NCBI RefSeq assembly: GCF_002196705.1
Contig: NZ_NADJ01000037.1
Location: forward strand, 186,001 to 250,000
DNA from: Desulfosporosinus sp. FKB
GTDB taxonomy: Bacteria > Bacillota > Desulfitobacteriia > Desulfitobacteriales > Desulfitobacteriaceae
Length of the DNA: 64,000 nt
Reading direction: 5' to 3'
The translations under genes were made by a program, and so were the position numbers. A model generated the notes under the pieces. That model did no database searches and was not told the DNA's origin. It saw only the letters and a program-made list of their open reading frames with translations. Positions within the stretch are counted from its first letter, which is position 1, and each line of letters starts with the position of its first letter. Positions 1 through 64,000 of the stretch are shown piece by piece.

Positions 1-402
1 ATAAAATTCCTCAGACTCGGCGGTCGTTGCAGCACCTTCCATCAATTTAACCCTCAGAGCTTGGTGCCGTTCATTGTCCATAGCTCCATATTTCAAGGCC
101 ACGCGTACACCATGTCCGTCCTGTCGACGAATGAAACTAAAAACATGCTTCCCATGATCTTTAAACATCAAATTTCCCTTGCCAAACGTGCTGGAAAATA
201 AGGCCTGGACTGCATCCACGCCGCAAGCATCATTTTGGACAATGCTGACAATCCCTCTCTTGGAATCGTAGGGTTCGTCTCCTAAATCAGGAAGCATTTT
301 CAAGGCAATCTGAGCTGCCACAAAGCCAATTGCTAACCCCGGGCAGACATGCCCATGAAATGCCACACAACGTTCCCAATCCATCTTAACTTGTTCATCC
401 AT
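1..402 (-). CDS. FmdE family protein (3' end outside window)
   Basis: This is the N-terminal 134 residues of an FmdE-type protein, named after subunit E of formylmethanofuran dehydrogenase. In bacteria such proteins are usually stand-alone metal-binding proteins of uncertain role. The family signature HGHVCPG is at residues 15-21, followed by QNDACGVDA and a conserved GKGN stretch. The start is ATG at 402, preceded by AAGGAGCGG. The reading frame is still open at base 1, so the C-terminal part, where a zinc-finger may lie, is not visible. The gene follows the methyltransferase and binding-lipoprotein genes in the same direction, about 90 bases after the methyltransferase stop, so the three probably form one unit. 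The link to metal transport is inferred from context. Confidence 0.85.
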   Translation of the reverse strand, partial: MDEQVKMDWERCVAFHGHVCPGLAIGFVAAQIALKMLPDLGDEPYDSKRGIVSIVQNDACGVDAVQALFSSTFGKGNLMFKDHGKHVFSFIRRQDGHGVRVALKYGAMDNERHQALRVKLMEGAATTAESEEFY

Positions 403-495
403 CTTTATCCGCTCCTTATTTTTTTGCTTATTCCTAATTTAGAAACCACGTATTTCATTCAAATTAATTCAAAAACTCTTTTACATCTAATATCG

Positions 496-1092
496 TTATA
501 GTTTTCTCCCTGTTAAGAGATAGCGCTGGGGTGCATCTTCGATCGTTATATTTTCAAAACCGGCTTCTAAAAATATTGCGTGCATCACTTCCTTTTCTGG
601 AATCAGGCAATTCTTAACCGCACCGCCAAGAGAAGCGTGTAAATTATTAATATAATCTCTGCTATGGGGATGAATTACAGAAACTCTGCCTCCACGTTTC
701 AAGACTCTGCTCATCTCTTTGGCAGCTTGCCAAAGATCATCAAAATGAGGAAAGGCTGAGTTGCACACGACTTCATTAACTGACTGATCTGCCATCGGGA
801 TATTCTCTGCCTTCCCATCCAAGATTTCCAAATTAGGCAATTGATACTTTTTGCGTGCTTCTGCCAACATCTTGGGAGAAAAATCCACAGCGATCACGAC
901 TCCCGACGGACCTATGTCCTTAATCAGCATGGGTATAAGCACTCCTGTTCCAGTCCCCAGATCAAGAACGTTGCTTCCCGGGGACAAAGCCAGTTCTTCT
1001 ACGATACTCTGTAATCTAAGCAGTACCTCATCTTCAATTAAAGAATCCCAATTTGCTGCTTTTTCGTTGAAATAATCTTTTTTAGTATTCAT
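496..1092 (-). CDS. Class I SAM-dependent methyltransferase
   Basis: A 198-residue methyltransferase of the Methyltransf_11/UbiE-like type. Motif I, VLDLGTGTGVL, lies near residues 42-52. An acidic residue of motif II (VDFSPKML) follows, then DGKAENIPM and CNSAFPHF as motifs III/IV. Its length is typical of a single-domain enzyme. The methyl acceptor cannot be deduced. It lies between a metal/siderophore-type binding lipoprotein upstream and FmdE downstream, all on the minus strand. Methyltransferases in such clusters may modify a metallophore or cofactor, but that is inference. The ATG at 1092 has only a weak purine-rich stretch upstream. Confidence 0.85.
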   Translation of the reverse strand: MNTKKDYFNEKAANWDSLIEDEVLLRLQSIVEELALSPGSNVLDLGTGTGVLIPMLIKDIGPSGVVIAVDFSPKMLAEARKKYQLPNLEILDGKAENIPMADQSVNEVVCNSAFPHFDDLWQAAKEMSRVLKRGGRVSVIHPHSRDYINNLHASLGGAVKNCLIPEKEVMHAIFLEAGFENITIEDAPQRYLLTGRKL

Positions 1093-1163
1093 ATCCGGCC
1101 ACCCCGCAATCTTTACTACATGCTCCCAGTTTTCTTTCGCAGCGATATAACGTTTCTTATCGC

Positions 1164-2333
1164 CTACGAATGAATCAAATCAAGCTTTTTGAATCCGCCA
1201 TAATCCTTAACCATTTGTTCGTAGACGGGTTTGCCTAATAGAAACGTATAGATTTCATTCACTTTTTTGGCAGGATCAACATCCTGGAATTGTTTAGGGA
1301 AAATCACTTTTCCAGCATAATAGGCATCTGCCAAAGCCGTATCAATGTTAGTCGTATAAAAATTATAGGGAATCTGACCGTAAACTTGTCCGTTTTTAAC
1401 CGCCTGCAGTGACTTGTAAAATTCAGGGTTCTTTTGGGCATCGGCAAGCACTTTACTGTATCCTCCTTCGTCAACAAAGAGAATGTCCGGATCCCAGCTT
1501 ACCAACTTCTCGCGCTCAATCATCACGCTGCCGCTTTTTCCGGTTTCATCGACAACATTACGAGCCCCAATGTTCAGAAAGGGGGGATACTTAGCCTGAG
1601 TACTTTCAATACCCTGAGTTCCTTTTACACCTATAGCTCCCACATAAACTTTCGGCTTCTCTGTGTCGGCGATACCTTGTGTGCGCTCTGCTAAATCCTT
1701 CTGACTCTTCTTAAGGTAGTTGATAACTTCCCCGGACCTCTGTTGAGTTCCGATAACCTGTCCTATCAGGTCTAAAGAGCGATAAACTTGATCTTCATCA
1801 AAGGTTGCCAAGGGCCCATAACTTAAAACAACGACAGGAATTCCGGTTTTGGCTTGGAGATTGTCAGCCTTAACTTTGTCCACGAGGTAGCTGACAAAAA
1901 TTACATCCGGTTTGACACTAAGTAACGCTTCTTCATCCAGCACTGAGTCTGCTCCGCCCTGCCCAATTGTCGGTAAATTCTTAAGCTCTGGGTGGGCAAA
2001 TATATAAGGTCTACCCAGAGGAACTTTCTTTTCCATATCCTCGATTCCGACAACTTTATTTGTTCCATTAGTGTATGTAACCAACCTCAACGCTCCCGGC
2101 CCGATGGCCACAATCCGTTGAGCGGGAATTTTCACTTTAACCTCACGACCAACCAGATCAGTCACTACTAGGATTGCAGTGCTTTCTGCTTCTTGCGCTC
2201 TTGCAGCAGCTTGTCCTGTCTCAGAATTATTGGGATTACTTCCGGCCCGAGTAGCTGCACAGCCTATTAATGTTTGTCCAACTAGCATCAAGCATAGAAG
2301 CCAAATGCTTACCTTTATAATTTTTCTATACAT
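1164..2333 (-). CDS. ABC transporter substrate-binding lipoprotein (FecB/BtuF type)
   Basis: A 389-residue periplasmic-binding-type lipoprotein. A hydrophobic signal ends in the lipobox LIGC near residue 25 and is followed by a Ser/Gly/Gln/Ala-rich spacer. The body reads as a TroA-like fold: DLVGREVKVKIP, then RIVAIGPGALR, PDVIFVSY and WDPDILFVD, the pattern of iron-complex, cobalamin or metal-complex binding proteins. No permease or ATPase partner is in the window. The start ATG is preceded by AAAAGAGGCG. About 200 bases upstream sits the same hairpin that precedes the nickel transport genes, followed by a strong terminator, so the substrate may be nickel, cobalt or their complex. The substrate is inference; the binding-protein class is well supported. 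Confidence 0.85.
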   Translation of the reverse strand: MYRKIIKVSIWLLCLMLVGQTLIGCAATRAGSNPNNSETGQAAARAQEAESTAILVVTDLVGREVKVKIPAQRIVAIGPGALRLVTYTNGTNKVVGIEDMEKKVPLGRPYIFAHPELKNLPTIGQGGADSVLDEEALLSVKPDVIFVSYLVDKVKADNLQAKTGIPVVVLSYGPLATFDEDQVYRSLDLIGQVIGTQQRSGEVINYLKKSQKDLAERTQGIADTEKPKVYVGAIGVKGTQGIESTQAKYPPFLNIGARNVVDETGKSGSVMIEREKLVSWDPDILFVDEGGYSKVLADAQKNPEFYKSLQAVKNGQVYGQIPYNFYTTNIDTALADAYYAGKVIFPKQFQDVDPAKKVNEIYTFLLGKPVYEQMVKDYGGFKKLDLIHS

Positions 2334-2371
2334 TTTAACGCCTCTTTTCTTTTGCTTAGTATTTAAAAGAA

Positions 2372-2417
2372 CCGCCTGCGAACAAAAACTTATACGTTGT
2401 CATGTTCGAGCAGGCGG
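2372..2417 (-). terminator. Leader terminator/attenuator of the binding-protein gene
   Basis: On the minus strand CCGCCTGC pairs with GCAGGCGG and an inner CGAACA pairs with TGTTCG, with one bulge, followed by TTCTTTT. It lies about 40 bases before the ATG of the binding lipoprotein and so reads as an attenuator of that gene. Confidence 0.7.
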
Positions 2418-2440
2418 CTTCAAAAAAGGAGGTGTATTAC

Positions 2441-2462
2441 TAGATTCTGCCTAGTGAATCTA
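2441..2462 (-). other. Inverted repeat in leader (TAGATTC...GAATCTA)
   Basis: A 7-bp perfect inverted repeat with an 8-base loop. It lies between the nickel-type hairpin (2535-2582) and the terminator (2372-2417) of the binding-lipoprotein leader. It could be an antiterminator element or an operator; the sequence does not decide. Confidence 0.4.
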
Positions 2463-2534
2463 ATAAGCAAATTAGTTAGGAACCTACGCCAAACTCTTAT
2501 GAAATCTTTGCTTCTTCGAAAATGACGATAAAAA

Positions 2535-2582
2535 ACCATAAAAATCTGATCAGCTTCATTGCACTGATAAACCTTCATGGTC
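2535..2582 (-). ncRNA. Nickel-locus leader hairpin, copy A
   Basis: On the minus strand this begins GACCATGAAGGT and ends ATTTTTATGGTT, followed by a T-run. An inner stem ATCAG/CTGAT has GAA in its loop. It is one of four related elements in the first 6 kb (others at 3677, 4427 and 5958). It heads the binding-lipoprotein, methyltransferase and FmdE genes, and is followed by a separate terminator. The structured RNA is visible; ligand or protein binding is inferred. Confidence 0.65.
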
Positions 2583-2623
2583 AATTTATCCTAATTATTC
2601 TGTTTCAGTGCTCAAAAGGCGAG

Positions 2624-3648
2624 TTAGTTTTTCTGGCTTTCATGTTTAAGTACAAGACGTTGAACTATCACTGCAATGAACCCTATAACAAGCAAACCAA
2701 CAAAAGCTGATAAAAGGTAACCCAGCGCCTGCTGCCAGAATGTTTGGTCGAACCCAGTAATGCCATAGTCTGGTAAAATTGTATGATGCCAAAAATCACT
2801 GAATTTCTGTAAACCACTTGGAATGAATCCAAGTTGCGACTGCAAATCTTCGCCTCCCCATTCACCCCATGCAGTTCCTGATGCCAGGAGTCCCAACGGA
2901 GTGAGGACAGCCATGACCAATAACCCTATCACAAAATTTCTTATACGGTAGGAAGCATTCATACTCTGTGATTTATTTCTCAGTTCTAACAAAGCCGGAC
3001 TAGACCGTTGCAAATAAGCAATCACTAAGGCATTAACTACAGCCTCTACAGGACCTGCCACTGTCAAATGAGCAAAGAGCATTGCCGGTAATGCTACATT
3101 CAGCCCGTACGGGCTATAGAGTGGGTTCCGTTGGCCGAGTGGAAAAGAAGTGGCTGTAATCCGAACTCCGTTCCTGCAGATACTGCAGCAACTGTAAGCC
3201 CGATATAACCGGCTATAGCCGCACCTATCCAACGACGTTTTGATGAAATCTCGCTTTTCCCAGCAATTATGCTAAATATGGCATAACTTACAAAAGGCAG
3301 GATAATGCCCATGTTGAAGATATTAGCACCTAATGCCAAGATCCCACCGTCACCGAAAAAGATTGCTTGAATCACTAAAGCAATCGTAACGCCAATTGCG
3401 GCTGTCCAAGGCCCAAAGAGGATCGCTAATAACGAACCACCGATCGCGTGAGCTGTTGTACCGTCTGGAATGGGAACATTAAACATCATAATGGTGAAAG
3501 AAAATGCGGCACCAATAGACAATAGAGGGATGTTTTTAGCACTGAATGTTTTAGAGGTTTTCTTTGCTGCGGCTGCCAGAACAGATGCACTGATTAAACC
3601 GAGTACCGCGTCTGTTTGTGGACTTAAATACCCATCTGGAATATGCAT
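2624..3648 (-). pseudogene. CbiM/NikM-type ECF nickel/cobalt transport protein, one-base frameshift
   Basis: This is the substrate-specific membrane component of an ECF nickel/cobalt importer, with a C-terminal extension like the N/PDGLE part. The start is ATG at 3648, after AAGGAGGAA, giving MHIPDG; His2 of this motif is a metal ligand in the family. The first frame runs through PIPDGTTAHAIGG and GTEFGLQPLLFHSANGT, then reaches a premature stop near 3100. The next frame takes up at PLYSPYGLNVALPAM and continues to 2624. Restoring one C in the run at 3123-3125 (GGG on the plus strand) would join them into about 341 residues. The frameshift may be a sequencing error in a homopolymer or a true mutation. 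No EcfT or EcfA partner is adjacent. Confidence 0.85.
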
Positions 3649-3676
3649 AAATAATTCCTCCTTCGTAAAATAAAAA

Positions 3677-3726
3677 GACCATGAAAAATTGGGCACGACT
3701 TCTGTCATGACAAAACCTTCATGGTC
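3677..3726 (-). ncRNA. Nickel-locus leader hairpin, copy B
   Basis: The minus strand reads GACCATGAAGGT, an inner stem CATGAC-AGAA-GTCGTG, then AATTTTTCATGGTC followed by TTTTTATTTT. The 9-bp outer stem plus U-tract resembles an intrinsic terminator. It sits about 28 bases before the cbiM start, immediately before its ribosome binding site. Confidence 0.7.
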
Positions 3727-3785
3727 TAATTTTCTGTAATTTACTTATAATGGGGACCATATTGATGAATGCCTAAATTGGAATA

Positions 3786-3974
3786 CTACATTTTTTCAAT
3801 AACGATTCTATGTTCCACCAAGGTCATCTCCACGATCTTTCCCTTAATGATTTTTCTTTGGCCAAAGATGTCTTCTAACACTAGAGTATCTGCTTCAGGA
3901 ATAATTTTATCAACGGACTCTAAGATAAGCTCCTCTATGTCGCCATTTCTTATGTAAGCATTTGCTTCACACAT
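3786..3974 (-). CDS. CooT family nickel-binding protein (paralog 1)
   Basis: A 62-residue protein beginning MCEAN. In Rhodospirillum rubrum CooT, a small dimeric nickel protein linked to CO dehydrogenase maturation, Cys2 is required for nickel binding; this residue is present here. The rest (LEDIFGQRKIIKGKIVEM) matches the small beta-rich CooT/DUF2097-like pattern. The gene overlaps the end of the upstream DUF3842 gene by 8 bases, which indicates translational coupling. It lies between nickel transport genes and probably acts in intracellular nickel handling or delivery. A second paralog is at 5725. Function is inferred from family and context. Confidence 0.85.
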   Translation of the reverse strand: MCEANAYIRNGDIEELILESVDKIIPEADTLVLEDIFGQRKIIKGKIVEMTLVEHRIVIEKM

Positions 3975-4398
3975 TGGACTCAGACCTTTCAGACATTATT
4001 TTTTGTAACTGTTTAACCAACATCTCAGCCTGATGAGGGAGTGGTTCTGATTGAGAACCGATCACATTAACCTTAGAACGGTTAAGCGGAAGAAGTAACT
4101 TAACTGCTGTACTTGACCCAATTGCGGCAGCAATGTCAGGAGTCAACTCTCCCATCATAGAGTTTGCTATTATAATAGATATTGTACCTACAATGAAATC
4201 AACGTTATTTATATTATATTTTATTGCGTTTTCTCCTGTAGCACCTTGGTTTGCGCCGGCTTTAACCATTATCATCGTAGCAACAGAGTTCGTACCTAAC
4301 CCCAAAATCTCTATTTTCTCCTGGAATGTTTGCCTTATCTTTGCTACTAAAACCTTCCCGATTCCTCCACCTTGCCCATCGATTACAGCTACTTTCAT
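3967..4398 (-). CDS. DUF3842 family protein
   Basis: A 143-residue protein with an N-terminal nucleotide-binding-like motif, VAVIDGQGGGIG, as in DUF3842 proteins of Firmicutes. Further conserved-looking stretches are GLGTNSVATMIMVKAGA and GTISIIIANSMMGELTP. The family has no established function. The ATG start is preceded by GGAGGGG. The gene overlaps the CooT gene by 8 bases and follows nickel-locus hairpin C. The coupling suggests that this family works with CooT in nickel homeostasis, which is inference from gene order alone. Confidence 0.85.
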   Translation of the reverse strand: MKVAVIDGQGGGIGKVLVAKIRQTFQEKIEILGLGTNSVATMIMVKAGANQGATGENAIKYNINNVDFIVGTISIIIANSMMGELTPDIAAAIGSSTAVKLLLPLNRSKVNVIGSQSEPLPHQAEMLVKQLQKIMSERSESNV

Positions 4399-4426
4399 CT
4401 ATTTATCGTATCCCCTCCAAAAATAA

Positions 4427-4471
4427 AACCATGAAAATCCGCCCCTTCCTGTAGGCAAGACCTTCATGGTC
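4427..4471 (-). ncRNA. Nickel-locus leader hairpin, copy C
   Basis: The minus strand reads GACCATGAAGGTC, an inner GCCT/AGG(GG)C stem with GGA in the loop, then GATTTTCATGGTT followed by TTATTTTT. It lies about 29 bases upstream of the DUF3842 start, just before the ribosome binding site. It has the same outer arms as copies A, B and D but different inner stem sequence. Confidence 0.7.
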
Positions 4472-4518
4472 ATGTTCTAAATTATAATTTTCTTTTAAAA
4501 CGACTAGGATAAGAAATT

Positions 4519-4535
4519 GGTATCTTCTTGATACC
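4519..4535. promoter_or_regulatory. Possible operator dyad (GGTATC-N5-GATACC)
   Basis: A 6-bp perfect inverted repeat with a 5-base spacer, in the 268-base gap upstream of the DUF3842-CooT-cbiM genes. The rest of the gap is AT-rich and no second gene is visible. It may be a repressor site; no regulator is adjacent. Confidence 0.3.
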
Positions 4536-4666
4536 TAATATTTTACTATTTTTATATTCTATATTTCTTTTAAAATTCCTTCTTAAAATTTGGCAAATTA
4601 ATAAAAATGTACAAACCACAATTTTGTGGAGTTAATAGTCTGGTATTGACTCAAATCAGTGCTATT

Positions 4667-5686
4667 TTAGGCATTTTCCAACCTTAATACTTTCCATAAT
4701 AGGAATGAGACTCCCCACGATAATACGAAAAGCCCAACCAGTATATAACCAATCCCGCCAAAATTAAGATTCTGAATCCATCCCCAGATTCCACCAGTAA
4801 GTCCTAGTTTCGGAATCATAATTTGGGCTAATTCGATAAATCCAATAAACAAGGCGGCTACAACAGATATACCAGTCACAGATAAATTATAATAAACCTT
4901 TCTAAGCGGTGTAGAGAAGGCCCAGTTATAGGCAGTCGTCATAAAAACCCCGTCGGCGGTATCCATTAGGCTCATACCGGCAGCAAATAAAATCGGTAAC
5001 GATAAAATTGCTGTAAACGGCATTGCTTGACTAGCAGCATTAGCAGAAATAGCCAGTAAAGCTACTTCCGATGCTGTATCAAATCCTAAACCAAAGAGAA
5101 ATCCAAGCGGATATACATGCCAACTTTTACTAATAAACCGGTACAGGGGTCCAAAAAACCGAGATATAAAGCCACGGTTTAAAAGGAGTTGCTCTAAATT
5201 CCCTTCATCCATTTCCCCTCTATGCATTTTTATGAACAATCGGTAAATATCAAACCAAATATATAGGTTAAATAGTCCAATCAGGAGAAGGAACCCTCCT
5301 GAGACTGCTGTTCCAATTAGGCCGCCTATGGTTTGAAGCTGTGGGATATTGTCCTTGGCCCAAGCCATTGAAAAAGCCGTCACCAAAGCCATTATAAAAA
5401 CGACTGAAGAGTGACCGATCGAGAAAAAGAATCCTACCCCCGTTGGTTCTTGTTTCTGTTGCATCATTTTTCGCACTGTATTATCAATAGCTGCTATATG
5501 GTCAGCATCAAAAGCATGACGTAATCCTAATGTATAAGCTAACAAGGCAATTCCCATCAATTGCGGATATTCTCTTACTGCCGGGAATAAAAGAGCCAGG
5601 CCTAATAGGTGTATTCCTAGGACAGCCCCACCATATCGAAGCCATTTTGGACGGTTAATGACAGTTGTTGCAGTTGTATTTTCCAT
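4667..5686 (-). CDS. NiCoT family nickel/cobalt permease (NicT/HoxN/NixA type)
   Basis: A high-affinity nickel/cobalt transporter of about 339 residues with roughly eight membrane segments. The family signature RHAFDADHIAAIDN lies near residues 57-70, and a second signature, LGFDTASEVALL, near residues 195-206. The likely start is ATG at 5686, preceded by GAGGGGGAG; an upstream in-frame TTG would add six residues. It is cotranscribed with the CooT paralog just upstream (39-base gap), and both follow hairpin D. It brings nickel or cobalt across the cytoplasmic membrane without ATP. Metal preference cannot be read from the sequence, but pairing with CooT favours nickel. Confidence 0.9.
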   Translation of the reverse strand: MENTTATTVINRPKWLRYGGAVLGIHLLGLALLFPAVREYPQLMGIALLAYTLGLRHAFDADHIAAIDNTVRKMMQQKQEPTGVGFFFSIGHSSVVFIMALVTAFSMAWAKDNIPQLQTIGGLIGTAVSGGFLLLIGLFNLYIWFDIYRLFIKMHRGEMDEGNLEQLLLNRGFISRFFGPLYRFISKSWHVYPLGFLFGLGFDTASEVALLAISANAASQAMPFTAILSLPILFAAGMSLMDTADGVFMTTAYNWAFSTPLRKVYYNLSVTGISVVAALFIGFIELAQIMIPKLGLTGGIWGWIQNLNFGGIGYILVGLFVLSWGVSFLLWKVLRLENA

Positions 5687-5724
5687 ATACTTACTCCCCC
5701 TCAAGCCTTTAGACCATTTTTATA

Positions 5725-5934
5725 CTATTTAACCGCGACCGTCTGTAATTTCTCCAAAATAATTCGGTGGTTAAGGAGATTCATATCCTTAATTTTTGCG
5801 TTAATAAATTTTTGCTTGCCAAAGATATCGACTAACCGTAGCCCTTCTTCAAAAGGTTCAATTATGTCTACCTGTTCAAAAAACAATTCTTCTTGGTCGT
5901 CCCCTGTTCTGATATAGACATTAGCTTCGCACAT
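5725..5934 (-). CDS. CooT family nickel-binding protein (paralog 2)
   Basis: A 69-residue CooT-like protein beginning MCEANVYIRTG, with the putative Ni ligand Cys2. It is clearly paralogous to the protein at 3786-3974 (shared MCEAN, DIFG, K.I..KI..M..L.HRIILEK pattern). The ATG is preceded by GGAGGG. It lies directly upstream of the nickel permease gene and behind leader hairpin D, so uptake and chaperoning are probably coexpressed. The family assignment is well supported; the exact role in this cell is inferred. Confidence 0.85.
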   Translation of the reverse strand: MCEANVYIRTGDDQEELFFEQVDIIEPFEEGLRLVDIFGKQKFINAKIKDMNLLNHRIILEKLQTVAVK

Positions 5935-5957
5935 CTTTTTCCCTCCACACGCAAAAA

Positions 5958-6006
5958 GGCCATGAAAAATCGTTCTGAGTTTCTACTCAGTTCAACCTCC
6001 ATGGTC
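5958..6006 (-). ncRNA. Nickel-locus leader hairpin, copy D
   Basis: The minus strand reads GACCATGGAGGT, an inner stem CTGAG-TAGAAA-CTCAG, then GATTTTTCATGGCC followed by TTTTTG. It lies about 23 bases before the CooT2 start. The outer arms match copies A-C while the inner stem differs in sequence but still pairs. Confidence 0.7.
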
Positions 6007-6139
6007 TCATGTTTTTTTAAATTCATTTTCCCGAGAATCCAGAATCCACTTCGTATTCTCTATATCCAAATATTCGACATTAATTTTAAATTACCTTCTC
6101 AAAAACAAACAATTTTTACTACTTTTCATATACACAGCT

Positions 6140-6415
6140 TTAGATTGTTCTTCTCATCTCAAGACCTCCGAATAAGAAACATATCGAACTTAATGTCTTG
6201 GCAATCGAAGCAATAAACAAAACCGTACGTTTTCTAAAATGATCTGCAATCTAACTACTTGGAATATTAAGCAGCACTAAGGTCAAAAAGTATACTGCAT
6301 TACCTGAGCCAACCAGTGCTGCACTATAAATAAGATGCAACAAATAAATAAACCAAAGAAAATTATCAACAATTAAAGATTGAAATAATCCGTATACATA
6401 AATTCGAAGCCACAT
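6140..6415 (-). pseudogene. MFS transporter remnant
   Basis: One frame reads from ATG at 6415, behind AGAGAGG, through MWLRIYVYGLFQ, LIYSAALVGSGNAVYFL and LNIPSS, an in-frame TAG, then IADHFRKRTVLFI and a stop at 6140. The order of a hydrophobic hairpin followed by an (L/I)AD-FRKR loop is that of the first third of an MFS permease (loop 2-3). The remaining two thirds of a normal permease are absent. It is a decayed, truncated copy. Confidence 0.55.
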
Positions 6416-6680
6416 ATCCCGTCATCCTCTCTAAACTTTGACAGGCAGTGCGGCCGCTTCAAATGATGCAACGCTGCCAGCAATCTAGAATAATTACACC
6501 AGTTTGCGGGCTTTGACTTCTATGAGAATCATAATGAATGTCCTACCTTTCTATAAAGACTCAAAATGTCACCAAGCAAATAATCTCGCTGTCCACTATC
6601 GACACTCGTACCTACCTTCGGACGGAGCCTTCTTTTCGAAATCGTGGGGACTTGATGGCATCACTCTGAAACATGAAATA

Positions 6681-7124
6681 CTAATATCTTGGCATTTTGT
6701 TTTGTTCAATAAAAAAATTCTCTACTCCAATTTCTTTCATTCTGTTATTTCTTTCAATCCAACGTTCTCTGAGCTTGCCCTGGAATTGCTTATCACAAGG
6801 GAATTCGTCACATTCAAAACAAAAATCAATGCTACGTTCCACACGACAGATTTTTGCCTGACAATCTAACGGGCATTTTACATTATCACTTCTGCAACCA
6901 CCACAAGTCCCCTCTGCAAAATGGCTGAGAATCTTAATAAATTCAGGATATCCATTAAAAATAGGTTCGTTTTCTGCTTTCATCTTCGCTAGTCTTTCGT
7001 ACCCATTCAATAGCTCGGAAAATTTTGAACTCAGATTCCTTATCTCACCATTCTCGTAATCTGCACATCTTGAACAGTCTAATCCACATACAGATAATTT
7101 TTGAATGACTTCACTTTTCTCCAT
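6681..7124 (-). CDS. DUF3795 family Cys-rich protein
   Basis: A 147-residue cysteine-rich protein with CGLDCSRC near the N-terminus, GTCGGCRSDNVKCPLDCQAKICR in the middle and FCFECDEFPCDK towards the end. This spacing is typical of the DUF3795 zinc-finger-like family, of unknown function. The chosen start is ATG at 7124 because AGAGGTG precedes it at good spacing; the longer upstream reading would run through the leader hairpin. The leader holds a GACCC/GGGTC hairpin followed by six T, suggesting attenuation. No partner gene is coupled to it. Confidence 0.8.
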   Translation of the reverse strand: MEKSEVIQKLSVCGLDCSRCADYENGEIRNLSSKFSELLNGYERLAKMKAENEPIFNGYPEFIKILSHFAEGTCGGCRSDNVKCPLDCQAKICRVERSIDFCFECDEFPCDKQFQGKLRERWIERNNRMKEIGVENFFIEQNKMPRY

Positions 7125-7148
7125 TTTAACACCTCTCTTCACAAAAAA

Positions 7149-7176
7149 GACCCACCACAGCACTTCCAGCAGGGTC
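7149..7176 (-). terminator. Leader hairpin of the DUF3795 gene
   Basis: On the minus strand GACCC...GGGTC is followed by TTTTTTG and then the AGAGGTG ribosome binding site of the DUF3795 gene. The inner part of the hairpin pairs weakly. It is placed as an attenuator. Confidence 0.5.
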
Positions 7177-7193
7177 CTAGGGAAAACACTATA

Positions 7194-7349
7194 TCACTTC
7201 AAATAATTAGAGCATGTGATTGTAATATGTATAACTCCAAATATAACGCACGGAATTAGGGCGACATAGTTTTTCACCCAAAGCCCAACAAATAAGAAAT
7301 TCAAATGCGGCATGGCCGCAATTACTATGATCAGTAGCCATTGAGACAC
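7194..7349 (-). CDS. Possible 51-residue membrane peptide
   Basis: A GTG-started frame preceded by AAAGGTGTA encodes two hydrophobic stretches (WLLIIVIAAMPHLNFLFVGLW, cut here, and ALIPCVIFGVIHITI). It may be a small membrane protein or a fragment of a larger permease. Nothing else supports it. Confidence 0.25.
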   Translation of the reverse strand: MSQWLLIIVIAAMPHLNFLFVGLWVKNYVALIPCVIFGVIHITITCSNYLK

Positions 7350-7524
7350 TACACCTTTATAGTAGAAAATTCATGAAAGTATGATGAACGGAGAAAATAA
7401 GTTCTCCAGTCTTTTCTTCATTCCCAACTCTGTTTTTTGTCATATTAACCATCTACACTCTACGTTTATTTAGTCTAAAAAAACTACTGACATATAGTCA
7501 ATAGTCTTTTTATAAATTAGCATA

Positions 7525-7782
7525 TTAATCTGCCCATTTAAGGAGCTGCCCATATTGCTTTTTGATTTTAACTTTTTCTTCTATCGAAACAGGATGCAAA
7601 GGCATGTTATTAATTTCGTTAATTTCTTGGAGATAAATACTCTTAATTGACCGGTTAATCCTAGCTTGGTGGCGAATCATTATTATATTATCTTTTTTAA
7701 TTCCTGAATGATTTAAAGTATTTATCCTTCTTTTGTTTCTTTTAGACCGCATCTTCTCTTGAGAACGATTTCGAGTTATCAT
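7525..7782 (-). CDS. Small basic protein downstream of zeta-like kinase
   Basis: An 85-residue protein that I do not recognise. Its first 35 residues are very rich in Arg, Lys and Asn (RSQEKMRSKRNKRR), and the C-terminal half (PLHPVSIEEKVKIKKQYGQLL) looks helical. It starts 12 bases after the stop of the zeta-toxin-like gene, so the two are probably cotranscribed. It has no resemblance to the acidic helical epsilon antitoxin. It could be an antitoxin of another type or an unrelated accessory protein. Confidence 0.5.
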   Translation of the reverse strand: MITRNRSQEKMRSKRNKRRINTLNHSGIKKDNIIMIRHQARINRSIKSIYLQEINEINNMPLHPVSIEEKVKIKKQYGQLLKWAD

Positions 7783-7794
7783 TCTATCACTCCT

Positions 7795-8754
7795 TTAATC
7801 GAAAATATTCAAAGCATCTTCACCAAATTTATCAATTACTTTTGGTTTCTCACCTTTATTTACATCTGTAGATATTTTTAGATAAGTTTTGAAATTATTA
7901 TCCTTTCTCAATCTATAATATGTAAGAACTGGATCATTGCTATAACTATCAAAGACTAATGATAAAGGAACATATCTACCTGTTTCAATAAAACGATTAA
8001 GCGCACGTAAAGTAGCTTTTCTCCTATCAAGACTTACTAAAACTAAATGAATTTCATAGCCATCACCCATAATTTTTTCTGTAAATTTCCGTATTGAATC
8101 TACGTCGTGACCAATTTTTGGAATAATCATGTTATATCCAATTGAAACACAAATTTTATACAACTCTGTAAATTGGTCATTTACCCTCATGTCCCCAAAA
8201 ATAATAGCAGAAGATTCCTCGTGTACAAGTGATGCTCCATTATCCAGGTAAAATTCAGGCAATTTTCTTTTAGCATAATCAGAGTCAAGTATAATTGCAC
8301 CGATATTATCAGCTATTGTATTAGAAATAAACGATTTGCCAGAAGCAGGTGCCCCAATTATTATATATGCTTTATTTTCTGATTTAACATTTCCATTTAA
8401 AGGCAAAGCGCCGCCATTACCCAGCCTAATATCATCGTCATTTTTGCAACGTGGCAAGGTTAATAATTCATTTATAATTTGTTCCCTAAGTTCCTTTCTA
8501 TCGCTTTCATCTCTGTAACTATGATCTCTGTAAGAGTCGTACATCAAAGTGGAACGCTTATTTGTTTTATCCAATTTTATTTCTGCGGATACAATATTAT
8601 TAACAATATCAGAGAATTGGGGATCACGTCTATTTAAATTCAATACATTTATTAAAAAGTTCTCTGTTAATAGGTTGTCAAAGAGAGGTCTCGCATAATT
8701 ACTTGACAATCCTAACCCTCCCAGAAATATTTTTAGTATATCATACATTTCCAT
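7795..8754 (-). CDS. Zeta-toxin-like P-loop kinase
   Basis: A 319-residue protein. Residues 1-110 are of unknown fold and rich in charged residues. Residues 128-300 form a P-loop kinase: Walker A GAPASGKS, then LDSDYAKRKLPEF (the DxD/R position of zeta toxins), HEESS, and RALNRFIETGRYVPLSLV, which matches the zeta R...R...GRxVP segment. Zeta toxins phosphorylate UDP-N-acetylglucosamine and arrest growth. Normally the epsilon antitoxin gene precedes zeta; here no epsilon gene is present and a small basic gene follows. Codon use is AT-rich, lower in GC than the amt genes nearby, hinting at transfer. Relation to zeta is probable; toxin activity is inference. Confidence 0.65.
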   Translation of the reverse strand: MEMYDILKIFLGGLGLSSNYARPLFDNLLTENFLINVLNLNRRDPQFSDIVNNIVSAEIKLDKTNKRSTLMYDSYRDHSYRDESDRKELREQIINELLTLPRCKNDDDIRLGNGGALPLNGNVKSENKAYIIIGAPASGKSFISNTIADNIGAIILDSDYAKRKLPEFYLDNGASLVHEESSAIIFGDMRVNDQFTELYKICVSIGYNMIIPKIGHDVDSIRKFTEKIMGDGYEIHLVLVSLDRRKATLRALNRFIETGRYVPLSLVFDSYSNDPVLTYYRLRKDNNFKTYLKISTDVNKGEKPKVIDKFGEDALNIFD

Positions 8755-9410
8755 TATTTTCTATTTTTATAATCCGAGATTTTATGAAATTACAGAAATA
8801 CTATTCCATACGCAATTATCAAAAGCTAGTTTTCTAGTATATTATTTAATATTCCACATTCTTCCTAGGTTTCCTCCTAAATTTGCAAAATTAATATTCT
8901 CTATTAACAACGAACTATCAATTCTCACAGAGGCGTACCATGTTGAAGATGACTGCTTATCATATTATTTTCGCCTTTCTCCGTCCGCACTGTGTAAGGA
9001 AGTTTCCCCTCACACTGCATTGGATCGTAATCATGAACAAAAAAGCCAGACCGACTAAACGATCTCGCTAAACTACGAGCCCCGCGGATATAGGATAAAT
9101 TACCACCCTAATCTCCACAAATTACATAAAACGACCTTTTCACAGTCTCAAGCCCCCCTTGACACTATGACCACATTTTTCCGTGTTCTATCTCTAAATA
9201 CATTATTTTCAATACGACTATGTTATTTTATGGGTACATTTAATTAACAATTCCTTAAACCTTTTAACCATTCCATATTTTTAAACGAAAAAAGGGGATG
9301 CATTTTTCAAACAATTCGGGTGCAAAACAGAAAAATCACCTCCCAAAGTGATGCTTAAACTACCCATAAACGCCGTAAAGCCCAGCATTGCTGGACTTCA
9401 TATGTTCAAA
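8755..9410. other. Intergenic region, no gene seen
   Basis: AT-rich sequence with stops in all frames and no supported gene. A weak imperfect hairpin lies near 8997-9030 and a short one (AGCCCAGCA/TGCTGGACT) near 9378-9397. The first part presumably holds the promoter of the minus-strand zeta-like gene. Confidence 0.5.
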
Positions 9411-9468
9411 AATTTGTATCAATTATTGAGTACTTATTTGTCTAATGACTCAATCTTTGATACAAATT
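9411..9468. repeat. Long inverted repeat
   Basis: AATTTGTATCAA and TTGATACAAATT form a perfect 12-bp stem, a 3x3 internal loop follows, and TTGAGT/ACTCAA extends it by 6 bp around a 16-base loop. There is no T-run that would make it a standard terminator. It may be a remnant of a small mobile element or a processed RNA structure. Confidence 0.6.
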
Positions 9469-9515
9469 AACGATGCACCTCCGCTTTTCGTCGTATTAAT
9501 ATTTCTAGTTGTCAC

Positions 9516-9556
9516 TAATAGTAAAAAAAATCAGCCAAGAGCATTAAGCCCTGGTT
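9516..9556 (-). terminator. Terminator of the amt gene
   Basis: AAAATCAGCC...TGGTTGATTTTTTT forms a hairpin 20-60 bases beyond the amt stop codon. The A-run on the plus strand gives a U-tract on the minus strand, so it probably works in both orientations. Confidence 0.75.
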
Positions 9557-9576
9557 GATTTTTTTGAAGTATATCG

Positions 9577-10791
9577 TTACAAATAAGCTGTTTCGCCGTG
9601 CAGAGTGACATCCAGTCCTTTTATTTCCACTTCCTTAGGCACACGCACAGATTCAAAGACATTTATAATTTTTAAGATAAGATAAGTTACACCAAAAGCA
9701 TAAAGAGCCGTGAAGGCAACCCCAAGTAATTGAATTATAAATTGGTGCAGATTTCCTTGAACTAGACCGCTCGTATGATTTACGCTGGATATAGCAAATA
9801 CGCCAACTAAAATAGATCCAAGAATACCGCCGACTCCATGCACTCCCCATACATCAAGAGCATCATCCCAATCAAGTTTTATGCGTATTTGAACCGCTGC
9901 ATAACAAACGCCCGCAGCCAGTAACCCGATGATAGCAGCTCCCCAAGGCCGGACATAGCCTGCAGCAGGCGTGATAGTTGCTAAGCCGGCAACTGCACCA
10001 GTAAGAACACCTAACATGGTCGGTTTTTTCTCGTGAATCCAAGAAATGACAAGCCAGGCGATCATCGCTAGTGAACCTGCAATATCGGTATTGACGCATG
10101 CTGTTGCAGCAACGCCATTTGCAGCTAACGCACTGCCGCCATTAAACCCAAACCAACCGAACCATAAAAGTCCTGTCCCCAAAGCAACAAAGGCTATGTT
10201 ATGCGGCGCAGTGCTCTCTCCTGGTTGCAAAACTCGTTTTCCAACAAAAAACACTGAGGCCAAAGCAGCAATTCCGGCAGTAACATGAACAACAATACCG
10301 CCTGCAAAATCAACAAGCCCCATTTGAGCCAGAAAGCCTCCTCCCCAGACCCAATGAGCTACGGGTATATAGACAAAAATACTCCATAATACTAAAAACT
10401 TAAGATAACTTTTAAAACTTATCCTATCGGCAAAGGCTCCAGTAATTAAAGCTGGTGTAATTACGGCAAACATCTCTTGATAAAAGAAAAATACTAGGAA
10501 AGGTATGGTTGGCCCATATGCCGGGTTTGGGGTCATGCCCACTCCGCTCAAACCAAAATATTGTAAATTACCTATAATACCATGAAAATCTTTACCAAAG
10601 GCTAGACTAAATCCCCCCAGGACCCAAATAGCCGTCACGATTCCCATAGAAACAAAGTTCTGAATCATGATTGTCAATACGTTCTTCTTTCGTACCAGGC
10701 CACCGTAAAAAAATGCTAAACCCGGGGTCATAAGACATACCAAAGCGGCACTTATTAAAACAAACGCCGTATCCCCTGTATTAATCATCAT
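9577..10791 (-). CDS. amt: Ammonium transporter Amt
   Basis: A 404-residue Amt/MEP/Rh channel with about eleven membrane helices. Recognisable are FFYGGLVRKKNVLTIM in helix 1-2, the twin-histidine motifs DFAGGIVVHVTAG and VHGVGG, and WFGWFGFNGGSA. The ATG pair at 10791 follows GGGAGGATT. No glnK gene is adjacent, which is unusual because bacterial amt is often paired with one. Instead a NarL-type response regulator and an Amt-histidine kinase fusion lie directly upstream, 124 bases away, in the same orientation, so this gene is the likely target of that system. The protein conducts ammonium into the cell under nitrogen limitation. Confidence 0.95.
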   Translation of the reverse strand: MMINTGDTAFVLISAALVCLMTPGLAFFYGGLVRKKNVLTIMIQNFVSMGIVTAIWVLGGFSLAFGKDFHGIIGNLQYFGLSGVGMTPNPAYGPTIPFLVFFFYQEMFAVITPALITGAFADRISFKSYLKFLVLWSIFVYIPVAHWVWGGGFLAQMGLVDFAGGIVVHVTAGIAALASVFFVGKRVLQPGESTAPHNIAFVALGTGLLWFGWFGFNGGSALAANGVAATACVNTDIAGSLAMIAWLVISWIHEKKPTMLGVLTGAVAGLATITPAAGYVRPWGAAIIGLLAAGVCYAAVQIRIKLDWDDALDVWGVHGVGGILGSILVGVFAISSVNHTSGLVQGNLHQFIIQLLGVAFTALYAFGVTYLILKIINVFESVRVPKEVEIKGLDVTLHGETAYL

Positions 10792-10914
10792 AATCCTCCC
10801 ATTTATTAATTTTTAAAGTCAAATAAATCTTAAACTAAAACGGAGGATTAATTAATACAGGATTTACTGTATTATACGGCAATTTTCACTGTATTTAATT
10901 TTCACTCAATGAAA

Positions 10915-11562
10915 TTATAGCTCAATGATATGATTTCGAACTGCATATAAAACTAAATCCGCCAGGCTTTTAAATTCCAGTTTATGCATGATATTAGACC
11001 TATGAGTTTCTACGGTTTTCAAACTCAAATTTAACATGTTGGCTATTTGTTTGTTACTGTTTCCTTCCGCAAGAAGTTGGATTATTTCTCTTTCTCTTGA
11101 AGAAATAAGTTCATCTGGCTCCCCTTTTTTAAGATTAAAATTCTTCACAAAGCCGGCAACGACTGTGGAAGTGATATCTGTTGAAAGATATATTCCACCT
11201 GATTGTACTATTCTAATAGCCTTTAATAATTCTTCGAGGGCATTATCCTTTAAAACATAGCCACTAACCTGAGACTGATAGGCCCGAGCTACAAATTCTT
11301 CATTTTTATGCATAGTTAAGATTATTATTTTTATTTCCGGGCAATCTCTTTTAATTCGTTCAGCCACTTCCAAACCATTAAGCCGGGGAAGGGAAATATC
11401 AAGAATAGCGATATCCGGCTTTAAGCGTAGAATTTCATGTAGTGCCATCTGCCCATCAGGGGCCTCACCAATTATTTCTATATCATTTTCTTGCTGGAGT
11501 AAAATAAGTAATGATTCTCGGAGTATTTTATGATCATCTGCTAAAAATACTTTAATATTCAA
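10915..11562 (-). CDS. NarL/FixJ-type response regulator
   Basis: A 215-residue regulator. The N-terminal receiver has the acidic pair FLADDH near residue 9, phosphoacceptor Asp in AILDISLP near residue 55 and the Lys of VLKDNA near residue 105. The C-terminal LuxR-type helix-turn-helix (SSREREIIQLLAEG, KTVETHRSNIMHKL) occupies about residues 150-213. Its start overlaps the end of the sensor kinase gene by 11 bases, so they are translationally coupled. It probably binds upstream of amt (gap 10792-10914), though no operator could be assigned. Confidence 0.92.
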   Translation of the reverse strand: MNIKVFLADDHKILRESLLILLQQENDIEIIGEAPDGQMALHEILRLKPDIAILDISLPRLNGLEVAERIKRDCPEIKIIILTMHKNEEFVARAYQSQVSGYVLKDNALEELLKAIRIVQSGGIYLSTDITSTVVAGFVKNFNLKKGEPDELISSREREIIQLLAEGNSNKQIANMLNLSLKTVETHRSNIMHKLEFKSLADLVLYAVRNHIIEL

Positions 11563-13483
11563 ATGGCACCTCCATCATCAATGAAGTTCCTTGGTCCTCT
11601 GCCGTTATAATCTGAAGCCTCCCGCCCAGCATTTGTAATCTTTCCTGAATCGAATTCAATCCCAAACCAGTATGCACTCCATCAGCTTCAAAACCTACTC
11701 CATTATCGCTGACTTGAAACAAGTACAAATTCTTTTTAAGCTCTACAAAATTAACCTTTACCATGGTTGCGTGAGCATGTTTTAAGATATTTGTTAAACA
11801 TTCCTGAATTACTCGATAAATATTCAAGATCGCAGCATCCTCCCAAGACGGCATTTCCGATAATAAATTGAATTCTGATTTGATCCCTGTAGTCTTTTCA
11901 AAGTTCTTTATTAATACTTCAATTGCAGTATTAAGACCCTTTTCACTTAAAAAAGCTGGCTTTAAATTAAATAGCACAGCCCTAATATCCTCAATAGTCT
12001 GGGTTGCAAGGCTAACAGTTCCTTCAACCTGATTACTTAATCCATTATCTTTGTACTCTGTTTTAACCCTATTGGCAATCATACCTAATTGCAATTTTAA
12101 AGCTGCCAAGGATTGGCCAACCCCATCATGAATATCTCTAGCCAACTTAATCCGTTCATGTTCCTGCGTTTCCACCAAAAGTTTAGCCTGTTTCTGCAAT
12201 AATTGATTTTGAGCATGAATTTTAAGGTTGAGATCTTGTGTTAAATTTTCATAATGTGTCATCTTCAAATAGTCTTGCCATGAATAAATATCAGCAAATT
12301 CAACAATGTTTAACCCTTTGTCTTCTTCTTCTTCGGTTACCCTCAAGCCAAGTGTTTTTTTAATTGTATAAAACAATAACAGTCCTAAACCAAAAGCCCA
12401 GACAAAATTAAGTATCACCCCTGATACCTGAACTAGTATCTTAACTATACGTGTTTGGCCTCCAAGAAATTCTGCGGGAGTAAATAAAGCTAATAATATG
12501 GTCCCAGCAGCACCTCCAAAACCGTGAATAGGTACTGCACCCACAGCATCATCTAATCCTAGTTTTTCTAGCAATAAGCTAGCTAAAACAACGACCGCCC
12601 CTGCGATAAACCCTACCATAACCGCTTGAAAAGGATAAAGATAATTAGACCCAGCCGTTATCGCCACTAATCCACCCAAGGCGCCAGAGAAAACAGCTTC
12701 CATATAACTATGATCTTTTATAAAGATACTGGTTGTCAATACAGCGCCAGCAACACCTGCTGCTGCCGAAAAATTAGTATTTAAGAGGATTAGCCCAACT
12801 CGATCATTAAATTCCAAAAGGCTTCCTCCATTAAACCCAAACCAACTAAACCATAAAATAAATGTTCCTAGTACAGCAAAAGGTATATTTGATCTTCCTA
12901 ATTTCTTAATTTTCCCATGAGCATCCCATTTGTCCTTACGCGGTCCCACAATAATGATTCCTGCTAAAGAGACCCAGCCCGCAGTGCAATGTACGACTGT
13001 AGCTCCAGCAAAGTCCATAAATCCCATCTGTTTCAGCCAGGCTGACTGATTGGTATACAAGTCTGCCCACACCCAATGCCCATATAAAGGATAAATTAAT
13101 CCTGCCAGAAAAACGTCGGCAATTAATAGAGGTAAAAGTCGGGTTCTCTCTGTCATACTCCCGGATACAATAGTTACCGCTGTTCCAGCAAACATTAATT
13201 CAAAAAACACAAAAACAAAGCCCAGAGAATTATGCGCTTGAAATAGGTTATTGAGAAACCAGAAATTGCTGCCAAAGAACGCCCAATGACTGTTTCCGAA
13301 CATAAGTGCAAATCCTATAAAGCAATAAACTAAAGTTGTAATGACAAATGTAATGATATTTTCAATGGCTACGCTAATTACATTTTTTGATTGAATGAAG
13401 CCAACTTCATAACAGACAAACCCCGCTTGCATAAAGAAAACAAAACATGCACTGACAATAATCCATAAATGATTAATACTCAT
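11552..13483 (-). CDS. Amt-histidine kinase fusion (ammonium sensor kinase)
   Basis: A 643-residue fusion. Residues 1-385 form an Amt domain with eleven predicted membrane helices and both conserved histidines (TVVHCTAG, PIHGFGG). A coiled-coil linker follows (about 400-435). A HisKA_3 dimerisation domain with the phospho-His in LARDIHDGVGQSL lies near 445, and a HATPase_c domain contains IQECLTNILKHAHA, DNGVGF and TGLGLNSIQERL. Amt-kinase fusions are known, for example Ks-Amt5 of Kuenenia; this one uses a NarX/LiaS-type kinase core. It presumably senses external ammonium and phosphorylates the overlapping regulator. The ATG is at 13483. Confidence 0.93.
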   Translation of the reverse strand: MSINHLWIIVSACFVFFMQAGFVCYEVGFIQSKNVISVAIENIITFVITTLVYCFIGFALMFGNSHWAFFGSNFWFLNNLFQAHNSLGFVFVFFELMFAGTAVTIVSGSMTERTRLLPLLIADVFLAGLIYPLYGHWVWADLYTNQSAWLKQMGFMDFAGATVVHCTAGWVSLAGIIIVGPRKDKWDAHGKIKKLGRSNIPFAVLGTFILWFSWFGFNGGSLLEFNDRVGLILLNTNFSAAAGVAGAVLTTSIFIKDHSYMEAVFSGALGGLVAITAGSNYLYPFQAVMVGFIAGAVVVLASLLLEKLGLDDAVGAVPIHGFGGAAGTILLALFTPAEFLGGQTRIVKILVQVSGVILNFVWAFGLGLLLFYTIKKTLGLRVTEEEEDKGLNIVEFADIYSWQDYLKMTHYENLTQDLNLKIHAQNQLLQKQAKLLVETQEHERIKLARDIHDGVGQSLAALKLQLGMIANRVKTEYKDNGLSNQVEGTVSLATQTIEDIRAVLFNLKPAFLSEKGLNTAIEVLIKNFEKTTGIKSEFNLLSEMPSWEDAAILNIYRVIQECLTNILKHAHATMVKVNFVELKKNLYLFQVSDNGVGFEADGVHTGLGLNSIQERLQMLGGRLQIITAEDQGTSLMMEVPFEY

Positions 13484-14342
13484 GTCTTATATTTCACTCC
13501 AACATAAACATTAAAAATTCACAAAAAGGTTATCCATGTAATGGAATGGAATGGATTAGTAAGATTACATTTCGCTTTATAATTAGCTTATCAGGAAGCA
13601 TTTCACTAAACATCCGAAATCATTATAGTCCTTTATCATCTCCAGCAATTTAATAAATATCCAAAACTATCTTTACAAACGACTTAATGCCTAACTGTAT
13701 AATATTAGCCCTCTCTAGCATTTTCATCCCATGACGTTTAGAAAATCCACAGTCAGATCATCAAATTGATCTGGCTGTGGATTTATTATATTCACTGGTC
13801 CTTTCAAGACTAGTATTAAAACATAATCTAAATTATCATTGCTATTTCCATTAACATCAAGCCTTAAGGCACCATTGACCCTATGCCGCATTATTGAGCG
13901 TTTTTAGGCCTGTTTACCTTAAATTTGTTAAGAAAATATTTGGACATATTTTCATTTAATTCCGTATATTCTCAGGCTATACAACCAGCACCACAGGCGT
14001 CTTTATAGTTCTGATTCTTTGACAAGTCACGGTCTCAACGTGCCTCGGGTTGCCAAAATGTCGGCTTTGAAAACACATAACTTCTTATAATGACGGTTTA
14101 TTGTTTTGTCCCAAACTGTTCCATTAATACATCTTGTTGTGGTCAAACTTCTCCAGCCAAATCTCTTTAAGTATTCCGAAATCTTCGCCCGTGCCGCATC
14201 TGTGATGCCTCAATTACCTGCAATAAAAATGCAAAAAGAGCGCCAAAAAACGCTCTGTAAAATTTACCTCGCACGGTTTCCATCACACAAATTTCTGACC
14301 ACGCAAGACTTGGTACTTCTCGCCTCTTATCTTGTTAACTAT
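13484..14342. other. Intergenic region with decayed coding traces
   Basis: The first 250 bases probably hold the promoter of the sensor kinase. On the minus strand between about 14050 and 14218 one frame stays open (GITDAARAKISEYLKRFGW ... TTTRCINGTVWDKTINRHY) with no start codon. It may be a remnant of a lost gene that I do not recognise. A short hairpin GAGCG/CGCTC lies near 14238-14255. Confidence 0.4.
13743..13786. terminator. Bidirectional terminator-like hairpin
   Basis: AATCCACAGtCAGATCA and TGATCTGgCTGTGGATT pair almost perfectly around a short loop. The stem is flanked by A and T runs. No gene ends close by, so its original partner may have been lost. Confidence 0.6.
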
Positions 14343-14543
14343 TCAGTGAAAATACCTAAAAAGAACAAGACCAAAAGGCACCAAAATAAAAACCCACGAA
14401 ATTGGGTTTGCCCAGTTTAATGTCCAACCGATTCCGAGGGCTTTAGGAACAAAAATATTGGAATCCTCTTTGTTATAGTAAATGACACCATGTTCTTTTC
14501 TATACTCTTCAATTTCTTTATTTGTCCATTTTCTCCCAGCCAT
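14343..14543 (-). CDS. DUF5808 domain small membrane protein
   Basis: A 66-residue protein starting at ATG 14543, after AAAGGGGAT. The central YYNKEDSNIFVPKALGIGWTLNWANP is the DUF5808 signature, here followed by one hydrophobic helix (SWVFILVPFGLVLF). The domain often occurs in small membrane proteins of Firmicutes and its function is unknown. The gene stands alone. The upstream in-frame ATG at 14567 has no ribosome binding site and was not used. Confidence 0.8.
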   Translation of the reverse strand: MAGRKWTNKEIEEYRKEHGVIYYNKEDSNIFVPKALGIGWTLNWANPISWVFILVPFGLVLFRYFH

Positions 14544-14894
14544 CTTTAAATCCCCTTTAATTAGCATCTCAAATCATAATACTACAAAAGTCCCCACCAG
14601 CATACGTCCAAAACGATCGTGGCGCAACACTCCCCATCTGACGCATCCCTTCAGCTTCCCTGTTCGGTGAGCGTCTTTGGCTAGGTAAGGACATCCCACA
14701 GGATTAGTTGTTGTTTTTTTCCCTCCAGCTCGATGGGCTACTTCCGGTGCCAGCACCTCCACTTCGACTCACAGCTAGCCTTTATTCGATGCGGCTTCTT
14801 GAACTTGGCAAGGGGGGCAAGTGGCGTGGGGTGGTAGTTTGATATCGGTTGAGGTCGGAATGAATAAAAAATATCTTGAGTTTGGAGGCCGTCA
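14544..14894. repeat. Intergenic repeat copy R3 and flanks
   Basis: GC-richer than its neighbours and without a credible gene. Bases 14754-14850 contain the longest copy of a degenerate dispersed repeat: a CACCTCCACTTCGACT part, CAGCTAGCCTTTATTCGATG, then CTTCTTGAACTTGGC and GGGCAAGTGGCG. Related pieces occur near 25925, 39369, 40040, 40870, 49160 and 59430. Confidence 0.45.
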
Positions 14895-15506
14895 TTAATC
14901 ATTTATTCCCCTGTTAGCGTGGACCGTGTAATATCTCATTATGGGTTTTGATTTGGACCTTCTTTCTACTTCAACAAAACCAGCTTTTTCAAAAGCAGAA
15001 GGAATGCCTGTCCACTCAAAGGCATCTGGAACTTGGTCTCCGTATGGTACAACTGGATAGCCTTCGATTATCTTAACATTGTTAAGCTCGCAGTATTTTA
15101 TAACCCCGTTTAATAATTCAGTAGATATACCTTTTCTCCTTAAGTATTTTGCAATAAAGAAACAGGTTACAGACCAAACTAGTTCATTATCAATTCTTTT
15201 TAAAACTCGTGAATTTTCGAGTCTTGAATATTCTTCCCTCGGCGCAACTGCACACCATCCAATTGGTTCATTATTCATATATGCCAAAACGCCTGTTTTC
15301 CTATTCTGTTCAACCAGTGTTTTCATAGCCATTCTATTTTGATTACCTTTTTGACGCTCAAAGTCAGATCTTTTTAAACGCCATGACATGCACCAACAGC
15401 CACCACATGCTCCTCGTTCTCCAAATAGGATCTCAAAATCGTTCCAACGAGTAGAATCTAAAGGGTAAATCTCTAAGTCCAACTCTTTGTTTGAATAGAG
15501 AAGCAT
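14895..15506 (-). CDS. GNAT family N-acetyltransferase
   Basis: A 203-residue acetyltransferase. The N-terminal part has GERGACGGCWCMSWRL, a Cys-rich stretch typical of one GNAT subgroup. The acetyl-CoA loop region is around FFIAKYLRRKGISTELL (residues 120-136), and the C-terminus has IIEGYPVVPYG and AFEKAGFVEVERR. The ATG follows AAAGGAAAGGACTT. The substrate is unknown. A C-terminal fragment of a related enzyme is fused into a pseudogene at 48557. Confidence 0.85.
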   Translation of the reverse strand: MLLYSNKELDLEIYPLDSTRWNDFEILFGERGACGGCWCMSWRLKRSDFERQKGNQNRMAMKTLVEQNRKTGVLAYMNNEPIGWCAVAPREEYSRLENSRVLKRIDNELVWSVTCFFIAKYLRRKGISTELLNGVIKYCELNNVKIIEGYPVVPYGDQVPDAFEWTGIPSAFEKAGFVEVERRSKSKPIMRYYTVHANRGIND

Positions 15507-15592
15507 AATAAGTCCTTTCCTTTGCTACCTGCCGTTTGAAGATTGATATATAACAACGTGTTTAAGGGCAAAACTTGATCCAAAAAGCAGGA

Positions 15593-16138
15593 TTAAGTGG
15601 TTCTCAACACCGTGATAAATCCCTCAAGTATTTGGTGACTAATACTAAAACCCTTACTCAAATAGAATTTTAACGCATTATTGTTCCCATTTGACACAAA
15701 GATAAACACATCATTTATTGACTTAAATGAATTTAACCAATCCATGGACCTTTCAAAAAGAACGCTACCGATGCCAGCATTTCGATAAGCGTCTTTAATA
15801 AAAAACTGGGACAAACAGCCCACATCAGCATTTTTAACCGAATCAAAATCAAAGAAAGAGTCACATTGCAAAGTTGCAAAGCCACCCGAATATATCTTTT
15901 TGGGCGAGATATTGCTGTAAGCATATCCAACAATATCGTTATTCTCTTTAGCTATAACTATATAATTAGCCTTTGCACTCTTTACGGATGGAATTACCCT
16001 ACTCTCAAAGCACATGTTATCAAAAAACTCAGGGTGAATTTGTGCTTTAGATTTTTGATAAGCCATTAAATCATTGCATAAATCCTTAATACAAATTGTA
16101 TTATCTTCGGTAATTACTTCATAACGGATACTACTCAT
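15593..16138 (-). CDS. GNAT family N-acetyltransferase
   Basis: A 181-residue acetyltransferase. Motif A (acetyl-CoA pyrophosphate loop) reads FFIKDAYRNAGIGSVLFERSM near residues 112-132. Motif B is NNNALKFYLSKGF near residues 152-164. The ATG is preceded by GAAAGGAATATTTA. It lies 57 bases after the AdaA gene on the same strand and may be cotranscribed with it. The substrate cannot be predicted. Confidence 0.85.
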   Translation of the reverse strand: MSSIRYEVITEDNTICIKDLCNDLMAYQKSKAQIHPEFFDNMCFESRVIPSVKSAKANYIVIAKENNDIVGYAYSNISPKKIYSGGFATLQCDSFFDFDSVKNADVGCLSQFFIKDAYRNAGIGSVLFERSMDWLNSFKSINDVFIFVSNGNNNALKFYLSKGFSISHQILEGFITVLRTT

Positions 16139-16195
16139 TAAATATTCCTTTCAATAACAAAAATTATGAAACCCGGTTATGCTCTCCAAAATCAT

Positions 16196-16753
16196 TTAAA
16201 TTCTTTCTCTTAATTCTTTTGGAGTCAATCCAATCTGCTCCTTGAAGCATTTATAAAAGTTAGACAAACTTATAAAGCCAGTCAAGTGGGCAATCTCAAG
16301 AATATTTAAATCTTGTTGGCCTAATAATTCAATAGCTTTGTCAACTCTTAATTTAGTTATATATTGGGTGGGAGTTATACCATATTGTCCTTTAAAGAGT
16401 CTAGCAAAGTGGTTTGAACTAATACCAAGTTGTTTTGAAAAATGATTCAAGTTTATTTCTTTACTAAAATTATTATTAAAAAACTCCGTAGCTTCTTTTA
16501 CCAATTCTAAATCCGGCATAACTATTTTGTCCGGACAGCACCTTTTACAAGGGCGAAATCCTGCCTCTATGGCAATTGTCGCATTCTTAAAGAAAACTAC
16601 ATTTGTTCTTACGGGTATTTTTGATTTACATGAAGGCCGGCAAAAGATTTCCGTTGTCGTTACCCCATACAAAAATATATCATCATAGTTTTTATCACAG
16701 TTCACAACTGCTCGCCATTTTTCATCATCCGATATTTGTATAACCTTGGTCAT
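16196..16753 (-). CDS. adaA: AdaA-type methylphosphotriester-DNA methyltransferase and AraC regulator
   Basis: A 185-residue protein. Residues 1-75 form the Ada zinc domain with the four Cys ligands in FCRPSC and CKRCC; the first Cys takes a methyl group from DNA phosphotriesters. Residues 85-185 are an AraC-type double helix-turn-helix (LGISSNHFARLFKGQYGITP, SLSNFYKCFKEQIGLTPKEL). No O6-methylguanine methyltransferase domain or adjacent ogt gene is present, as in the split AdaA/AdaB arrangement of Bacillus. The start ATG follows AAGGAGAA. The CCG-domain gene lies 17 bases upstream, probably in the same transcript. Confidence 0.9.
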   Translation of the reverse strand: MTKVIQISDDEKWRAVVNCDKNYDDIFLYGVTTTEIFCRPSCKSKIPVRTNVVFFKNATIAIEAGFRPCKRCCPDKIVMPDLELVKEATEFFNNNFSKEINLNHFSKQLGISSNHFARLFKGQYGITPTQYITKLRVDKAIELLGQQDLNILEIAHLTGFISLSNFYKCFKEQIGLTPKELRERI

Positions 16754-16770
16754 CAGGGGTTCTCCTTAGA

Positions 16771-17424
16771 TTAATGTGTATCTATAAATTTTTGCAATTG
16801 ATTATGCCATGCATCAGGCTCACATATCCCAATCCTCGTGGTCTCTCCAAACAAAAGATCAATAATGTAACGTGGCTTTTTACCGCCAATGTGCATTGAT
16901 TTAATGCAGGAAACACAATAAACTACGACATTGTCACAGGGCATTTCATCAGCGCGTCTTTTCATCTGCTCCTTGACTTGTTCAACTGACAATACCCCGT
17001 AAAAACTGTCACCGCAACAAACCGCTTTAGTGCAAGTGTTTCTGGACTCAATAACTTTAATATTCATTTTCTGAAGGAGTTTTCTAATTGCCAAATGTAC
17101 CCTTTCCTCAGTACGTGTTGGACAGGCATCATGTATGGACATTTTTATGCCACTATAATCAGGGAAAGGAAAAGTATTACTTTCGGCCAATATTTCCCAT
17201 AGAGATACGGTTGATATCCCCTCATCAAGTTCTCTATATCGCCTATCGCAACCAGCACACGTATTAATTACCTGTGTACCATTTTCGAGATTATGTTTAT
17301 GTCTGCAGCAAATTGTGTGTTCGGCAATATTGCCTAATCCTTCATTTAAAACCTTAAGTATTTTTTGGGCAAGTTCTGGCTTATAAATTAATAGGGCGCA
17401 ACCGGGTGCATAGACTTGCTTCAT
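16771..17424 (-). CDS. CCG-domain iron-sulfur protein (heterodisulfide-reductase-like)
   Basis: A 217-residue protein with two incomplete cysteine-rich CCG-type modules: INTCAGCDRRYREL near residue 54 and CTKAVCCGDSFYG ... VVYCVSC near residues 130-175, plus HDACPTRTEER. Such domains bind a noncubane 4Fe-4S cluster in heterodisulfide reductase subunit B and related oxidoreductases. It lacks ferredoxin clusters of its own and so needs a partner; none is adjacent. The ATG follows TATGGAGGAATT. It probably heads a transcript continuing into adaA. Confidence 0.8.
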   Translation of the reverse strand: MKQVYAPGCALLIYKPELAQKILKVLNEGLGNIAEHTICCRHKHNLENGTQVINTCAGCDRRYRELDEGISTVSLWEILAESNTFPFPDYSGIKMSIHDACPTRTEERVHLAIRKLLQKMNIKVIESRNTCTKAVCCGDSFYGVLSVEQVKEQMKRRADEMPCDNVVVYCVSCIKSMHIGGKKPRYIIDLLFGETTRIGICEPDAWHNQLQKFIDTH

Positions 17425-17514
17425 TTTATAATTCCTCCATAAGTATAATCTCTATGGAGATATTCTACGACAATTGCTCTCGGAAATCTTCCTAAATTTG
17501 AACAAGTAATTTTG

Positions 17515-17838
17515 AACCCCGCCGCGAATTCCTCGTATCAGGCTTTCGCCACCCGCCTGGTAGGTCGGAGGAATTTCACCTCTAGTTCCTGCCAGTACTT
17601 CCTCCTGTCTGTGTTCGGAAATCCTTATGACTATTATACGCCTTCAGCCAATGCTCAAGTTGCCTTCGGGAGAAGCCCTGAGGGACCGTCTGTTTTGTAT
17701 CTGATGAGCCACTTCCTGAATGCCTCGTCAGATACGCCTGCCTCCTTATATGCTGACGTAAATCCTATTTTCCCCGAGAGATACAATTCTACGATTCGTA
17801 TCATTTCTTTCTACTGGTATTTTTCTCTGCTGTGACAT
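17515..17838 (-). pseudogene. IS3/IS150-type transposase remnant
   Basis: From ATG at 17838 (MSQQRKIPVE) the frame breaks. The next frame then reads ELYLSGKIGFTSAYKEAGVS and DEAFRKWLIRYKTDGPSGLL, the N-terminal helix-turn-helix of an orfA-type IS3-family transposase, before a stop. A third segment, EHWLKAYNSHKDFRTQTGG, looks like the transposase C-terminus. The middle, with the DDE residues, is deleted, so the element is dead. Confidence 0.7.
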
Positions 17839-17841
17839 AAT

Positions 17842-17887
17842 TACCCCCAGACTGAACAGTTTTTTTTCACTGTTGTCTGGGGGTAGC
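17842..17887. terminator. Strong hairpin next to the IS remnant
   Basis: TACCCCCAGAC...ACAGT pairs with ACTGT...CTGGGGGTA around a T-rich loop. It could be a terminator, or part of the inverted end of the decayed insertion sequence. Confidence 0.5.
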
Positions 17888-18154
17888 ATACCACTTCTAT
17901 ATTCTCACGATAACGCATTAAATATCTCAATCGTATTATAGGTATAGGATCTAACAAACTTACAATGTAGTAACACCAACGTGGGTTGACTTGTACAAAG
18001 TCTTAATATGTCTCGGCATAAACAAAAAGCCAGATCTCAAACATCCGGCTGAAAACTACTGATGGTTTATTTCATTCATAATAAACTATTGTACAAATCA
18101 CTATATATTTGTTAAAAAAACATAAATCTGCTGCTGGCAACAGTCATGCCATTC

Positions 18155-19273
18155 TTATTTTTCCAGTTCCTCAGCTATCGTTCTTAAGTTTTCAATAATA
18201 CCAATATGCTGAGGACAGACCCGCTCGCAGTTTCCGCAGGCAACACAGTCCGAGGCTTTACCGTTAAACCTGGTTTCAAGTCCATAGCGGCTCTTCGCAC
18301 TGGCCAAATCATTATAAACCAACTTGCGGTTATATGTTGCAAATACATTGGGAATAAGTATACCCTGCGGACAGCCCTTTACACAGTATTGACAGGCCGT
18401 ACAGGGAATACTGGGAATTTCACTGATCGCTTTCCGCGCCTTCTCAATTACAGCAAGCTCGTCTTGATCAAGCGGTTTAAACTTTTCCATAAAAGATACG
18501 TTGTCACGCACCTGGTCTATTGTCGACATTCCACTCAGCACCGTGATGATATTATCCAAAGAGGCCGCATATCGTATAGCCCATGATGCCAGCGAAACAC
18601 TTGGATTGGCTTCTTCAAATATTTTTCGGACGCTTGTAGCAGGGTTCGCCAAAAGGCCGCCCTTAACCGGTTCCATCACGACGATCGGCTTGTGATGCTT
18701 GAGGGCCACTTCATAGCATTTTCGAGCCTGAATGGTGGGGCTCTCCCAGTCATCGTAATTCAGCTGGAATTGGACAAACTCCATCTCAGGATGCTCGGTC
18801 AAAATTTTATCCAGCGCGTCCGCATTGTCATGGATTGAAAACCCGATATGTCGCACTAGTCCTTTTGCTTTAAGTTCATGTACATAATCCCACATCCCAA
18901 AATCATCAAAGCTTTGAGTGCGGCTGTCTCCCAGATTATGCAGCAAATAGAAATCGATATATCCCGCCCCAGTGCGCTTTAATGAAGTCCAGATCATATT
19001 CTCGGCTTCTTCTTTCGTTTTCACAATCCAAACGGGGCACTTTGTCGCAATTTGAAAGCTCTCGCGTGGATAACGGTCAACGATTGCGGCCTTCATCGCC
19101 TCTTCAGATTTTCCGCCATTATAGGCCCAGGAGGAATCAAAATAGCTGAAACCTTTGGACATAAACAGATCGACCATTTCCTTTGTCTGCTCGATATCAA
19201 TTTTTTCACCGATCATCGGAAGCCGCATAAACCCAAAACCAAGTTTCGGGATGTTTTCACCTAAATATAACAT
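18155..19273 (-). CDS. Aldo/keto reductase with C-terminal ferredoxin domain
   Basis: A protein of about 372 residues. The N-terminal three quarters form an aldo/keto reductase barrel: LGFGFMRLP, the Asp-Ser-Ala-Tyr catalytic region YFDSSWAYNGGKSEEAM, and HNLGD. The C-terminal end carries two 4Fe-4S motifs, CTACQYCVKGCPQG and CVACGNCERVCPQ. This ferredoxin-tailed class is common in anaerobes and presumably reduces aldehydes or quinone-like compounds. The ATG at 19273 is used because GGAGGATGG stands before it. The promoter has MerR-type 19-bp spacing (see 19352-19382). Residues 214-226 recur as a 40-base DNA copy at 29693. Confidence 0.9.
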   Translation of the reverse strand: MLYLGENIPKLGFGFMRLPMIGEKIDIEQTKEMVDLFMSKGFSYFDSSWAYNGGKSEEAMKAAIVDRYPRESFQIATKCPVWIVKTKEEAENMIWTSLKRTGAGYIDFYLLHNLGDSRTQSFDDFGMWDYVHELKAKGLVRHIGFSIHDNADALDKILTEHPEMEFVQFQLNYDDWESPTIQARKCYEVALKHHKPIVVMEPVKGGLLANPATSVRKIFEEANPSVSLASWAIRYAASLDNIITVLSGMSTIDQVRDNVSFMEKFKPLDQDELAVIEKARKAISEIPSIPCTACQYCVKGCPQGILIPNVFATYNRKLVYNDLASAKSRYGLETRFNGKASDCVACGNCERVCPQHIGIIENLRTIAEELEK

Positions 19274-19323
19274 ACGATACCATCCTCCAGTACTTAACAT
19301 CTCTGACTACAGATTTATACTAT

Positions 19324-19345
19324 TTACCAAACACATTATATTGGT
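19324..19345. promoter_or_regulatory. Possible operator TACCAA-N10-TTGGTA
   Basis: A 6-bp perfect inverted repeat immediately downstream of the -10 element of the aldo/keto reductase promoter, where a repressor could block transcription. Confidence 0.4.
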
Positions 19346-19351
19346 AAGATT

Positions 19352-19382
19352 ATTTTAAAACTTCGAGTATACTCTATGTCAA
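19352..19382 (-). promoter_or_regulatory. MerR-type promoter of the aldo/keto reductase gene
   Basis: On the minus strand TTGACA and TAAAAT are separated by 19 bases that contain the dyad GAGTATACTC. The over-long spacer is the hallmark of promoters remodelled by MerR-family activators. No merR gene is adjacent. Confidence 0.6.
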
Positions 19383-19556
19383 CAACAAATTGATGATCAA
19401 AAGTGTAAAATGAAAGACAAAGGCATCAGAATTTCAATGTTCCTCTACCTTTGTCTATATCTAAGAAGTGAGCAGCAAGCACAAAAGACAGCGGTGGCCT
19501 TAACGGTTATCAGCCTTGCACCGCCCTTGGCACATGCTGTGTTGAGCTTCTTCCTA

Positions 19557-20081
19557 TTATGAAAATGTATTGTAGAATACGGTTTCTTCAATCGGTTTTC
19601 TATGGCAATGTAACTGTTCGTTTGGAGCCGCATCCTCTGCCGGGTAACCTAGCGGCAACAGGGCAACCGGGACATAATGTTCCGGTAGTGAAAATTCTTG
19701 TCTGACAGTGGCTGGATTAAAATGTGCAACCCAAGTGCTCCCCAGCCCAAGTTCGGCTATTTGCAGCATCAGATGTGTTGCGACAATACTAGCGTCGGCT
19801 TCTCCGGTATTATAGTTGTCATAGTTGCGTTTAGCGGAGGCAGTCTCATCATAACAGACAAGCAAAGCCATGGGAGCATTAAAGTGGCAAGGTGTACATC
19901 TCTTTAATTTTTCCAATGCCTCGCTGCTTTCGATGACAAGGATACGCTGCGGCTGAAAATTTGCGGCAGTCGGTGCAAGCTGGCCTGCTCTGAGTACAAG
20001 ATCAACCTTTTCTTTTTCCACCGGTCTTGAACTGAATTTACGAAGGGAGTACCGGTCTTCTGCAAGTTTTACAAAGTTCAT
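19557..20081 (-). CDS. Nitroreductase family protein
   Basis: A 174-residue FMN-dependent nitroreductase-type oxidoreductase. FMN-binding segments are RYSLRKFSSRPVE near residue 10 and APTAANFQPQRILV near residue 36, with GLGSTWVAHFNP near 112 and LLPLGYPAED near 140. The length is short but complete for the family. It is one of several small redox proteins on this strand between 18.1 and 22 kb. The physiological substrate is not evident. Confidence 0.88.
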   Translation of the reverse strand: MNFVKLAEDRYSLRKFSSRPVEKEKVDLVLRAGQLAPTAANFQPQRILVIESSEALEKLKRCTPCHFNAPMALLVCYDETASAKRNYDNYNTGEADASIVATHLMLQIAELGLGSTWVAHFNPATVRQEFSLPEHYVPVALLPLGYPAEDAAPNEQLHCHRKPIEETVFYNTFS

Positions 20082-20209
20082 TTTAATCTCTCCAGCTTTC
20101 TCAATTCAAATTCATTTCATTATTCGGGCCAATTTCAGCAAATTCGAGGAAATATATCTTCTAATTAAGTTTTGCTAACTTGAATTTATAAGCTTGCCTA
20201 CTAGGCTGT

Positions 20210-20842
20210 TCATTGGCGATTTTTCAAAATCGATCCTAATATTTTGCCAATTCTTTCGGCATGGTATTTTTCTGTTGCATGTTCTTGGAAATCCTGAGGA
20301 ATCTGTTCAGGTTCTATCTTATCGAGAAAACCATGTTTTCTAACAACATAACCAACTCCACATTCATGACCGTAACCACAGGTATAACATTGGGAATATC
20401 CATGTCCCTCCATAGAGTCGACTATGGCCATTTTATTTCTTAACATAAAATCTTCTATTTCCGGCCGTACAAAATCATTGTTTTCGTATTCCACACTAAC
20501 AATGACTCCCAGCTTACCTGCCAAGCTAAAAACTTCTCTATGCCTGAAACTAAAGGTCCTCTCCCAACACGCATGTCCTAATGCGTTCATCCTTCCGAAA
20601 TAATTGGGCGCTCCGAAAACAATTGCATCTGCTTCAAGCATCTTTTCTCCTATAGCATTCCAATCATCCTGCACTTTACATTTGTTATCAGAAGCACAGA
20701 GCGTGCAGCCAATACAACCATTGATTCGTTTTCCTGCAAGCGAAATATACTCGTTTTCTGGCCCTGCAGCTTCTAAAATCGCTTTTACAATCTTACTTGT
20801 CACACCGTCTTTTCTACCGCTTGCACTAATCCCTAAAATCAT
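20210..20842 (-). CDS. Flavodoxin-like NAD(P)H-dependent oxidoreductase
   Basis: A 210-residue flavodoxin-fold protein. The N-terminal MILGISASGRKDGVTSKIV is the FMN phosphate loop, CIGCTLCASDNKCKV is the Cys-rich stretch typical of iron-sulfur-flavoprotein-like members, and IVFGAPNYFGRMNA is the second FMN segment. More Cys residues lie at QCYTCGYGHECG. It is probably an electron carrier or quinone/nitro reductase. The ATG lies at 20842 with AGAAAGGGGTATTAAT before it. Confidence 0.85.
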   Translation of the reverse strand: MILGISASGRKDGVTSKIVKAILEAAGPENEYISLAGKRINGCIGCTLCASDNKCKVQDDWNAIGEKMLEADAIVFGAPNYFGRMNALGHACWERTFSFRHREVFSLAGKLGVIVSVEYENNDFVRPEIEDFMLRNKMAIVDSMEGHGYSQCYTCGYGHECGVGYVVRKHGFLDKIEPEQIPQDFQEHATEKYHAERIGKILGSILKNRQ

Positions 20843-20900
20843 ATTAATACCCCTTTCTAAATTGCCAAGGGCAACTATGTTAAAGGCCTATGGAAATACT

Positions 20901-21086
20901 CTATGATTCGGAGACTAGTTTGCCTGCTTTAGCCAGATCGGTTTTCTGAATGTCGTTAAATATTACGGACACAGCTTCTGGCTGGCTGTTTGTAATCTTA
21001 ACGAAAGCTTCTGTGATAGCTTTAGCAAGTGCTGCTTTTTGTTCAACCGTTCTTCCCGCCAGCATCTGAACATTGACGAAGGGCAT
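20901..21086 (-). CDS. 4-oxalocrotonate tautomerase-type protein
   Basis: A 61-residue tautomerase. After Met removal the catalytic Pro1 is exposed (MPFVNVQMLAGR), and the family pattern KAALAKAITEAF follows. The start at 21086 is required by the Pro1 rule and by GAGGAAGTG upstream. Such small enzymes form hexamers and isomerise enol/keto acids. It lies between the flavodoxin-like gene and a Cys-rich small protein gene. Confidence 0.88.
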   Translation of the reverse strand: MPFVNVQMLAGRTVEQKAALAKAITEAFVKITNSQPEAVSVIFNDIQKTDLAKAGKLVSES

Positions 21087-21279
21087 ACTTTTCACTTCCT
21101 CTTCTCGTTTACTGATTCTTCCAGCAAGATGTTTGTTCTCACCCGCTGTGAACATTTCTTTCGCGTTAAAATTTAATCATTTAGGACTTCAAAATAGAGA
21201 TCTCTAGTTTTATACAATTTGATGAAACTGAACTTCTTCTTGATCATCAAATAAGAAAAACTTCCATGCTCATCATGTT

Positions 21280-21435
21280 TTATAGAGAATCCTTTTTTCT
21301 ATACTCGTCACGCATGCAATATACGATCACTGGTTTAGCACGGTGAAACTGAACGCATTCGTAACATTTCCCATGCCTTTCGCAGTTGGTTTTTGGGCAA
21401 GGACAATTCGTCGCTTCTTGGGAGCTTTTTATCAT
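21280..21435 (-). CDS. Cysteine-rich 51-residue protein
   Basis: A short gene below usual size cut-offs: ATG at 21435 behind AGAGGAATT encodes 51 residues with NCPCPKTNCERHGKCYECVQ and a late YCM. The Cys pattern (CPC-x4-C-x5-C-x2-C, then one more) suggests a zinc or Fe-S binding miniprotein. Codons and the ribosome binding site support it. It sits between the tautomerase and DsrE genes on the same strand. Function unknown. Confidence 0.65.
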   Translation of the reverse strand: MIKSSQEATNCPCPKTNCERHGKCYECVQFHRAKPVIVYCMRDEYRKKDSL

Positions 21436-21534
21436 GATAATTCCTCTTTCTTTTAACAACTGTTATTTTCTCAAAAATCGTCATTCAAGTTCATTTACGA
21501 CCTCGTTCTTGTTCTTTTTCGGAAAACAGGCTTT

Positions 21535-21900
21535 TTAAAAAGTAATCAGTTTGGCGTCCCGTTTCAATATGTTAGTAAGCGGTTGCCCCATATATTTTAC
21601 TTCAATACCCAGTTTCTCTAAAGTATTGGTAATCCCGTAACTGTCTGTACAAGCCTTGCATGCAACCACTTCTACACCAGCTTCGATCATCTTGGCCATA
21701 TAAGCCTGAAGCTCTTGGTCTTCAGATAAAAGTTTGCTTGAAGGACCCCAAACTATCAAACAGACATCTTCCCACCATCCTTTAGTTTTTGCATTAAATG
21801 TATACATAAATACCATTTTCAATGCAACTTCACGGTCCGCACTGGTCCAGAGCACAACCAGCTCGTTTGCTTCCTGTGGATTTACTGTTAAATTCTCCAC
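21535..21900 (-). CDS. DsrE family protein
   Basis: A 121-residue protein of the DsrE/DsrF-like fold. Visible features are ELVVLWTSADREVALKMVFMYT at the N-terminus, CLIVWGPSSKLL in the middle and the Cys pair VVACKACTDSYG near residues 80-91, the site that carries sulfur in related proteins. It is part of the redox cluster ahead of a TetR gene. It may handle persulfide or act as a sulfur carrier; this is inference. Confidence 0.85.
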   Translation of the reverse strand: MENLTVNPQEANELVVLWTSADREVALKMVFMYTFNAKTKGWWEDVCLIVWGPSSKLLSEDQELQAYMAKMIEAGVEVVACKACTDSYGITNTLEKLGIEVKYMGQPLTNILKRDAKLITF

Positions 21901-21976
21901 GATAAATTACTCCTTTCTTTCTCGTAATCACCGAATGTCCTTAGATACTCACTAACTCGCCAGATGACAATATCTT

Positions 21977-22594
21977 TCATACAGCAGAGTGATCTTGTAC
22001 AAAAGAATTAACCAAATACCTAACCAAATCGGTCACGTCAATTAGAACTTTGATATCCTGTTGGCTTTTCATCATAAGAATTCCGCCTTCGAGCATAGCT
22101 ACAATCCCATGTGCCAACTTGTCAATCCCTTCGGGCTCTGATTGAGACGATCCTTTAAGCATTCCTGCCAGCACCGGTTTCAATTTATCCACCCAAGTAT
22201 CGAAAACTGCTTTTATTTTTAGACGGAACCTTTCATCATGTTCACTCATTTCAATAGCAAGGTTGCCGAACACACATCCGCATTTAGCCTGGTTAGATAT
22301 ATGATTCTGAACCACCCATTCCAGCATCTCATCGAACTTAATGTTCGGATCTTTTTCAGAGCCTAGGATGTCTTCCAACAGTCGTCGATTCCAATTATCA
22401 AAAAAATAATCAATAACTGCCAGACCAAACTCATGTTTAGAGGAAAAATAGTGGTAAAACTGACCTTTGCCAATCTGGGCTGCCTCTAGAATATCGCTGA
22501 GTTTAGTGTTTTCATACCCTTTTGAGTGCATTAGAGCTGCCGTTGCTTCAACTATCTCTTGACGTTTATCTATTTCATATAGTATGATGATCAA
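21977..22594 (-). CDS. TetR family transcriptional regulator
   Basis: A regulator of up to 205 residues. The N-terminal helix-turn-helix reads IVEATAALMHSKGYENTKLS and AAQIGKGQFYHYFSSKHEFG (residues 14-57). The C-terminal ligand domain has MLEWVVQNHISNQAKCGCVFGNLAIEMS. The only in-frame start candidate is TTG at 22594 without a clear ribosome binding site. Its start is only 9 bases from the divergent GerAB-type gene, so both promoters must overlap the opposite coding region. It probably regulates the redox cluster downstream. Confidence 0.85.
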   Translation of the reverse strand: MIIILYEIDKRQEIVEATAALMHSKGYENTKLSDILEAAQIGKGQFYHYFSSKHEFGLAVIDYFFDNWNRRLLEDILGSEKDPNIKFDEMLEWVVQNHISNQAKCGCVFGNLAIEMSEHDERFRLKIKAVFDTWVDKLKPVLAGMLKGSSQSEPEGIDKLAHGIVAMLEGGILMMKSQQDIKVLIDVTDLVRYLVNSFVQDHSAV

Positions 22595-22603
22595 GGAAAA
22601 AAG

Positions 22604-23719
22604 ATGACCATGGAAAGAATCTCAACACATCAATTTCTGTCTTTAGGTTCAGCTGTACTTATGGGAGGAAGTTTTATCCTCATAGGAAATTTTGTTACAG
22701 TAGCAAGTGGACGGGACGGCTGGATGGCTGTTTTACCGGCATTTGTAACGGCGATTCCTTACGGTCTAATGGTATTTTCACTTTCGTCACAATATCCGAA
22801 CGTAAATATGTTGCAGATTTCAGAAAATCTCTTTGGAAAATGGATAGGGAAAATTATAGGAATACTATATATTTTGATCTCGGGTTACTATAGCGGCTTA
22901 GCGTTGGGTGCGATAGGGCTCACCTATGAGCAATCAATTATGCCGTTAACGCCTCGTTGGGTGTTCAATCTAGGTGGTCTTCTTATCGCACTCTACTTAT
23001 TAAACTCTGGAATTGAAACGTTTGCCCGTTTTTGCGAGGTTATCTTCCCTATCATTGCAATCTCACAGATTCTGAATTTTTGTCTTGGCATACCAAAGAT
23101 TGAACAAGGAGAACTTTTGCCTCTTTTAAGCGAAGGATTAAAACCTCTTTTTTTCGGGGCTCTTAGAGTAATCCAATTTCCAATGGAATATATCCTCTTT
23201 ATATCGGGACTGCTTACCTTTCTACCAAACGGTAAGCAAGAGCTTGCCCAATTGAAAACCGGGGTTTGGCGCGCTGCTTTCCTGGTTGGAAGTTTAGAAA
23301 CTTTGGTCGTGTTGATCCAAATTCTTGTCTTTGGGCCAGAAGAAACTAATCGTTTAGCATTTGGCATCCTTTCACTCGGAAAAATAGTGGAATTAAGTCG
23401 GACGATTTCTGGAGTTGAGTCTCTATTTATGGGGGTCTGGCTTGGAGCCTTGATTATAAAATGTTGTGCTTTTATCTTTATGACAACTTGGGGCATCGAA
23501 ACCGTGTTTAACTTAAAGGGGTTGAAATGGAGACTTACAGTAAGTGCTATTTCTTTGGGAATCGCTTTATGGTTTACTGAAGGAACTGTTTTAACTAGAG
23601 AACTCTTTTTTGTAGAAAATTATCTAATGTTTCCTTTTGCGTTCGTTTGGATACCTATCCTTTGGGGAGTCTCGCTATGGAAGGAGAGGTCCGATGTTAA
23701 ACGAAAAAGGATAGGATAA
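22604..23719 (+). CDS. GerAB-type spore germination permease (orphan)
   Basis: A 371-residue protein with ten membrane segments, of the GerAB/amino-acid-permease type that forms the B subunit of endospore nutrient receptors. Family features include FLSLGSAVLMGGSFILI at the start, YILISGYYSGLALG and a central FPMEYILFISGLL. The start ATG follows AAGGAAAA. No gerA or gerC gene flanks it, so it is an orphan B subunit. Its presence supports an endospore-forming host. Confidence 0.88.
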   Translation: MTMERISTHQFLSLGSAVLMGGSFILIGNFVTVASGRDGWMAVLPAFVTAIPYGLMVFSLSSQYPNVNMLQISENLFGKWIGKIIGILYILISGYYSGLALGAIGLTYEQSIMPLTPRWVFNLGGLLIALYLLNSGIETFARFCEVIFPIIAISQILNFCLGIPKIEQGELLPLLSEGLKPLFFGALRVIQFPMEYILFISGLLTFLPNGKQELAQLKTGVWRAAFLVGSLETLVVLIQILVFGPEETNRLAFGILSLGKIVELSRTISGVESLFMGVWLGALIIKCCAFIFMTTWGIETVFNLKGLKWRLTVSAISLGIALWFTEGTVLTRELFFVENYLMFPFAFVWIPILWGVSLWKERSDVKRKRIG

Positions 23720-23747
23720 ATATTTAATTGCTATCCTGGATTTTCCA

Positions 23748-24424
23748 TTAAACCACGTAGTCAATTCCCATTAATGCTACCCTGGATTTTTCTCCCATAC
23801 TCAACTGCCCTATCTTCTTAAAAACATCATTTTTCTTAAAGAGAAAGCAGGCGAGAAGGGTCCTTATATCTTCTGTCGATTTATTTGCTGTCCCAACATT
23901 ATCAAGGATAGTTTCATCAGCGTTAAGTTCCTCAAACTCTTGTGAAAAGTATCCAATTTTAAGGGCCGAATCTAAGGATAAGTAACCTTGAAAACATTGG
24001 TCAATACCGCAAATTAGTTTTAAGAGCGTTGTTTTGCCTGCTCCGTTATCACCTAACAGGGCTCTGCCAATCGCAAAAGACTGGTCTTTTAACACGACAT
24101 GATCTCCGTAGGCCTTGGATATTTGGTTTCCCCGTATAATAACAGGGGAAAGTTTATTAATCTGACCATGAGATTTATTAACAAAGTCAAAAGCCGGCAG
24201 TGGAACTTGTAACGGCTTTTCTATTCTATTGCTTAATAAACGCGCAAGTTCTTTCTCTTTGGCTTTTAGGGCGCTGGCTTGCGTTCTGGCGGCATTTTTA
24301 TAATCGGAACTTTTTTGGGCGCTTGCCAACCAATTTTCTCACCATTACTGATTCCACCGCTGATGTTGGAAAGCACCATCTTGTCATGATAGCTCTTGTA
24401 CAATCCCTCAAATATTAAATTCAT
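23748..24424 (-). pseudogene. ABC-F ribosome-protection ATPase, internally deleted and truncated
   Basis: The piece starting at ATG 24424 (after AAAAGGAG) reads MNLIFEGLYKSYHDKMVLSN to GEKIGW. A large deletion then joins it out of frame to the inter-domain linker (AARTQASALKAKEKELARLL) and the second ATPase domain (Walker A LLGDNGAGKTTLL; degenerate signature LSMGEKSRVAL). It ends at 23748 before Walker B. A working ABC-F protein has about 500 residues. Lsa/Vga/Msr-type relatives protect ribosomes from antibiotics. The regulatory leader upstream looks intact. Confidence 0.75.
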
Positions 24425-24472
24425 TAGCCCTAACTCCTTTTCTAACAATCTACGGAGGAGGGCATAAAAAAA

Positions 24473-24494
24473 GACGACAGAGAATATCTTCGCC
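24473..24494 (-). terminator. Attenuator terminator of the ABC-F gene
   Basis: On the minus strand GGCGA...TCGTC is followed by seven T. It lies between the leader peptide and the ABC-F start, as in antibiotic-induced attenuators. A GGAGGAGG stretch in the leader-peptide end can pair with CCTCCTCC-like sequence near 24452, offering an alternative fold. Confidence 0.6.
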
Positions 24495-24541
24495 TTTAGT
24501 CCTGAATTTGTTGATTAGATCTCAGAGTATAAGATAAACAT

Positions 24542-24619
24542 TCAGCAATAAAGATGCGCCTCCTCCTGAATTTCAAAATTAAGTTTGTGTTGATTCCAGA
24601 GAAATTCAGTTTTACCCAT
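24542..24619 (-). CDS. 25-residue leader peptide of the ABC-F gene
   Basis: ATG at 24619 with a near-perfect ribosome binding site (CAGGAGGT, 8 bases upstream) encodes MGKTEFLWNQHKLNFEIQEE plus AHLYC. It ends about 118 bases before the ABC-F start and precedes the terminator hairpin. Position and strong translation signals match a leader whose stalled translation would switch off termination. Confidence 0.7.
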   Translation of the reverse strand: MGKTEFLWNQHKLNFEIQEEAHLYC

Positions 24620-24653
24620 CTTTTTGTACCTCCTGTTCTAAATGATATACTAT

Positions 24654-24682
24654 ATAATACCAGATTTAACTTAGTATAGCAA
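24654..24682 (-). promoter_or_regulatory. Sigma-A promoter of the ABC-F leader
   Basis: TTGCTA and TATTAT on the minus strand are separated by 17 bases, about 35 bases upstream of the leader-peptide ribosome binding site. Confidence 0.6.
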
Positions 24683-24910
24683 ATAGTGTAAAGCCACCTA
24701 TTTTGTTCCCCATTATTTTTACAAACCATAGATACCCGTCAGTTCCTCTACAAATCCCAACCGGCCAGAGGCTGGAGTAGGTATATTAAATTCAATATAG
24801 TAATTCTCCCTATTAATTTCCTGAGCTCAGGTGAAGGGGGTATTGATTACATGATCGACCAGGTCTAAGAAACCATCTGATTAATCCGCTTCATTCGAGT
24901 TTCGATTTTT

Positions 24911-25018
24911 TTAGCGCAGCCGTTCAAACTCTTTGATTATATAAAGTATCACGCTTTGATAAATTACAAAATAGGAACCAAACAGCAAGCCAACTCCGAT
25001 TAACTGCTGTAAAGTCAT
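24911..25018 (-). CDS. Possible 35-residue membrane peptide
   Basis: ATG at 25018 opens a frame with one hydrophobic helix (LIGVGLLFGSYFVIYQSVIL) followed by a charged tail YIIKEFERLR. The upstream AGGT is rather far from the ATG. It lies in a 530-base gap (24620-25152) that otherwise holds only promoter-like AT-rich sequence. Confidence 0.35.
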   Translation of the reverse strand: MTLQQLIGVGLLFGSYFVIYQSVILYIIKEFERLR

Positions 25019-25152
25019 TTTCTATGCGATTACCTAATTTTTTTGTTTTGTCTTATTGTTAATCTTCGATGAGTTCTACTTGATTCTCTGTTTAAAGTTA
25101 TTAGTTTTAGTTAACCTATACTATATCCTGTTTATAAAAAGGTGGTAATACC

Positions 25153-25845
25153 GTGATCCCTGAAATAGACATCATTCTCAGGCTAGTAACGGCAGTTGTT
25201 TTGGGTGGTGTTGTTGGTTTCGAACGACAAAAGCGACATAAATCAGCTGGCCTCAGAACACACATTTTGGTATCGTTGGGCGCTTGCCTTACAATGATCG
25301 TCTCTATAAATGTTTCTTTGAGTTTATTTTTCACTTATAAATTAACTAATACTGACGCTGAAAGAATTGCTGCTCAGGTAGTTAGTGGCATTGGTTTTCT
25401 TGGGGCAGGCACTATATTAGCAAATAGGAAGGGACTTATTGTTGGATTGACGACGGCAGCAAGTCTTTGGGTAGTAGCTGCAATAGGATTGGCAACAGGT
25501 GCTGGTTTTTGGATATCTGCTATCGTAACAACTTCCTTAGTCTATCTCACTTTAACTGTGATGTCTCGTTTAGAAACACATCTTAAATGTTCTACAACTG
25601 CATGTCAGTATGATTTTATAATTACAACGATTGCTTTGCCGGGGCAAATTGGTAAGATTGGCGAATATTTTGGAAATGCTGGCATTAATATCCGAGAGTT
25701 ACATACAGAGATAGTATCTGAGGATGAGGATAATAGGTACTTAGATATCTTTGTTAGTGTTGAGGCACCAAACAATATAACTGCCCCTCAAATTATTTCC
25801 GGACTTTTAACTGTCGAAGGAATCGTAGGCGTAAAGAAAGACTAG
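25153..25845 (+). CDS. MgtC/SapB family membrane protein
   Basis: A 230-residue protein. The N-terminal 140 residues carry the MgtC signature LGGVVGFERQKRHKSAGLRTH, and VSGIGFLGAGTIL and GLTTAASLWVVAAIG in later helices. The C-terminal part (residues 150-230) is a soluble ACT-like domain (IREL.TEIVSED). MgtC proteins modulate membrane potential, ATP synthase or magnesium homeostasis. The start is GTG at 25153 with AAAGGTGG ahead. It is a single-gene unit. Confidence 0.9.
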   Translation: MIPEIDIILRLVTAVVLGGVVGFERQKRHKSAGLRTHILVSLGACLTMIVSINVSLSLFFTYKLTNTDAERIAAQVVSGIGFLGAGTILANRKGLIVGLTTAASLWVVAAIGLATGAGFWISAIVTTSLVYLTLTVMSRLETHLKCSTTACQYDFIITTIALPGQIGKIGEYFGNAGINIRELHTEIVSEDEDNRYLDIFVSVEAPNNITAPQIISGLLTVEGIVGVKKD

Positions 25846-25867
25846 CATATTTATAAATTCCCTATAA

Positions 25868-25992
25868 TCTTTGGCTCTTTTTGGCGGTCAAGGATTTAAC
25901 CTAACTAATATTGGTCTTTGATTCGCTGCCGTTATGTCAGCGATTAAATCTTCTTGAGCTTAGCGGAGCGCAGGTGGCGAGGGGGGATAGCT
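25868..25992. repeat. Degenerate dispersed repeat copy R1
   Basis: The core TTCTTGAGCTTAGCGG is followed by AGCGCAGGTGGCGAGGGGGG, matching copies at 14788 and 39369. It is flanked by weakly conserved sequence to the left. No gene is visible in it. Confidence 0.45.
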
Positions 25993-26007
25993 TGATTAAA
26001 TGATGGT

Positions 26008-26910
26008 TTAAATTCTCACTTCGGTCTTAAACACAATAACAGCTTTTCCTCCAACTTTGACTTGTTCCGGTTTTCCGTTATTCAATTTAACAGTCACCTC
26101 AACAACGCCGCTCCGGCCTATTGCTTCTCCTTGTTCAGCTTTGAAGGAAAAGACAGAATCATTATGTTTTACTAAACCATGTTCCACTAAATATGCGCCA
26201 AGAGGGCCATTGGCATTTCCTGTCACTGGGTCTTCATTAATACCTATAGCTGGTGCAAACATTCTTCCGTGTGTTAAAATTTCCTTTTCTGTTGAATCCA
26301 TTGTAAAAACAAAATATCCATTGCATTTGATTAATTTACTGATGTCGGCTAATGCAAGCATGTTTGGTGCCAAGGAATTCAACTTATCTCTAGTATTGAT
26401 TCCGATAATAACCTTGGAATGTCCAGTAGATACAATTTGAATTGGACATCTCATATCTAATTCTTTCTCAAGAATACCCAAAGCCTTAAGTATTAGTCCT
26501 CTTTCTTGCATACCGAGTATCGGAGAAAATTCGACATTTCCTTGAGTCATTACTACAGAGTAGTCATTTCCATCTTTATTTATTTCAACTGGTAAAATTC
26601 CGATTTTAATTTTATGTATCACGGTAGTAGAATCCAGTTTATATTCTAGAGCCCTAATGTAATGTGCTGCGATAGTGGCATGCCCACAAACCGGAACTTC
26701 AGCTTTTGGAGTAAAATATCTAAGCCTCACATCATGATCATCACTATCGGGCGACAAAATAAATGCTGTTTCTGAATTGTTCAGTTCTCTGGCGATTTGC
26801 AACATTTCTTTCTCGGAAAGCCCGTCTGCATTTAAGACAACACCGGCCGGATTACCTTTGAATCTTTCAGTAGTAAACGAATCAACCTGATAAATTTTCA
26901 CAGCTTTCAA
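26008..26910 (-). CDS. PhzF family epimerase/isomerase
   Basis: A 300-residue protein of the PhzF/diaminopimelate-epimerase fold. Family landmarks are FTTERFKGNPAGVVL at residues 12-26, the catalytic Glu in NNSETAFIL near residue 47, RYFTPKAEVPVCGHATIAAH near 64-83 and DPVTGNANGPLG near 224-235. The start is TTG at 26910 after AGGAGGAG, or GTG three codons later. The substrate is unknown. A paralog lies at 43266. Confidence 0.9.
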   Translation of the reverse strand: MKAVKIYQVDSFTTERFKGNPAGVVLNADGLSEKEMLQIARELNNSETAFILSPDSDDHDVRLRYFTPKAEVPVCGHATIAAHYIRALEYKLDSTTVIHKIKIGILPVEINKDGNDYSVVMTQGNVEFSPILGMQERGLILKALGILEKELDMRCPIQIVSTGHSKVIIGINTRDKLNSLAPNMLALADISKLIKCNGYFVFTMDSTEKEILTHGRMFAPAIGINEDPVTGNANGPLGAYLVEHGLVKHNDSVFSFKAEQGEAIGRSGVVEVTVKLNNGKPEQVKVGGKAVIVFKTEVRI

Positions 26911-27093
26911 CTGGTTTTCTCCTCCTCCTACGTACTCCGTTTAGGTATTGCTACGATAGCAATGCATCTTGCCTTCCACACGCTCTCCGACTACAAGAGC
27001 CAGCATCGCTGAACCCATGTCTAACACTCCCCATTCGACCAGCATGTTCTGAAACTATAACTTTTGCAAATACTTTGCTGCAATCTACTTAAA

Positions 27094-27133
27094 TTGAAAT
27101 ACCCTCCCAAATAGAATCTGAAGGGTATTTCAA
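27094..27133. terminator. Terminator-like hairpin
   Basis: TTGAAATACCCT and AGGGTATTTCAA form a perfect 12-bp stem with a 16-base loop. It lies in the 307-base gap 26911-27218, which has no gene but includes a short CACTCCCCATTCGACCAGCA piece resembling the dispersed repeat. Confidence 0.6.
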
Positions 27134-27218
27134 AAATCATAAGACTTAACGATTAATTTCTAAAAACTCAAGAGCTAGATTGTCAAATTCTCTGCTATTA
27201 CTGAACATGGCCGGATGA

Positions 27219-27542
27219 GAAACAGACAGCCCTCTCAAACTGACTGCTGCTTCTCCGGAAGATCTGACAGCACAAGTCAACTCCTTATTAGAATCAGGCA
27301 AAATTTCACAGCAAATGGCCGATAAAATTTTGACGGGAAGTAAATCAATAACTTCGTCACAAGGCAATAAACTTTCCGTCAGTAAAAAATCAATCTCCTT
27401 TATGCTTAAGAACGGATCAGGAGATCCTGTCACCTTTTCCGCTTCCTCGGCGGCAGACGTGAAAACTCAAGTTGAATCCCTCTTAAGTTCCGGTAAAATC
27501 ACCCAGCAGCAGGCTGATAAAATATTTCAACTCATTAAATAA
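27219..27542 (+). pseudogene. Protein with two SHOCT-like repeats, 5' end lost
   Basis: The frame opens after a TGA with no usable start and reads LTAASPEDLTAQVNSLLESG, KISQQMADKI, then a second copy FSASSAADVKTQVESLLSSG, KITQQQADKI, and stops at 27542. The two 30-residue units are clearly duplicated and resemble the short SHOCT-type helical C-terminal module. The internal ATG at 27315 has no ribosome binding site and would omit the first repeat, so the gene is probably truncated. Confidence 0.5.
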
Positions 27543-27699
27543 GCTTCAGTTGGGGAATAATTAAGCTATCCCTAAATCTGAACCAGCGGTCCGGGTACTT
27601 TGGTGCTCGGGCCATCATTATTAAAATCCGGTGAGAAATGAAATCTTATCTTATACCAAAGGAAAACTCTAGCAATAGCTTAGTAAGAAGGGATTAATT

Positions 27700-27912
27700 G
27701 TGTCTGCGTTTCTGCTCCTGATCGAAGATGACCTTGATCTGGCAAATGCCATTAAAATGGGAATAGAAGACGGGATTCGATCTCTGTCGGGAACTTAGGC
27801 GCACCAGCAATATACCCGTACTGTTTCTTACTGCCCGCAGCTCAGAAACGGACAAAGTGGTCGGCTTGGAATTAGGCGGAGACGACTACATACGGTCTTA
27901 CAGGTTTTTAAG
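27700..27912 (+). pseudogene. OmpR-type response regulator remnant
   Basis: GTG at 27700 behind AAGAAGGGATTAATT starts VSAFLLLIEDDLDLANAIKM, the N-terminus of a receiver domain. After a stop the next frame gives ELRRTSNIPVLFLTARSSET and DKVVGLELGGDDYI, the later receiver part. The stretch with the phosphoacceptor Asp and the whole DNA-binding domain are missing, so it is inactive. Confidence 0.75.
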
Positions 27913-27925
27913 AACAAAAACGATC

Positions 27926-28987
27926 TTAGTTATAGAGCTCAAGACAAATTGATCGTGCCATCTCACGAATTTTTTCATTTTCATCATCACAGGCAGCTGT
28001 GATATAAGGTTTATATGCTTCTTGGTAGTTATTTCTCATAAAACACAATGTGTTAACTTTCCATTTCCAAATTTCATCTGACGACAAGTAAAAAAACTTC
28101 GGTTGTACTCGCTCCCTATAAAAATCCAAATGCATATTCATGATGTTTTCAGGAGTAAGTTTAGGAGCAAGATTAGACAAGCCTGGAAAATCTTCATTCT
28201 CCTGCCATTTTCCTTTGTTCATGGGACAGACATCTTGACAAATATCACAGCCGTAAATGCAATTTGCAAAATGTTTATTGAGAGGTTCATGAGGCAGATC
28301 TCGGCCGCCAAAGGTCGTCAAGAAAGAAATACAGGCAGTTGGAAGCATAGTATATTCTGCAGACAGCGAGTGAGTTGGGCACGACTCCATACATCGTTTA
28401 CAACCCTTGGGGCACTGGGGAAGACTGGAAGTTTCGATCAACTCCATTTCCTTGTCCGTTAGCCATGCTTTCAAACCCACCCACGAACCAGACTGAGTGT
28501 AAAAGAAATTGTTACGGCGTATGATTCCAAGTCCTGCTTGCATGGCAGCCCACCGCATCCCAACAATACCAAATTTCGAGTTAGTTTCGATTCGCAGGCC
28601 CAGTTCCTGCATGTATTTTTCTATGTCCTGATTAGCCTGATACTCTTTTGTATTGGTGTCAACGCGAGCATCAAATAAAAATGATTTTGCGATATGACCT
28701 TTCACCGATGGTGGGATTTTATACTTACCATAACGTGATACAACAACTACTACTGACTTAGCCCACGGATATTCAGCTCGAGGATCAACCAGACGGCGTT
28801 GTCTTTGGTAAAATGGCTCTGAGGCGGGAACTTTCTGAATGCGTTCCTCAAATCTTTCAGCATATCCTTCCATCGCCTTGAGTGGAATAATGCCACACTT
28901 TTCATAACCTAATTCATAAGCCTTACTTTGAATCATTTGTTCCATTTTACCTAACATCTGATCACCCCTACTTATTATTTTCCGCAT
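27926..28987 (-). CDS. QueG-like double 4Fe-4S protein
   Basis: A protein of about 353 residues resembling epoxyqueuosine reductase (QueG), a cobalamin and 4Fe-4S enzyme. Two clusters are visible, CPKGCKRCMESCPTH near residue 200 and CIYGCDICQDVCPMNKG near residue 250, with a C-terminal HEAT-like helical tail. The N-terminal region (AKSVVVVVSRYGKY) fits the DUF1730/QueG N-domain. It may be a QueG paralog with another substrate rather than QueG itself. The ATG at 28987 follows AAGGAGAGG. Its promoter region holds a 50-bp palindrome shared with the divergent-side MarR regulator. Confidence 0.75.
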   Translation of the reverse strand: MRKIISRGDQMLGKMEQMIQSKAYELGYEKCGIIPLKAMEGYAERFEERIQKVPASEPFYQRQRRLVDPRAEYPWAKSVVVVVSRYGKYKIPPSVKGHIAKSFLFDARVDTNTKEYQANQDIEKYMQELGLRIETNSKFGIVGMRWAAMQAGLGIIRRNNFFYTQSGSWVGLKAWLTDKEMELIETSSLPQCPKGCKRCMESCPTHSLSAEYTMLPTACISFLTTFGGRDLPHEPLNKHFANCIYGCDICQDVCPMNKGKWQENEDFPGLSNLAPKLTPENIMNMHLDFYRERVQPKFFYLSSDEIWKWKVNTLCFMRNNYQEAYKPYITAACDDENEKIREMARSICLELYN

Positions 28988-29032
28988 GTTTTCCTCTCCT
29001 TCAGGCAAAATAAATAATTTTTGTCAAACCTT

Positions 29033-29082
29033 AAATTAGGTTAATTAATATGTGTATATACACATATTAATTAACCTAATTT
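29033..29082. promoter_or_regulatory. 50-bp perfect palindrome, probable MarR operator
   Basis: Bases 29033-29057 are the exact reverse complement of 29058-29082; the centre contains TGTGTATATACACA. It lies between the marR stop and the start of the QueG-like gene. The core TGTATATRCACA recurs at 29601, upstream of marR. Confidence 0.75.
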
Positions 29083-29122
29083 CATTCTATTTATTAAATC
29101 CAACCACTTTCCGTAGATCTTA

Positions 29123-29563
29123 CTAAACTAATAATTCTAGTTTTGATAGTAATCGTTCAAAATCATCTAATTCCGCCGCTCCAAAATATTCCTCCAGTGA
29201 TGCTTGGGCTTCTCTCCATAATACCATAGCGTCAGTCAGTGCGGCTTTGCCAGCTTCGGTGAGTGTCACCAACCTAGAGCGCGAATCTTTACCGATGGTA
29301 ACCCTTATTAAGCCGACATTAATCAGAGGTTTCATATTCCTATTCAAAGTAGTTCTGTCAATGTTCATGTTCCGAGCTAGCTCGCTAATATTCAAAGCCT
29401 CAACCATTTTTAAATTTTGCAATAGTGAATACTGGGTAACTTTAAGCCTGCTTGGTTCCAATACCTTGTCATAAAACTGGGTTACAGCCCGGGACGCTCG
29501 TCTTAAGTTCAAACAGTGACAAGGACTTTTAGCTTTGGGCATGCGTTTAACAATTTGATTCAT
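29123..29563 (-). CDS. MarR family transcriptional regulator
   Basis: A 146-residue winged-helix regulator. The recognition region is ISELARNMNIDRTTLNRNMK (residues 65-84) and the wing is VTIGKDSRSRLVTLTEAG. The N-terminus contains CHCLNLRRASRAVTQFYD, with two Cys that might sense oxidants. It is upstream of and codirectional with the QueG-like gene, and the two are separated by the 50-bp palindrome. It is probably an autoregulated repressor of both. Confidence 0.88.
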   Translation of the reverse strand: MNQIVKRMPKAKSPCHCLNLRRASRAVTQFYDKVLEPSRLKVTQYSLLQNLKMVEALNISELARNMNIDRTTLNRNMKPLINVGLIRVTIGKDSRSRLVTLTEAGKAALTDAMVLWREAQASLEEYFGAAELDDFERLLSKLELLV

Positions 29564-29600
29564 TTGACCTATCGCCTTTCAGCATTAAGGATTTTGAAAG

Positions 29601-29612
29601 TGTATATGCACA
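29601..29612. promoter_or_regulatory. Second MarR-box candidate
   Basis: TGTATATGCACA lies 38 bases upstream of the marR start and matches the centre of the 50-bp palindrome with one difference. Confidence 0.5.
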
Positions 29613-29692
29613 TAAATTATTATAATAATATACCTAACCTCAAATCCTGTCAATGTTCAGCATGAATAGGTAGCTTTCTTCTAACTCTGCAT

Positions 29693-29732
29693 TTGGATTG
29701 GCTTCTTCAAATATTTTTCGGACGCTTGTAGC
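29693..29732 (-). pseudogene. 40-bp fragment of an aldo/keto reductase gene
   Basis: These 40 bases are identical to 18601-18640 inside the aldo/keto reductase gene, encoding ATSVRKIFEEANP on the minus strand; the flanks diverge. It is a remnant of a second copy. The 333-base gap 29564-29896 holds nothing else except the marR box and a terminator. Confidence 0.6.
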
Positions 29733-29765
29733 CGGCTCCATCGCATAACGAATATCTATCCGTTT

Positions 29766-29822
29766 TTATAAATAAAGCCCTGCATATTAGTGGATTTGAA
29801 CCACTATTTATGCAGGGTTTTG
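29766..29822. terminator. Terminator downstream of the ECF/UbiD/Hyu operon
   Basis: AAAGCCCTGCATA and TATGCAGGGTTTT pair, with an inner TAGTGG/CCACTA stem, flanked by A and T runs. On the minus strand it lies after the operon and the 29897 reading frame. Confidence 0.75.
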
Positions 29823-29896
29823 TTTAATGAGGGGCGTTTATGCATTTTGCATCAACCCCTTCGTTAATTTTTGCAGTATATAAACAGTTTTATATC

Positions 29897-30403
29897 TTAG
29901 GACTGGTTTGCTTTAGCAGAAGCATTCTGATAACCAGAACCGGCCCGGTTCTTAATTGCAGAATCCAAGTTCGGTCCTTGAAGGACGGTCCAGTAATATT
30001 TTGCCGCAATTGCGTAGGAAGTAGCATTATTCTCTAACACCAAAGCATCCGCTGAGTCTAAGAGTTTGTTATAGGTGTTAAGGATTTTCTGAGAGGCTGT
30101 CGTCTTATCCCCTGACGAGACCAATGGGCTCTCATAAAGAGTATTGTAAAATGCTAAAGCTTGTACATAGAAATCGCCCCTGGGCTGCTGAGGGATTTCA
30201 TAGTTATACCAATAATCTCCGTTCGTCATCAATGACTGAGGATCAAACGCCAGGTCCCCGCTGTGCATAGGATGATCAATATTAAGGCTTACTTTTAGTA
30301 TTTGCCTGCGTGACGAACTTTCCTTCTGGTAATATTTGTGAGGATTTGAACTAAGTTTATTCTCTCCCCATACAGCGTAATTTTTCTGTTTGCTCTTGAT
30401 CAA
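29897..30403 (-). CDS. Hypothetical protein or fragment
   Basis: An open frame of up to 168 residues overlapping the end of hyuB by 47 bases. I do not recognise it. The first 50 residues are low-complexity and probably noncoding; a more natural start might be the ATG giving MHSGDLAFDPQSLM. The rest (DYWYNYEIPQQPRGDFYVQA, KILNTYNKLLDSADALVLEN) reads like a soluble helical protein rich in Tyr and Asn. There is no signal peptide or good ribosome binding site. It may be the C-terminal remnant of a larger gene. Confidence 0.4.
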   Translation of the reverse strand: MIKSKQKNYAVWGENKLSSNPHKYYQKESSSRRQILKVSLNIDHPMHSGDLAFDPQSLMTNGDYWYNYEIPQQPRGDFYVQALAFYNTLYESPLVSSGDKTTASQKILNTYNKLLDSADALVLENNATSYAIAAKYYWTVLQGPNLDSAIKNRAGSGYQNASAKANQS

Positions 30404-32096
30404 TGCCCTTATCTGTTAAGACTACTCCATAATCTTGTCTGGCCTTAAGTAAGGAAATAATTCCATCTCGAACATCCTGTCTAACCAACTCAGGATCTCG
30501 CTGATAAGGGTCTCCCCAACCGCCGCCACCTGAAGAAATAATTGTGAGAACTTCCCCATTTGGCAACGAACGAGCTCCTTCTTTGCTTCTTAGGTAAATA
30601 GTTTGTTCCTCTATTGATGTTAATTCAACCTGATTCAAACTTCCCGGTTTACCCGTAGAAGAGCCAAAAGGTGGTATTTTCATTCCATCGCCAAACATGA
30701 CAATATTTGTATTATCGCCATAAAATTTGAGGCTATATCGGATACCTGGTCCTCCGCGCCACATTCCTGAACCTGCGCTATCCATTTCAAGTTCATGGCA
30801 CAAGGTCAGATGGGGATATTGGATCTCATTGACCTCAATATTGGGCGCGCGCACACCTCCATAGTTTGAAAGCGGAGCCATGTAAGGATTGCCGTCCCGG
30901 CCTTCTATTCCTCCTCCGGAACCCAACGCACAGAAAGCAAAACCTACGTAGAATTCATGATTCCTCGGATCGATACCATAGAAAGACGGACCGCAATAAC
31001 GTCCAAAACCGGCTGGCAGTTGTTCACAGGCTACAGGTTCCAAAGCTTGAAAAATAGCACTAATGATCTCACTTGCGGGAGTCAACGTACTCAAGGTCAC
31101 AGGAGCGGGATCTGCGGGATTTAGGAGGCTTCCCCTAGGCAAGAATACATGTATTGCTCTAAAGGCCCCGCTATTACGTGGAATATGAGAACCCAAGGCC
31201 CATAGAGCACCGATCCAAGCGGCAGATGTACTTGTCACTGAGGCAGAGTTGACGAAACCTAGAACCTGCGAATCAGTTCCGGAAAAGTCGAGAGTCATCT
31301 TTTCCTCTACAACCTTAACCGTAACCTTAATTTTAATCGGATCAGCTTGAAAGCCGTCGTCGTCTACCCATTCTTCGCCGGAATATTCTCCATCCGGGAT
31401 TCGTTTTATAGCTTGGAGCGTGAGTTCTTCCGCATGATTCAAAAGGTATTCCACCGTTTCTTTGATTCGGTCCGCAGAGTAGTGATTCAATAATTCCCTT
31501 AAACGGGCAATTCCGATATTGTTTGCACCAATTTGCGACCACAAATCACTTTGAAGCATTTGCGGATTTCTGACATTGCGCAGGATCAACTCCTGAACCT
31601 CAGGGATTATCTGGCCCCGACTTATTAATTTGATGGGAGGTATACGTAAACCTTCCTGGAAAATCTCAGTTGCTTTGGGATTATAACTACCGGCGACAGA
31701 ACCTCCGATATCTCCATGGTGAGCTCTGCTAACACAATAAAAGAGAATCTCTCCATTTTCAATTAACGGTGAAATAATTCCTATATCCGGCAGATGATTT
31801 CCACCTTGATAAGGATCATTGATGATAAAGACATCACCTTCATGAATCTGACCATGGTACTTTTTAATGACTTCCTGAACGCTAAAAGTTCCTGCTGCGG
31901 CTAAAATTGGGATGCCATTGATCTGGGAAACTAACTCTCCTTTTCCGTTGCATATACCACAGGCAAAATCGCATGCCTCGGCAAAAATCGGGGATCTGGA
32001 TGACCTTTCCAATGCCCAGCCCATTTCTTTGGTGATCGTATCCAAGCGATTCGCAATTACAGAACGCTCAATAACCTCATCCACTTTGGCATTCAT
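30357..32096 (-). CDS. Hydantoinase B/oxoprolinase family subunit
   Basis: A 579-residue HyuB-type subunit. Typical segments are WALERSSRSPIFAEACDFAC, INDPYQGGNHLPDI near residue 95, HHGDIGGSVAGSYNP near 125, and the Gly-rich end ISSGGGGWGDPYQRDP. It overlaps hyuA by 20 bases and must form an ATP-dependent HyuAB complex that opens cyclic amides or carboxylates substrates, as in 5-oxoprolinase, hydantoinases and acetone carboxylase relatives. The operon position behind a B12 riboswitch and ECF transporter makes the substrate unusual and unknown. Confidence 0.9.
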   Translation of the reverse strand: MNAKVDEVIERSVIANRLDTITKEMGWALERSSRSPIFAEACDFACGICNGKGELVSQINGIPILAAAGTFSVQEVIKKYHGQIHEGDVFIINDPYQGGNHLPDIGIISPLIENGEILFYCVSRAHHGDIGGSVAGSYNPKATEIFQEGLRIPPIKLISRGQIIPEVQELILRNVRNPQMLQSDLWSQIGANNIGIARLRELLNHYSADRIKETVEYLLNHAEELTLQAIKRIPDGEYSGEEWVDDDGFQADPIKIKVTVKVVEEKMTLDFSGTDSQVLGFVNSASVTSTSAAWIGALWALGSHIPRNSGAFRAIHVFLPRGSLLNPADPAPVTLSTLTPASEIISAIFQALEPVACEQLPAGFGRYCGPSFYGIDPRNHEFYVGFAFCALGSGGGIEGRDGNPYMAPLSNYGGVRAPNIEVNEIQYPHLTLCHELEMDSAGSGMWRGGPGIRYSLKFYGDNTNIVMFGDGMKIPPFGSSTGKPGSLNQVELTSIEEQTIYLRSKEGARSLPNGEVLTIISSGGGGWGDPYQRDPELVRQDVRDGIISLLKARQDYGVVLTDKGIDQEQTEKLRCMGRE

Positions 32097-34155
32097 TTAG
32101 AGCATCCCTTCCTAAATAGATTAACAAGTTTCCTAACTGATCGATGTAAGCCTGACAATTGTACTCTAATAAAACAGTGGTGTACTCTTTTTTAATGACA
32201 GCGGGTCCCTTTAAGCACATCCCTGGCTTCAAATTTTTCCGCCGATAACTCTTGAGCGTTTGAAACTTCCCGTTTAGATATAATGAACACATGCCATCGT
32301 CTGGCGTTTCCAGAATTGTATAATGCTCTGTTTGGGCCGAAGGAATTTTTTCCTTCTCTTTGACGAGCAGTTTTAAATTAACCAGTGTTAATGATTTCTC
32401 AGTCTGACAATAACCGTAAAGCCTTTGATGTTGGGCATGGAATTCCTGACCCAACTGCTGCCAAACCGGAAAGTCCGAAACGTCGCAAGGCAATTCGATG
32501 CTAATTTCATGATGTTGATCAGGATATTTTAAATCTGCTGACCAAACATAACTATGCTGATCCTTAGTAATACCAAGCCGAGACATTTCCTGATCCGCCT
32601 GATCCTTAAGTTTACGCAGCGTTTGCTGCAAATTCGAGTTAACGCTTTCACCTAAAGGTTCGAAGATGGTACTCGATACCTCAACTTGAAAAGGAGCATA
32701 ATGCAACCCTTGAGCACAAAAAACCGGAGCCATTTCGGGGACCACGACCTTATTTATACCAATTCCAGCCGCCAATGCTGTTGCAAATAAGGGCAGAGCA
32801 CCTCCAACTGCTGCCAAGGAGAACAAACGTGGATCATATCCTTTTTTGACAGTCATGAGATAGACCGCATCAATCATGAGCGAGAGGGCTACCTTATAAA
32901 TGGCGTAGGCTGCTTCAGGCACAGATAACCCTAAGGGATGGGCAATTTTTGTTTCAATGGCCTTAAAGGCTTGCTCCACATCTAATATCATTCGTCCACC
33001 CAAGAAATCATGAGCATCAATTAAACCCATCACGAGAGCAGCATCAGTAATCGTCGGTTCTGCCCCTCCTAAGCCATAACAAGCCGGTCCTGGATTAGCC
33101 CCTGCAGAATGAGGTCCAACCCGCAGCATCCCACCATGATCCAGCCAGGCAACACTTCCCCCGCCCGCACCTACAGTATGAATATCTAACATCGGTAATT
33201 GGAGCGGGTATCCAGCAACCTCTGACTGGGGTGTTACTTCCATCTTGCCTCGGCGGATTAGGGAAACATCGAAGCTGGTTCCCCCCATATCTGTTACGAC
33301 CAATTCTGAAAGTGATAACTCATGAGCTAAGGCCCAGCCCCCTTTTACTCCTCCGGCCGGACCGGAAAAAAGGGTAGAAACTGCTTTCTTTCTTGCTTGG
33401 AACAGATCTGTCAGCCCGCCATTATTCTGGGCGATTGATATAGGTACTTTTAGACCGAAATCCTGCAGATGATTGCTTATTTCCAGTAAATAATTGCTTA
33501 ACAACGGGCTGAGCCGAGCATTTAAGACTGTTGTAGAGGTTCGTTCATATTCCCCTACTTGTGAGGAAAGTTCTGATGACAACGATATAAAAACGTTGGG
33601 CAGGAGAGCCTGCAATAAATACTTAAACTCTTTTTCATGCGCAGGATTACGGCAGGCAAACAGCAAACATACGGCAACAGATTCAATCTCTTCTTGTGCT
33701 AAAAACTCAGCGATTTCCGCTATTTGCGCTTGATCAATACTTATTAGCGGCACTCCTCGATAATCCATCCTCTCCCGCAAACCAATCCGCAGATACCTGG
33801 GAACTAAAACGGGAGGTAAAGGCTGGCTGAAATTCCATTGTTCCGACAGTTGAGAGCGCCGTAATTCTATCGCATCACGAAAACCTGCGGTGGTAATCAA
33901 GGCCGTCTTTGCTCCCTGCCCCTGGAGCAAAGCGTTAATTCCCACAGTTGTACCATGCACAAATTTATCAATTTGCGGCATAAATTCTTTAAGTTGAAGG
34001 TCTAATTTTCGAGCCAAGTCACTTAATCCTGAGATTATGGTTTCTTTTGGGTCTTCCCGCTTAGAAGGAATCTTTGCTGTCATTGCGCGCCCTTGTTTGT
34101 CCCTCACAATAAAATCAGCAAACGTTCCTCCGATGTCTACAGCGATTTCGTACAT
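32077..34155 (-). CDS. Hydantoinase A/oxoprolinase family subunit
   Basis: A 692-residue HyuA-type subunit with the actin-like ATPase fold. Landmarks are the phosphate-1 motif AVDIGGTFADFIV at the N-terminus, VHGTTVGINALLQ near residue 66, FSGPAGGVKGGWALA near 265, TDMGGTSFDVSLI near 290 and GAGGGSVAW near 335. The ATG follows GGAGGCAAGGA, 12 bases after the ubiD stop. With HyuB it forms the ATP-using enzyme. The metal-binding and substrate residues cannot be judged by eye. Confidence 0.92.
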   Translation of the reverse strand: MYEIAVDIGGTFADFIVRDKQGRAMTAKIPSKREDPKETIISGLSDLARKLDLQLKEFMPQIDKFVHGTTVGINALLQGQGAKTALITTAGFRDAIELRRSQLSEQWNFSQPLPPVLVPRYLRIGLRERMDYRGVPLISIDQAQIAEIAEFLAQEEIESVAVCLLFACRNPAHEKEFKYLLQALLPNVFISLSSELSSQVGEYERTSTTVLNARLSPLLSNYLLEISNHLQDFGLKVPISIAQNNGGLTDLFQARKKAVSTLFSGPAGGVKGGWALAHELSLSELVVTDMGGTSFDVSLIRRGKMEVTPQSEVAGYPLQLPMLDIHTVGAGGGSVAWLDHGGMLRVGPHSAGANPGPACYGLGGAEPTITDAALVMGLIDAHDFLGGRMILDVEQAFKAIETKIAHPLGLSVPEAAYAIYKVALSLMIDAVYLMTVKKGYDPRLFSLAAVGGALPLFATALAAGIGINKVVVPEMAPVFCAQGLHYAPFQVEVSSTIFEPLGESVNSNLQQTLRKLKDQADQEMSRLGITKDQHSYVWSADLKYPDQHHEISIELPCDVSDFPVWQQLGQEFHAQHQRLYGYCQTEKSLTLVNLKLLVKEKEKIPSAQTEHYTILETPDDGMCSLYLNGKFQTLKSYRRKNLKPGMCLKGPAVIKKEYTTVLLEYNCQAYIDQLGNLLIYLGRDALNECQSG

Positions 34156-34167
34156 TCCTTGCCTCCT

Positions 34168-35541
34168 CTATAAACCAAAAGATCCCATGAAACGACGAAT
34201 CTGTTGTTGAACTTCTGCTGACATTTCAACGGTCGGTGCAAACCCTGAGAGAGGTTTCGTCGCATCTATACCCATTTTTGAGGTGCGGCTTAACTCATCG
34301 GATGACGGATCGAGGGTACAGCCCATACCCATATGCTGTGGTACAATCGTCACACCCCGATCGGCTTGCAGTCGGGTGGCCATGGCCCAGAGAACCTGGC
34401 GTTCATCAAAAACATCCACATCCTCATCGACAACCACCACCATTTTCAGATTATGATCAACCGAAAAGGCCGTAAAAATTGCTTGCTGGGCTTGCCCCTC
34501 GGCAATCTTTTTCAGGGAAATATAGCAGTGAAATAACCCGCAGGCCGAAACCGGAGCATGGACATTTTTGACATTAGGGAGAGTTCTGTTCAGTGCATTT
34601 AAGACATCCCCTTCTCTTTGGACCGCAACAATGGTAATATGTTCAGAACTCATTCCCGGTGTTATGTCTTGAAAGAGAGGTTTCGTTCGGTATTGTATTG
34701 CTTTTACCCGGAAAACATTTTCCGTACTGCGATAACAAGCATAATTCGTAAATTCTGCAAATGGCCCTTCAGATTCCCGCTCTCCGGCGACAATTTCTCC
34801 CTCAATAACTATCTCGGCGAATGCAGGAACCATTAGATCGACTGTTTTACAGCGGGCGACTTCCAAAGGAGCACCGAATAATCCTCCCATAGCCGCAAAT
34901 TTACCGAGATGATATGGGACTAAGGCCATAGAACCCATAGATATGTTCGGATGAATGCCCAGAACTACCGCTGCTTCGAGAGATTTGCCCAGTTCTTCCG
35001 AACGACGGAAATACTCCCAAAGACGTTGACGGGAATGAAGACTTATCCCTAATTTGTCCTTCCCTTTTAGCTGCATCCGATGATATCCTGCGGTTTCAAC
35101 TCCTGTTTCCGGGTCTTTGGCAATGACTAAGCCCGCAGTGATATAAGGTCCGGCATCAATCGGAAAGTGAGTTAAAATTGGCAATTTAAAAAGGTCTGCC
35201 TCGGAACCAATAAATACATTCTCCCGGAAAGGTGCTTCATCTACCTCCACAGGGTCAATTCGCTGATTAATACGTTTAGAATATTCAGCTGCCAGTTCAT
35301 GAGGTGCAACCTCCAGCGCTAAAGCCAGACGTTCACGAGGAGCCAGGACATTGGCAGCCACAGAAATAGCATGACCTTTTATGTTGTCAAAAATCGTTAA
35401 CGGGTACCGGCGGGCTTTCTCCAGTTCCATTATCAAAGTACTTATCTCATACTTAGGGTCTATCTCCTCTTGAACCCGGATAACCTCCGACGGATTTTGA
35501 GATTTAACGCGTTCAATGAATCCTCTCAAATCCTGTTCCAA
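34168..35541 (-). CDS. UbiD family prFMN-dependent (de)carboxylase
   Basis: A 457-residue UbiD-type enzyme. GYHRMQLKGKDKLGIS and HSRQRLW (residues 152-174) correspond to the prFMN and metal-binding region, and GERESEGPFAEFTNYACYRS (257-276) carries the Arg-Glu-Glu catalytic set. UbiD enzymes reversibly decarboxylate aromatic or unsaturated acids with prenylated FMN made by UbiX; no ubiX gene lies in the window. The start is TTG at 35541 behind AAAGGAGGT. It lies between the ECF S component and hyuA in one operon. Confidence 0.9.
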   Translation of the reverse strand: MEQDLRGFIERVKSQNPSEVIRVQEEIDPKYEISTLIMELEKARRYPLTIFDNIKGHAISVAANVLAPRERLALALEVAPHELAAEYSKRINQRIDPVEVDEAPFRENVFIGSEADLFKLPILTHFPIDAGPYITAGLVIAKDPETGVETAGYHRMQLKGKDKLGISLHSRQRLWEYFRRSEELGKSLEAAVVLGIHPNISMGSMALVPYHLGKFAAMGGLFGAPLEVARCKTVDLMVPAFAEIVIEGEIVAGERESEGPFAEFTNYACYRSTENVFRVKAIQYRTKPLFQDITPGMSSEHITIVAVQREGDVLNALNRTLPNVKNVHAPVSACGLFHCYISLKKIAEGQAQQAIFTAFSVDHNLKMVVVVDEDVDVFDERQVLWAMATRLQADRGVTIVPQHMGMGCTLDPSSDELSRTSKMGIDATKPLSGFAPTVEMSAEVQQQIRRFMGSFGL

Positions 35542-35612
35542 CTAAAATACCTCCTTTAGTATCAAACGCTTTTTTGGCCTATTTTCCGTTGAGGATCTAC
35601 TTTAAATTGTTT

Positions 35613-36143
35613 TTAGAGTAATGCTGATTTCTGTAAAGAACCATAAACACTCTTCGTCAGGCTTCCTGCGACGATGGTTCCTACTAAAGCTGTCAGCGCA
35701 GAAGACAAAAAGGCAATTTTCCAGTCAAGATGGATAACATAAATCAAGCCGATTGTAACGCATAGGTTGCCGATAACATTACAGCCCAACATAGCTACAA
35801 GGTGGTGGCTTAATTTCGTCATAGATAACTTAACAGCAATCAATGAGTAAACAATGGATCCGATAGTATTGGCAAATAAGAAGAAAAATGCTAAAGGGGA
35901 ATAGGCTGTTGCCATGGCTACAATAGCTTCCACTAATCCTGCAATAATACCCGCTGGTTGTTTGTACATTAAAACAATGAGTCCCGTAAAGAATGCCCAA
36001 CATGTACCATTAAGCAGTAAGAGAGTGGGATCTAAAATACCGTCGATTCGTCCCGTTATCTGCTCCATGATCACAAATACAATCCCGATAATGACAGCTC
36101 CTACAAGTGCTTTGGTGTCAGTCCTAAACAATTTTTCTTTCAC
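35613..36143 (-). CDS. ECF transporter substrate-binding S component
   Basis: A 176-residue, very hydrophobic protein with five or six membrane helices and no other domain, typical of ECF S components. It starts at GTG after AGGAGGAG. It is flanked by ecfT upstream and ubiD downstream. I could not assign it to a named S family such as RibU, ThiT or CbrT. The B12 riboswitch at the operon head suggests a corrinoid or a corrinoid precursor such as a benzimidazole as substrate, which is inference. Confidence 0.8.
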   Translation of the reverse strand: MKEKLFRTDTKALVGAVIIGIVFVIMEQITGRIDGILDPTLLLLNGTCWAFFTGLIVLMYKQPAGIIAGLVEAIVAMATAYSPLAFFFLFANTIGSIVYSLIAVKLSMTKLSHHLVAMLGCNVIGNLCVTIGLIYVIHLDWKIAFLSSALTALVGTIVAGSLTKSVYGSLQKSALL

Positions 36144-36175
36144 GTTATTCTCCTCCTAAATCATTAATTATGGTC

Positions 36176-36922
36176 TTATATTAATGGCAACAGCCTTGTT
36201 GTTATGCTGAGGCTTATTACCAAGAACATCGCGACAATTATTACAACATCGTAAGACTTCAGAGCTATATCCGATGAAAACGTTCGGTTTTTGCTCCGCC
36301 CGTAACCTCTTAACTCCATTGCTAAGGCTATTTCCGTTGAGCGACGAACAGCACGATACAAAAAAGGCAGGAACGTTGGAATAATTGCTTTCAGATCGTC
36401 CCAAACGCTATCCATTTTGAGGCCCCGGGTTCGCTGGCTGTCGATGATCGACTGATATTCTTCCTTCATAAGGGGTAAAAAACGGACAGCTAGTCCCACC
36501 AGCATGGCAAAACGATAGGGAATTTCAAATTTCACGAGCATTAGGGTAAAGTCTTGAGCTGAGGCGGAGGTAAAGAACTGTAGACTGGCATAGAAAATAA
36601 GTGTCGCTTTCAGTATGCCGGTAATCGCCAGCGGCAGAGAATCGCTGTAGATTTTAATGATGCCCCATTGATAGATTAAAGTACCCTCCCGGCAAAACAG
36701 TAACTGAATAATCAAGATCTGAAGTCCCAAAAGCAAAAGAATGATGACCATAGCCTTAGAGTGTTTAAATGAACCACTTAGAATTAACGAGGACGTAATA
36801 CACACTAGTAACGTAATTCCTAATTGAGCAGCAGTTTGACTGAGCAGTGCAAAGTAAATCATCAAAATATACCAGACAAGCTTAGTGCGGGGATCAAACT
36901 TCGGAAGTGCCAGTGTCATCAT
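36176..36922 (-). CDS. ecfT: ECF transporter transmembrane T component
   Basis: A 248-residue EcfT protein with about five membrane helices. The coupling motifs with the conserved Ala-Arg-Gly pattern are visible as SQRTRGLKMDS near 163 and MELRGYGRSKN near 208. It overlaps the end of the ATPase gene by 29 bases, so translation is coupled. It links the S component to the two ATPase domains. Confidence 0.9.
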   Translation of the reverse strand: MMTLALPKFDPRTKLVWYILMIYFALLSQTAAQLGITLLVCITSSLILSGSFKHSKAMVIILLLLGLQILIIQLLFCREGTLIYQWGIIKIYSDSLPLAITGILKATLIFYASLQFFTSASAQDFTLMLVKFEIPYRFAMLVGLAVRFLPLMKEEYQSIIDSQRTRGLKMDSVWDDLKAIIPTFLPFLYRAVRRSTEIALAMELRGYGRSKNRTFSSDIALKSYDVVIIVAMFLVISLSITTRLLPLI

Positions 36923-38438
36923 AACCCTCCTTGAAAGTTACAGTGTTTGGGAAATCCAGACCAATCGCCTTCAGTTCCTCACGATGTCTCTCTATGTCTT
37001 TTGTCTCAATATCCAGCCTGATGCGATGCTTATATAGGGCAACTAAGCGGTTTGAATAGTCTTTTGCCATGGCCAGATCATGGGTAATTAACAGAATGGT
37101 TTTGCCATTGTTCGATAAGTCGTAGAGTTTCTCCATAATCACGTAACCTTGGTTCTCATCCAGGCCAGAGGTAGGCTCATCAGCAATAATGAACTCCGGA
37201 TCACCGGCAAGTATCGATGCTAATGCCAGAAGTTGACGCTGACCACGGCTTAGACGCTGGGGATGCATTTCCTTGTAATCCGCCAGTCCTACGAATTGCA
37301 AACATTCATCAACTTTCTGATTTAGAAAATCATTTCGTTCACCCCTTAGCTTTAAGGAAAAACCCACCTCTTCCTCCAATGTGCTAGCAAAAATCTGGTG
37401 GTCTGGGTTTTGAAATAAAAACCCCACACGAGCCCGAATCATTCCAAGGTTTTTTTTATGGATAATCTGATCAAATAAGCGAATTTCACCCTTTGCAGGC
37501 TTTAGCAAACCTATAAGCAATTTCGCCAAGGTCGATTTTCCCGAACCATTCAAACCGACAACTGACAAAAAATCACCCTTATAAACTTCTAAATTAATAT
37601 CTTCACAACCCGGTAATTGATTATTGTACTGATAGGAAACATCACTGATTTTAGCTATAGTCTCCCTGGGTTTTTTTCTGTCAAGATTATAATGCATGCT
37701 ATCTCTGAACATTTCTTTTCGGTCCTTAATTTGAACCTGGTAATATTCCCCGGGTGAGTACTCTTTTATAATTTCACCGCCTTTAAGCATTAAAACTCTA
37801 TTAGCATAGTTAAGCACTTCCTCAATTCGGTCCATAACCAAGACAATCGTGAGATTTTGAGTTTTATTTAACTCCCCAAGCCGCTTATATATCTCATGGC
37901 GGCCCTGTGGGTCCAGTTCGGCAGTCGGTTGATCAAGAATTAAAATCGGAACTTTGAGGGCTAATACTCCTGCTAAAACAACGCGTTGGGCCTGCCCGCC
38001 TGAAAGAGAAGAAGTTTGTCTATTTTCGTAACCACGCAAACCCACAAACTCCAGCGTATTTTTAACAACCTGATCAATTTGTTCATAAGGAAGTTCTTGA
38101 TTTTCGAGTCCGAAGGCAACGTTCTCGCAGACATTTAAACTAATAATTTGATTATCGGGTTCCTGCATCATGTATCCCATATAGTCCGACATTCTATTGA
38201 GCGGCATTTCTTTAATGTCTTGTCCCAAAATTGTTACTGTTCCTGTTAATTCTGCGTTATGGTAATGAGGAATCGCACCAGTAATGACGTGTAATAATGC
38301 TGATTTTCCCGAAGCCACCCCCCCGGTAATGACGATAAAATCTCCTTGATTAATTTCTAAATTAATGTTTTTAAGTACGGGCTTATCATTATTCGGAAAC
38401 TTGAGTTTATCAATTTTAATTTTGGCAATTACTTTCAT
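36894..38438 (-). CDS. ecfA: ECF transporter ATPase, two ABC domains in one chain
   Basis: A 514-residue fusion of two ABC ATPases. The first domain has Walker A GGVASGKSALL, signature SLSGGQAQRV and Walker B PILILDQPTAELD. The second has GLNGSGKSTLAKLL, RLSRGQRQLLA and EFIIADEPTSGLDE. It is the EcfA-EcfA' motor of the transporter and the first gene of the riboswitch-controlled operon. The ATG at 38438 follows AGGAGATTG. Confidence 0.92.
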   Translation of the reverse strand: MKVIAKIKIDKLKFPNNDKPVLKNINLEINQGDFIVITGGVASGKSALLHVITGAIPHYHNAELTGTVTILGQDIKEMPLNRMSDYMGYMMQEPDNQIISLNVCENVAFGLENQELPYEQIDQVVKNTLEFVGLRGYENRQTSSLSGGQAQRVVLAGVLALKVPILILDQPTAELDPQGRHEIYKRLGELNKTQNLTIVLVMDRIEEVLNYANRVLMLKGGEIIKEYSPGEYYQVQIKDRKEMFRDSMHYNLDRKKPRETIAKISDVSYQYNNQLPGCEDINLEVYKGDFLSVVGLNGSGKSTLAKLLIGLLKPAKGEIRLFDQIIHKKNLGMIRARVGFLFQNPDHQIFASTLEEEVGFSLKLRGERNDFLNQKVDECLQFVGLADYKEMHPQRLSRGQRQLLALASILAGDPEFIIADEPTSGLDENQGYVIMEKLYDLSNNGKTILLITHDLAMAKDYSNRLVALYKHRIRLDIETKDIERHREELKAIGLDFPNTVTFKEGYDDTGTSEV

Positions 38439-38471
38439 GGCAATTTCAATCTCCTGTAATTTTGACTAAGA

Positions 38472-38508
38472 ACAAAAAAGTCCTAGCTTAAAAAAGCTAG
38501 AACTTTAC
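38472..38508 (-). terminator. Expression-platform terminator of the cobalamin riboswitch
   Basis: On the minus strand AAGTTCTAGCTT and AAGCTAGGACTT pair around T-rich loop bases and are followed by TTTTTTG. It lies between the riboswitch and the EcfA gene, as expected of a transcription-terminating platform. Confidence 0.75.
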
Positions 38509-38529
38509 CTTTGTCCTCTTTGCATTATT

Positions 38530-38685
38530 TTATAGGCAGGTTTCCTGACTTATAGACTCAAATGTACGCCTTCCCAGTTACCCAGTGGCATATGTACATT
38601 TTCAACGTCTAATTACAGTGGTGGGTCCGTCCAGGATTTTTACCTGGTTCCCTATTATCCCCGATTTGGGGCACCTATAAAAAAT
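38530..38685 (-). ncRNA. Cobalamin riboswitch
   Basis: Read on the minus strand: ATAGGTGCCCC, GGGATAATAGGGAACCAGG, then AAAATCCTGG, CGGACCCACCACTGTAA, GCCACTGGGTAACTGGGAAGG and AGTCAGGAAACCTGCC. These are the ordered conserved boxes of the B12 element. It precedes the terminator and the EcfA gene. Confidence 0.92.
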
Positions 38686-38775
38686 TGTATTTAATTTGCT
38701 AACTATAAAAATAATAGAATAGTTTGTTTAGTTTGTCAATGAATTTCTACGCCAGATGCCTGACTTTCAGTTGCC

Positions 38776-39270
38776 TCAATTAGACAATTCACTTCGCAAA
38801 AAGAATGATTTATTATCAATCGCTCTCATCGTAGCCAAGATCCCGTCGAGGTGGTCATACTCATGTTGTAGTAACTCTGACAAATCACCCTCTAGCATCA
38901 TTTTTTGAGGTTTCCATTGCAGATCTAGGTATTCAATCATACATCTTTTATACCTCTTTACCCTAACCAGGAGTTGCGGAAAGCTCATACAATCGTCAAT
39001 AATCTCCATCATTTCAGCATCGATAAACTCTAACGTTGGATTGATGAAAATGACAGGTTCATCAATATACATATATAATAGTCGTTTAAATATGCCTATC
39101 TGAGGAGCCGCAATAGCTCTACCTGCGCCGTATTTATTTCTAAAATCGATCAGTGTATCATGCAAATCATTGACAATCGGCGCTAATTCTTTTAGTTCGC
39201 TTTCTTGTACTGTTTCACTAACTTTATATAACTTTGAATTACCGAGTAAGAGAATCTCTCTGATTGCCAT
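38776..39270 (-). CDS. Peptide deformylase-like protein
   Basis: A 164-residue Def-type metallohydrolase. Motif 1 is GAGRAIAAPQIG near residue 48. Motif 2, normally EGCLS, is DDCMS near residue 92 and keeps the metal-ligand Cys. Motif 3 is QHEYDHLDG near residue 135, with both His ligands and the catalytic Glu. The changed motif 2 and the stand-alone position away from fmt suggest a paralog rather than the housekeeping enzyme. It might process formylated peptides or another substrate. Confidence 0.85.
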   Translation of the reverse strand: MAIREILLLGNSKLYKVSETVQESELKELAPIVNDLHDTLIDFRNKYGAGRAIAAPQIGIFKRLLYMYIDEPVIFINPTLEFIDAEMMEIIDDCMSFPQLLVRVKRYKRCMIEYLDLQWKPQKMMLEGDLSELLQHEYDHLDGILATMRAIDNKSFFLRSELSN

Positions 39271-39312
39271 CCCTAAATTTTCACCTTTCTTTCAGTCTGC
39301 CAACATTTAATC

Positions 39313-39432
39313 TTTGCAACGCACTCCAGGTACGAATTTCCCACTCCGGAACTAAACTACCACCAAGACTTTATCGCAGCGGTCATTTTTTCTTGAACTT
39401 AGCGGGCGCAAGCGGCGGGAGGGATTTAGTTT
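39313..39432. repeat. Degenerate dispersed repeat copy R2
   Basis: The core TTCTTGAACTTAGCGG is followed by GCGCAAGCGGCGGGAGGGAT; the left part TTATCGCAGCGG corresponds to TTATTCGATGCGG of the copy at 14788. No gene is visible. Confidence 0.45.
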
Positions 39433-39448
39433 CAATAATTTGACAGGT

Positions 39449-39913
39449 TTAGCTCTCCAAGTTAAGTTCCGAAGAAATTACATTTTTAAAGTCTTCTTCT
39501 GTATAAACCCTAATACCATTATCCAATAATAATTTAGCAGTGAATCCATTACCATTTAACAGAGTTCTGCTAAACGTCCCATCGTAAACCTGACCAAATC
39601 CACATGAGGGACTCCTTGCTTTCAAGATGGCGGTATTTATTCCGATGATTTTGGCAATAGTTAATGTTTGCTCTGCGCCACGTTTGTAAGCTTCAGTAAA
39701 ATCTTCATTGTCTCTACTGATAACCTTTTTCTCACCATCATCGGTAACTAAAATTTCACAACTATCTCTCGGAATATTTAGACCGGCAATTACTTCCGGA
39801 CATATTGGGATTGCTTTGCCATCTTTAACGAGTTTTTCTATCTCTTCAATTTTAGTATTTTTGCCATCATATCTACAATTAATTCCCGCAAGGCAGGCAC
39901 TAACTAAAAGCAA
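39449..39913 (-). CDS. DUF523 domain protein
   Basis: A 154-residue DUF523 protein. The family pattern is complete: LVSACLAGINCRYDGKN, then PICPEVIAGL, PRDSCE and LKARSPSCGFGQVYDGTF, with conserved Cys in each. The start is TTG at 39913 behind a G-rich stretch. The function is unknown; the conserved Cys suggest metal or Fe-S binding. Confidence 0.88.
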   Translation of the reverse strand: MLLVSACLAGINCRYDGKNTKIEEIEKLVKDGKAIPICPEVIAGLNIPRDSCEILVTDDGEKKVISRDNEDFTEAYKRGAEQTLTIAKIIGINTAILKARSPSCGFGQVYDGTFSRTLLNGNGFTAKLLLDNGIRVYTEEDFKNVISSELNLES

Positions 39914-40249
39914 ACTCTACCCCCCCATTTTTGATAATATTTTCTAAAGCTTAAGACGCTTGCCAGAGTCCCGAGACTAAAACCCTCATCAAACGCCCTC
40001 CAGCTTGAAAACCGTCTCCGATGACCCTGACCCTACACAACACTCCTCACTCGACTATCAGCTAACCTTTATCGAGACGGTTACTTCGTCTTAAAGTTAA
40101 CAGTACGCGTATATCATGGGGTGAGTGATTATTGAGGAAAGTATGGAAAATTTAGCTACTAATTAAGCTCAGGCTTTTCGCTAATCCTAAAGTTAATTCA
40201 TAATCAAGTCAGACAAAAAGCTGCACATAAAATTTTAGAGGGGTGCTCC
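39914..40249. other. Intergenic region with repeat piece R4
   Basis: No gene is seen. Bases 40040-40096 carry CACTCCTCACTCGACTATCA and CTAACCTTTATCGAGACGG, a left-half copy of the dispersed repeat. The end holds the ribosome binding site GAGGGGTGCTCC for the next gene. Confidence 0.5.
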
Positions 40250-40846
40250 ATGATGACAAATTACAAAATTCATCCTAAAGTTGAGGAATTTTTGAGTAAA
40301 GCCCAAAAGTGGCAAGATGAATATGAGAAGTTGAGAAATATTGTTCTTAGCTGTGGGTTGACCGAAGAATTTAAGTGGATGCATCCTTGTTACACATTTG
40401 AGGGAAAAAACATAGTTTTAATCCATGGATTTAAAGAATACTGTGCTCTTCTGTTTACCAAAGGTGCCTTGTTAAAAGATCCAAATGGTATCCTAATCCA
40501 ACAAACGGAAAATGTTCAGCAGGGGCGCCAGATTCGCTTCACCAATGTTCAGGAAATAGTCGCTTTGGAAGCCATCTTAAAAGCCTATATCTATGAAGCC
40601 ATTGAGGCGGAAAAAGCCGGCTTGAAGGTGACTAAAAAAGAGACTTCAGATTTCACTATTCCTGAAGAATTCCAGAAAAAATTAGATGAAAATCCTGCCT
40701 TAAAAGCTGCTTTTGAAACATTGACCCCTGGACGACAAAGGGCATACATTTTTTACTTTGCTCAGCCTAAACAATCTAAAACTCGGGAGTCAAGAGTTGA
40801 AAAATATATCCTGCAAATTCTCAATGGAAAGGGATTAAATGATTAG
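40250..40846 (+). CDS. YdeI/OmpD-associated, DUF1801-type protein
   Basis: A 198-residue protein. The first 110 residues resemble the DUF1801/YdeI module (EEFKWMHPCYTFEGKNIVLI, KEYCALLFTKGALLKDP), and the C-terminal part has the YdeI-type ALKAAFETLTPGRQRAYIFY and QPKQSKTRESRVEKY motif. Its role is unclear; related Bacillus proteins have been linked to iron handling. It is a single-gene unit. Confidence 0.88.
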   Translation: MMTNYKIHPKVEEFLSKAQKWQDEYEKLRNIVLSCGLTEEFKWMHPCYTFEGKNIVLIHGFKEYCALLFTKGALLKDPNGILIQQTENVQQGRQIRFTNVQEIVALEAILKAYIYEAIEAEKAGLKVTKKETSDFTIPEEFQKKLDENPALKAAFETLTPGRQRAYIFYFAQPKQSKTRESRVEKYILQILNGKGLND

Positions 40847-40861
40847 TACTTTTATACCTCC

Positions 40862-40925
40862 TTTTATTAACTCCTCACTTGACCACCAGCAAGGCTTTAG
40901 CCAAGCGGCTATTCTTTAGCTTTAT
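40862..40925. repeat. Degenerate dispersed repeat piece R5
   Basis: AACTCCTCACTTGACCACCA, then GCAAGGCTTTAGCCAAGCGG and CTATTCTTTAGC, corresponds to the left half of the repeat seen at 14754 and 40040. Confidence 0.35.
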
Positions 40926-40949
40926 AAGAATAGTAATGAACTAGTTTGC

Positions 40950-41327
40950 TCATCTATTGTCCGAAATGACTTGATTTATGATTTTATGATAGCGTTTCGC
41001 CTTTTCTTCCATAAATTCAACTCTTCTTGTTGCCTCCTCCAATTGCTCCCGTGCAATCTCCCTGTATTTTAAAATAATTTCATAACGAAGAGGAATTGAA
41101 GAATCTCCTTCCAGGTACAGATCAACAAAGTGTTTGACGTCCTTTATCGACATACCGCAATCCTTAAGATACTTCACCCTTATCAGCCAATTAAGCGATT
41201 CTTCGTCAAAAAGGCGATTGTTATATTTGTCGCGTTGTATGTTCGGTACCAAACCCTTGTCAGTATAATATCTGATGGTATGCTCTGTAAGGTTTGTTTT
41301 CTGAGCTATTTCTTTGACTGTGTACAT
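40950..41327 (-). CDS. MerR family transcriptional regulator
   Basis: A 125-residue MerR-type regulator. The N-terminal wing-HTH is YTVKEIAQKTNLTEHTIRYY followed by TDKGLVPNIQRDKYNNRLFD, and the C-terminal half is a coiled-coil dimerisation helix. No Cys metal site or large ligand domain is present. It is divergent from the amidohydrolase gene; the intervening promoter has the MerR-type 19-bp spacer, so it probably activates that gene. Its own promoter must overlap. Confidence 0.9.
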   Translation of the reverse strand: MYTVKEIAQKTNLTEHTIRYYTDKGLVPNIQRDKYNNRLFDEESLNWLIRVKYLKDCGMSIKDVKHFVDLYLEGDSSIPLRYEIILKYREIAREQLEEATRRVEFMEEKAKRYHKIINQVISDNR

Positions 41328-41354
41328 TACTTTGCCCCCTCTTTGAAAAAAGTC

Positions 41355-41385
41355 TTGACTTCGTGTTACTCGAAGGCACTATAGT
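41355..41385 (+). promoter_or_regulatory. MerR-activated promoter of the amidohydrolase gene
   Basis: TTGACT and TATAGT are separated by 19 bases containing the dyad CTTCG...CGAAG. The spacing is typical of promoters that need MerR-family activation. It lies between the divergent merR-type gene and the amidohydrolase. Confidence 0.75.
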
Positions 41386-41530
41386 AACCATATCAAGAAA
41401 GGGAGGCGAAGTAAAGTACCCGACTACCCTCGAATAAGAGTACTTCTATCTTAATCACTTGGTGGAGAGAAACTTTCAAAAGTCAGAGACTGTTTCCACA
41501 ATAATGATAAATTATAAGAGGAGAAAATCA

Positions 41531-42484
41531 ATGACAATGCGTATCATAACTCTTGAAGAGCATTTTGCCTTTCCGGGCTTTTTGGACAGAATTGGCCAAC
41601 AATCCTTTCATAACAAGGGTGAACAACTGTGCGACCTCAACGAACGTCGGATCACCGAAATGGATGCCGCCGGTATTGACATGCAGATGCTCTCACTGAC
41701 CTCTCCCGGTACAGAGTCGTTAACTGGTGAGGAAGCCGTGAAAATGGCCATCAACGCCAATGAAATCCTGGCAGCGGCGATAGAACGTCATCCCAGTCGC
41801 TTCGCGGGCTTTGCCGCCCTGCCGACAGCTGCTCCCGACCTCGCCGCCGCTGAACTGGAACGTATGGTTTGCCAACATGGTTTCAAGGGTGCGGTGATCA
41901 ATGGTCACATTCAGGGTCGCTACCTGGACGACAGATTCTTTTGGCCCATCATGGAACGGGCTGAAGCGCTTCAAGTGCCAATCCACCTGCATCCAGCGCC
42001 ACCGCCGCAGCCGGTAATCGACGCCTACTACACCGGCAACTTCTCATCGGAGGTGACCAGTATACTTTCGACGGCAGGCTGGGGATGGCACATCGAAACT
42101 GCTGTCCATATCCTGCGTCTTATTCTCAGCGGAGTATTCGACCGCTATCCCAAACTGCAGATCATTATTGGCCACTTGGGCGAAGCTTTGCCTTTCATGT
42201 TGCCAAGGATCAATCAAGTTCTGCAGCCGAATCTAACCAAATTGCAGCGCCCGATGGCGTCCTACCTGAGAGAGAATATCCATTACACGTTCAGTGGCTT
42301 TAATTTTACCGCTGCTTTTCTCAATTTGTTGTTGGAAGTCGGCAGCGACCGCATTATGTTCTCAGTAGACTATCCTTACGGCTCGATGGAAAAGGGGCAA
42401 GCTTTCCTTTCTCAGTTGCCGGTCAGCAATTCTGAGAGGGAAAAGATCGCTCACGGCAATGCTGAACTACTCCTGCGTTTGTAA
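41531..42484 (+). CDS. Amidohydrolase 2 family protein (ACMSD-like decarboxylase/hydrolase)
   Basis: A 317-residue metal-dependent hydrolase barrel. EEHFAF near the start replaces the usual HxH metal motif of the family in part (EEH). PIHLHPAPPP near 155 and IIGHLGEALPFMLPR near 218 supply His ligands, and MFSVDYPYGSMEKG near 285 the Asp. The set resembles 2-amino-3-carboxymuconate semialdehyde and 2,3-dihydroxybenzoate decarboxylases. The ATG at 41531 follows AAGAGGAG. Its codons are clearly GC-richer than the surrounding genes, a sign of transfer. Confidence 0.88.
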   Translation: MTMRIITLEEHFAFPGFLDRIGQQSFHNKGEQLCDLNERRITEMDAAGIDMQMLSLTSPGTESLTGEEAVKMAINANEILAAAIERHPSRFAGFAALPTAAPDLAAAELERMVCQHGFKGAVINGHIQGRYLDDRFFWPIMERAEALQVPIHLHPAPPPQPVIDAYYTGNFSSEVTSILSTAGWGWHIETAVHILRLILSGVFDRYPKLQIIIGHLGEALPFMLPRINQVLQPNLTKLQRPMASYLRENIHYTFSGFNFTAAFLNLLLEVGSDRIMFSVDYPYGSMEKGQAFLSQLPVSNSEREKIAHGNAELLLRL

Positions 42485-42517
42485 ATAGTGCGGTTATTTA
42501 ACATGATCGGTGGTCAT

Positions 42518-43078
42518 CTAGTCAAGTGCCTCAAGTATCTTATGTTGTTCAATCATGCTTAAAGGAATTGGTTCGGTGGGTTCAGATGAATGATGTTTAA
42601 GAAACAATTCCCACCACCCTACATCATGCCATTGGCCAAATTTATATCCCGCTTTATTATATTGAGCTATCTTCTTAAAGCCAAAATACTCATGGATTCC
42701 AACACTTGATTCATTAGGCAAACAGATCCCTGCGTAAGCATTGCAATAACCTTGGAGTTTTAAGAGGGAAAGCAAGGCTGTATATAACGCCTTGCCGATT
42801 CCCTTTCCTCTACATTCCTTCCCAACATAGATAGAAACGTCGATCGCCCACCCGTAGGCAGCACGTTCACGATGCTTAGAAGCGTATGTATAGCCTAAAA
42901 TTGTATTACTTTCTTCGTAAACTAACCATGGATTTTTCTGCAATACACGGTCAATTCTTGTCTCCATTTCATCATGGGAAGGAACATCGGTTTCAAAAGA
43001 AATTGATGTATTTTCAACGTATGGCCTATAAACGTCGAGAATTTGTAACGCGTCTTGCTTATTAGCAAGTCTAATCAT
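42518..43078 (-). CDS. GNAT acetyltransferase, phosphinothricin acetyltransferase-like
   Basis: A 186-residue GNAT enzyme similar to phosphinothricin/methionine sulfoximine acetyltransferases: the order IRLANKQDALQILDVYRPYV, TSISFETDVPSHDEM, RAAYGWAIDVSIYV, CRGKGIGKALYTALL and NESSVGIHEYFGFK is that of the Pat family. The start is ATG at 43078 behind AGAGGTG. Upstream lies a hairpin-plus-U-tract attenuator that is shared almost base for base with the MFS gene at 46014. Confidence 0.9.
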   Translation of the reverse strand: MIRLANKQDALQILDVYRPYVENTSISFETDVPSHDEMETRIDRVLQKNPWLVYEESNTILGYTYASKHRERAAYGWAIDVSIYVGKECRGKGIGKALYTALLSLLKLQGYCNAYAGICLPNESSVGIHEYFGFKKIAQYNKAGYKFGQWHDVGWWELFLKHHSSEPTEPIPLSMIEQHKILEALD

Positions 43079-43107
43079 AAGTGACACCTCTTTTTAAGTA
43101 TGAAAAA

Positions 43108-43140
43108 GGCGCCGTCAGTTATCGTAACTGTCACGGCGCC
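43108..43140 (-). terminator. Conserved attenuator upstream of the GNAT gene
   Basis: On the minus strand GGCGCCGTGACAGTT pairs with AACTGACGGCGCC around a short loop and is followed by TTTTTC. The conserved flank AAGGCAAAG precedes it and AGAGGTGTCA follows. The same arrangement is found at 47256-47287. Confidence 0.75.
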
Positions 43141-43265
43141 TTTGCCTTATATTACTATGATAATTTTGAATTTCCGGTTTGTCAATTAGATCCTTCTTGC
43201 ACCTCCACCAAGACCAACCAAGCCTCGGAAAGGACCTTCTTTTAGAGAACCGGTTTGATCACCAT

Positions 43266-44069
43266 CTAGCAGAGTTTTTCCAATAACTTACCTTTGAAAA
43301 TTGTGACAGCATTCCCTCTTAATAATACCCTATCTTCTAACACTTCTATATTTATTTCTCCGCCACGTTCAGAACACTGGTACGCTTTGAATTTGGCAAT
43401 ACCTAATTTGTCCCTCCAAAATGGGGCCAGAACACAATGTGCCGAGCCCGTTACTGGATCTTCAGGAACTCCAACTTCGGGCGCAAAAAATCTTGATACA
43501 AAATCATACTTACCTGAACTTTTAGCTGTTACAATGACTCCGTGCATCTCACATTCTAACAGTTTGGAAAGGTCAATCTGTATACCTCTAACTTCTTCTT
43601 CGGTTGCAACTTCAATTAAATAATTTTCTCTTGATATACCTTTAAAAATCGGTATTATTCCTCCTAAACCGTCTATTAGTAAACTCGGAACTTCATCTAC
43701 CTCTGAATACTCTAGACGTGGAAAATCCATTTCAATTTTATCATCATTTATAAGATTAACAGTAAGCTTTCCACTTCGAGTATTGAATATAATAGGTTTC
43801 TCTTTTTCCCAAAATCCTTCTGTCCATAAGATATGGGCTGTTGCTAAAGTAGCATGCCCGCATAGATCTATCTCAAATGTAGGAGTGAACCACCTAAGTT
43901 TAAACTCATTGTTATCTCTTACCACAAAAGCGGTCTCAGATAAGTTCATCTCCTTAGCCATTTTAAGCATACTTTTAGCATCAGGAAATTCATCTAAAAC
44001 GCATACTCCTGCTGGATTGCCCTTGAATCTTTCAGTAGTAAAAGAGTCTACTTGGTAAATATCAGTCAT
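43266..44069 (-). CDS. PhzF family epimerase/isomerase
   Basis: A 267-residue PhzF-type protein. Visible are FTTERFKGNPAGVCVL at residues 9-24, the catalytic Glu in NLSETAFVV near 46, RWFTPTFEIDLCGHATLATA near 59-78 and DPVTGSAHCVLAPFW near 205. The ATG follows GGAGGTTAATT. It is paralogous to 26008-26910 but shorter. The substrate is unknown. Confidence 0.9.
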   Translation of the reverse strand: MTDIYQVDSFTTERFKGNPAGVCVLDEFPDAKSMLKMAKEMNLSETAFVVRDNNEFKLRWFTPTFEIDLCGHATLATAHILWTEGFWEKEKPIIFNTRSGKLTVNLINDDKIEMDFPRLEYSEVDEVPSLLIDGLGGIIPIFKGISRENYLIEVATEEEVRGIQIDLSKLLECEMHGVIVTAKSSGKYDFVSRFFAPEVGVPEDPVTGSAHCVLAPFWRDKLGIAKFKAYQCSERGGEINIEVLEDRVLLRGNAVTIFKGKLLEKLC

Positions 44070-44104
44070 AATTAACCTCCATTATTAACGAAATCGAAAT
44101 ATGC

Positions 44105-45214
44105 CTAAACCCTTCCTTTCTCCCTGGCCATTCTTGTGAATTTTTCTCGTGTGTTCCGGGGGGGAACATACAAAACCGGTCGTCGGCTCATGGTTAATGC
44201 GCCTGTTGGGCAGCCGGAGGCACATACGCCGCATCCTATACAAACCTCTTTATTTACAACTGGAATTTCCGTTCCATTTCCGTCATTCTGCATGGTAATA
44301 GCTTCAATAGGACAGCGGCCGGTGCAGGTACCGCAGCCCGCACAATTTTCAGATTCTAATGCAGGAATAAAATTGCTGGGGTGCGTGACATATGTTCCGA
44401 ATTCTTTAATGCCAGTCAGAATCACGCAGCAGCAGCTACAGCAGTGGCACATATAAGCAGGCTTATTCATCACATTATCGCAATTATGGACCAACCCAAG
44501 CTTTTCTGTTTCATCAAGCACCCGCAGCAAATCGTCCACTGTGGCTGGTTTTCCCATACCTCTGCGTATGACCCACTCTGCGGCGCTGCCCATGGAAGTA
44601 CATACCTCTAAGGGAGCCTCACAGGCTTTACCAAGATGAGCTGCCTTATGACGGCAGGGGCATATGGAGATAGCACCTCCACCGGACTGCCGGATAATTT
44701 CTCCGGCCCTTTCGTAGGTTAATACCTCGGTTTCCACAGCTAACGGTATAAGGCGCTCATATACTACTGTCCTCATCATCTTGGTGTCAGACCTAGAGAT
44801 TTCATCCCTGACTTCCTTGTCATGAAAGTAAGATTGAAAAAGTTCCGCTAAATCCTTCATATTTACATTATTCCGCACCCGCATGAAGGTATATTCAAAG
44901 AATCCAATGACCACCGGAGCCAACATATAATACACGGTGTCCTTCCGTGGGATGTCCAGCACCAATCCTTTATCGGCCATACCGCCCAGTACAGTCTTCA
45001 ATTGCTCTCCCTTAATCCCAGTAATGCCTGTAATTTGTTCCAGAGTCATGGGAAGCAAAGGAAATTTACTGCCAACCTGGGCTTCGCTCTCGGTAAAGAG
45101 ACGATGCAGAATTTCCATCAGGGTTTCGTTTATCGACGCCCCTTCTGGACTCCTGCTAATACGCTCCGCCAGTAACCTGTAAACCTCGTCTTTGTCATGA
45201 GTTAAGTGTCCCAT
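44105..45214 (-). CDS. 4Fe-4S ferredoxin-type multidomain protein
   Basis: A 369-residue iron-sulfur protein. Residues 1-110 look like a winged-helix-like helical domain (EQITGITGIKGEQLKTVLGG). The middle contains ICPCRHKAAHLG and CHCCSCCCVIL, unusual Cys clusters. The C-terminus has two ferredoxin motifs, CAGCGTCTGRCPIEAI and CIGCGVCASGCPTGAL. Relatives are annotated only as 4Fe-4S binding proteins. The ATG follows AAAGGAGG. A MarR gene lies 109 bases upstream in the same direction. Confidence 0.85.
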   Translation of the reverse strand: MGHLTHDKDEVYRLLAERISRSPEGASINETLMEILHRLFTESEAQVGSKFPLLPMTLEQITGITGIKGEQLKTVLGGMADKGLVLDIPRKDTVYYMLAPVVIGFFEYTFMRVRNNVNMKDLAELFQSYFHDKEVRDEISRSDTKMMRTVVYERLIPLAVETEVLTYERAGEIIRQSGGGAISICPCRHKAAHLGKACEAPLEVCTSMGSAAEWVIRRGMGKPATVDDLLRVLDETEKLGLVHNCDNVMNKPAYMCHCCSCCCVILTGIKEFGTYVTHPSNFIPALESENCAGCGTCTGRCPIEAITMQNDGNGTEIPVVNKEVCIGCGVCASGCPTGALTMSRRPVLYVPPRNTREKFTRMAREKGRV

Positions 45215-45323
45215 AAAATATCCTCCTTTAAAATATTTTAGCTCCCGTCATTAACTGTCATTGACGAAAAATTAAGACGACCACTCAATAATTGACACAT
45301 AAACTATATAGCCAAACAAAAAA

Positions 45324-45746
45324 CTACTTACAGTATTCCTGTATTTTCTTCACAAAGGACATGACTCCATTCCATTCCGCATCATTTAAGGTTAATTTCA
45401 AGCTATCATTGAGATCTTGAGAAATGGGAAGTATTTGTTCGGCAAGATTTCTGCCTTTTAGAGTAAGGTTTATCTGAAAAGCCCGCCGATCCTCGGGATC
45501 AGTTCTTCTTTCGAGAAGACCTTCCTTCTCCATTCTATCGATTAATCCAGTGATAGCTGAGCTATCCAGAAACAGGCGTTCGGCCAACCCTTTTACACCT
45601 AAACCATCTTGTTCATAAAGAGCCAAAAGAATAAATGATTGAGCCAAAGTAAGTCCATAATCGGAATATTTGGCGTTATAATATTTTTGCAATGTCCTAG
45701 CAGCAATTCCCATTTGAAAGCAAACATAATCCTCAAATATAGGCAC
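45324..45746 (-). CDS. MarR family transcriptional regulator
   Basis: A 140-residue MarR regulator. The HTH is LGVKGLAERLFLDSSAITGL (residues 51-70) and the wing is LLERRTDPEDRRAFQINLTL. The start is GTG at 45746 after AAGGAG. It is followed codirectionally by the 4Fe-4S protein gene, its probable target. A TAATAG-T-CTATTA dyad 32 bases upstream is a candidate operator. Confidence 0.88.
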   Translation of the reverse strand: MPIFEDYVCFQMGIAARTLQKYYNAKYSDYGLTLAQSFILLALYEQDGLGVKGLAERLFLDSSAITGLIDRMEKEGLLERRTDPEDRRAFQINLTLKGRNLAEQILPISQDLNDSLKLTLNDAEWNGVMSFVKKIQEYCK

Positions 45747-45777
45747 GGCAATAATCTCCTTATAATAGTTTATATGT

Positions 45778-45790
45778 TAATAGTCTATTA
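45778..45790. promoter_or_regulatory. MarR operator candidate (TAATAG-T-CTATTA)
   Basis: A perfect 6-bp inverted repeat in the promoter region of the marR-type gene. Confidence 0.45.
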
Positions 45791-46013
45791 TTCATTTATT
45801 AACATGTCAATAATCCTAAGAAAATATATTGTCTATTTTCTGAATATACCAAAGCATACAAAGTGATACATGCATCTTCCGAAGTCCTCTGCCGTTCCAG
45901 GGTTCTTTTTCAAAAACTTGAAATCGCCCAGGCATTTGGGCATTGGAGATGTGTTATTTACTTTTTGTGCGTGAATCGTGCAAAAACTATCAAATAATCG
46001 ATATGGGATGTCG

Positions 46014-47207
46014 CTATCGACAGGTATTAATAGATAAAGTAAACATAAGAATTGCCGCAAGACACGATATCACAAAAATAATTTGCCATACTGAATTTAC
46101 TCCCTTTGTACCAATGTATACACCCATCAGTGATGTTCCAAGGGATCCACCTATTGCATTGCTTATGTTACTTAAAGCACTAAATCTGGCCCTATAATTT
46201 CTCGGACTATTATTGGCAATGTAGGTGCCAAAATTTGTTGCCATAAGAATTTCTCCAAATGTCCATAAAATAGTAGATATGATGAAGAGGAAAAACGTAT
46301 GGATTTCTCCTATCATGCCAAAGCCTATGGCATATAGAACGCCAGCTAAACCAAGATTTTTTATAGGCTTAACCCTTTTTGTAATATTTGTAATCCACAT
46401 CGTTGAGGTGATAACTGTTAAAGCATTGATACTCATAAGCCAGCCGAATTTTTCCGGGCCTTGAGCTAAGAATGTGTTATCTAACATTATTGGCAGAGAA
46501 AATCTATGCTGCGTATAAACGGCACTATAGATTATATAGATCATTAAGAGAATTATAATATGCGGCCTCTTATAAAGAGCCTTAAAAATATTCTCGGACT
46601 CATCCTTTTCTTCTTCAGTTACAGCTGCTTCGGCGGAAATTGAGTTGACTTCGCTGACATACCTTAAAACAAGGGTAACCGCAATAAATGACGTTAGAGC
46701 ATCGCCTAAAAAAAGTAAGGGCAGAGAATGGTTAAATAGAAATCCTGCCACAATCGGACCTAAAGCCACTCCAACATTAATCCCTAAATAGTTTAAGGAA
46801 TAACCTAACTGTCTCTTATGAGGCGGTAATATATCTGCAATGATCGAATTAATCGAAGGCCTTACCGCTCCGTTAAAAAAAGTAGCTAATAGAATACATA
46901 TTATATTAATAGAAGAATTATTTTGAAGAGCACAAGGTACGAGTAAAACACCGGCAATTGTTTGAGCTAATACATAAACTTTTTTTCTGCCCAGAAGATC
47001 TGCAAATTTACCGCCAAAAAGAGAACCCGGAATTCTTACTAAAGATGCAACCATAACTATTACACCGGTAGCTTCAAATGACAAACCCAGCTTTTGGGTT
47101 AAGTACAAGGTTAAAAACGGAACTACAAAATCTCCAAATCTGTTTACTATTTGAACTATAAAAAAAATATATATACTTTTAGGTAACCCTCGATAATCGT
47201 TTATCAA
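46014..47207 (-). CDS. MFS transporter
   Basis: A 12-helix major facilitator transporter of about 397 residues. Typical motifs are FGGKFADLLGRKKVYVL (loop 2-3, GxxxDxxGRK type) and ALGPIVAGFLF. It resembles multidrug or sugar efflux permeases. The start is best placed at TTG 47207, behind AGAGGTG; the ATG at 47249 lies inside the leader, right after the U-tract of the attenuator, and has no ribosome binding site. The leader is shared with the GNAT gene at 42518, so both may respond to the same signal. Confidence 0.85.
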   Translation of the reverse strand: MINDYRGLPKSIYIFFIVQIVNRFGDFVVPFLTLYLTQKLGLSFEATGVIVMVASLVRIPGSLFGGKFADLLGRKKVYVLAQTIAGVLLVPCALQNNSSINIICILLATFFNGAVRPSINSIIADILPPHKRQLGYSLNYLGINVGVALGPIVAGFLFNHSLPLLFLGDALTSFIAVTLVLRYVSEVNSISAEAAVTEEEKDESENIFKALYKRPHIIILLMIYIIYSAVYTQHRFSLPIMLDNTFLAQGPEKFGWLMSINALTVITSTMWITNITKRVKPIKNLGLAGVLYAIGFGMIGEIHTFFLFIISTILWTFGEILMATNFGTYIANNSPRNYRARFSALSNISNAIGGSLGTSLMGVYIGTKGVNSVWQIIFVISCLAAILMFTLSINTCR

Positions 47208-47255
47208 ATTCTTACTGACACCTCTTTTAAGTAACGCTTCTTTAAGCATGAAAAA

Positions 47256-47287
47256 GGCCCCGTCAGTTTTACAACTGTTACGGCGCC
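47256..47287 (-). terminator. Conserved attenuator upstream of the MFS gene
   Basis: On the minus strand GGCGCCGTAACAGTTG, a short loop, then AACTGACGGGGCC pair, followed by TTTTTC. The AAGGCAATG flank before and AGAGGTGTCA after are the same as at 43108-43140. Confidence 0.75.
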
Positions 47288-47406
47288 ATTGCCTTATAAT
47301 GCAATGTTAATTATGTATTTTCCATTTGTCAATTGATGTAGTGTTCGAAATTGTCACTCTATTAAATAAGACATGTTAAATATAAGGAGAACTTACTTTC
47401 TTCTCG

Positions 47407-48009
47407 TTATTTGAACGAAATAGTTGTTTTCGCGAAAGGTACCTCCGGAAATTCTGATCTTTCAATTGGTTTAATATTTAAACGAAATTCAAATCCTGTA
47501 AGATCATCAGGTAATGCTGGAGTGACAACGAAAGCACGCTGCATACCTTTTCCATGACCACATCCATTGCTTGGTCTACACTGATAATCCGGCGAAATAA
47601 ATAATTCAAAATCAACATGTCCAAGTCTGACAATTGGTTCAGGAGTATTTACTTCTGCTTCTATATACACCACGCTGGCATTGCTGTATTGTTTCATATA
47701 TGTTACAGCATAAGTTATTTTATCGATTTCCACGGATTTTAAGATTGGAATGAACTTCAAAAAATCAGTCGGCTCTACTGGCATTAACATATAAATTTCT
47801 TCATGCATCATTTTAGCAAAGAGTCCTTGCAGCCAATCTTGATTAAATCCGAATTTTTGACTCCATGATGAAATAAGTTCAAGATTCGGGAACCCAGGAT
47901 TGTTATTAGAAAGCTCTTTACGTTTTGCAAGTAATGAACAAATTTGCTCATCTATCTGGGCTAACTCTTCACAATAATAATCAGTGGGTGGGCGAAATGG
48001 CATTCTCAT
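47407..48009 (-). CDS. Hypothetical protein with chorismate-mutase-like N-terminal helix
   Basis: A 200-residue protein that I do not recognise. Residues 14-40 (LAQIDEQICSLLAKRKELSN) look like the first helix of chorismate-mutase-type domains, but the rest does not. The C-terminal 100 residues are beta-rich, with FELFISPDYQCRPSNGCGHG and ALPDDLTGFEFRLNI. It starts at ATG 48009 with AGAAGG upstream. A GCGTCCC/GGGACGC hairpin followed by CTTTTTAG lies about 130 bases ahead of it (48147-48191). Confidence 0.6.
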   Translation of the reverse strand: MRMPFRPPTDYYCEELAQIDEQICSLLAKRKELSNNNPGFPNLELISSWSQKFGFNQDWLQGLFAKMMHEEIYMLMPVEPTDFLKFIPILKSVEIDKITYAVTYMKQYSNASVVYIEAEVNTPEPIVRLGHVDFELFISPDYQCRPSNGCGHGKGMQRAFVVTPALPDDLTGFEFRLNIKPIERSEFPEVPFAKTTISFK

Positions 48010-48146
48010 CAAATTAATAACCTTCTCTCCGCTTAATTTTTTGAATATTCCCTGTCTCTACTATCTCCCGACGTGGCGGTTATACGAAAATTGGATCATC
48101 TTACATAATTCCACAATTACCCTCTGTTTCCTGCAATATGAATGAA

Positions 48147-48191
48147 CTAAAAAGAGCGTCCTATTTTACAGTTGCGATTAACGGGACGCGG
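48147..48191 (-). terminator. Hairpin in the leader of the 47407-48009 gene
   Basis: The minus strand reads GCGTCCC, a loop, GGACGC, then TCTTTTTAG. It could be a terminator of the small membrane gene upstream (48262-48462) or an attenuator of the next gene. Confidence 0.5.
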
Positions 48192-48261
48192 TGGGCAGCG
48201 GGTATTATAGTATAAATGGAGCGATTGGAATAAGAGTCAGAATACGAATTCAGGGATGTTA

Positions 48262-48462
48262 TTATTGAAAATGGTTGTTTGACTGCCGATGTAACTTAAT
48301 CAGTTCATCCATCTTCTGTATCATCAACTTATCATTTTCACCTTTGCGTTTTATATATCGTACAATATTTACTATTAAATAAGTAATAAGTGCAAAAAAC
48401 AGAATTGGAAATATTACAATAAAGAGAGCAGTATAATCAAATTGAATCGGGTTACCACCCAT
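48262..48462 (-). CDS. Small single-pass membrane protein
   Basis: A 66-residue protein with a hydrophobic helix (ALFIVIFPILFFALITYLIV) followed by a basic patch (RYIKRKGENDK) and a C-terminal amphipathic coil MDELIKLHRQ. This layout is common in small Firmicute membrane proteins of unknown function. The ATG follows GGGAGGAACC. Confidence 0.7.
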   Translation of the reverse strand: MGGNPIQFDYTALFIVIFPILFFALITYLIVNIVRYIKRKGENDKLMIQKMDELIKLHRQSNNHFQ

Positions 48463-48556
48463 ATAACGGTTCCTCCCATCTAAATTTAATTTAATTTAAT
48501 TTCACTTCACTTTATTTGTCTAAGAGCCACTTCCCTGCTTGCTTTATAATATCTCA

Positions 48557-49038
48557 TTAATATCTTATTAAGATTTCATTCCGTTGATTTTTCCCGTTCT
48601 CATTAAACCCTAAAGCTTTATAAACTGACATAATACCAGTAAAGCCTTCAAATCCGACAAGCTTATCCTTTGGTTCGATTGGATAGCCTTCAATGATCTC
48701 ACCATCTCCTTTTGTGTTATTACCGTTTATTATCACCGTTGGGTACTTGCTAACTATTAAGTTTATAAATCCTTCTTTATCTTGTGGCGAAATTATTACT
48801 ATTTTGCCCGCCCCGTGTTTAATCTCCAACCTGTCTAGTGAAAGGGCTGGTGACGATATTGGATTTCTTGTACCTTTTCATTTAAAGCAATCGTCTGACG
48901 AATAGGACCGCATCTAATCTTTAACTCATCGTCCGTCACTCGATATCCTGTTCCAAACCAAAGCCATGCGATAAATGCTACAATTGGTATATAGATAAAT
49001 TGAAAAGTACATCTTTGATCTCCCTCTACTATTTCTCC
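48557..49038 (-). pseudogene. Chimeric pseudogene: bPH_4 (DUF1200) domain fused to a GNAT tail
   Basis: From 49038 one frame, lacking a start, reads FIYIPIVAFIAWLWFGTGYR and VTDDELKIRCGPIRQTIALN, a bacterial PH domain. At NEK the frame shifts by one base and continues as NPISSPALSLDRLEIKHGAG then IVIISPQDKEGFINL, the standard end of that domain. It then passes without break into EIIEGYPIEPKDK ... YKALGF, the C-terminus of a GNAT enzyme. A 5' truncation, a frameshift and a fusion deletion together mark it as dead. Confidence 0.7.
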
Positions 49039-49046
49039 TTACTTTT

Positions 49047-49324
49047 CCAACCGGAGAGTCGTCAATATGAGGTGTCCGTGTGTATTCGGATTATTCTATC
49101 CCAAAGACCTTAAGTCTTCGGGTAATTGCCACTTCCGGTGACCTTTCACGCAAGACTTAGGACTAAATCGCCAGCTTGCCTTTGTTTGACGCCTTGATAC
49201 ATTTTTTCCTTATTCTACCTCCAAAAACATTCAAAAGGCAAGACCTTGATATTACCTATTGTCTTTTACTATTCCACAGTTCAAGACACTTTCCAGCCAC
49301 ATAGAATGCTTTAATTATACAGAA
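49047..49324. repeat. Intergenic region with repeat piece R7
   Basis: Around 49150-49200 GACTAAATCGCCAGCTTGCC and TTTGTTTGACGCC resemble the dispersed intergenic repeat. No gene is seen. Confidence 0.35.
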
Positions 49325-49366
49325 AAAAAGTACAATCTCTCATTTTTCTTGAGAAATTGTACCTTT
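49325..49366 (-). terminator. Terminator of the fatty-acid operon
   Basis: On the minus strand GGTACAATTTCTCA and TGAGAGATTGTAC form a near-perfect stem followed by TTTTTTTCTG. It lies about 70 bases after the acyl-CoA dehydrogenase stop and ends the four-gene operon. Confidence 0.9.
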
Positions 49367-49435
49367 ATAAATCAAAGTTACTTTTTCAGTTGCCTCCGTC
49401 TTTGATGAAGGCTATTTTTCAGCTCCCATATTGAT

Positions 49436-51271
49436 TTAATATTCAAAAACCTCAACCGCAGCATCGAGTACCGAGGTATCGCCGTCAATTACAATCTCTG
49501 AAACAGTCCAAACATTAGGAACCACATTATGCAAGTAGTATTTTGCTGACGCAACTTTACCCGTGTAGAAGTTATAATCAAAGTGACTTGGTCCCACTTC
49601 CTTAGCCTTCTTGTCTGCTAAGATTGCCTGATCAAGAATTTGACGACCACAAAATAGTTGCGCAGAGGCCGTAAGAATACGACGGGAATAAAGAGGAATC
49701 ATGTTTATAGTTGTCTTTGAGTATTCGGCAACAGCCTTAAGCATAGCTTGATAAGAGTTTAGCGCCTTGCCAAGAATGGCAAATTCTTTACTTAAGGCTT
49801 CGTTATCTTTGTTGGCTGCATAGAAATCGAACATTTCCTTGAGCCAAGAGCCAAAGAGAGAACCGCCCTTCATGTTCATCTTGCGGCCAAGCAAATCCAT
49901 AGACTGGATATAGTTGGTTCCTTCCCAAATGGAGTAGATCTTTACGTCACGAGCAATTTGGGATAAAGGATATTCTTCACAGTAACCATACCCGCCATAG
50001 GATTGAAGCGCCTCTCCAATAAGCCACCAGGCTTCATCCGAAGGATAAGCCTTGCAAAGCGGAGTGCATATTTCGATCAGGTCACTGGCAGCTTTTCTTA
50101 CTTCCGGATCTGGATCGCGGTGTCTCTCGTCAAAAGCGAGATAAACCCTATACATCATGGCACGCATTGCTTCAATATGAGCTTTCCCCATCATTAGAGT
50201 ACGTTTAATATCTTCATGATTAATAATCGCTACCCGTCCTGCCTTGGGATTTGTCATGAGGCGTCCTTGAACTCTCTCTTTAGCATTATCACGGGCGTTT
50301 GCAAATGCGTTACTAATGCAAGAAAGGGCCATATGTCCGGTTTCCATTCGAGCCATGTTCATCATTTGAAACATTTGAGCCATACCTTCGCCCTTGCCAT
50401 CATTTTCACGCGGGTCAACACCCAGCAGCCAACCGCGGCAATTCCCATTTTCGCCAGCTGATAAAGCTGCCGTTACAGAACCGTGCAGACCCATCTTGTG
50501 TTCTACGCCAGTGTTAACAAAATCATTGTCTTCCAGGCTGCCATCTTCGTTGACCCAATACTTGGGCACTACAAATAGAGAGATGCCGCTTGTGCCCGGC
50601 TTAGCACCCTCAATGCGAGCTAAATAAAGGTGAATAATATTTTCAGTAAAATCATTGTTTCCGCCGGTGATAAATATCTTATTGCCCTGGATCTTAAAAA
50701 TTCTTGGGTTTTCAGTCGGGTATGCCTTGGAAGTAATATCCCCTACATCAGAACCGGCACCAGGCTCGGTTAGACACATTGTTCCCGCCCAAGTTCCATC
50801 CATCATCTTAGGAAGGAACACTGCCTTTAATTTTTCATCACCAAACGTCTGGATTAAGTTAGCTGCTCCGCTTGTCAATAGAATATAAGGCATAAGGGAA
50901 GGATTGGCAGCACAAATCAATTCCCAGGCGGCGGCATGCAGCATTTCCGGCAAAACCATGGCATCAAATGATTCATCAATATTACTAGTCCCCCACCCCT
51001 CTTCCTGCAGCTTATGAAAAAGAGGTCCTAAGCCTGGTGGAGTCGTTACCTTACCGTCAGCAAAGGTAACGGGATGGGTCTCGCATTCGCCGTTGGTCGG
51101 CTCTATGACTGCTTTACACATTTTTAAAACTGGCTCAAGAACTGATTTAATATCATCTTTGGAATAGTAGTCGGCAAACTGAGGGTAATTAAATATTTTT
51201 TCTGTTGGAAGCCATTCTTGGATTATAAATTCAAAATCTCTAATACTATTCACTGCAAAATTTGAAGACAT
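49436..51271 (-). CDS. Acyl-CoA dehydrogenase (about 611 residues)
   Basis: A long-type acyl-CoA dehydrogenase with a C-terminal helical extension. It has AGTMCLTEPGAGSDVGDI (FAD/substrate region), KIFITGGNNDF, GLHGSVTAAL and QSYGGYGYCEEYPLSQIARD followed by IYSIWEGTNYIQ near the C-terminal third. The start at 51271 follows GGAGGGAATATA; the longer reading lacks such a site. It oxidises acyl-CoA to enoyl-CoA with electrons normally passed to an ETF, whose genes are not in this window. It is the last gene of the operon. Confidence 0.92.
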   Translation of the reverse strand: MSSNFAVNSIRDFEFIIQEWLPTEKIFNYPQFADYYSKDDIKSVLEPVLKMCKAVIEPTNGECETHPVTFADGKVTTPPGLGPLFHKLQEEGWGTSNIDESFDAMVLPEMLHAAAWELICAANPSLMPYILLTSGAANLIQTFGDEKLKAVFLPKMMDGTWAGTMCLTEPGAGSDVGDITSKAYPTENPRIFKIQGNKIFITGGNNDFTENIIHLYLARIEGAKPGTSGISLFVVPKYWVNEDGSLEDNDFVNTGVEHKMGLHGSVTAALSAGENGNCRGWLLGVDPRENDGKGEGMAQMFQMMNMARMETGHMALSCISNAFANARDNAKERVQGRLMTNPKAGRVAIINHEDIKRTLMMGKAHIEAMRAMMYRVYLAFDERHRDPDPEVRKAASDLIEICTPLCKAYPSDEAWWLIGEALQSYGGYGYCEEYPLSQIARDVKIYSIWEGTNYIQSMDLLGRKMNMKGGSLFGSWLKEMFDFYAANKDNEALSKEFAILGKALNSYQAMLKAVAEYSKTTINMIPLYSRRILTASAQLFCGRQILDQAILADKKAKEVGPSHFDYNFYTGKVASAKYYLHNVVPNVWTVSEIVIDGDTSVLDAAVEVFEY

Positions 51272-51404
51272 TATATTCCCTCCAACTCTAATTATTTTTT
51301 CTCTAACTTTAAACAATTCGATGTTTTACCGCTCCGACTAACTCGTCTACGCTGTAAAAACATCAAATTTTCTATCTAACCTATTGGTAAATGACGGGAA
51401 AATT

Positions 51405-52637
51405 CTATATATCTCTTGTCCACAGGGAAGCCATCGATGCTCCTCCACCTACACAAAGAGAAGCGCCGCCGCTTGTTTTCCCAAGTCTCTCTAATTCATA
51501 ATAGAGGCTAACAATGATGCGCAATCCAGTAGCGCCAACCGGATGTCCCAAACCAATTCCAGAACCATTATTGTTAACGTTACCATCATGTTCAAACGTA
51601 CCTATGTTCACAGTGATGCCGGTATCTTCTTTGAGCTTCTTTTTAACGCCGATGACTTGAGCCGCAAAGGCCTCGTTGATTTCCCAGTAATCGACATCTT
51701 CATATTTCATTCCGGCCTCTTTCAGGCATTTTGGTATTGCAACGGCTGGGCCTAACCCCATTACACGAGCTTCCACCCCTTCATCGCAGATATTAATCAA
51801 CTTCATGAGAGGTTTAATCCCCAGTTCTTGAGCCTTTTTCTTGGTCATCAAAACCGCAGCGGCGGCAGCATCATTAAGCCCCGAAGAGTTACCTGCTGTG
51901 ACAACTCCGTCTTTTACAAATGCTGGCTTTAGCTTTGCCAAGCTTTCCAGGCTTGCTCCCCGAATTGGATGCTCGTCCTGCGCAAACACATATTCTTTTT
52001 TTCCTTTTTTGACGGGTACCGGAACAATCTCTCTCTCAAAACGGCCTTCGTCAATAGCCCTTACTGCCCTCTTATGGCTGAGAAGTGCCAGCGTATCGCA
52101 TTCCTCCCGTGTTATGCCATACAATTCAGCAACATTTTCGGCTGTTCCGCCCATGTGGGACCCAGCCAGTTGACATACCAACGCATCAGCAAGTAAGGCA
52201 TCCTGTAATTTGACATCACCCATTCTGGCTCCCCATCTGGTTGTCGTTGAGATGTAGGGAATATTACTCATACTTTCTGTACCGGTTACCAGAGCAATAT
52301 CGTATTTCCCCAGCTGCAGTTTCATGGCGGCAATTTCCACGGCCCGCATTCCTGACGCGCAGTTCTGGTTGACCATAGTGGCACTTGATTTTGGATCCAT
52401 GCCTATTTGCATCGCCACAATTCGTGGTGGACATGAACCATTACCATGCCCTAAGCACATTCCTGCCACAATTTCATCAACTTGTTTAGGGCCAATTCCC
52501 GCACGTTTTATAGCCTCAGCAGCAGCAATCTTCGTCAACTCATTAGCCGCCACCGGTTGGAGAGAACCTCCATAATCACCAATAGGCGTTCGGCAGGCAC
52601 TCACCATTACAACATCATTAAGTTCAATTGCCATCAT
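51405..52637 (-). CDS. Acetyl-CoA C-acyltransferase (thiolase)
   Basis: A 410-residue thiolase. The nucleophilic Cys is in MVNQNCASGMRAVEIA near residue 92, the His motif NEAFAAQVIG near 348 and the second Cys in GGASLCVGGGASMA near 395. The enzyme condenses or cleaves acetoacetyl- or 3-ketoacyl-CoA. The ATG pair follows GAGGGGGAA. It lies 133 bases before the acyl-CoA dehydrogenase and 45 after the CoA-transferase gene. Confidence 0.93.
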   Translation of the reverse strand: MMAIELNDVVMVSACRTPIGDYGGSLQPVAANELTKIAAAEAIKRAGIGPKQVDEIVAGMCLGHGNGSCPPRIVAMQIGMDPKSSATMVNQNCASGMRAVEIAAMKLQLGKYDIALVTGTESMSNIPYISTTTRWGARMGDVKLQDALLADALVCQLAGSHMGGTAENVAELYGITREECDTLALLSHKRAVRAIDEGRFEREIVPVPVKKGKKEYVFAQDEHPIRGASLESLAKLKPAFVKDGVVTAGNSSGLNDAAAAAVLMTKKKAQELGIKPLMKLINICDEGVEARVMGLGPAVAIPKCLKEAGMKYEDVDYWEINEAFAAQVIGVKKKLKEDTGITVNIGTFEHDGNVNNNGSGIGLGHPVGATGLRIIVSLYYELERLGKTSGGASLCVGGGASMASLWTRDI

Positions 52638-52682
52638 AAATTCCCCCTCTATTATGTTAATGGTATTCGATAATCGTTTCTT

Positions 52683-54026
52683 TTAAGATATCTTGCTCGA
52701 TCTAACCCATATTTTTTGGGCATCGGCTTCTTTGATGAGTTCTTCACGCAAATCAGGATGGGCAATATTAATTAAGGCTTCAGCCCTTTGCCATGTACTT
52801 TTACCCTTAAGCATTGCCATACCGTATTCAGTAATCACGTAATAATTAATACTTCTTGGTACAGTTACAGTTGATCCAGGCGTTAAAAAAGGTTTTATAC
52901 GCGATTTCAGCTTGCCTTCTTTATCAACGTAGGTCGAGGTAAGACAGATCAGGCCCTTACCACCTTTAGACTTATAGGACCCATAAATAAAATCCAACTG
53001 TCCCCCCGTTCCAGAAATCTGTCTCATGCCTGATGATTCTGAGGCAACTTGTCCATAGAGATCTACTTCCAGCGCATTATTAACACCAATCACCTTATCA
53101 TTTTGACAAATTATATCAGGATCGTTTGTATAATCGACCGGATAACTTGCACAAATTGGATTGTTATTCAAGAAATCATAGAGCTTATTAGTTCCCATTG
53201 CAAAAGTATAGACAATCTTACCTTTGTCGATCTGTTTTCGCACTCCCGTAATTCTTCCGGCATCGTACATATCCACAAAGGAGTCAACCATCATTTCAGT
53301 ATGAACACCAAGGTTTTTTAAATCCGATTGAGCGATCATTTCCCCAACTGCATTAGGCATAGCACCGATCCCTAACTGCAAACAGGCACCATCTTCAATT
53401 TGTTCCAGAACAATTTTGGCAATTGTTCTGTCAATATCGGATATAGGGGCTTTGGGCAGTTGAAGAAGGGGTCGATTATCGCCCTTAACAAAATAATCAA
53501 TTTCGGATACATGTAAGGCTTCTCTAGAGCCACCAAGACATCTCGGTACAGAATCATTTACTTCAGCGATAACTATTCTAGCTGCATCACACATGGCATG
53601 AGTTATGGAATTTGATGTTCCTAAATTTACATAGCCATGCTTATCGGGAGGAGTGACCTTGATCATAGCTACGTCAACAGGTACGTAACCGCGGTCAAAA
53701 AAACTTGGTGCCTCGTGATACGTTAGAGAAATATAATTACACAAGTTTTTGTCATGAAGCTTTCTGCTAGCCCCACTGAAGTGCCAATCATTATAGATAA
53801 AATGTTTTCTTTCAGGATCATTGATAACGGTTTGGGGTGTAAAAGGGCAGCAAACAGTATTAATAACAACTCCGTTTAATTCATCTTTCCTCTTAGCTAA
53901 AGCTTCATCCAAAACATGCGACGCCATCATAAATTCACCGTAATGAACGACATCATCGGACCTAACAACCTTAACTGCTTCATCTACAGAGACAAATTTG
54001 CTCTCGTACTCGCTCCTAAAATCCAA
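52683..54026 (-). CDS. Acetyl-CoA hydrolase/4-hydroxybutyrate CoA-transferase family protein
   Basis: A 447-residue class I CoA-transferase. Recognisable are VHYGEFMMASHVLDEAL, the substrate loop QLGIGAMPNAVGEMI and the region with the catalytic Glu, followed by SESSGMRQISGTGGQLDF, typical of the 4-hydroxybutyrate or butyrate:acetate CoA-transferases of clostridia. It probably activates a short-chain fatty acid using acetyl-CoA. The ATG is at 54026 after GGAGGGATTGAC. Confidence 0.92.
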   Translation of the reverse strand: MDFRSEYESKFVSVDEAVKVVRSDDVVHYGEFMMASHVLDEALAKRKDELNGVVINTVCCPFTPQTVINDPERKHFIYNDWHFSGASRKLHDKNLCNYISLTYHEAPSFFDRGYVPVDVAMIKVTPPDKHGYVNLGTSNSITHAMCDAARIVIAEVNDSVPRCLGGSREALHVSEIDYFVKGDNRPLLQLPKAPISDIDRTIAKIVLEQIEDGACLQLGIGAMPNAVGEMIAQSDLKNLGVHTEMMVDSFVDMYDAGRITGVRKQIDKGKIVYTFAMGTNKLYDFLNNNPICASYPVDYTNDPDIICQNDKVIGVNNALEVDLYGQVASESSGMRQISGTGGQLDFIYGSYKSKGGKGLICLTSTYVDKEGKLKSRIKPFLTPGSTVTVPRSINYYVITEYGMAMLKGKSTWQRAEALINIAHPDLREELIKEADAQKIWVRSSKIS

Positions 54027-54060
54027 GTCAATCCCTCCTTGTTATTTTCGAAGGTTTTGG

Positions 54061-54921
54061 CTATATCATATTTGTGTAATCATAAAAGCCTTTGCCCGTC
54101 TTCTTGCCAAGGTGACCGGCACGTACTTTTTGTCTGAATGACAGTGAAGGACGGTATTTGGAATCAGCAAATTCTTTAAAGAAAAATTCACAGACTGCCA
54201 AGACGATATCGATTCCTACCATATCAGCCAGTGCTAAAGGACCCATAGGCATTCCCGCGCCCAGTTTCATAGCCTTATCGATTTCCTCTGCTGAAGCAAT
54301 GCCTTCATAGAAAACGTTAGCAGCTTCATTCATATATGGAACTAAGATGCGGTTAACGATGAAACCGGGACTTTCTTTAGCCAGTACAGGCTCCTTGCCC
54401 ATTTTTTCAGCCAATTCTATGACTGTCTGAGCAGTATCATCGCTTGTAACAACTCCAGGAATTACTTCAACTAATTTCATAACGGGTACAGGGTTAAAGA
54501 AATGCATTCCCAACACTTTGTCGGAGCGATTAGTAGCCGCAGCGATCTCAGTAATACTCAACGCTGAGGTATTGGTTGCTAAAATCGTATCCGCTTTACA
54601 TAGTTCTCCGAGTTGTTTATGAACTTTTTTCTTAAAATCAATGTTTTCAACAATTGCTTCGATTACAATATCAACATCTCGAAACTCATTAATATCAGTG
54701 CCGAAGATTAGTCTGGCATTATAATCAGCCACATTTTCTGCTGACACTTTTCCTTTTTCCAGTGCTTTAGCCCAGGCCTTGTTTAAAGTCTTGCTTGCCT
54801 TATTCGCTATTTCTGGAACGACATCTATCAAAACTACGCTATATCCCGCTTCAACACTGACTTGAGCAATCCCAGCACCCATGATGCCAGCTCCTAATAC
54901 TCCAACTTTCTTTATTTCCAC
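54061..54921 (-). CDS. hbd: 3-hydroxybutyryl-CoA dehydrogenase
   Basis: A protein of about 286 residues. The N-terminal Rossmann motif is VGVLGAGIMGAGIAQVS, the catalytic His is in MHFFNPVPVMKLVE near residue 145, and Asn in NRILVPYMNEA near 190. The start is GTG at 54921 behind AAGGAG. It is the first gene of the operon. It reduces acetoacetyl-CoA or oxidises 3-hydroxyacyl-CoA. No crotonase gene is included in the operon. Confidence 0.94.
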   Translation of the reverse strand: MEIKKVGVLGAGIMGAGIAQVSVEAGYSVVLIDVVPEIANKASKTLNKAWAKALEKGKVSAENVADYNARLIFGTDINEFRDVDIVIEAIVENIDFKKKVHKQLGELCKADTILATNTSALSITEIAAATNRSDKVLGMHFFNPVPVMKLVEVIPGVVTSDDTAQTVIELAEKMGKEPVLAKESPGFIVNRILVPYMNEAANVFYEGIASAEEIDKAMKLGAGMPMGPLALADMVGIDIVLAVCEFFFKEFADSKYRPSLSFRQKVRAGHLGKKTGKGFYDYTNMI

Positions 54922-55001
54922 GATTATTCTCCTTTTTATCAAACTTATAGCAAGTTACTAAATTAGAGCGACCTTTGCCATAGTTCTGTCGGTAATAAAT
55001 T

Positions 55002-55040
55002 TTATCGATCTCCATCTTCCTTAAACCAAACATAATTCAT
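55002..55040 (-). CDS. Possible 12-residue leader peptide
   Basis: ATG at 55040 behind AAGGAG codes for MNYVWFKEDGDR and stops at 55002, about 80 bases before the hbd start. The strong ribosome binding site is the only support. Confidence 0.3.
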   Translation of the reverse strand: MNYVWFKEDGDR

Positions 55041-55080
55041 CGAAACTCCTTAAAATTTCCTCCTTTCAATAGACTTAACA

Positions 55081-55096
55081 TGCAAAAACAAATCCA
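55081..55096 (-). promoter_or_regulatory. Sigma-54 (-24/-12) promoter of the fatty-acid operon
   Basis: On the minus strand TGGATTTGTTTTTGCA has the invariant GG and GC separated by 10 bases, and matches TGGCACGNNNNTTGCA at TGG and TTGCA. It lies about 160 bases upstream of hbd, with two phased inverted repeats further upstream. Confidence 0.75.
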
Positions 55097-55130
55097 ACTT
55101 TTTCGACTTTTACAGTAAAATATTAGCAAT

Positions 55131-55158
55131 AAAAAAATGACCAGGAAAATCCTAGTCA
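55131..55158 (-). terminator. Terminator of the sigma-54 activator gene
   Basis: On the minus strand TGACTAGGA and TCCTGGTCA pair and are followed by seven T. It separates the activator gene from the operon promoter. Confidence 0.8.
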
Positions 55159-55247
55159 GAACAACACTTTAAGGTCGCAAAAAGTACCATAATATTATCA
55201 ATTTTGAAAATATTAAGAAGTGAATTTCTCTTATTTTAAAGATATTA

Positions 55248-55265
55248 TGTCTCAAATTGAAGACA
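55248..55265. promoter_or_regulatory. Upstream activating site 1 (TGTC-N10-GACA)
   Basis: An inverted repeat about 160 bases upstream of the -24 element, of the same form as the site at 55290; the two start exactly 42 bases (about four helical turns) apart. Confidence 0.6.
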
Positions 55266-55289
55266 TCATCTTCCAATTAATAGACACAA

Positions 55290-55307
55290 TGTCTCAGTTA
55301 CAGGACA
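55290..55307. promoter_or_regulatory. Upstream activating site 2 (TGTC-N10-GACA)
   Basis: A second copy of the inverted repeat, between the activator stop codon and site 1. A further GACA-CAA-TGTC element overlaps at 55283-55293. Confidence 0.6.
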
Positions 55308-55318
55308 TAGTATCTTTG

Positions 55319-57145
55319 TTATAATTCCCGTGACAAAGTCTCACTATCAAGCCCGTGCTTAATTAGTTTCTTATACAGAACTGATCTATGAATCCCAAGG
55401 ATTTTGGCTGCTTTTACTTTATTCCCCTTTGCCCGCCGCAGAGCGTCAAGCACCAAATCTTTTTCAGCCGAATTTAAGAACACATCCATCCTTTTTTGCC
55501 TTCTAACTTGATTTTCAACCGAACCCACAATAGACTGCCTTAACTGGACAGGTAAATGTTCCGAATAAATGAACGGCTCGTCAACCACGTTCATCGTTCG
55601 TTCCAAGACACTTTCCAATTCTCGAACATTACCCGGCCAAGAATAGCTTTGAAGTATCTGTATAGCTTCACGAGAAATGCCTTCAACATTTGTCTCCAGT
55701 TTTTGGTTTAATTTGGTTACCATGAAATTAGCCAGTAATTCTATGTCATCCGGTCTTTCCCGTAAGCTCGGCAACTCAATGGCCATAACATTTAACCGAT
55801 AGAAAAGGTCGTCACGAAACGTTCTTTCTTGTACCATATCATATAATTTGCGGTTAGTTGCTGTGATAATACGCACATCAATTTTGCGAGGCTGTGTTCC
55901 GCCGACCCTTTCAATTTCAAGTTCTTGGATAACTCGCAGAAGCTTAGCCTGCATGGGCAGACTCATGTCACCGATTTCGTCCAAAAAAATAGTACCATGA
56001 TTGGCCAGTTCGAATTTACCAGGTTTGCCGCCTTTGCGAGCACCGGTGAAAGCTCCTTCGGCATAGCCAAATAATTCTGATTCTAATAGTTGTTCGGGAA
56101 TTGCAGCACAATTAACCTTTATAAATGGGCCATGACATCGCGAACTACCGTTATGAATGGCATGGGCAAACAACTCTTTTCCGGTGCCGCTTTCCCCTGT
56201 TAACAGTACATTTGAGGTAGTACGAGCAGCTCGTTGGGCTAAATTAACGGTTGCAATAATTTTAGGACCTTCACCTATAATATCTTCAAAATCATAGGAA
56301 GCCCTGTGAATTTTACGTAACTCTTCCTTATAAAACTTCAGGTCATCTTCTAATTGGGTTAATTTTCTCGCAAAGACATGCGCCAAACCCATATCCTTGA
56401 ATAGGGTTTTGCCAAGCGCACCGATGATTTTGCCATCTTTTTTAATAGGTGCCCGGATAATCATGAATTCGCGGTCCCGTACTTTCCAGTGCTCTGCGAA
56501 TTGGGCCTTTCCTGTGCGAACGATCTCCGGAAGTTCAGAATGTGGGGTGAGTTCATGAATATGCCGTCCTAAAGCTTCTTCTCTGGTGATCCCTAAAGCC
56601 TCCAAATAGAAATTATTAATCATAACAACATGGCTGTTTTCGTCAACGGCTACAAGGCCTTCATATGGATTTTCCACGACCGTCTCTAAAGCAGCAATAA
56701 GCTTCTTAGCTTCGTTAAGTTCTTGATGAGACTCCCCCAGCATTCTTATCAGATAATCAAGCAGAGGCCACAGCTTTAGTACCCCAAGCATTCGTCCTTC
56801 CTCATCTTTGACTGGAACTTCATATGCTCCCTGTTTTAGAAAGAGGGAAAGCGCTTCTGCGATAGAACTATGTAAGGCTAGGCACATAGGTACTTCGCCT
56901 ATTAGTTCACCTGCGTGTTTTTGTAATGAATTGTGAACTTCTACTTGCATCATTGTTGCTTGATCTAAAATACCTAATAATTTACCATCGGAGCTTAAAA
57001 CATATATATAGTTATGCGCTTGACCGAATTCCAAATAAACCTCAGAGATTTTTTGATCCTTATAAACCTTTGGAAAATTGAGTGCAACGATACTTTCTAC
57101 TGTGTCTATCTCAGACCTGCTGATAATATTTGAGAAACTACCCAA
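55319..57145 (-). CDS. Sigma-54-dependent activator with CBS, PAS, AAA and Fis domains
   Basis: A 608-residue enhancer-binding protein. Residues 10-140 hold a CBS pair (VYVLSSDGKLLGILDQATMM, cut; GAYEVPVKDEEGRMLGVLKL), and 150-270 a PAS domain. The AAA+ domain (about 295-530) has Walker A TGESGTGKELFAHAI, the sigma-54 contact loop GAFTGARKGG and Walker B GTIFLDEIGDM. The C-terminal Fis-type HTH is LVLDALRRAKGNKVKAAKIL. It lies directly upstream of the fatty-acid operon with a -24/-12 promoter and paired activator sites between them, so it is its likely activator. CBS may sense adenine nucleotides or CoA-type ligands; this is inference. Confidence 0.93.
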   Translation of the reverse strand: MGSFSNIISRSEIDTVESIVALNFPKVYKDQKISEVYLEFGQAHNYIYVLSSDGKLLGILDQATMMQVEVHNSLQKHAGELIGEVPMCLALHSSIAEALSLFLKQGAYEVPVKDEEGRMLGVLKLWPLLDYLIRMLGESHQELNEAKKLIAALETVVENPYEGLVAVDENSHVVMINNFYLEALGITREEALGRHIHELTPHSELPEIVRTGKAQFAEHWKVRDREFMIIRAPIKKDGKIIGALGKTLFKDMGLAHVFARKLTQLEDDLKFYKEELRKIHRASYDFEDIIGEGPKIIATVNLAQRAARTTSNVLLTGESGTGKELFAHAIHNGSSRCHGPFIKVNCAAIPEQLLESELFGYAEGAFTGARKGGKPGKFELANHGTIFLDEIGDMSLPMQAKLLRVIQELEIERVGGTQPRKIDVRIITATNRKLYDMVQERTFRDDLFYRLNVMAIELPSLRERPDDIELLANFMVTKLNQKLETNVEGISREAIQILQSYSWPGNVRELESVLERTMNVVDEPFIYSEHLPVQLRQSIVGSVENQVRRQKRMDVFLNSAEKDLVLDALRRAKGNKVKAAKILGIHRSVLYKKLIKHGLDSETLSREL

Positions 57146-57475
57146 CCCACATCCTCCTTTTTGTCTTCAAGTTGGTAAGAAGTCATACTGATCATTGATT
57201 TTGTCTATGATTTTCTACTTTTTATAATTATAATCCTCTTTAGCACAAAAGGTCAGTATTAAAGATAATCAGATTCTAACTAAAAATTAAGCAAATGTAC
57301 GTTTCTCCCAGATCGTTCGATCTGAAGCACAGTTAACTTTTTAACCAGTTTGTTGTCTTCACCTTTCACCATATTCCAGAAAAAGAATCCCCCCTATGAT
57401 TAATCAGAGCATAATCACAGGAGGGGATTTATACTTTATTGTATTGACCAGGTTTTCTTGGATAGTCTAATCTAA
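57146..57475. other. Intergenic region with a hairpin
   Basis: No gene is seen. Bases 57386-57429 hold AATCCCC...TGATTA pairing with TAATCA...GGGGATT, followed on the minus strand by TTCTTTTTC, a terminator-like structure. The rest should contain the promoter of the activator gene. Confidence 0.5.
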
Positions 57476-57979
57476 TCTATTTTAGTCTCCACAGCTTTAG
57501 CCCCCAAAACTAGTGCAGCGCAATCAGGACTGTTGTATGAAGCACATGATTATGCTGCCCATGGCCGAATAGCAGATTTTGTCGTGCTTATGACTTATGA
57601 ATGGGGTTATAGGTTAGGGCCACCACAGGCTATTTCTCCCCTGAATCAAATTAAACATGTTCTTGACTATGCTGTTAGCGTTAATCCCCGTAATAAAATC
57701 TTTATGGGCTTCGAAACTTATGCCCGTGATTGGACACTTCCTCATGCTCAGGGCCAGGATGCAGAAACGTTTAGCCCGCAGGCCGCTGCCCTCCGGACCA
57801 TTCAATATGGAGCAACGATTCAATACGATCAAACCGCAGAATCTCCTTTTTATAATTATACCGATGCCCAGGGAGTCAGCCATCGAGTTTGGTTTGAAGA
57901 TACCCGCAGTGCCCAGACCAAATTCAATACCGTTAAAGCCTACAATTTAAGAGGAATAAGCTACTGGGTATATAGTTAA
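57476..57979 (+). pseudogene. GH18 spore-type peptidoglycan hydrolase, C-terminal fragment
   Basis: An open frame without its start reads VSTALAPKTSAAQSGLLYEA, HDYAAHGRIADFVVLMTYEW, GYRLGPPQAISPLNQIKHVL and ends NLRGISYWVYS, the last 160 residues of a GH18 domain as in YaaH/SleL-type spore cortex enzymes. The catalytic DxxDxDxE segment and any LysM domains upstream are missing. TTG at 57533 could start only a nonfunctional piece. Confidence 0.75.
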
Positions 57980-58049
57980 ACTATCCCGCTGACTTCCATT
58001 TCCTGGTTCAAATCTTAAAGCAACTGCAGATTTGCCATACCATTTGGGC

Positions 58050-58559
58050 TCATGAAAGTTTTCTTATATTACTAAACCATTCAATGGTTGCATTTTTCAT
58101 TTCCTTCGAAAGTTTTTTATTATAGACCTCATCATATAGCCACGCCAATGACTTATTACTTAAATATTTTCTCATTTCATCTTCTGCTTCTGACATTACA
58201 ACTTTTATTAAACAAGGACACTTGGTATACGTATCTGGTAAATTATCTTTGTCCAATAATATAGTATTTTGTCTTATTTCTGCACATTGAAAAAATGGTT
58301 CACTACCTTCCACTGCTTCAACAACATCCCAAAAAGTTATTTTCTCCGCACTACGAGCCAGCATATAACCACCTTTTACACCTGGTATTGAATTTATAAT
58401 CCCTGACTTACTTAATTTTGCAAATACTTTTGATAAATAAGTTTCCGAGATGCCTTGAAATGTCGCTAAATCCCTAATTCCCATAGATTTACCTTCTTCT
58501 GAGTTTACCATGTATAATAAGCAATGTATTGCATATTCCACTCCCACTGAAAATTTCAT
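58050..58559 (-). CDS. Rrf2 family transcriptional regulator
   Basis: A 169-residue Rrf2-type regulator. The N-terminal winged helix has EYAIHCLLYMVNSEEGKSMG and FQGISETYLSKVFAKLSKSG, then IPGVKGGYMLAR. Three Cys (FQCAEI, TKCPCLI) may hold an Fe-S cluster as in IscR/NsrR-like members. The start at 58559 is preceded by AAAGGAGTG. It is divergent from the flavin-binding protein and ferredoxin genes, which it probably controls. Confidence 0.9.
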   Translation of the reverse strand: MKFSVGVEYAIHCLLYMVNSEEGKSMGIRDLATFQGISETYLSKVFAKLSKSGIINSIPGVKGGYMLARSAEKITFWDVVEAVEGSEPFFQCAEIRQNTILLDKDNLPDTYTKCPCLIKVVMSEAEDEMRKYLSNKSLAWLYDEVYNKKLSKEMKNATIEWFSNIRKLS

Positions 58560-58674
58560 TTTTCGGCACTCCTTTGATATTGTCATTCATTTATTAAAAA
58601 TAACCGATTATTTATACTTATTCAAGTTTTTCATAAAGCATAAAACTATATTTCTTTAAGGTAAAACATTTCTA

Positions 58675-58703
58675 TTGACAAAAAGGGCAAAAAATCGTAC
58701 CAT
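58675..58703 (+). promoter_or_regulatory. Promoter of the flavin protein/ferredoxin pair
   Basis: TTGACA and TACCAT are separated by 17 bases, about 50 bases upstream of the GAAAGAAGGAA ribosome binding site. Confidence 0.6.
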
Positions 58704-58768
58704 CAATGCGGATAGTATTTATCGACGATAATATTTATCCATTATCTTATGAAAGAAGGAATATAAAA

Positions 58769-59140
58769 ATGTTTACAGAAAAATTCTTTGAAGTACTAAA
58801 TCATGAAGGAGTAGTTTCTATTGTAACCTGTTCAAATAATGAAGCGCATGTCTGTAACACATGGAACAGTTATCTAATTGTTACAGAAGGAAATAAAATC
58901 TTAATTCCCGCTGCTGCCATGATTAAAACAGAGGAAAATATTAACGCTAACCCTAAAGTTAAATTAACTCTTGGCAGTAAGGAAGTAATGGGCTACAACT
59001 ATATGGGAACAGGATTTTTAATCGAAGGAACTGCCAAATTTATCAAAGATGGAGACAACTTTGAGATGATGAAAAAAAAGTGTCCATTCCTTACAAGAAC
59101 ATTAGAAGTTGCAGTTACCTCATGTAAGCAAACACTATAA
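58769..59140 (+). CDS. Pyridoxamine 5'-phosphate oxidase-type FMN-binding split-barrel protein
   Basis: A 123-residue protein of the PNPOx-like split-barrel fold: NHEGVVSIVTCSNNEAHVCN, ILIPAAAMIKTEENINANPK and GYNYMGTGFLIEGTAKFI. The start at 58769 follows GAAAGAAGGAA; the longer upstream reading is ignored. It probably binds FMN or a deazaflavin or haem and reduces a small substrate. The ferredoxin gene follows after 18 bases. Confidence 0.85.
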   Translation: MFTEKFFEVLNHEGVVSIVTCSNNEAHVCNTWNSYLIVTEGNKILIPAAAMIKTEENINANPKVKLTLGSKEVMGYNYMGTGFLIEGTAKFIKDGDNFEMMKKKCPFLTRTLEVAVTSCKQTL

Positions 59141-59158
59141 ATGATGTGAGAGAATATT

Positions 59159-59335
59159 ATGCCTAGAAAAATTACTAAATCAGATTGTTCAGGGTGCGGA
59201 TCTTGCCAACGAGTCTGTATCATTGGGTGTATCACAGAAGAGAATGATAGAAAAAGAGTAATCAATGAATTGGGCTGTGTTGACTGCGGTGCATGTCAAC
59301 TTGCATGTCCTAAAAAATGCATTACAAGAAATTAA
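59159..59335 (+). CDS. Small 2[4Fe-4S] ferredoxin-like protein
   Basis: A 58-residue protein too short for common cut-offs: MPRKITKSDCSGCGSCQRVC, IIGCI, then GCVDCGACQLACPKKC. Two CxxCxxC-x3-C sets bind two 4Fe-4S clusters. It starts 18 bases after the flavin protein stop and is clearly an electron-transfer partner for it. Confidence 0.85.
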   Translation: MPRKITKSDCSGCGSCQRVCIIGCITEENDRKRVINELGCVDCGACQLACPKKCITRN

Positions 59336-59379
59336 CTATAAAGAAGGTACTAAATTATAACTTCCTGATTAGTTTTTAG

Positions 59380-59412
59380 AAGGTCTAGGATTATTCTAGA
59401 CCTTATTTTTTT
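59380..59412 (+). terminator. Terminator after the ferredoxin gene
   Basis: AAGGTCTAG and CTAGACCTT form a perfect 9-bp stem followed by ATTTTTTT. Confidence 0.9.
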
Positions 59413-59684
59413 AAACATGAACCACGCAAACACTTCCTCAATCAACCACCAGCTAGCTTTTATACCGACGACTATTTCTTCTTGAGATTAGAAAGGCGCT
59501 AGGGACATCGATAATCGGATATTGCATGGCCTTCTGCATAAAGATTTCTTCTTTATTATTTCCATAATTAGTTGCTTATTGATACCATAAGAATTAGTAT
59601 ATAAGAGTATTCTCCGCCCCAGTTGCACGAATTAGTCCAAAAATGCATATTTACTTTAAGTAAAAACGTAAAAAGGTGAAAAGA
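59413..59684. repeat. Intergenic region with repeat piece R6
   Basis: Bases 59424-59500 carry CACTTCCTCAATCAACCACC, AGCTAGCTTTTATACCGACG and CTTCTTGAGATTAGAAAGGC, a degenerate copy of the dispersed repeat. The rest is the promoter region of the ABC transporter genes. Confidence 0.4.
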
Positions 59685-60602
59685 ATGCAACAAACTCCAG
59701 TGCTGCAATTGAAAAACATAAAAAAAACTATCAAGGGAAAGGAGATCATAAAACATATTGATCTCACCCTTTACCCATCTCAGATCTTTGGTTTTCTCGG
59801 TCCGAACGGTGCCGGGAAGACGACGACAATCCGCATGATTGTCGGCTTGATCCGGCCAACGGAGGGTTCTGTGACGATCTGCGGCCATTCTGTCTCCCGG
59901 GATTTTGTTAAGGCAATGTCCAACGTCGGATGTATCATTGAAAGTCCTGATATGTACAAATACTTGACCGGGATGGAAAACCTGCTTCAATATGCCGCCA
60001 TGAATAAAACAATAGGCAGGCAGCGTGTCCACGATGTGGTGGAGATGGTTGGACTCCAACATCGGATCAATGACAAAATCAGCACCTATTCTCTAGGGAT
60101 GCGCCAACGTTTGGGCATTGCCCAGGCCCTTCTTTCCCGACCCAAACTCTTAATTCTTGACGAACCAACAAACGGGTTGGATCCGGCCGGCATCACGGAG
60201 TTCAGAAATCTGATCCGCAGACTCGCCTATGAAGAAGGCATGACGGTCTTTGTCTCCAGCCATCTGCTCTTGGAAATAGAGGAAATATGCGATACTGTCT
60301 CGATTATCAAGCAAGGAACAGTCATCAAAACTGGCGCAGTCCAAGAACTTCTTCACGAGGACAAGATAGAGTGGCAGTTGAATGATCCCCAAAAAGCGAT
60401 CGCACTCCTTGATGAGCATTGGAACATCAAGGCAGTTCAACTGAAAAAGAACACCGTCAGCGCCCGTCTCGGCGAACCGTCCCTTGCCGAGATTAATGAA
60501 CTCTTAATAAAAGAAGGCCTGGAACTTACATACTGCTCGTCAAAACAGAACACCCTCGAAGATCTGTTCCTCGGCCTTACAGAAGGTGATCAAATTGTAT
60601 AG
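59685..60602 (+). CDS. ABC transporter ATPase (BcrA/lantibiotic-immunity type)
   Basis: A protein of about 305 residues. Walker A is FLGPNGAGKTTTIRMI, the signature is YSLGMRQRLGIAQALL and Walker B is LLILDEPTNGLDPAG, followed by SSHLLLEIEEICD, the usual pattern of BcrA-like exporters. The start at 59685 follows AAAAAGGTG. The permease gene overlaps its end by 17 bases. Its codons are GC-richer than in neighbours. Confidence 0.92.
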   Translation: MQQTPVLQLKNIKKTIKGKEIIKHIDLTLYPSQIFGFLGPNGAGKTTTIRMIVGLIRPTEGSVTICGHSVSRDFVKAMSNVGCIIESPDMYKYLTGMENLLQYAAMNKTIGRQRVHDVVEMVGLQHRINDKISTYSLGMRQRLGIAQALLSRPKLLILDEPTNGLDPAGITEFRNLIRRLAYEEGMTVFVSSHLLLEIEEICDTVSIIKQGTVIKTGAVQELLHEDKIEWQLNDPQKAIALLDEHWNIKAVQLKKNTVSARLGEPSLAEINELLIKEGLELTYCSSKQNTLEDLFLGLTEGDQIV

Positions 60603-61599
60603 TCTGATTGAAAACGAAGTCACAAAAATGATTGCTAAGAAGCGGCTTATGTTTGTCTTGGCCATTTTGGTTATCTTGATCTCCGTCTTCGCTTATGGGC
60701 AAAACCGAACTTTAGCAAGGACCAAGGCGCAGCTCACACAGCGCATGGGGATTACGGCAACGACTGACTGGCACAAACTGGCAGAACAGCAGTTGATTGA
60801 CATGAAAGGCAGGCTGGACAGCCCCTACATGGATGCTAAAAGCCAATCTTCTCTGACTGTCAAAATGCAGCAGCTGCAATATGATCTTGACAACAATATC
60901 AACCCATTGGATCAGTCAGCAGCAAAATTTACAGCCACTTTCATGGAACAGTCTATCTTCTTGTTTCTACCCTTGCTTATTGTCATATTGGCCGCAGATA
61001 TGGTGTCTGGAGAATCCTCCAGCGGGACGATCAAACTTCTCCTTGTCCGAAACATCCCCAGGTGGAAAATCCTCCTAAGCAAATATCTGGCTTTAATTAT
61101 TCTGGAAGTGGTAGTGATCTTCTGTGCCTTTCTGCTCTCCGCCCTCATCTCCGGCTTCTTCTTCGGCTTTGGAGGCTGGATGGCGCCGGTCGCGACCGGG
61201 TTTAGGGTCCTGGCAGGGAAATTGGACGCTTCCGGCGTTTTCAATGTTCCGGAGTGGCAGTTCTCGCTCATGGTCTACTCTCTGGCTTTCTTTGTAGCAG
61301 TCGTTGTGGGCAGTATCTCCTTTATGATTTCCGTCCTTGTCAAGAGCACGGCTGCTTCAATAGGGATTATCTTAGCCACCCTTATCGCTGGGAATTTCAT
61401 TAGTTTTTTCCTGTCCGACTGGACGCTCACACATTACCTGTTCATGGTCAATCTGCGCCTCACCGATTATTTGTCAGGAGCAGTCCAGCCAGTTGACGGC
61501 ATGAACATGCTCTTCTCGGTTACGGTACTCATCGTCTGGGCGCTGGTTTCTACTATCGTGAGTTTTGTTTACTTTACCAAAAAAGACATCCTTGTCTAG
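60586..61599 (+). CDS. ABC-2 type transporter permease
   Basis: A 337-residue permease. One N-terminal helix, a 90-residue extracytoplasmic loop rich in Gln and Lys, then five helices (SIFLFLPLLIVILAADMVSG with the EXXSGTIK-like coupling segment ESSSGTIKLLL). This is the BcrB/NatB layout. It starts at GTG 60586, or at TTG 60595, whose spacing to AGAAGGTG is better. It works with the ATPase just upstream, probably to export a peptide or lipid-linked compound. Confidence 0.9.
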   Translation: MIKLYSLIENEVTKMIAKKRLMFVLAILVILISVFAYGQNRTLARTKAQLTQRMGITATTDWHKLAEQQLIDMKGRLDSPYMDAKSQSSLTVKMQQLQYDLDNNINPLDQSAAKFTATFMEQSIFLFLPLLIVILAADMVSGESSSGTIKLLLVRNIPRWKILLSKYLALIILEVVVIFCAFLLSALISGFFFGFGGWMAPVATGFRVLAGKLDASGVFNVPEWQFSLMVYSLAFFVAVVVGSISFMISVLVKSTAASIGIILATLIAGNFISFFLSDWTLTHYLFMVNLRLTDYLSGAVQPVDGMNMLFSVTVLIVWALVSTIVSFVYFTKKDILV

Positions 61600-61629
61600 T
61601 CTAAATCGCAGATGCTGGGAGAAATTAGC

Positions 61630-62442
61630 ATGCTTAAGAAGACTATCTGGTACTCCGTTTTCACAGTAGCCATCGCCGGAATTGTCGTATTGGCTGGAGG
61701 CTTCTATCAAGCACTCAAGGTCACGACGGAAAGTAGCCCCTACCAGCCAGCAAAAGTCATCATGGCCCAAACTTCTGGAAGCTCAACCGAAGCGGAGCTT
61801 AAGAACACCAATTCACTCCAGCTCCTCATTCTTGGTGACTCTATTGCCAAAGGAACCGGTGATGAAAAAGGCAAGGGCTTCTCCACCGACCTGCCACAAG
61901 CAATTAAGACTGACACTCCCAAAGATATCTTAGTTACTGATGCAGGAATAAACGGGTTGGAAAGCCAGGGTCTGCTGGCACAGCTTCAGAACGGGAGCCT
62001 GAACAAACCCTTGGCAGGAGCGAATTTCATCTTGATCTCCATCGGCGGCAATGATCTAAGAACGATTCTCTCCTTAAATCCCCAGGCCCAAGAAGATGAA
62101 TTCAAAATCAAACAGGACAGTTACCTAAGCAATTTAAAACAAGTGCTCACGATTCTCCGAAGTTCAAATCCTAACGCCTATATCGTTTTTCTCGGTCTTT
62201 ACAATCCGTATGAAAAAACGACCACCGAGGAAGAGGTCAGCCTATGGCAGGAGTGGAATTACAACACAGAGCAACTCATCGAAAGCAACCCCAAAGCCAT
62301 TTGCATTCCAAGCGACGACTTGATGAAATTCAACCTCGGTAAATATCTCGCTCCGGACGGCCTCCATCCCAATTCCGCCGGATATCTGGCCCTTTCCGAC
62401 AGAATCCGCAAGTCACTCGGAGGCGTCATCGCGGGAATGTAA
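61630..62442 (+). CDS. SGNH/GDSL hydrolase, membrane-anchored
   Basis: A protein of about 270 residues with an N-terminal membrane anchor (TIWYSVFTVAIAGIVVLAGG) and an extracytoplasmic SGNH domain. Block I is LLILGDSIAKGTG, block II contains INGLES, block III is ISIGGNDLR and block V is DGLHPNSAGY. Ser, Gly, Asn and His are all present, so it should be an active esterase or lipase. It starts 30 bases after the permease stop and has the same GC-rich codon use, so it belongs to the same cassette. Confidence 0.88.
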   Translation: MLKKTIWYSVFTVAIAGIVVLAGGFYQALKVTTESSPYQPAKVIMAQTSGSSTEAELKNTNSLQLLILGDSIAKGTGDEKGKGFSTDLPQAIKTDTPKDILVTDAGINGLESQGLLAQLQNGSLNKPLAGANFILISIGGNDLRTILSLNPQAQEDEFKIKQDSYLSNLKQVLTILRSSNPNAYIVFLGLYNPYEKTTTEEEVSLWQEWNYNTEQLIESNPKAICIPSDDLMKFNLGKYLAPDGLHPNSAGYLALSDRIRKSLGGVIAGM

Positions 62443-62483
62443 ACAAGGCGTAATTTTTTGCTAACGATTGAGGTATCCTGCTT

Positions 62484-63656
62484 TTAGGCTACAACTACAC
62501 AGTTTCTTCCACGGCCTTTTCCTTCATATAGCGCATTGTCGGCTTTCTTTATGATATCATCAATTATTTGATAATCTTGACTATCAGTAATCCCAAATGT
62601 CATAGTAATAGAAACTTCACTCCCATTATATTCGATAATTTGTTCTCCAATTATTTTCTTGATTCGATTCATCAATGTATATGCGCCATCGACGTCGGTT
62701 TCTGGAAGTAAGAGTAAAAATTCCTCTCCACCCCACCGGGATACAAAATCTTGTTCTCGCACACTATCCATAAGGCTTTTTGATATCATTTGAAGAACAT
62801 AATCTCCGCAGTCATGTCCATAGGTGTCATTAATCTTCTTAAAATAATCGACGTCCGCAATAACAAGTGAAAATTTCTTTTTTTTAGGTCTTTTGAACTC
62901 GCTTTCTATTTTCTCCATAATGTATCTTCTGTTATATAGCCCAGTTAAGGGATCTGAACTGGATGTCCACTCCAATCTCTCCATCTTATATTGCATTGAT
63001 ATTATTCGAGATGCTGATGATATCCCGCTAAATACAAACACATATCCCAAGATAATAAATACTAAAAGCAAAAGCATGTTCAATGTATAGTCTAGGCTTT
63101 TTAAACCTTTAATCGATGTCGTATAATTGTTAATTAACAATAAAAACGCAAAGAGTGGGTAAAGAGACATAAAACCTATAGTTTTATTAGATACTTTATC
63201 AAAAATCTCTTTGTATGGACTGCTTATAAAATAATAAGTGGTTAATAACAGCATTACTTGCAAACATTCTCGAAGGAAATATATAAGAGCAAGATTATAT
63301 TTAATTTCGTTAATACCCGTAAACATTTCTGCGATTTTAACAGAGACAACCAAGCAAATTGTCGAGAACATCCAAATACTAAACATCGCAAATATCTTTT
63401 TTGATATTGATTCATTAAATACGATACAAATATATACTAAATACAAACAGGAAATTAAATATAATACATATTCTAGTAGCACTGAATTGTGAATATATTT
63501 TTCCGCAAGAATATTAGTTATGTACGCACAAATAGTAGTTATGATAAAAGCATTTATGCAGAATATTATTGACTTTTTCCTAGAAAGCAAGATATGTGTT
63601 GTTAAAGTGTTAAATACCGCAATAAAAAACAAGTATAATGCTGAAGAGAATATCAA
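62484..63656 (-). CDS. Diguanylate cyclase (GGDEF) with membrane sensor domain
   Basis: A 390-residue protein. Residues 1-215 form six or seven membrane helices without a known sensor signature. Residues 230-390 are a GGDEF domain: DPLTGLYNRRYIMEKIE, VIADVDYFKKINDTYGHDCG, the active site RWGGEEFLLLLPE (GGEEF) and KADNALYEGKGRGRNCV. It should make cyclic di-GMP. No RxxD inhibitory site is visible five residues before GGEEF. It is very AT-rich compared with the cassette before it. Confidence 0.92.
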   Translation of the reverse strand: MIFSSALYLFFIAVFNTLTTHILLSRKKSIIFCINAFIITTICAYITNILAEKYIHNSVLLEYVLYLISCLYLVYICIVFNESISKKIFAMFSIWMFSTICLVVSVKIAEMFTGINEIKYNLALIYFLRECLQVMLLLTTYYFISSPYKEIFDKVSNKTIGFMSLYPLFAFLLLINNYTTSIKGLKSLDYTLNMLLLLVFIILGYVFVFSGISSASRIISMQYKMERLEWTSSSDPLTGLYNRRYIMEKIESEFKRPKKKKFSLVIADVDYFKKINDTYGHDCGDYVLQMISKSLMDSVREQDFVSRWGGEEFLLLLPETDVDGAYTLMNRIKKIIGEQIIEYNGSEVSITMTFGITDSQDYQIIDDIIKKADNALYEGKGRGRNCVVVA

Positions 63657-63889
63657 CTCAATCCCCCTCTAGTATTCTTAGTATTGCAAACAATACTGCA
63701 TTCTACATATTTCTTCCATATCCTCTTTCAATGAAAAAATAATCTGTTTTAAAAAAAGCTAGCCCGCTTAAATAACGATCTAGCCGCGATTATATTCCTC
63801 AACCACTCTGTGTAATTTGTCAAATACTATGTGTTGAACCAGTATATCTTTGAACGTGTGGAATTGATCTACATATCAATTAAGAAATA

Positions 63890-64000
63890 CAGCATTTAAC
63901 GGTTGACTTTAACTGTTCTAATTCAAACGGCTTAGATATCAACCCCTGATACAATGATTCCTCAGGAAAAATTCTATTATCCGGTAAGGAAGCCGTCATA
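63890..64000 (-). CDS. Receiver-domain protein, C-terminal end (gene continues beyond window)
   Basis: A frame open to base 64000 reads TASLPDNRIFPEESLYQGLI, SKPFELEQLKSTVKCCIS and stops at 63890. GLISKPFELEQL matches helix 5 of a CheY-type receiver with the conserved Lys-Pro. It is either a single-domain regulator or the end of a hybrid kinase. The 230-base gap to the GGDEF gene holds nothing identifiable besides a weak CTAG-type hairpin near 63755-63785. Confidence 0.65.

Follow-up and report, generated by a model that had tools for sequence, protein, structure and literature searches.

A conserved ECF importer-UbiD-HyuAB operon under a cobalamin riboswitch in Desulfosporosinus and its relatives: a candidate for cobamide lower-ligand supply

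Several described systems bear on the locus reported here. The CblS-CblT pathway of alpha-ribazole salvage likewise places an ECF importer, there of a lower-ligand intermediate, under a B12 riboswitch, but there the ECF importer is paired with a kinase and here with a decarboxylase and a lactamase-like enzyme, and the S components of the two systems have no detectable similarity. The thiamin and HMP importers YkoEDC, HmpT and ThiT share the predicted fold of our S component, EcfS, and YkoD is, like our EcfA, a fused double ATPase; however, our locus is under a cobalamin riboswitch, and EcfS does not match the YkoE family model. Anaerobic benzimidazole synthesis (Bza) together with CobT, the enzyme that activates the lower-ligand base, reaches the same end that we propose for this operon, namely lower-ligand supply, but the operon has no ThiC-like enzyme. 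The closest solved relative of our UbiD is 6h6v (phmmer, 294 bits), which we take to be the furandicarboxylate decarboxylase HmfF, and the operon, regulation and partners of HmfF-type enzymes differ from those seen here. One survey found that 42% of predicted cobamide producers carry neither known benzimidazole-synthesis genes nor known phenolic-attachment genes (PMC6461909).

The window analysed is a 64,000-nucleotide stretch of the Desulfosporosinus sp. FKB genome, and all features of the operon lie on its minus strand. Its control region and gene spacing show a predicted cobalamin riboswitch with a terminator at the head of one tightly packed operon. The original prediction had named conserved B12-box segments and a terminator platform, and both held up: a covariance search returned a full-length RF00174 aptamer (38518..38693, model positions 1-189) at 107.6 bits and E 5.6e-26, against a gathering score of 31.5, flanked on its 5' side by a promoter-like site (TTGACA-17-TATTAT, 38711..38739, 11/12 consensus matches, predicted) and on its 3' side by an intrinsic terminator hairpin (38506-38477) with a 13-pair stem, a T-rich tail and a fold z of -3.57. 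Since the whole 5.1-Mb genome has only ten RF00174 matches, chance would not be expected to place one less than 500 nt ahead of any particular gene. Six genes follow in the predicted order and with the predicted families, except that EcfA proved to be a fused double ECF ATPase: EcfA (36894..38438; 514 aa; TIGR04520, 414 bits, two ABC_tran stretches), EcfT of the CbiQ family (36176..36922; PF02361, 104 bits), EcfS, a candidate substrate-binding S component with six predicted helices (35613..36143), a UbiD-family prFMN decarboxylase (34168..35541; PF01977/PF20695/PF20696), HyuA, an ATP-dependent lactamase/oxoprolinase-type subunit (32077..34155; PF01968/PF05378/PF19278), and the HyuB subunit (30357..32096; PF02538, 501 bits). 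EcfA and EcfT overlap by 29 nt and HyuA and HyuB by 20 nt, while the gaps are 32 nt between EcfT and EcfS, 71 nt between EcfS and UbiD, the largest, and 12 nt between UbiD and HyuA. An element uncoupling ubiD-hyuAB from the riboswitch had been named beforehand as one of two observations that would count against the idea, and no promoter-like or terminator-like site was seen when the EcfS-UbiD gap was scanned. Neither the operon DNA nor EcfS had a match in plasmid searches. Elsewhere in the window (2624-3708, minus strand), two overlapping ORFs in different frames jointly resemble one CbiM-type gene, perhaps frameshifted.

The same linkage recurs within the order. An EcfS search of 74 genomes found the protein in 26, and 23 of the 25 relative ECF loci fetched carry a cobalamin riboswitch; at one of the other two (L042) the S gene is near a contig start, and at the other (L054) it stands without EcfA and EcfT. 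Most Desulfosporosinus genomes have the riboswitch and ECF genes with no ubiD behind them. The ubiD gene does follow them in the window genome, in G009, G017, G046 and G030, as well as in the five members of genus g14, which is presumably Dehalobacter. The UbiD of G030 is 90% identical to that of the window, but its EcfS only 50%, so that the two halves of the operon are exchangeable. Where ubiD-hyuAB lies outside the ECF operon, it has a cobalamin riboswitch of its own in all 12 Desulfosporosinus loci examined (L118-L128 and L130), on the same strand and with the aptamer end 106-467 nt upstream of the start codon, and the UbiD proteins of these loci are 87-91% identical to ours. At L130, ubiD-hyuAB immediately precedes the ECF genes, with a separate riboswitch for each of the two groups; at L128, riboswitch and ubiD are separated by a 73-aa ORF that resembles EcfS residues 122-174, a fragment that fits descent from a former joint ECF-ubiD operon. 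Riboswitch linkage of both operon halves, repeated and independent, is thus well supported, and the B12 connection originally proposed for the gene set is strengthened. We also considered that UbiD-HyuAB might be a chance neighbour of the importer, and rejected this in view of the loci at which ubiD has its own riboswitch.

Beyond the order, the gene set recurs in several other Bacillota families with its gene order shuffled, often accompanied by UbiX and an LpdD-like protein. Two Thermincola-type genomes (G176 and G209) have the riboswitch followed by EcfA-T-S-UbiD-HyuA-HyuB; G092 has the S gene on a separate contig with its own riboswitch. UbiX and the LpdD-like protein lie behind HyuB at L084/L140 and, together with a DUF2284 protein, in all five g14 genomes. 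The order in G128 is riboswitch-HyuA-HyuB-EcfS-UbiD-EcfA-EcfT, UbiX and the LpdD-like gene being divergently oriented, and G170 has one riboswitch for UbiX/LpdD-like and another for EcfS-A-T-UbiD, with an MBL-fold gene in the place of HyuAB. Among 398 genomes sampled across the phylum, with S carriers counted at strong E-values, this UbiD occurs in 12, all of which are among the 16 carriers of this S component (hypergeometric p 6.5e-20, a statistic that ignores kinship). Comparison of these genomes shows that the coupling of riboswitch, ECF, UbiD and HyuAB is conserved and is not a local chance; co-occurrence in other genomes was one of the checks that the original prediction had proposed.

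Several further associations were seen at these loci. At L158 6842-12590, L062 and L157 8714-12073, what stands behind the riboswitch and this S component is a gene for an aldehyde ferredoxin oxidoreductase in place of UbiD-HyuAB; this variant belongs to Thermincola-type and G048 genomes, and a small ferredoxin-like gene is present in L157 and L087. Another cobalamin riboswitch (L157 2133-4579) lies ahead of genes for an alcohol-dehydrogenase-like protein and a TrpD-like phosphoribosyltransferase. The DUF2284 protein at the operon end in g14 (L060 1352-2632, minus strand) is conserved and faintly O-methyltransferase-like in its N-terminal part, and a DUF2284 gene also adjoins the ECF genes in a Methanomassiliicoccus MAG. 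In G176, the operon has a long CRISPR array with CRISPR-DR2 repeats (L137 1-3264, minus strand) at a distance of a few kb.

The N, Rift and C domains of UbiD all score above curated cut-offs, and its motifs RE.EGPFAEFT and HRMQLK are invariant in 31 sequences. HyuAB had been predicted either to open rings or to carboxylate, and the first of these is favoured: by model score HyuAB resembles the ATP-dependent lactamases (caprolactamase/oxoprolinase) more closely than the carboxylases, with HyuA at 570 bits for CapA against 309 for ApcC and HyuB at 369 bits for CapB against 130 for ApcD, and the best PDB match of both subunits is 6yra. A carboxylase role was set aside on these scores. Caprolactamase CapAB and 5-oxoprolinase provide the best-scoring family models, but HyuA and HyuB stay below the equivalog cut-offs, at 570 and 369 against 1000 bits for CapAB and at 309 and 130 against 1500 bits for acetophenone carboxylase, and scores so far below them make it likely that the substrate differs from that of caprolactamase.

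The transporter is composed of EcfA and EcfT, both identified by family match, and of an S component identified by operon position and fold. EcfS had no match in Pfam and NCBIfam (family match at E 0.1) or among PDB sequences (E 10), so we name it from its place in the operon, its homologues and its predicted fold. Homology of EcfS to a known unrelated vitamin family would have spoken against the original prediction, and none of these three collections gave a sequence match. The AF2 model (pLDDT 90.4) is nearest in predicted fold to ThiT/HmpT/YkoE, its structure matches (VIA) including ThiT (Z 15.9, rmsd 2.6, 160 aligned), 4hzu_S (Z 15.2) and 5edl (Z 14.4); since S components share one fold, such a match gives no substrate and separates no families. 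Elsewhere in the window genome, another ECF set under riboswitch control includes a kinase-like gene (L066 13170-14675) and from its gene order seems to be CblS-CblT; its CblT-like S component shows no detectable similarity to EcfS (BLASTP 11 bits, E 12).

A link to cobamide assembly comes from G009, the nearest relative of the window (S 97% and UbiD 98% identical). Here the order is riboswitch-cobT-riboswitch-EcfA-T-S-UbiD-HyuA-HyuB, with cobT under its own riboswitch, and this cobT is the only full-length copy in that genome; such linkage was found in this one genome only. CobT is encoded in 23/23 UbiD-positive genomes of the order, and 11 of these 23 have no ThiC/Bza homologue. The window genome itself carries tandem BzaA/B-like genes and so may make its own benzimidazole.

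We tentatively suggest, as a serious possibility and one short of a firm assignment, that the operon is repressed by B12 and serves to import and process a heterocycle from which the lower ligand of cobamides is made. When cobamide is sufficient, the riboswitch would end the transcript at the terminator, and when there is too little, the operon would be read. The ECF complex would then import a small ring compound in trace amounts, and this compound is probably a nitrogen heterocycle that carries an amide within the ring, a carboxylate or both; HyuAB would use ATP to open the cyclic amide or to modify it, UbiD would remove the carboxylate using prFMN supplied by UbiX, and the product would enter cobamide assembly, most likely as the lower-ligand base or as a precursor for CobT. 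That B12 represses, what kind of compound is imported, which enzyme acts first and that CobT receives the product are our inferences. This reading is preferred because of the cobT neighbour in G009, the leaning of the S component toward small heterocycles, and the published finding that Desulfitobacterium, a related genus, takes a lower-ligand purine from the medium (PMC6389850). The original prediction had left open whether the importer serves a corrinoid or a lower-ligand precursor that the enzymes then remodel; the same cobT neighbour and small-heterocycle leaning, together with the ECF mode of uptake, favour the precursor, and whole-corrinoid uptake becomes the less likely choice. The stricter form of the proposal, a new supply route in which ECF imports a heterocyclic acid or lactam from which UbiD and HyuAB make the base used by CobT, is one that we hold a little more loosely still. 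It is not obvious how ring opening by HyuAB would lead to an aromatic base, and several genomes keep the riboswitch and ECF genes without UbiD-HyuAB; both points, like the BzaA/B-like genes of the window genome, count against a lower-ligand role.

The alternative that survives best, though we consider it unlikely, is B12-sparing catabolism, in which UbiD-HyuAB would draw carbon or nitrogen from an imported ring compound without any need for cobamide and replace a B12-dependent route when B12 is low. Cobalamin riboswitches do control B12-independent isozymes, and the distant relatives of EcfS sit in catabolic loci: the only ones in the sample occur at two loci alongside genes for hydantoin racemase and amidohydrolase, with PucR and ureidoglycolate lyase genes present as well at one of the two. 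Searching in either direction recovers this relation, and a wider search of two orders for S relatives of this hydantoin/allantoin type found no further members, so that the clue rests on two loci. These loci, like the nearness of the EcfS fold to ThiT/HmpT/YkoE, also count for the lower-ligand reading. A UbiD only 61% identical to ours, in G036 (L129), also fits catabolism, having no riboswitch and lying near TctABC-like transporter genes. However, ECF importers usually serve trace nutrients, downstream catabolic enzymes are not conserved in the operon, and the riboswitch-controlled neighbour in the nearest relative is cobT.

We regard as improbable that the ECF complex takes up a cobamide, cobinamide or a damaged form for UbiD-HyuAB to repair or remodel. 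Corrinoid uptake or synthesis is what cobalamin riboswitches usually control, which would suit such a role, but we know of no UbiD chemistry on a corrin, and BtuFCD-like genes among the other riboswitch-controlled loci of the genome make whole-corrinoid uptake through this importer less likely. BtuM (Z 9.2) is also a poorer fit to the EcfS model than ThiT/HmpT/YkoE (Z 14-16), although this comparison is no clean test of corrinoid import, since CbrT was not among the matches listed. ECF-CbrT is described in one report as importing B12 (PMC5997447), which counts in favour of corrinoid import. It is very improbable that EcfS imports an unrelated vitamin precursor of the thiamin/HMP type on which the enzymes act, with the riboswitch as cross-regulation, as the closeness of its fold to ThiT, HmpT and YkoE might suggest, for that fold is common to all S components, the sequence searches gave no family or PDB match, and the searches of ECF and ubiD loci reported no TPP riboswitch.

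As far as the literature searched goes, no description of these genes with cobalamin riboswitches was found, although mention in older work is possible; the original prediction likewise knew of no described pathway with this set. A study of corrinoid starvation in D. restrictus describes five riboswitch operons, among which, judging from its main text, the present one is apparently not included (PMC4285132), and that main text makes no mention of UbiD, hydantoin or decarboxylase.

We return to the lower-ligand precursor as our preferred, tentative reading. A conserved importer and its enzymes under cobalamin riboswitches make a concrete, testable candidate for lower-ligand supply, and the chemistry of the B12 regulon would widen to prFMN decarboxylases.
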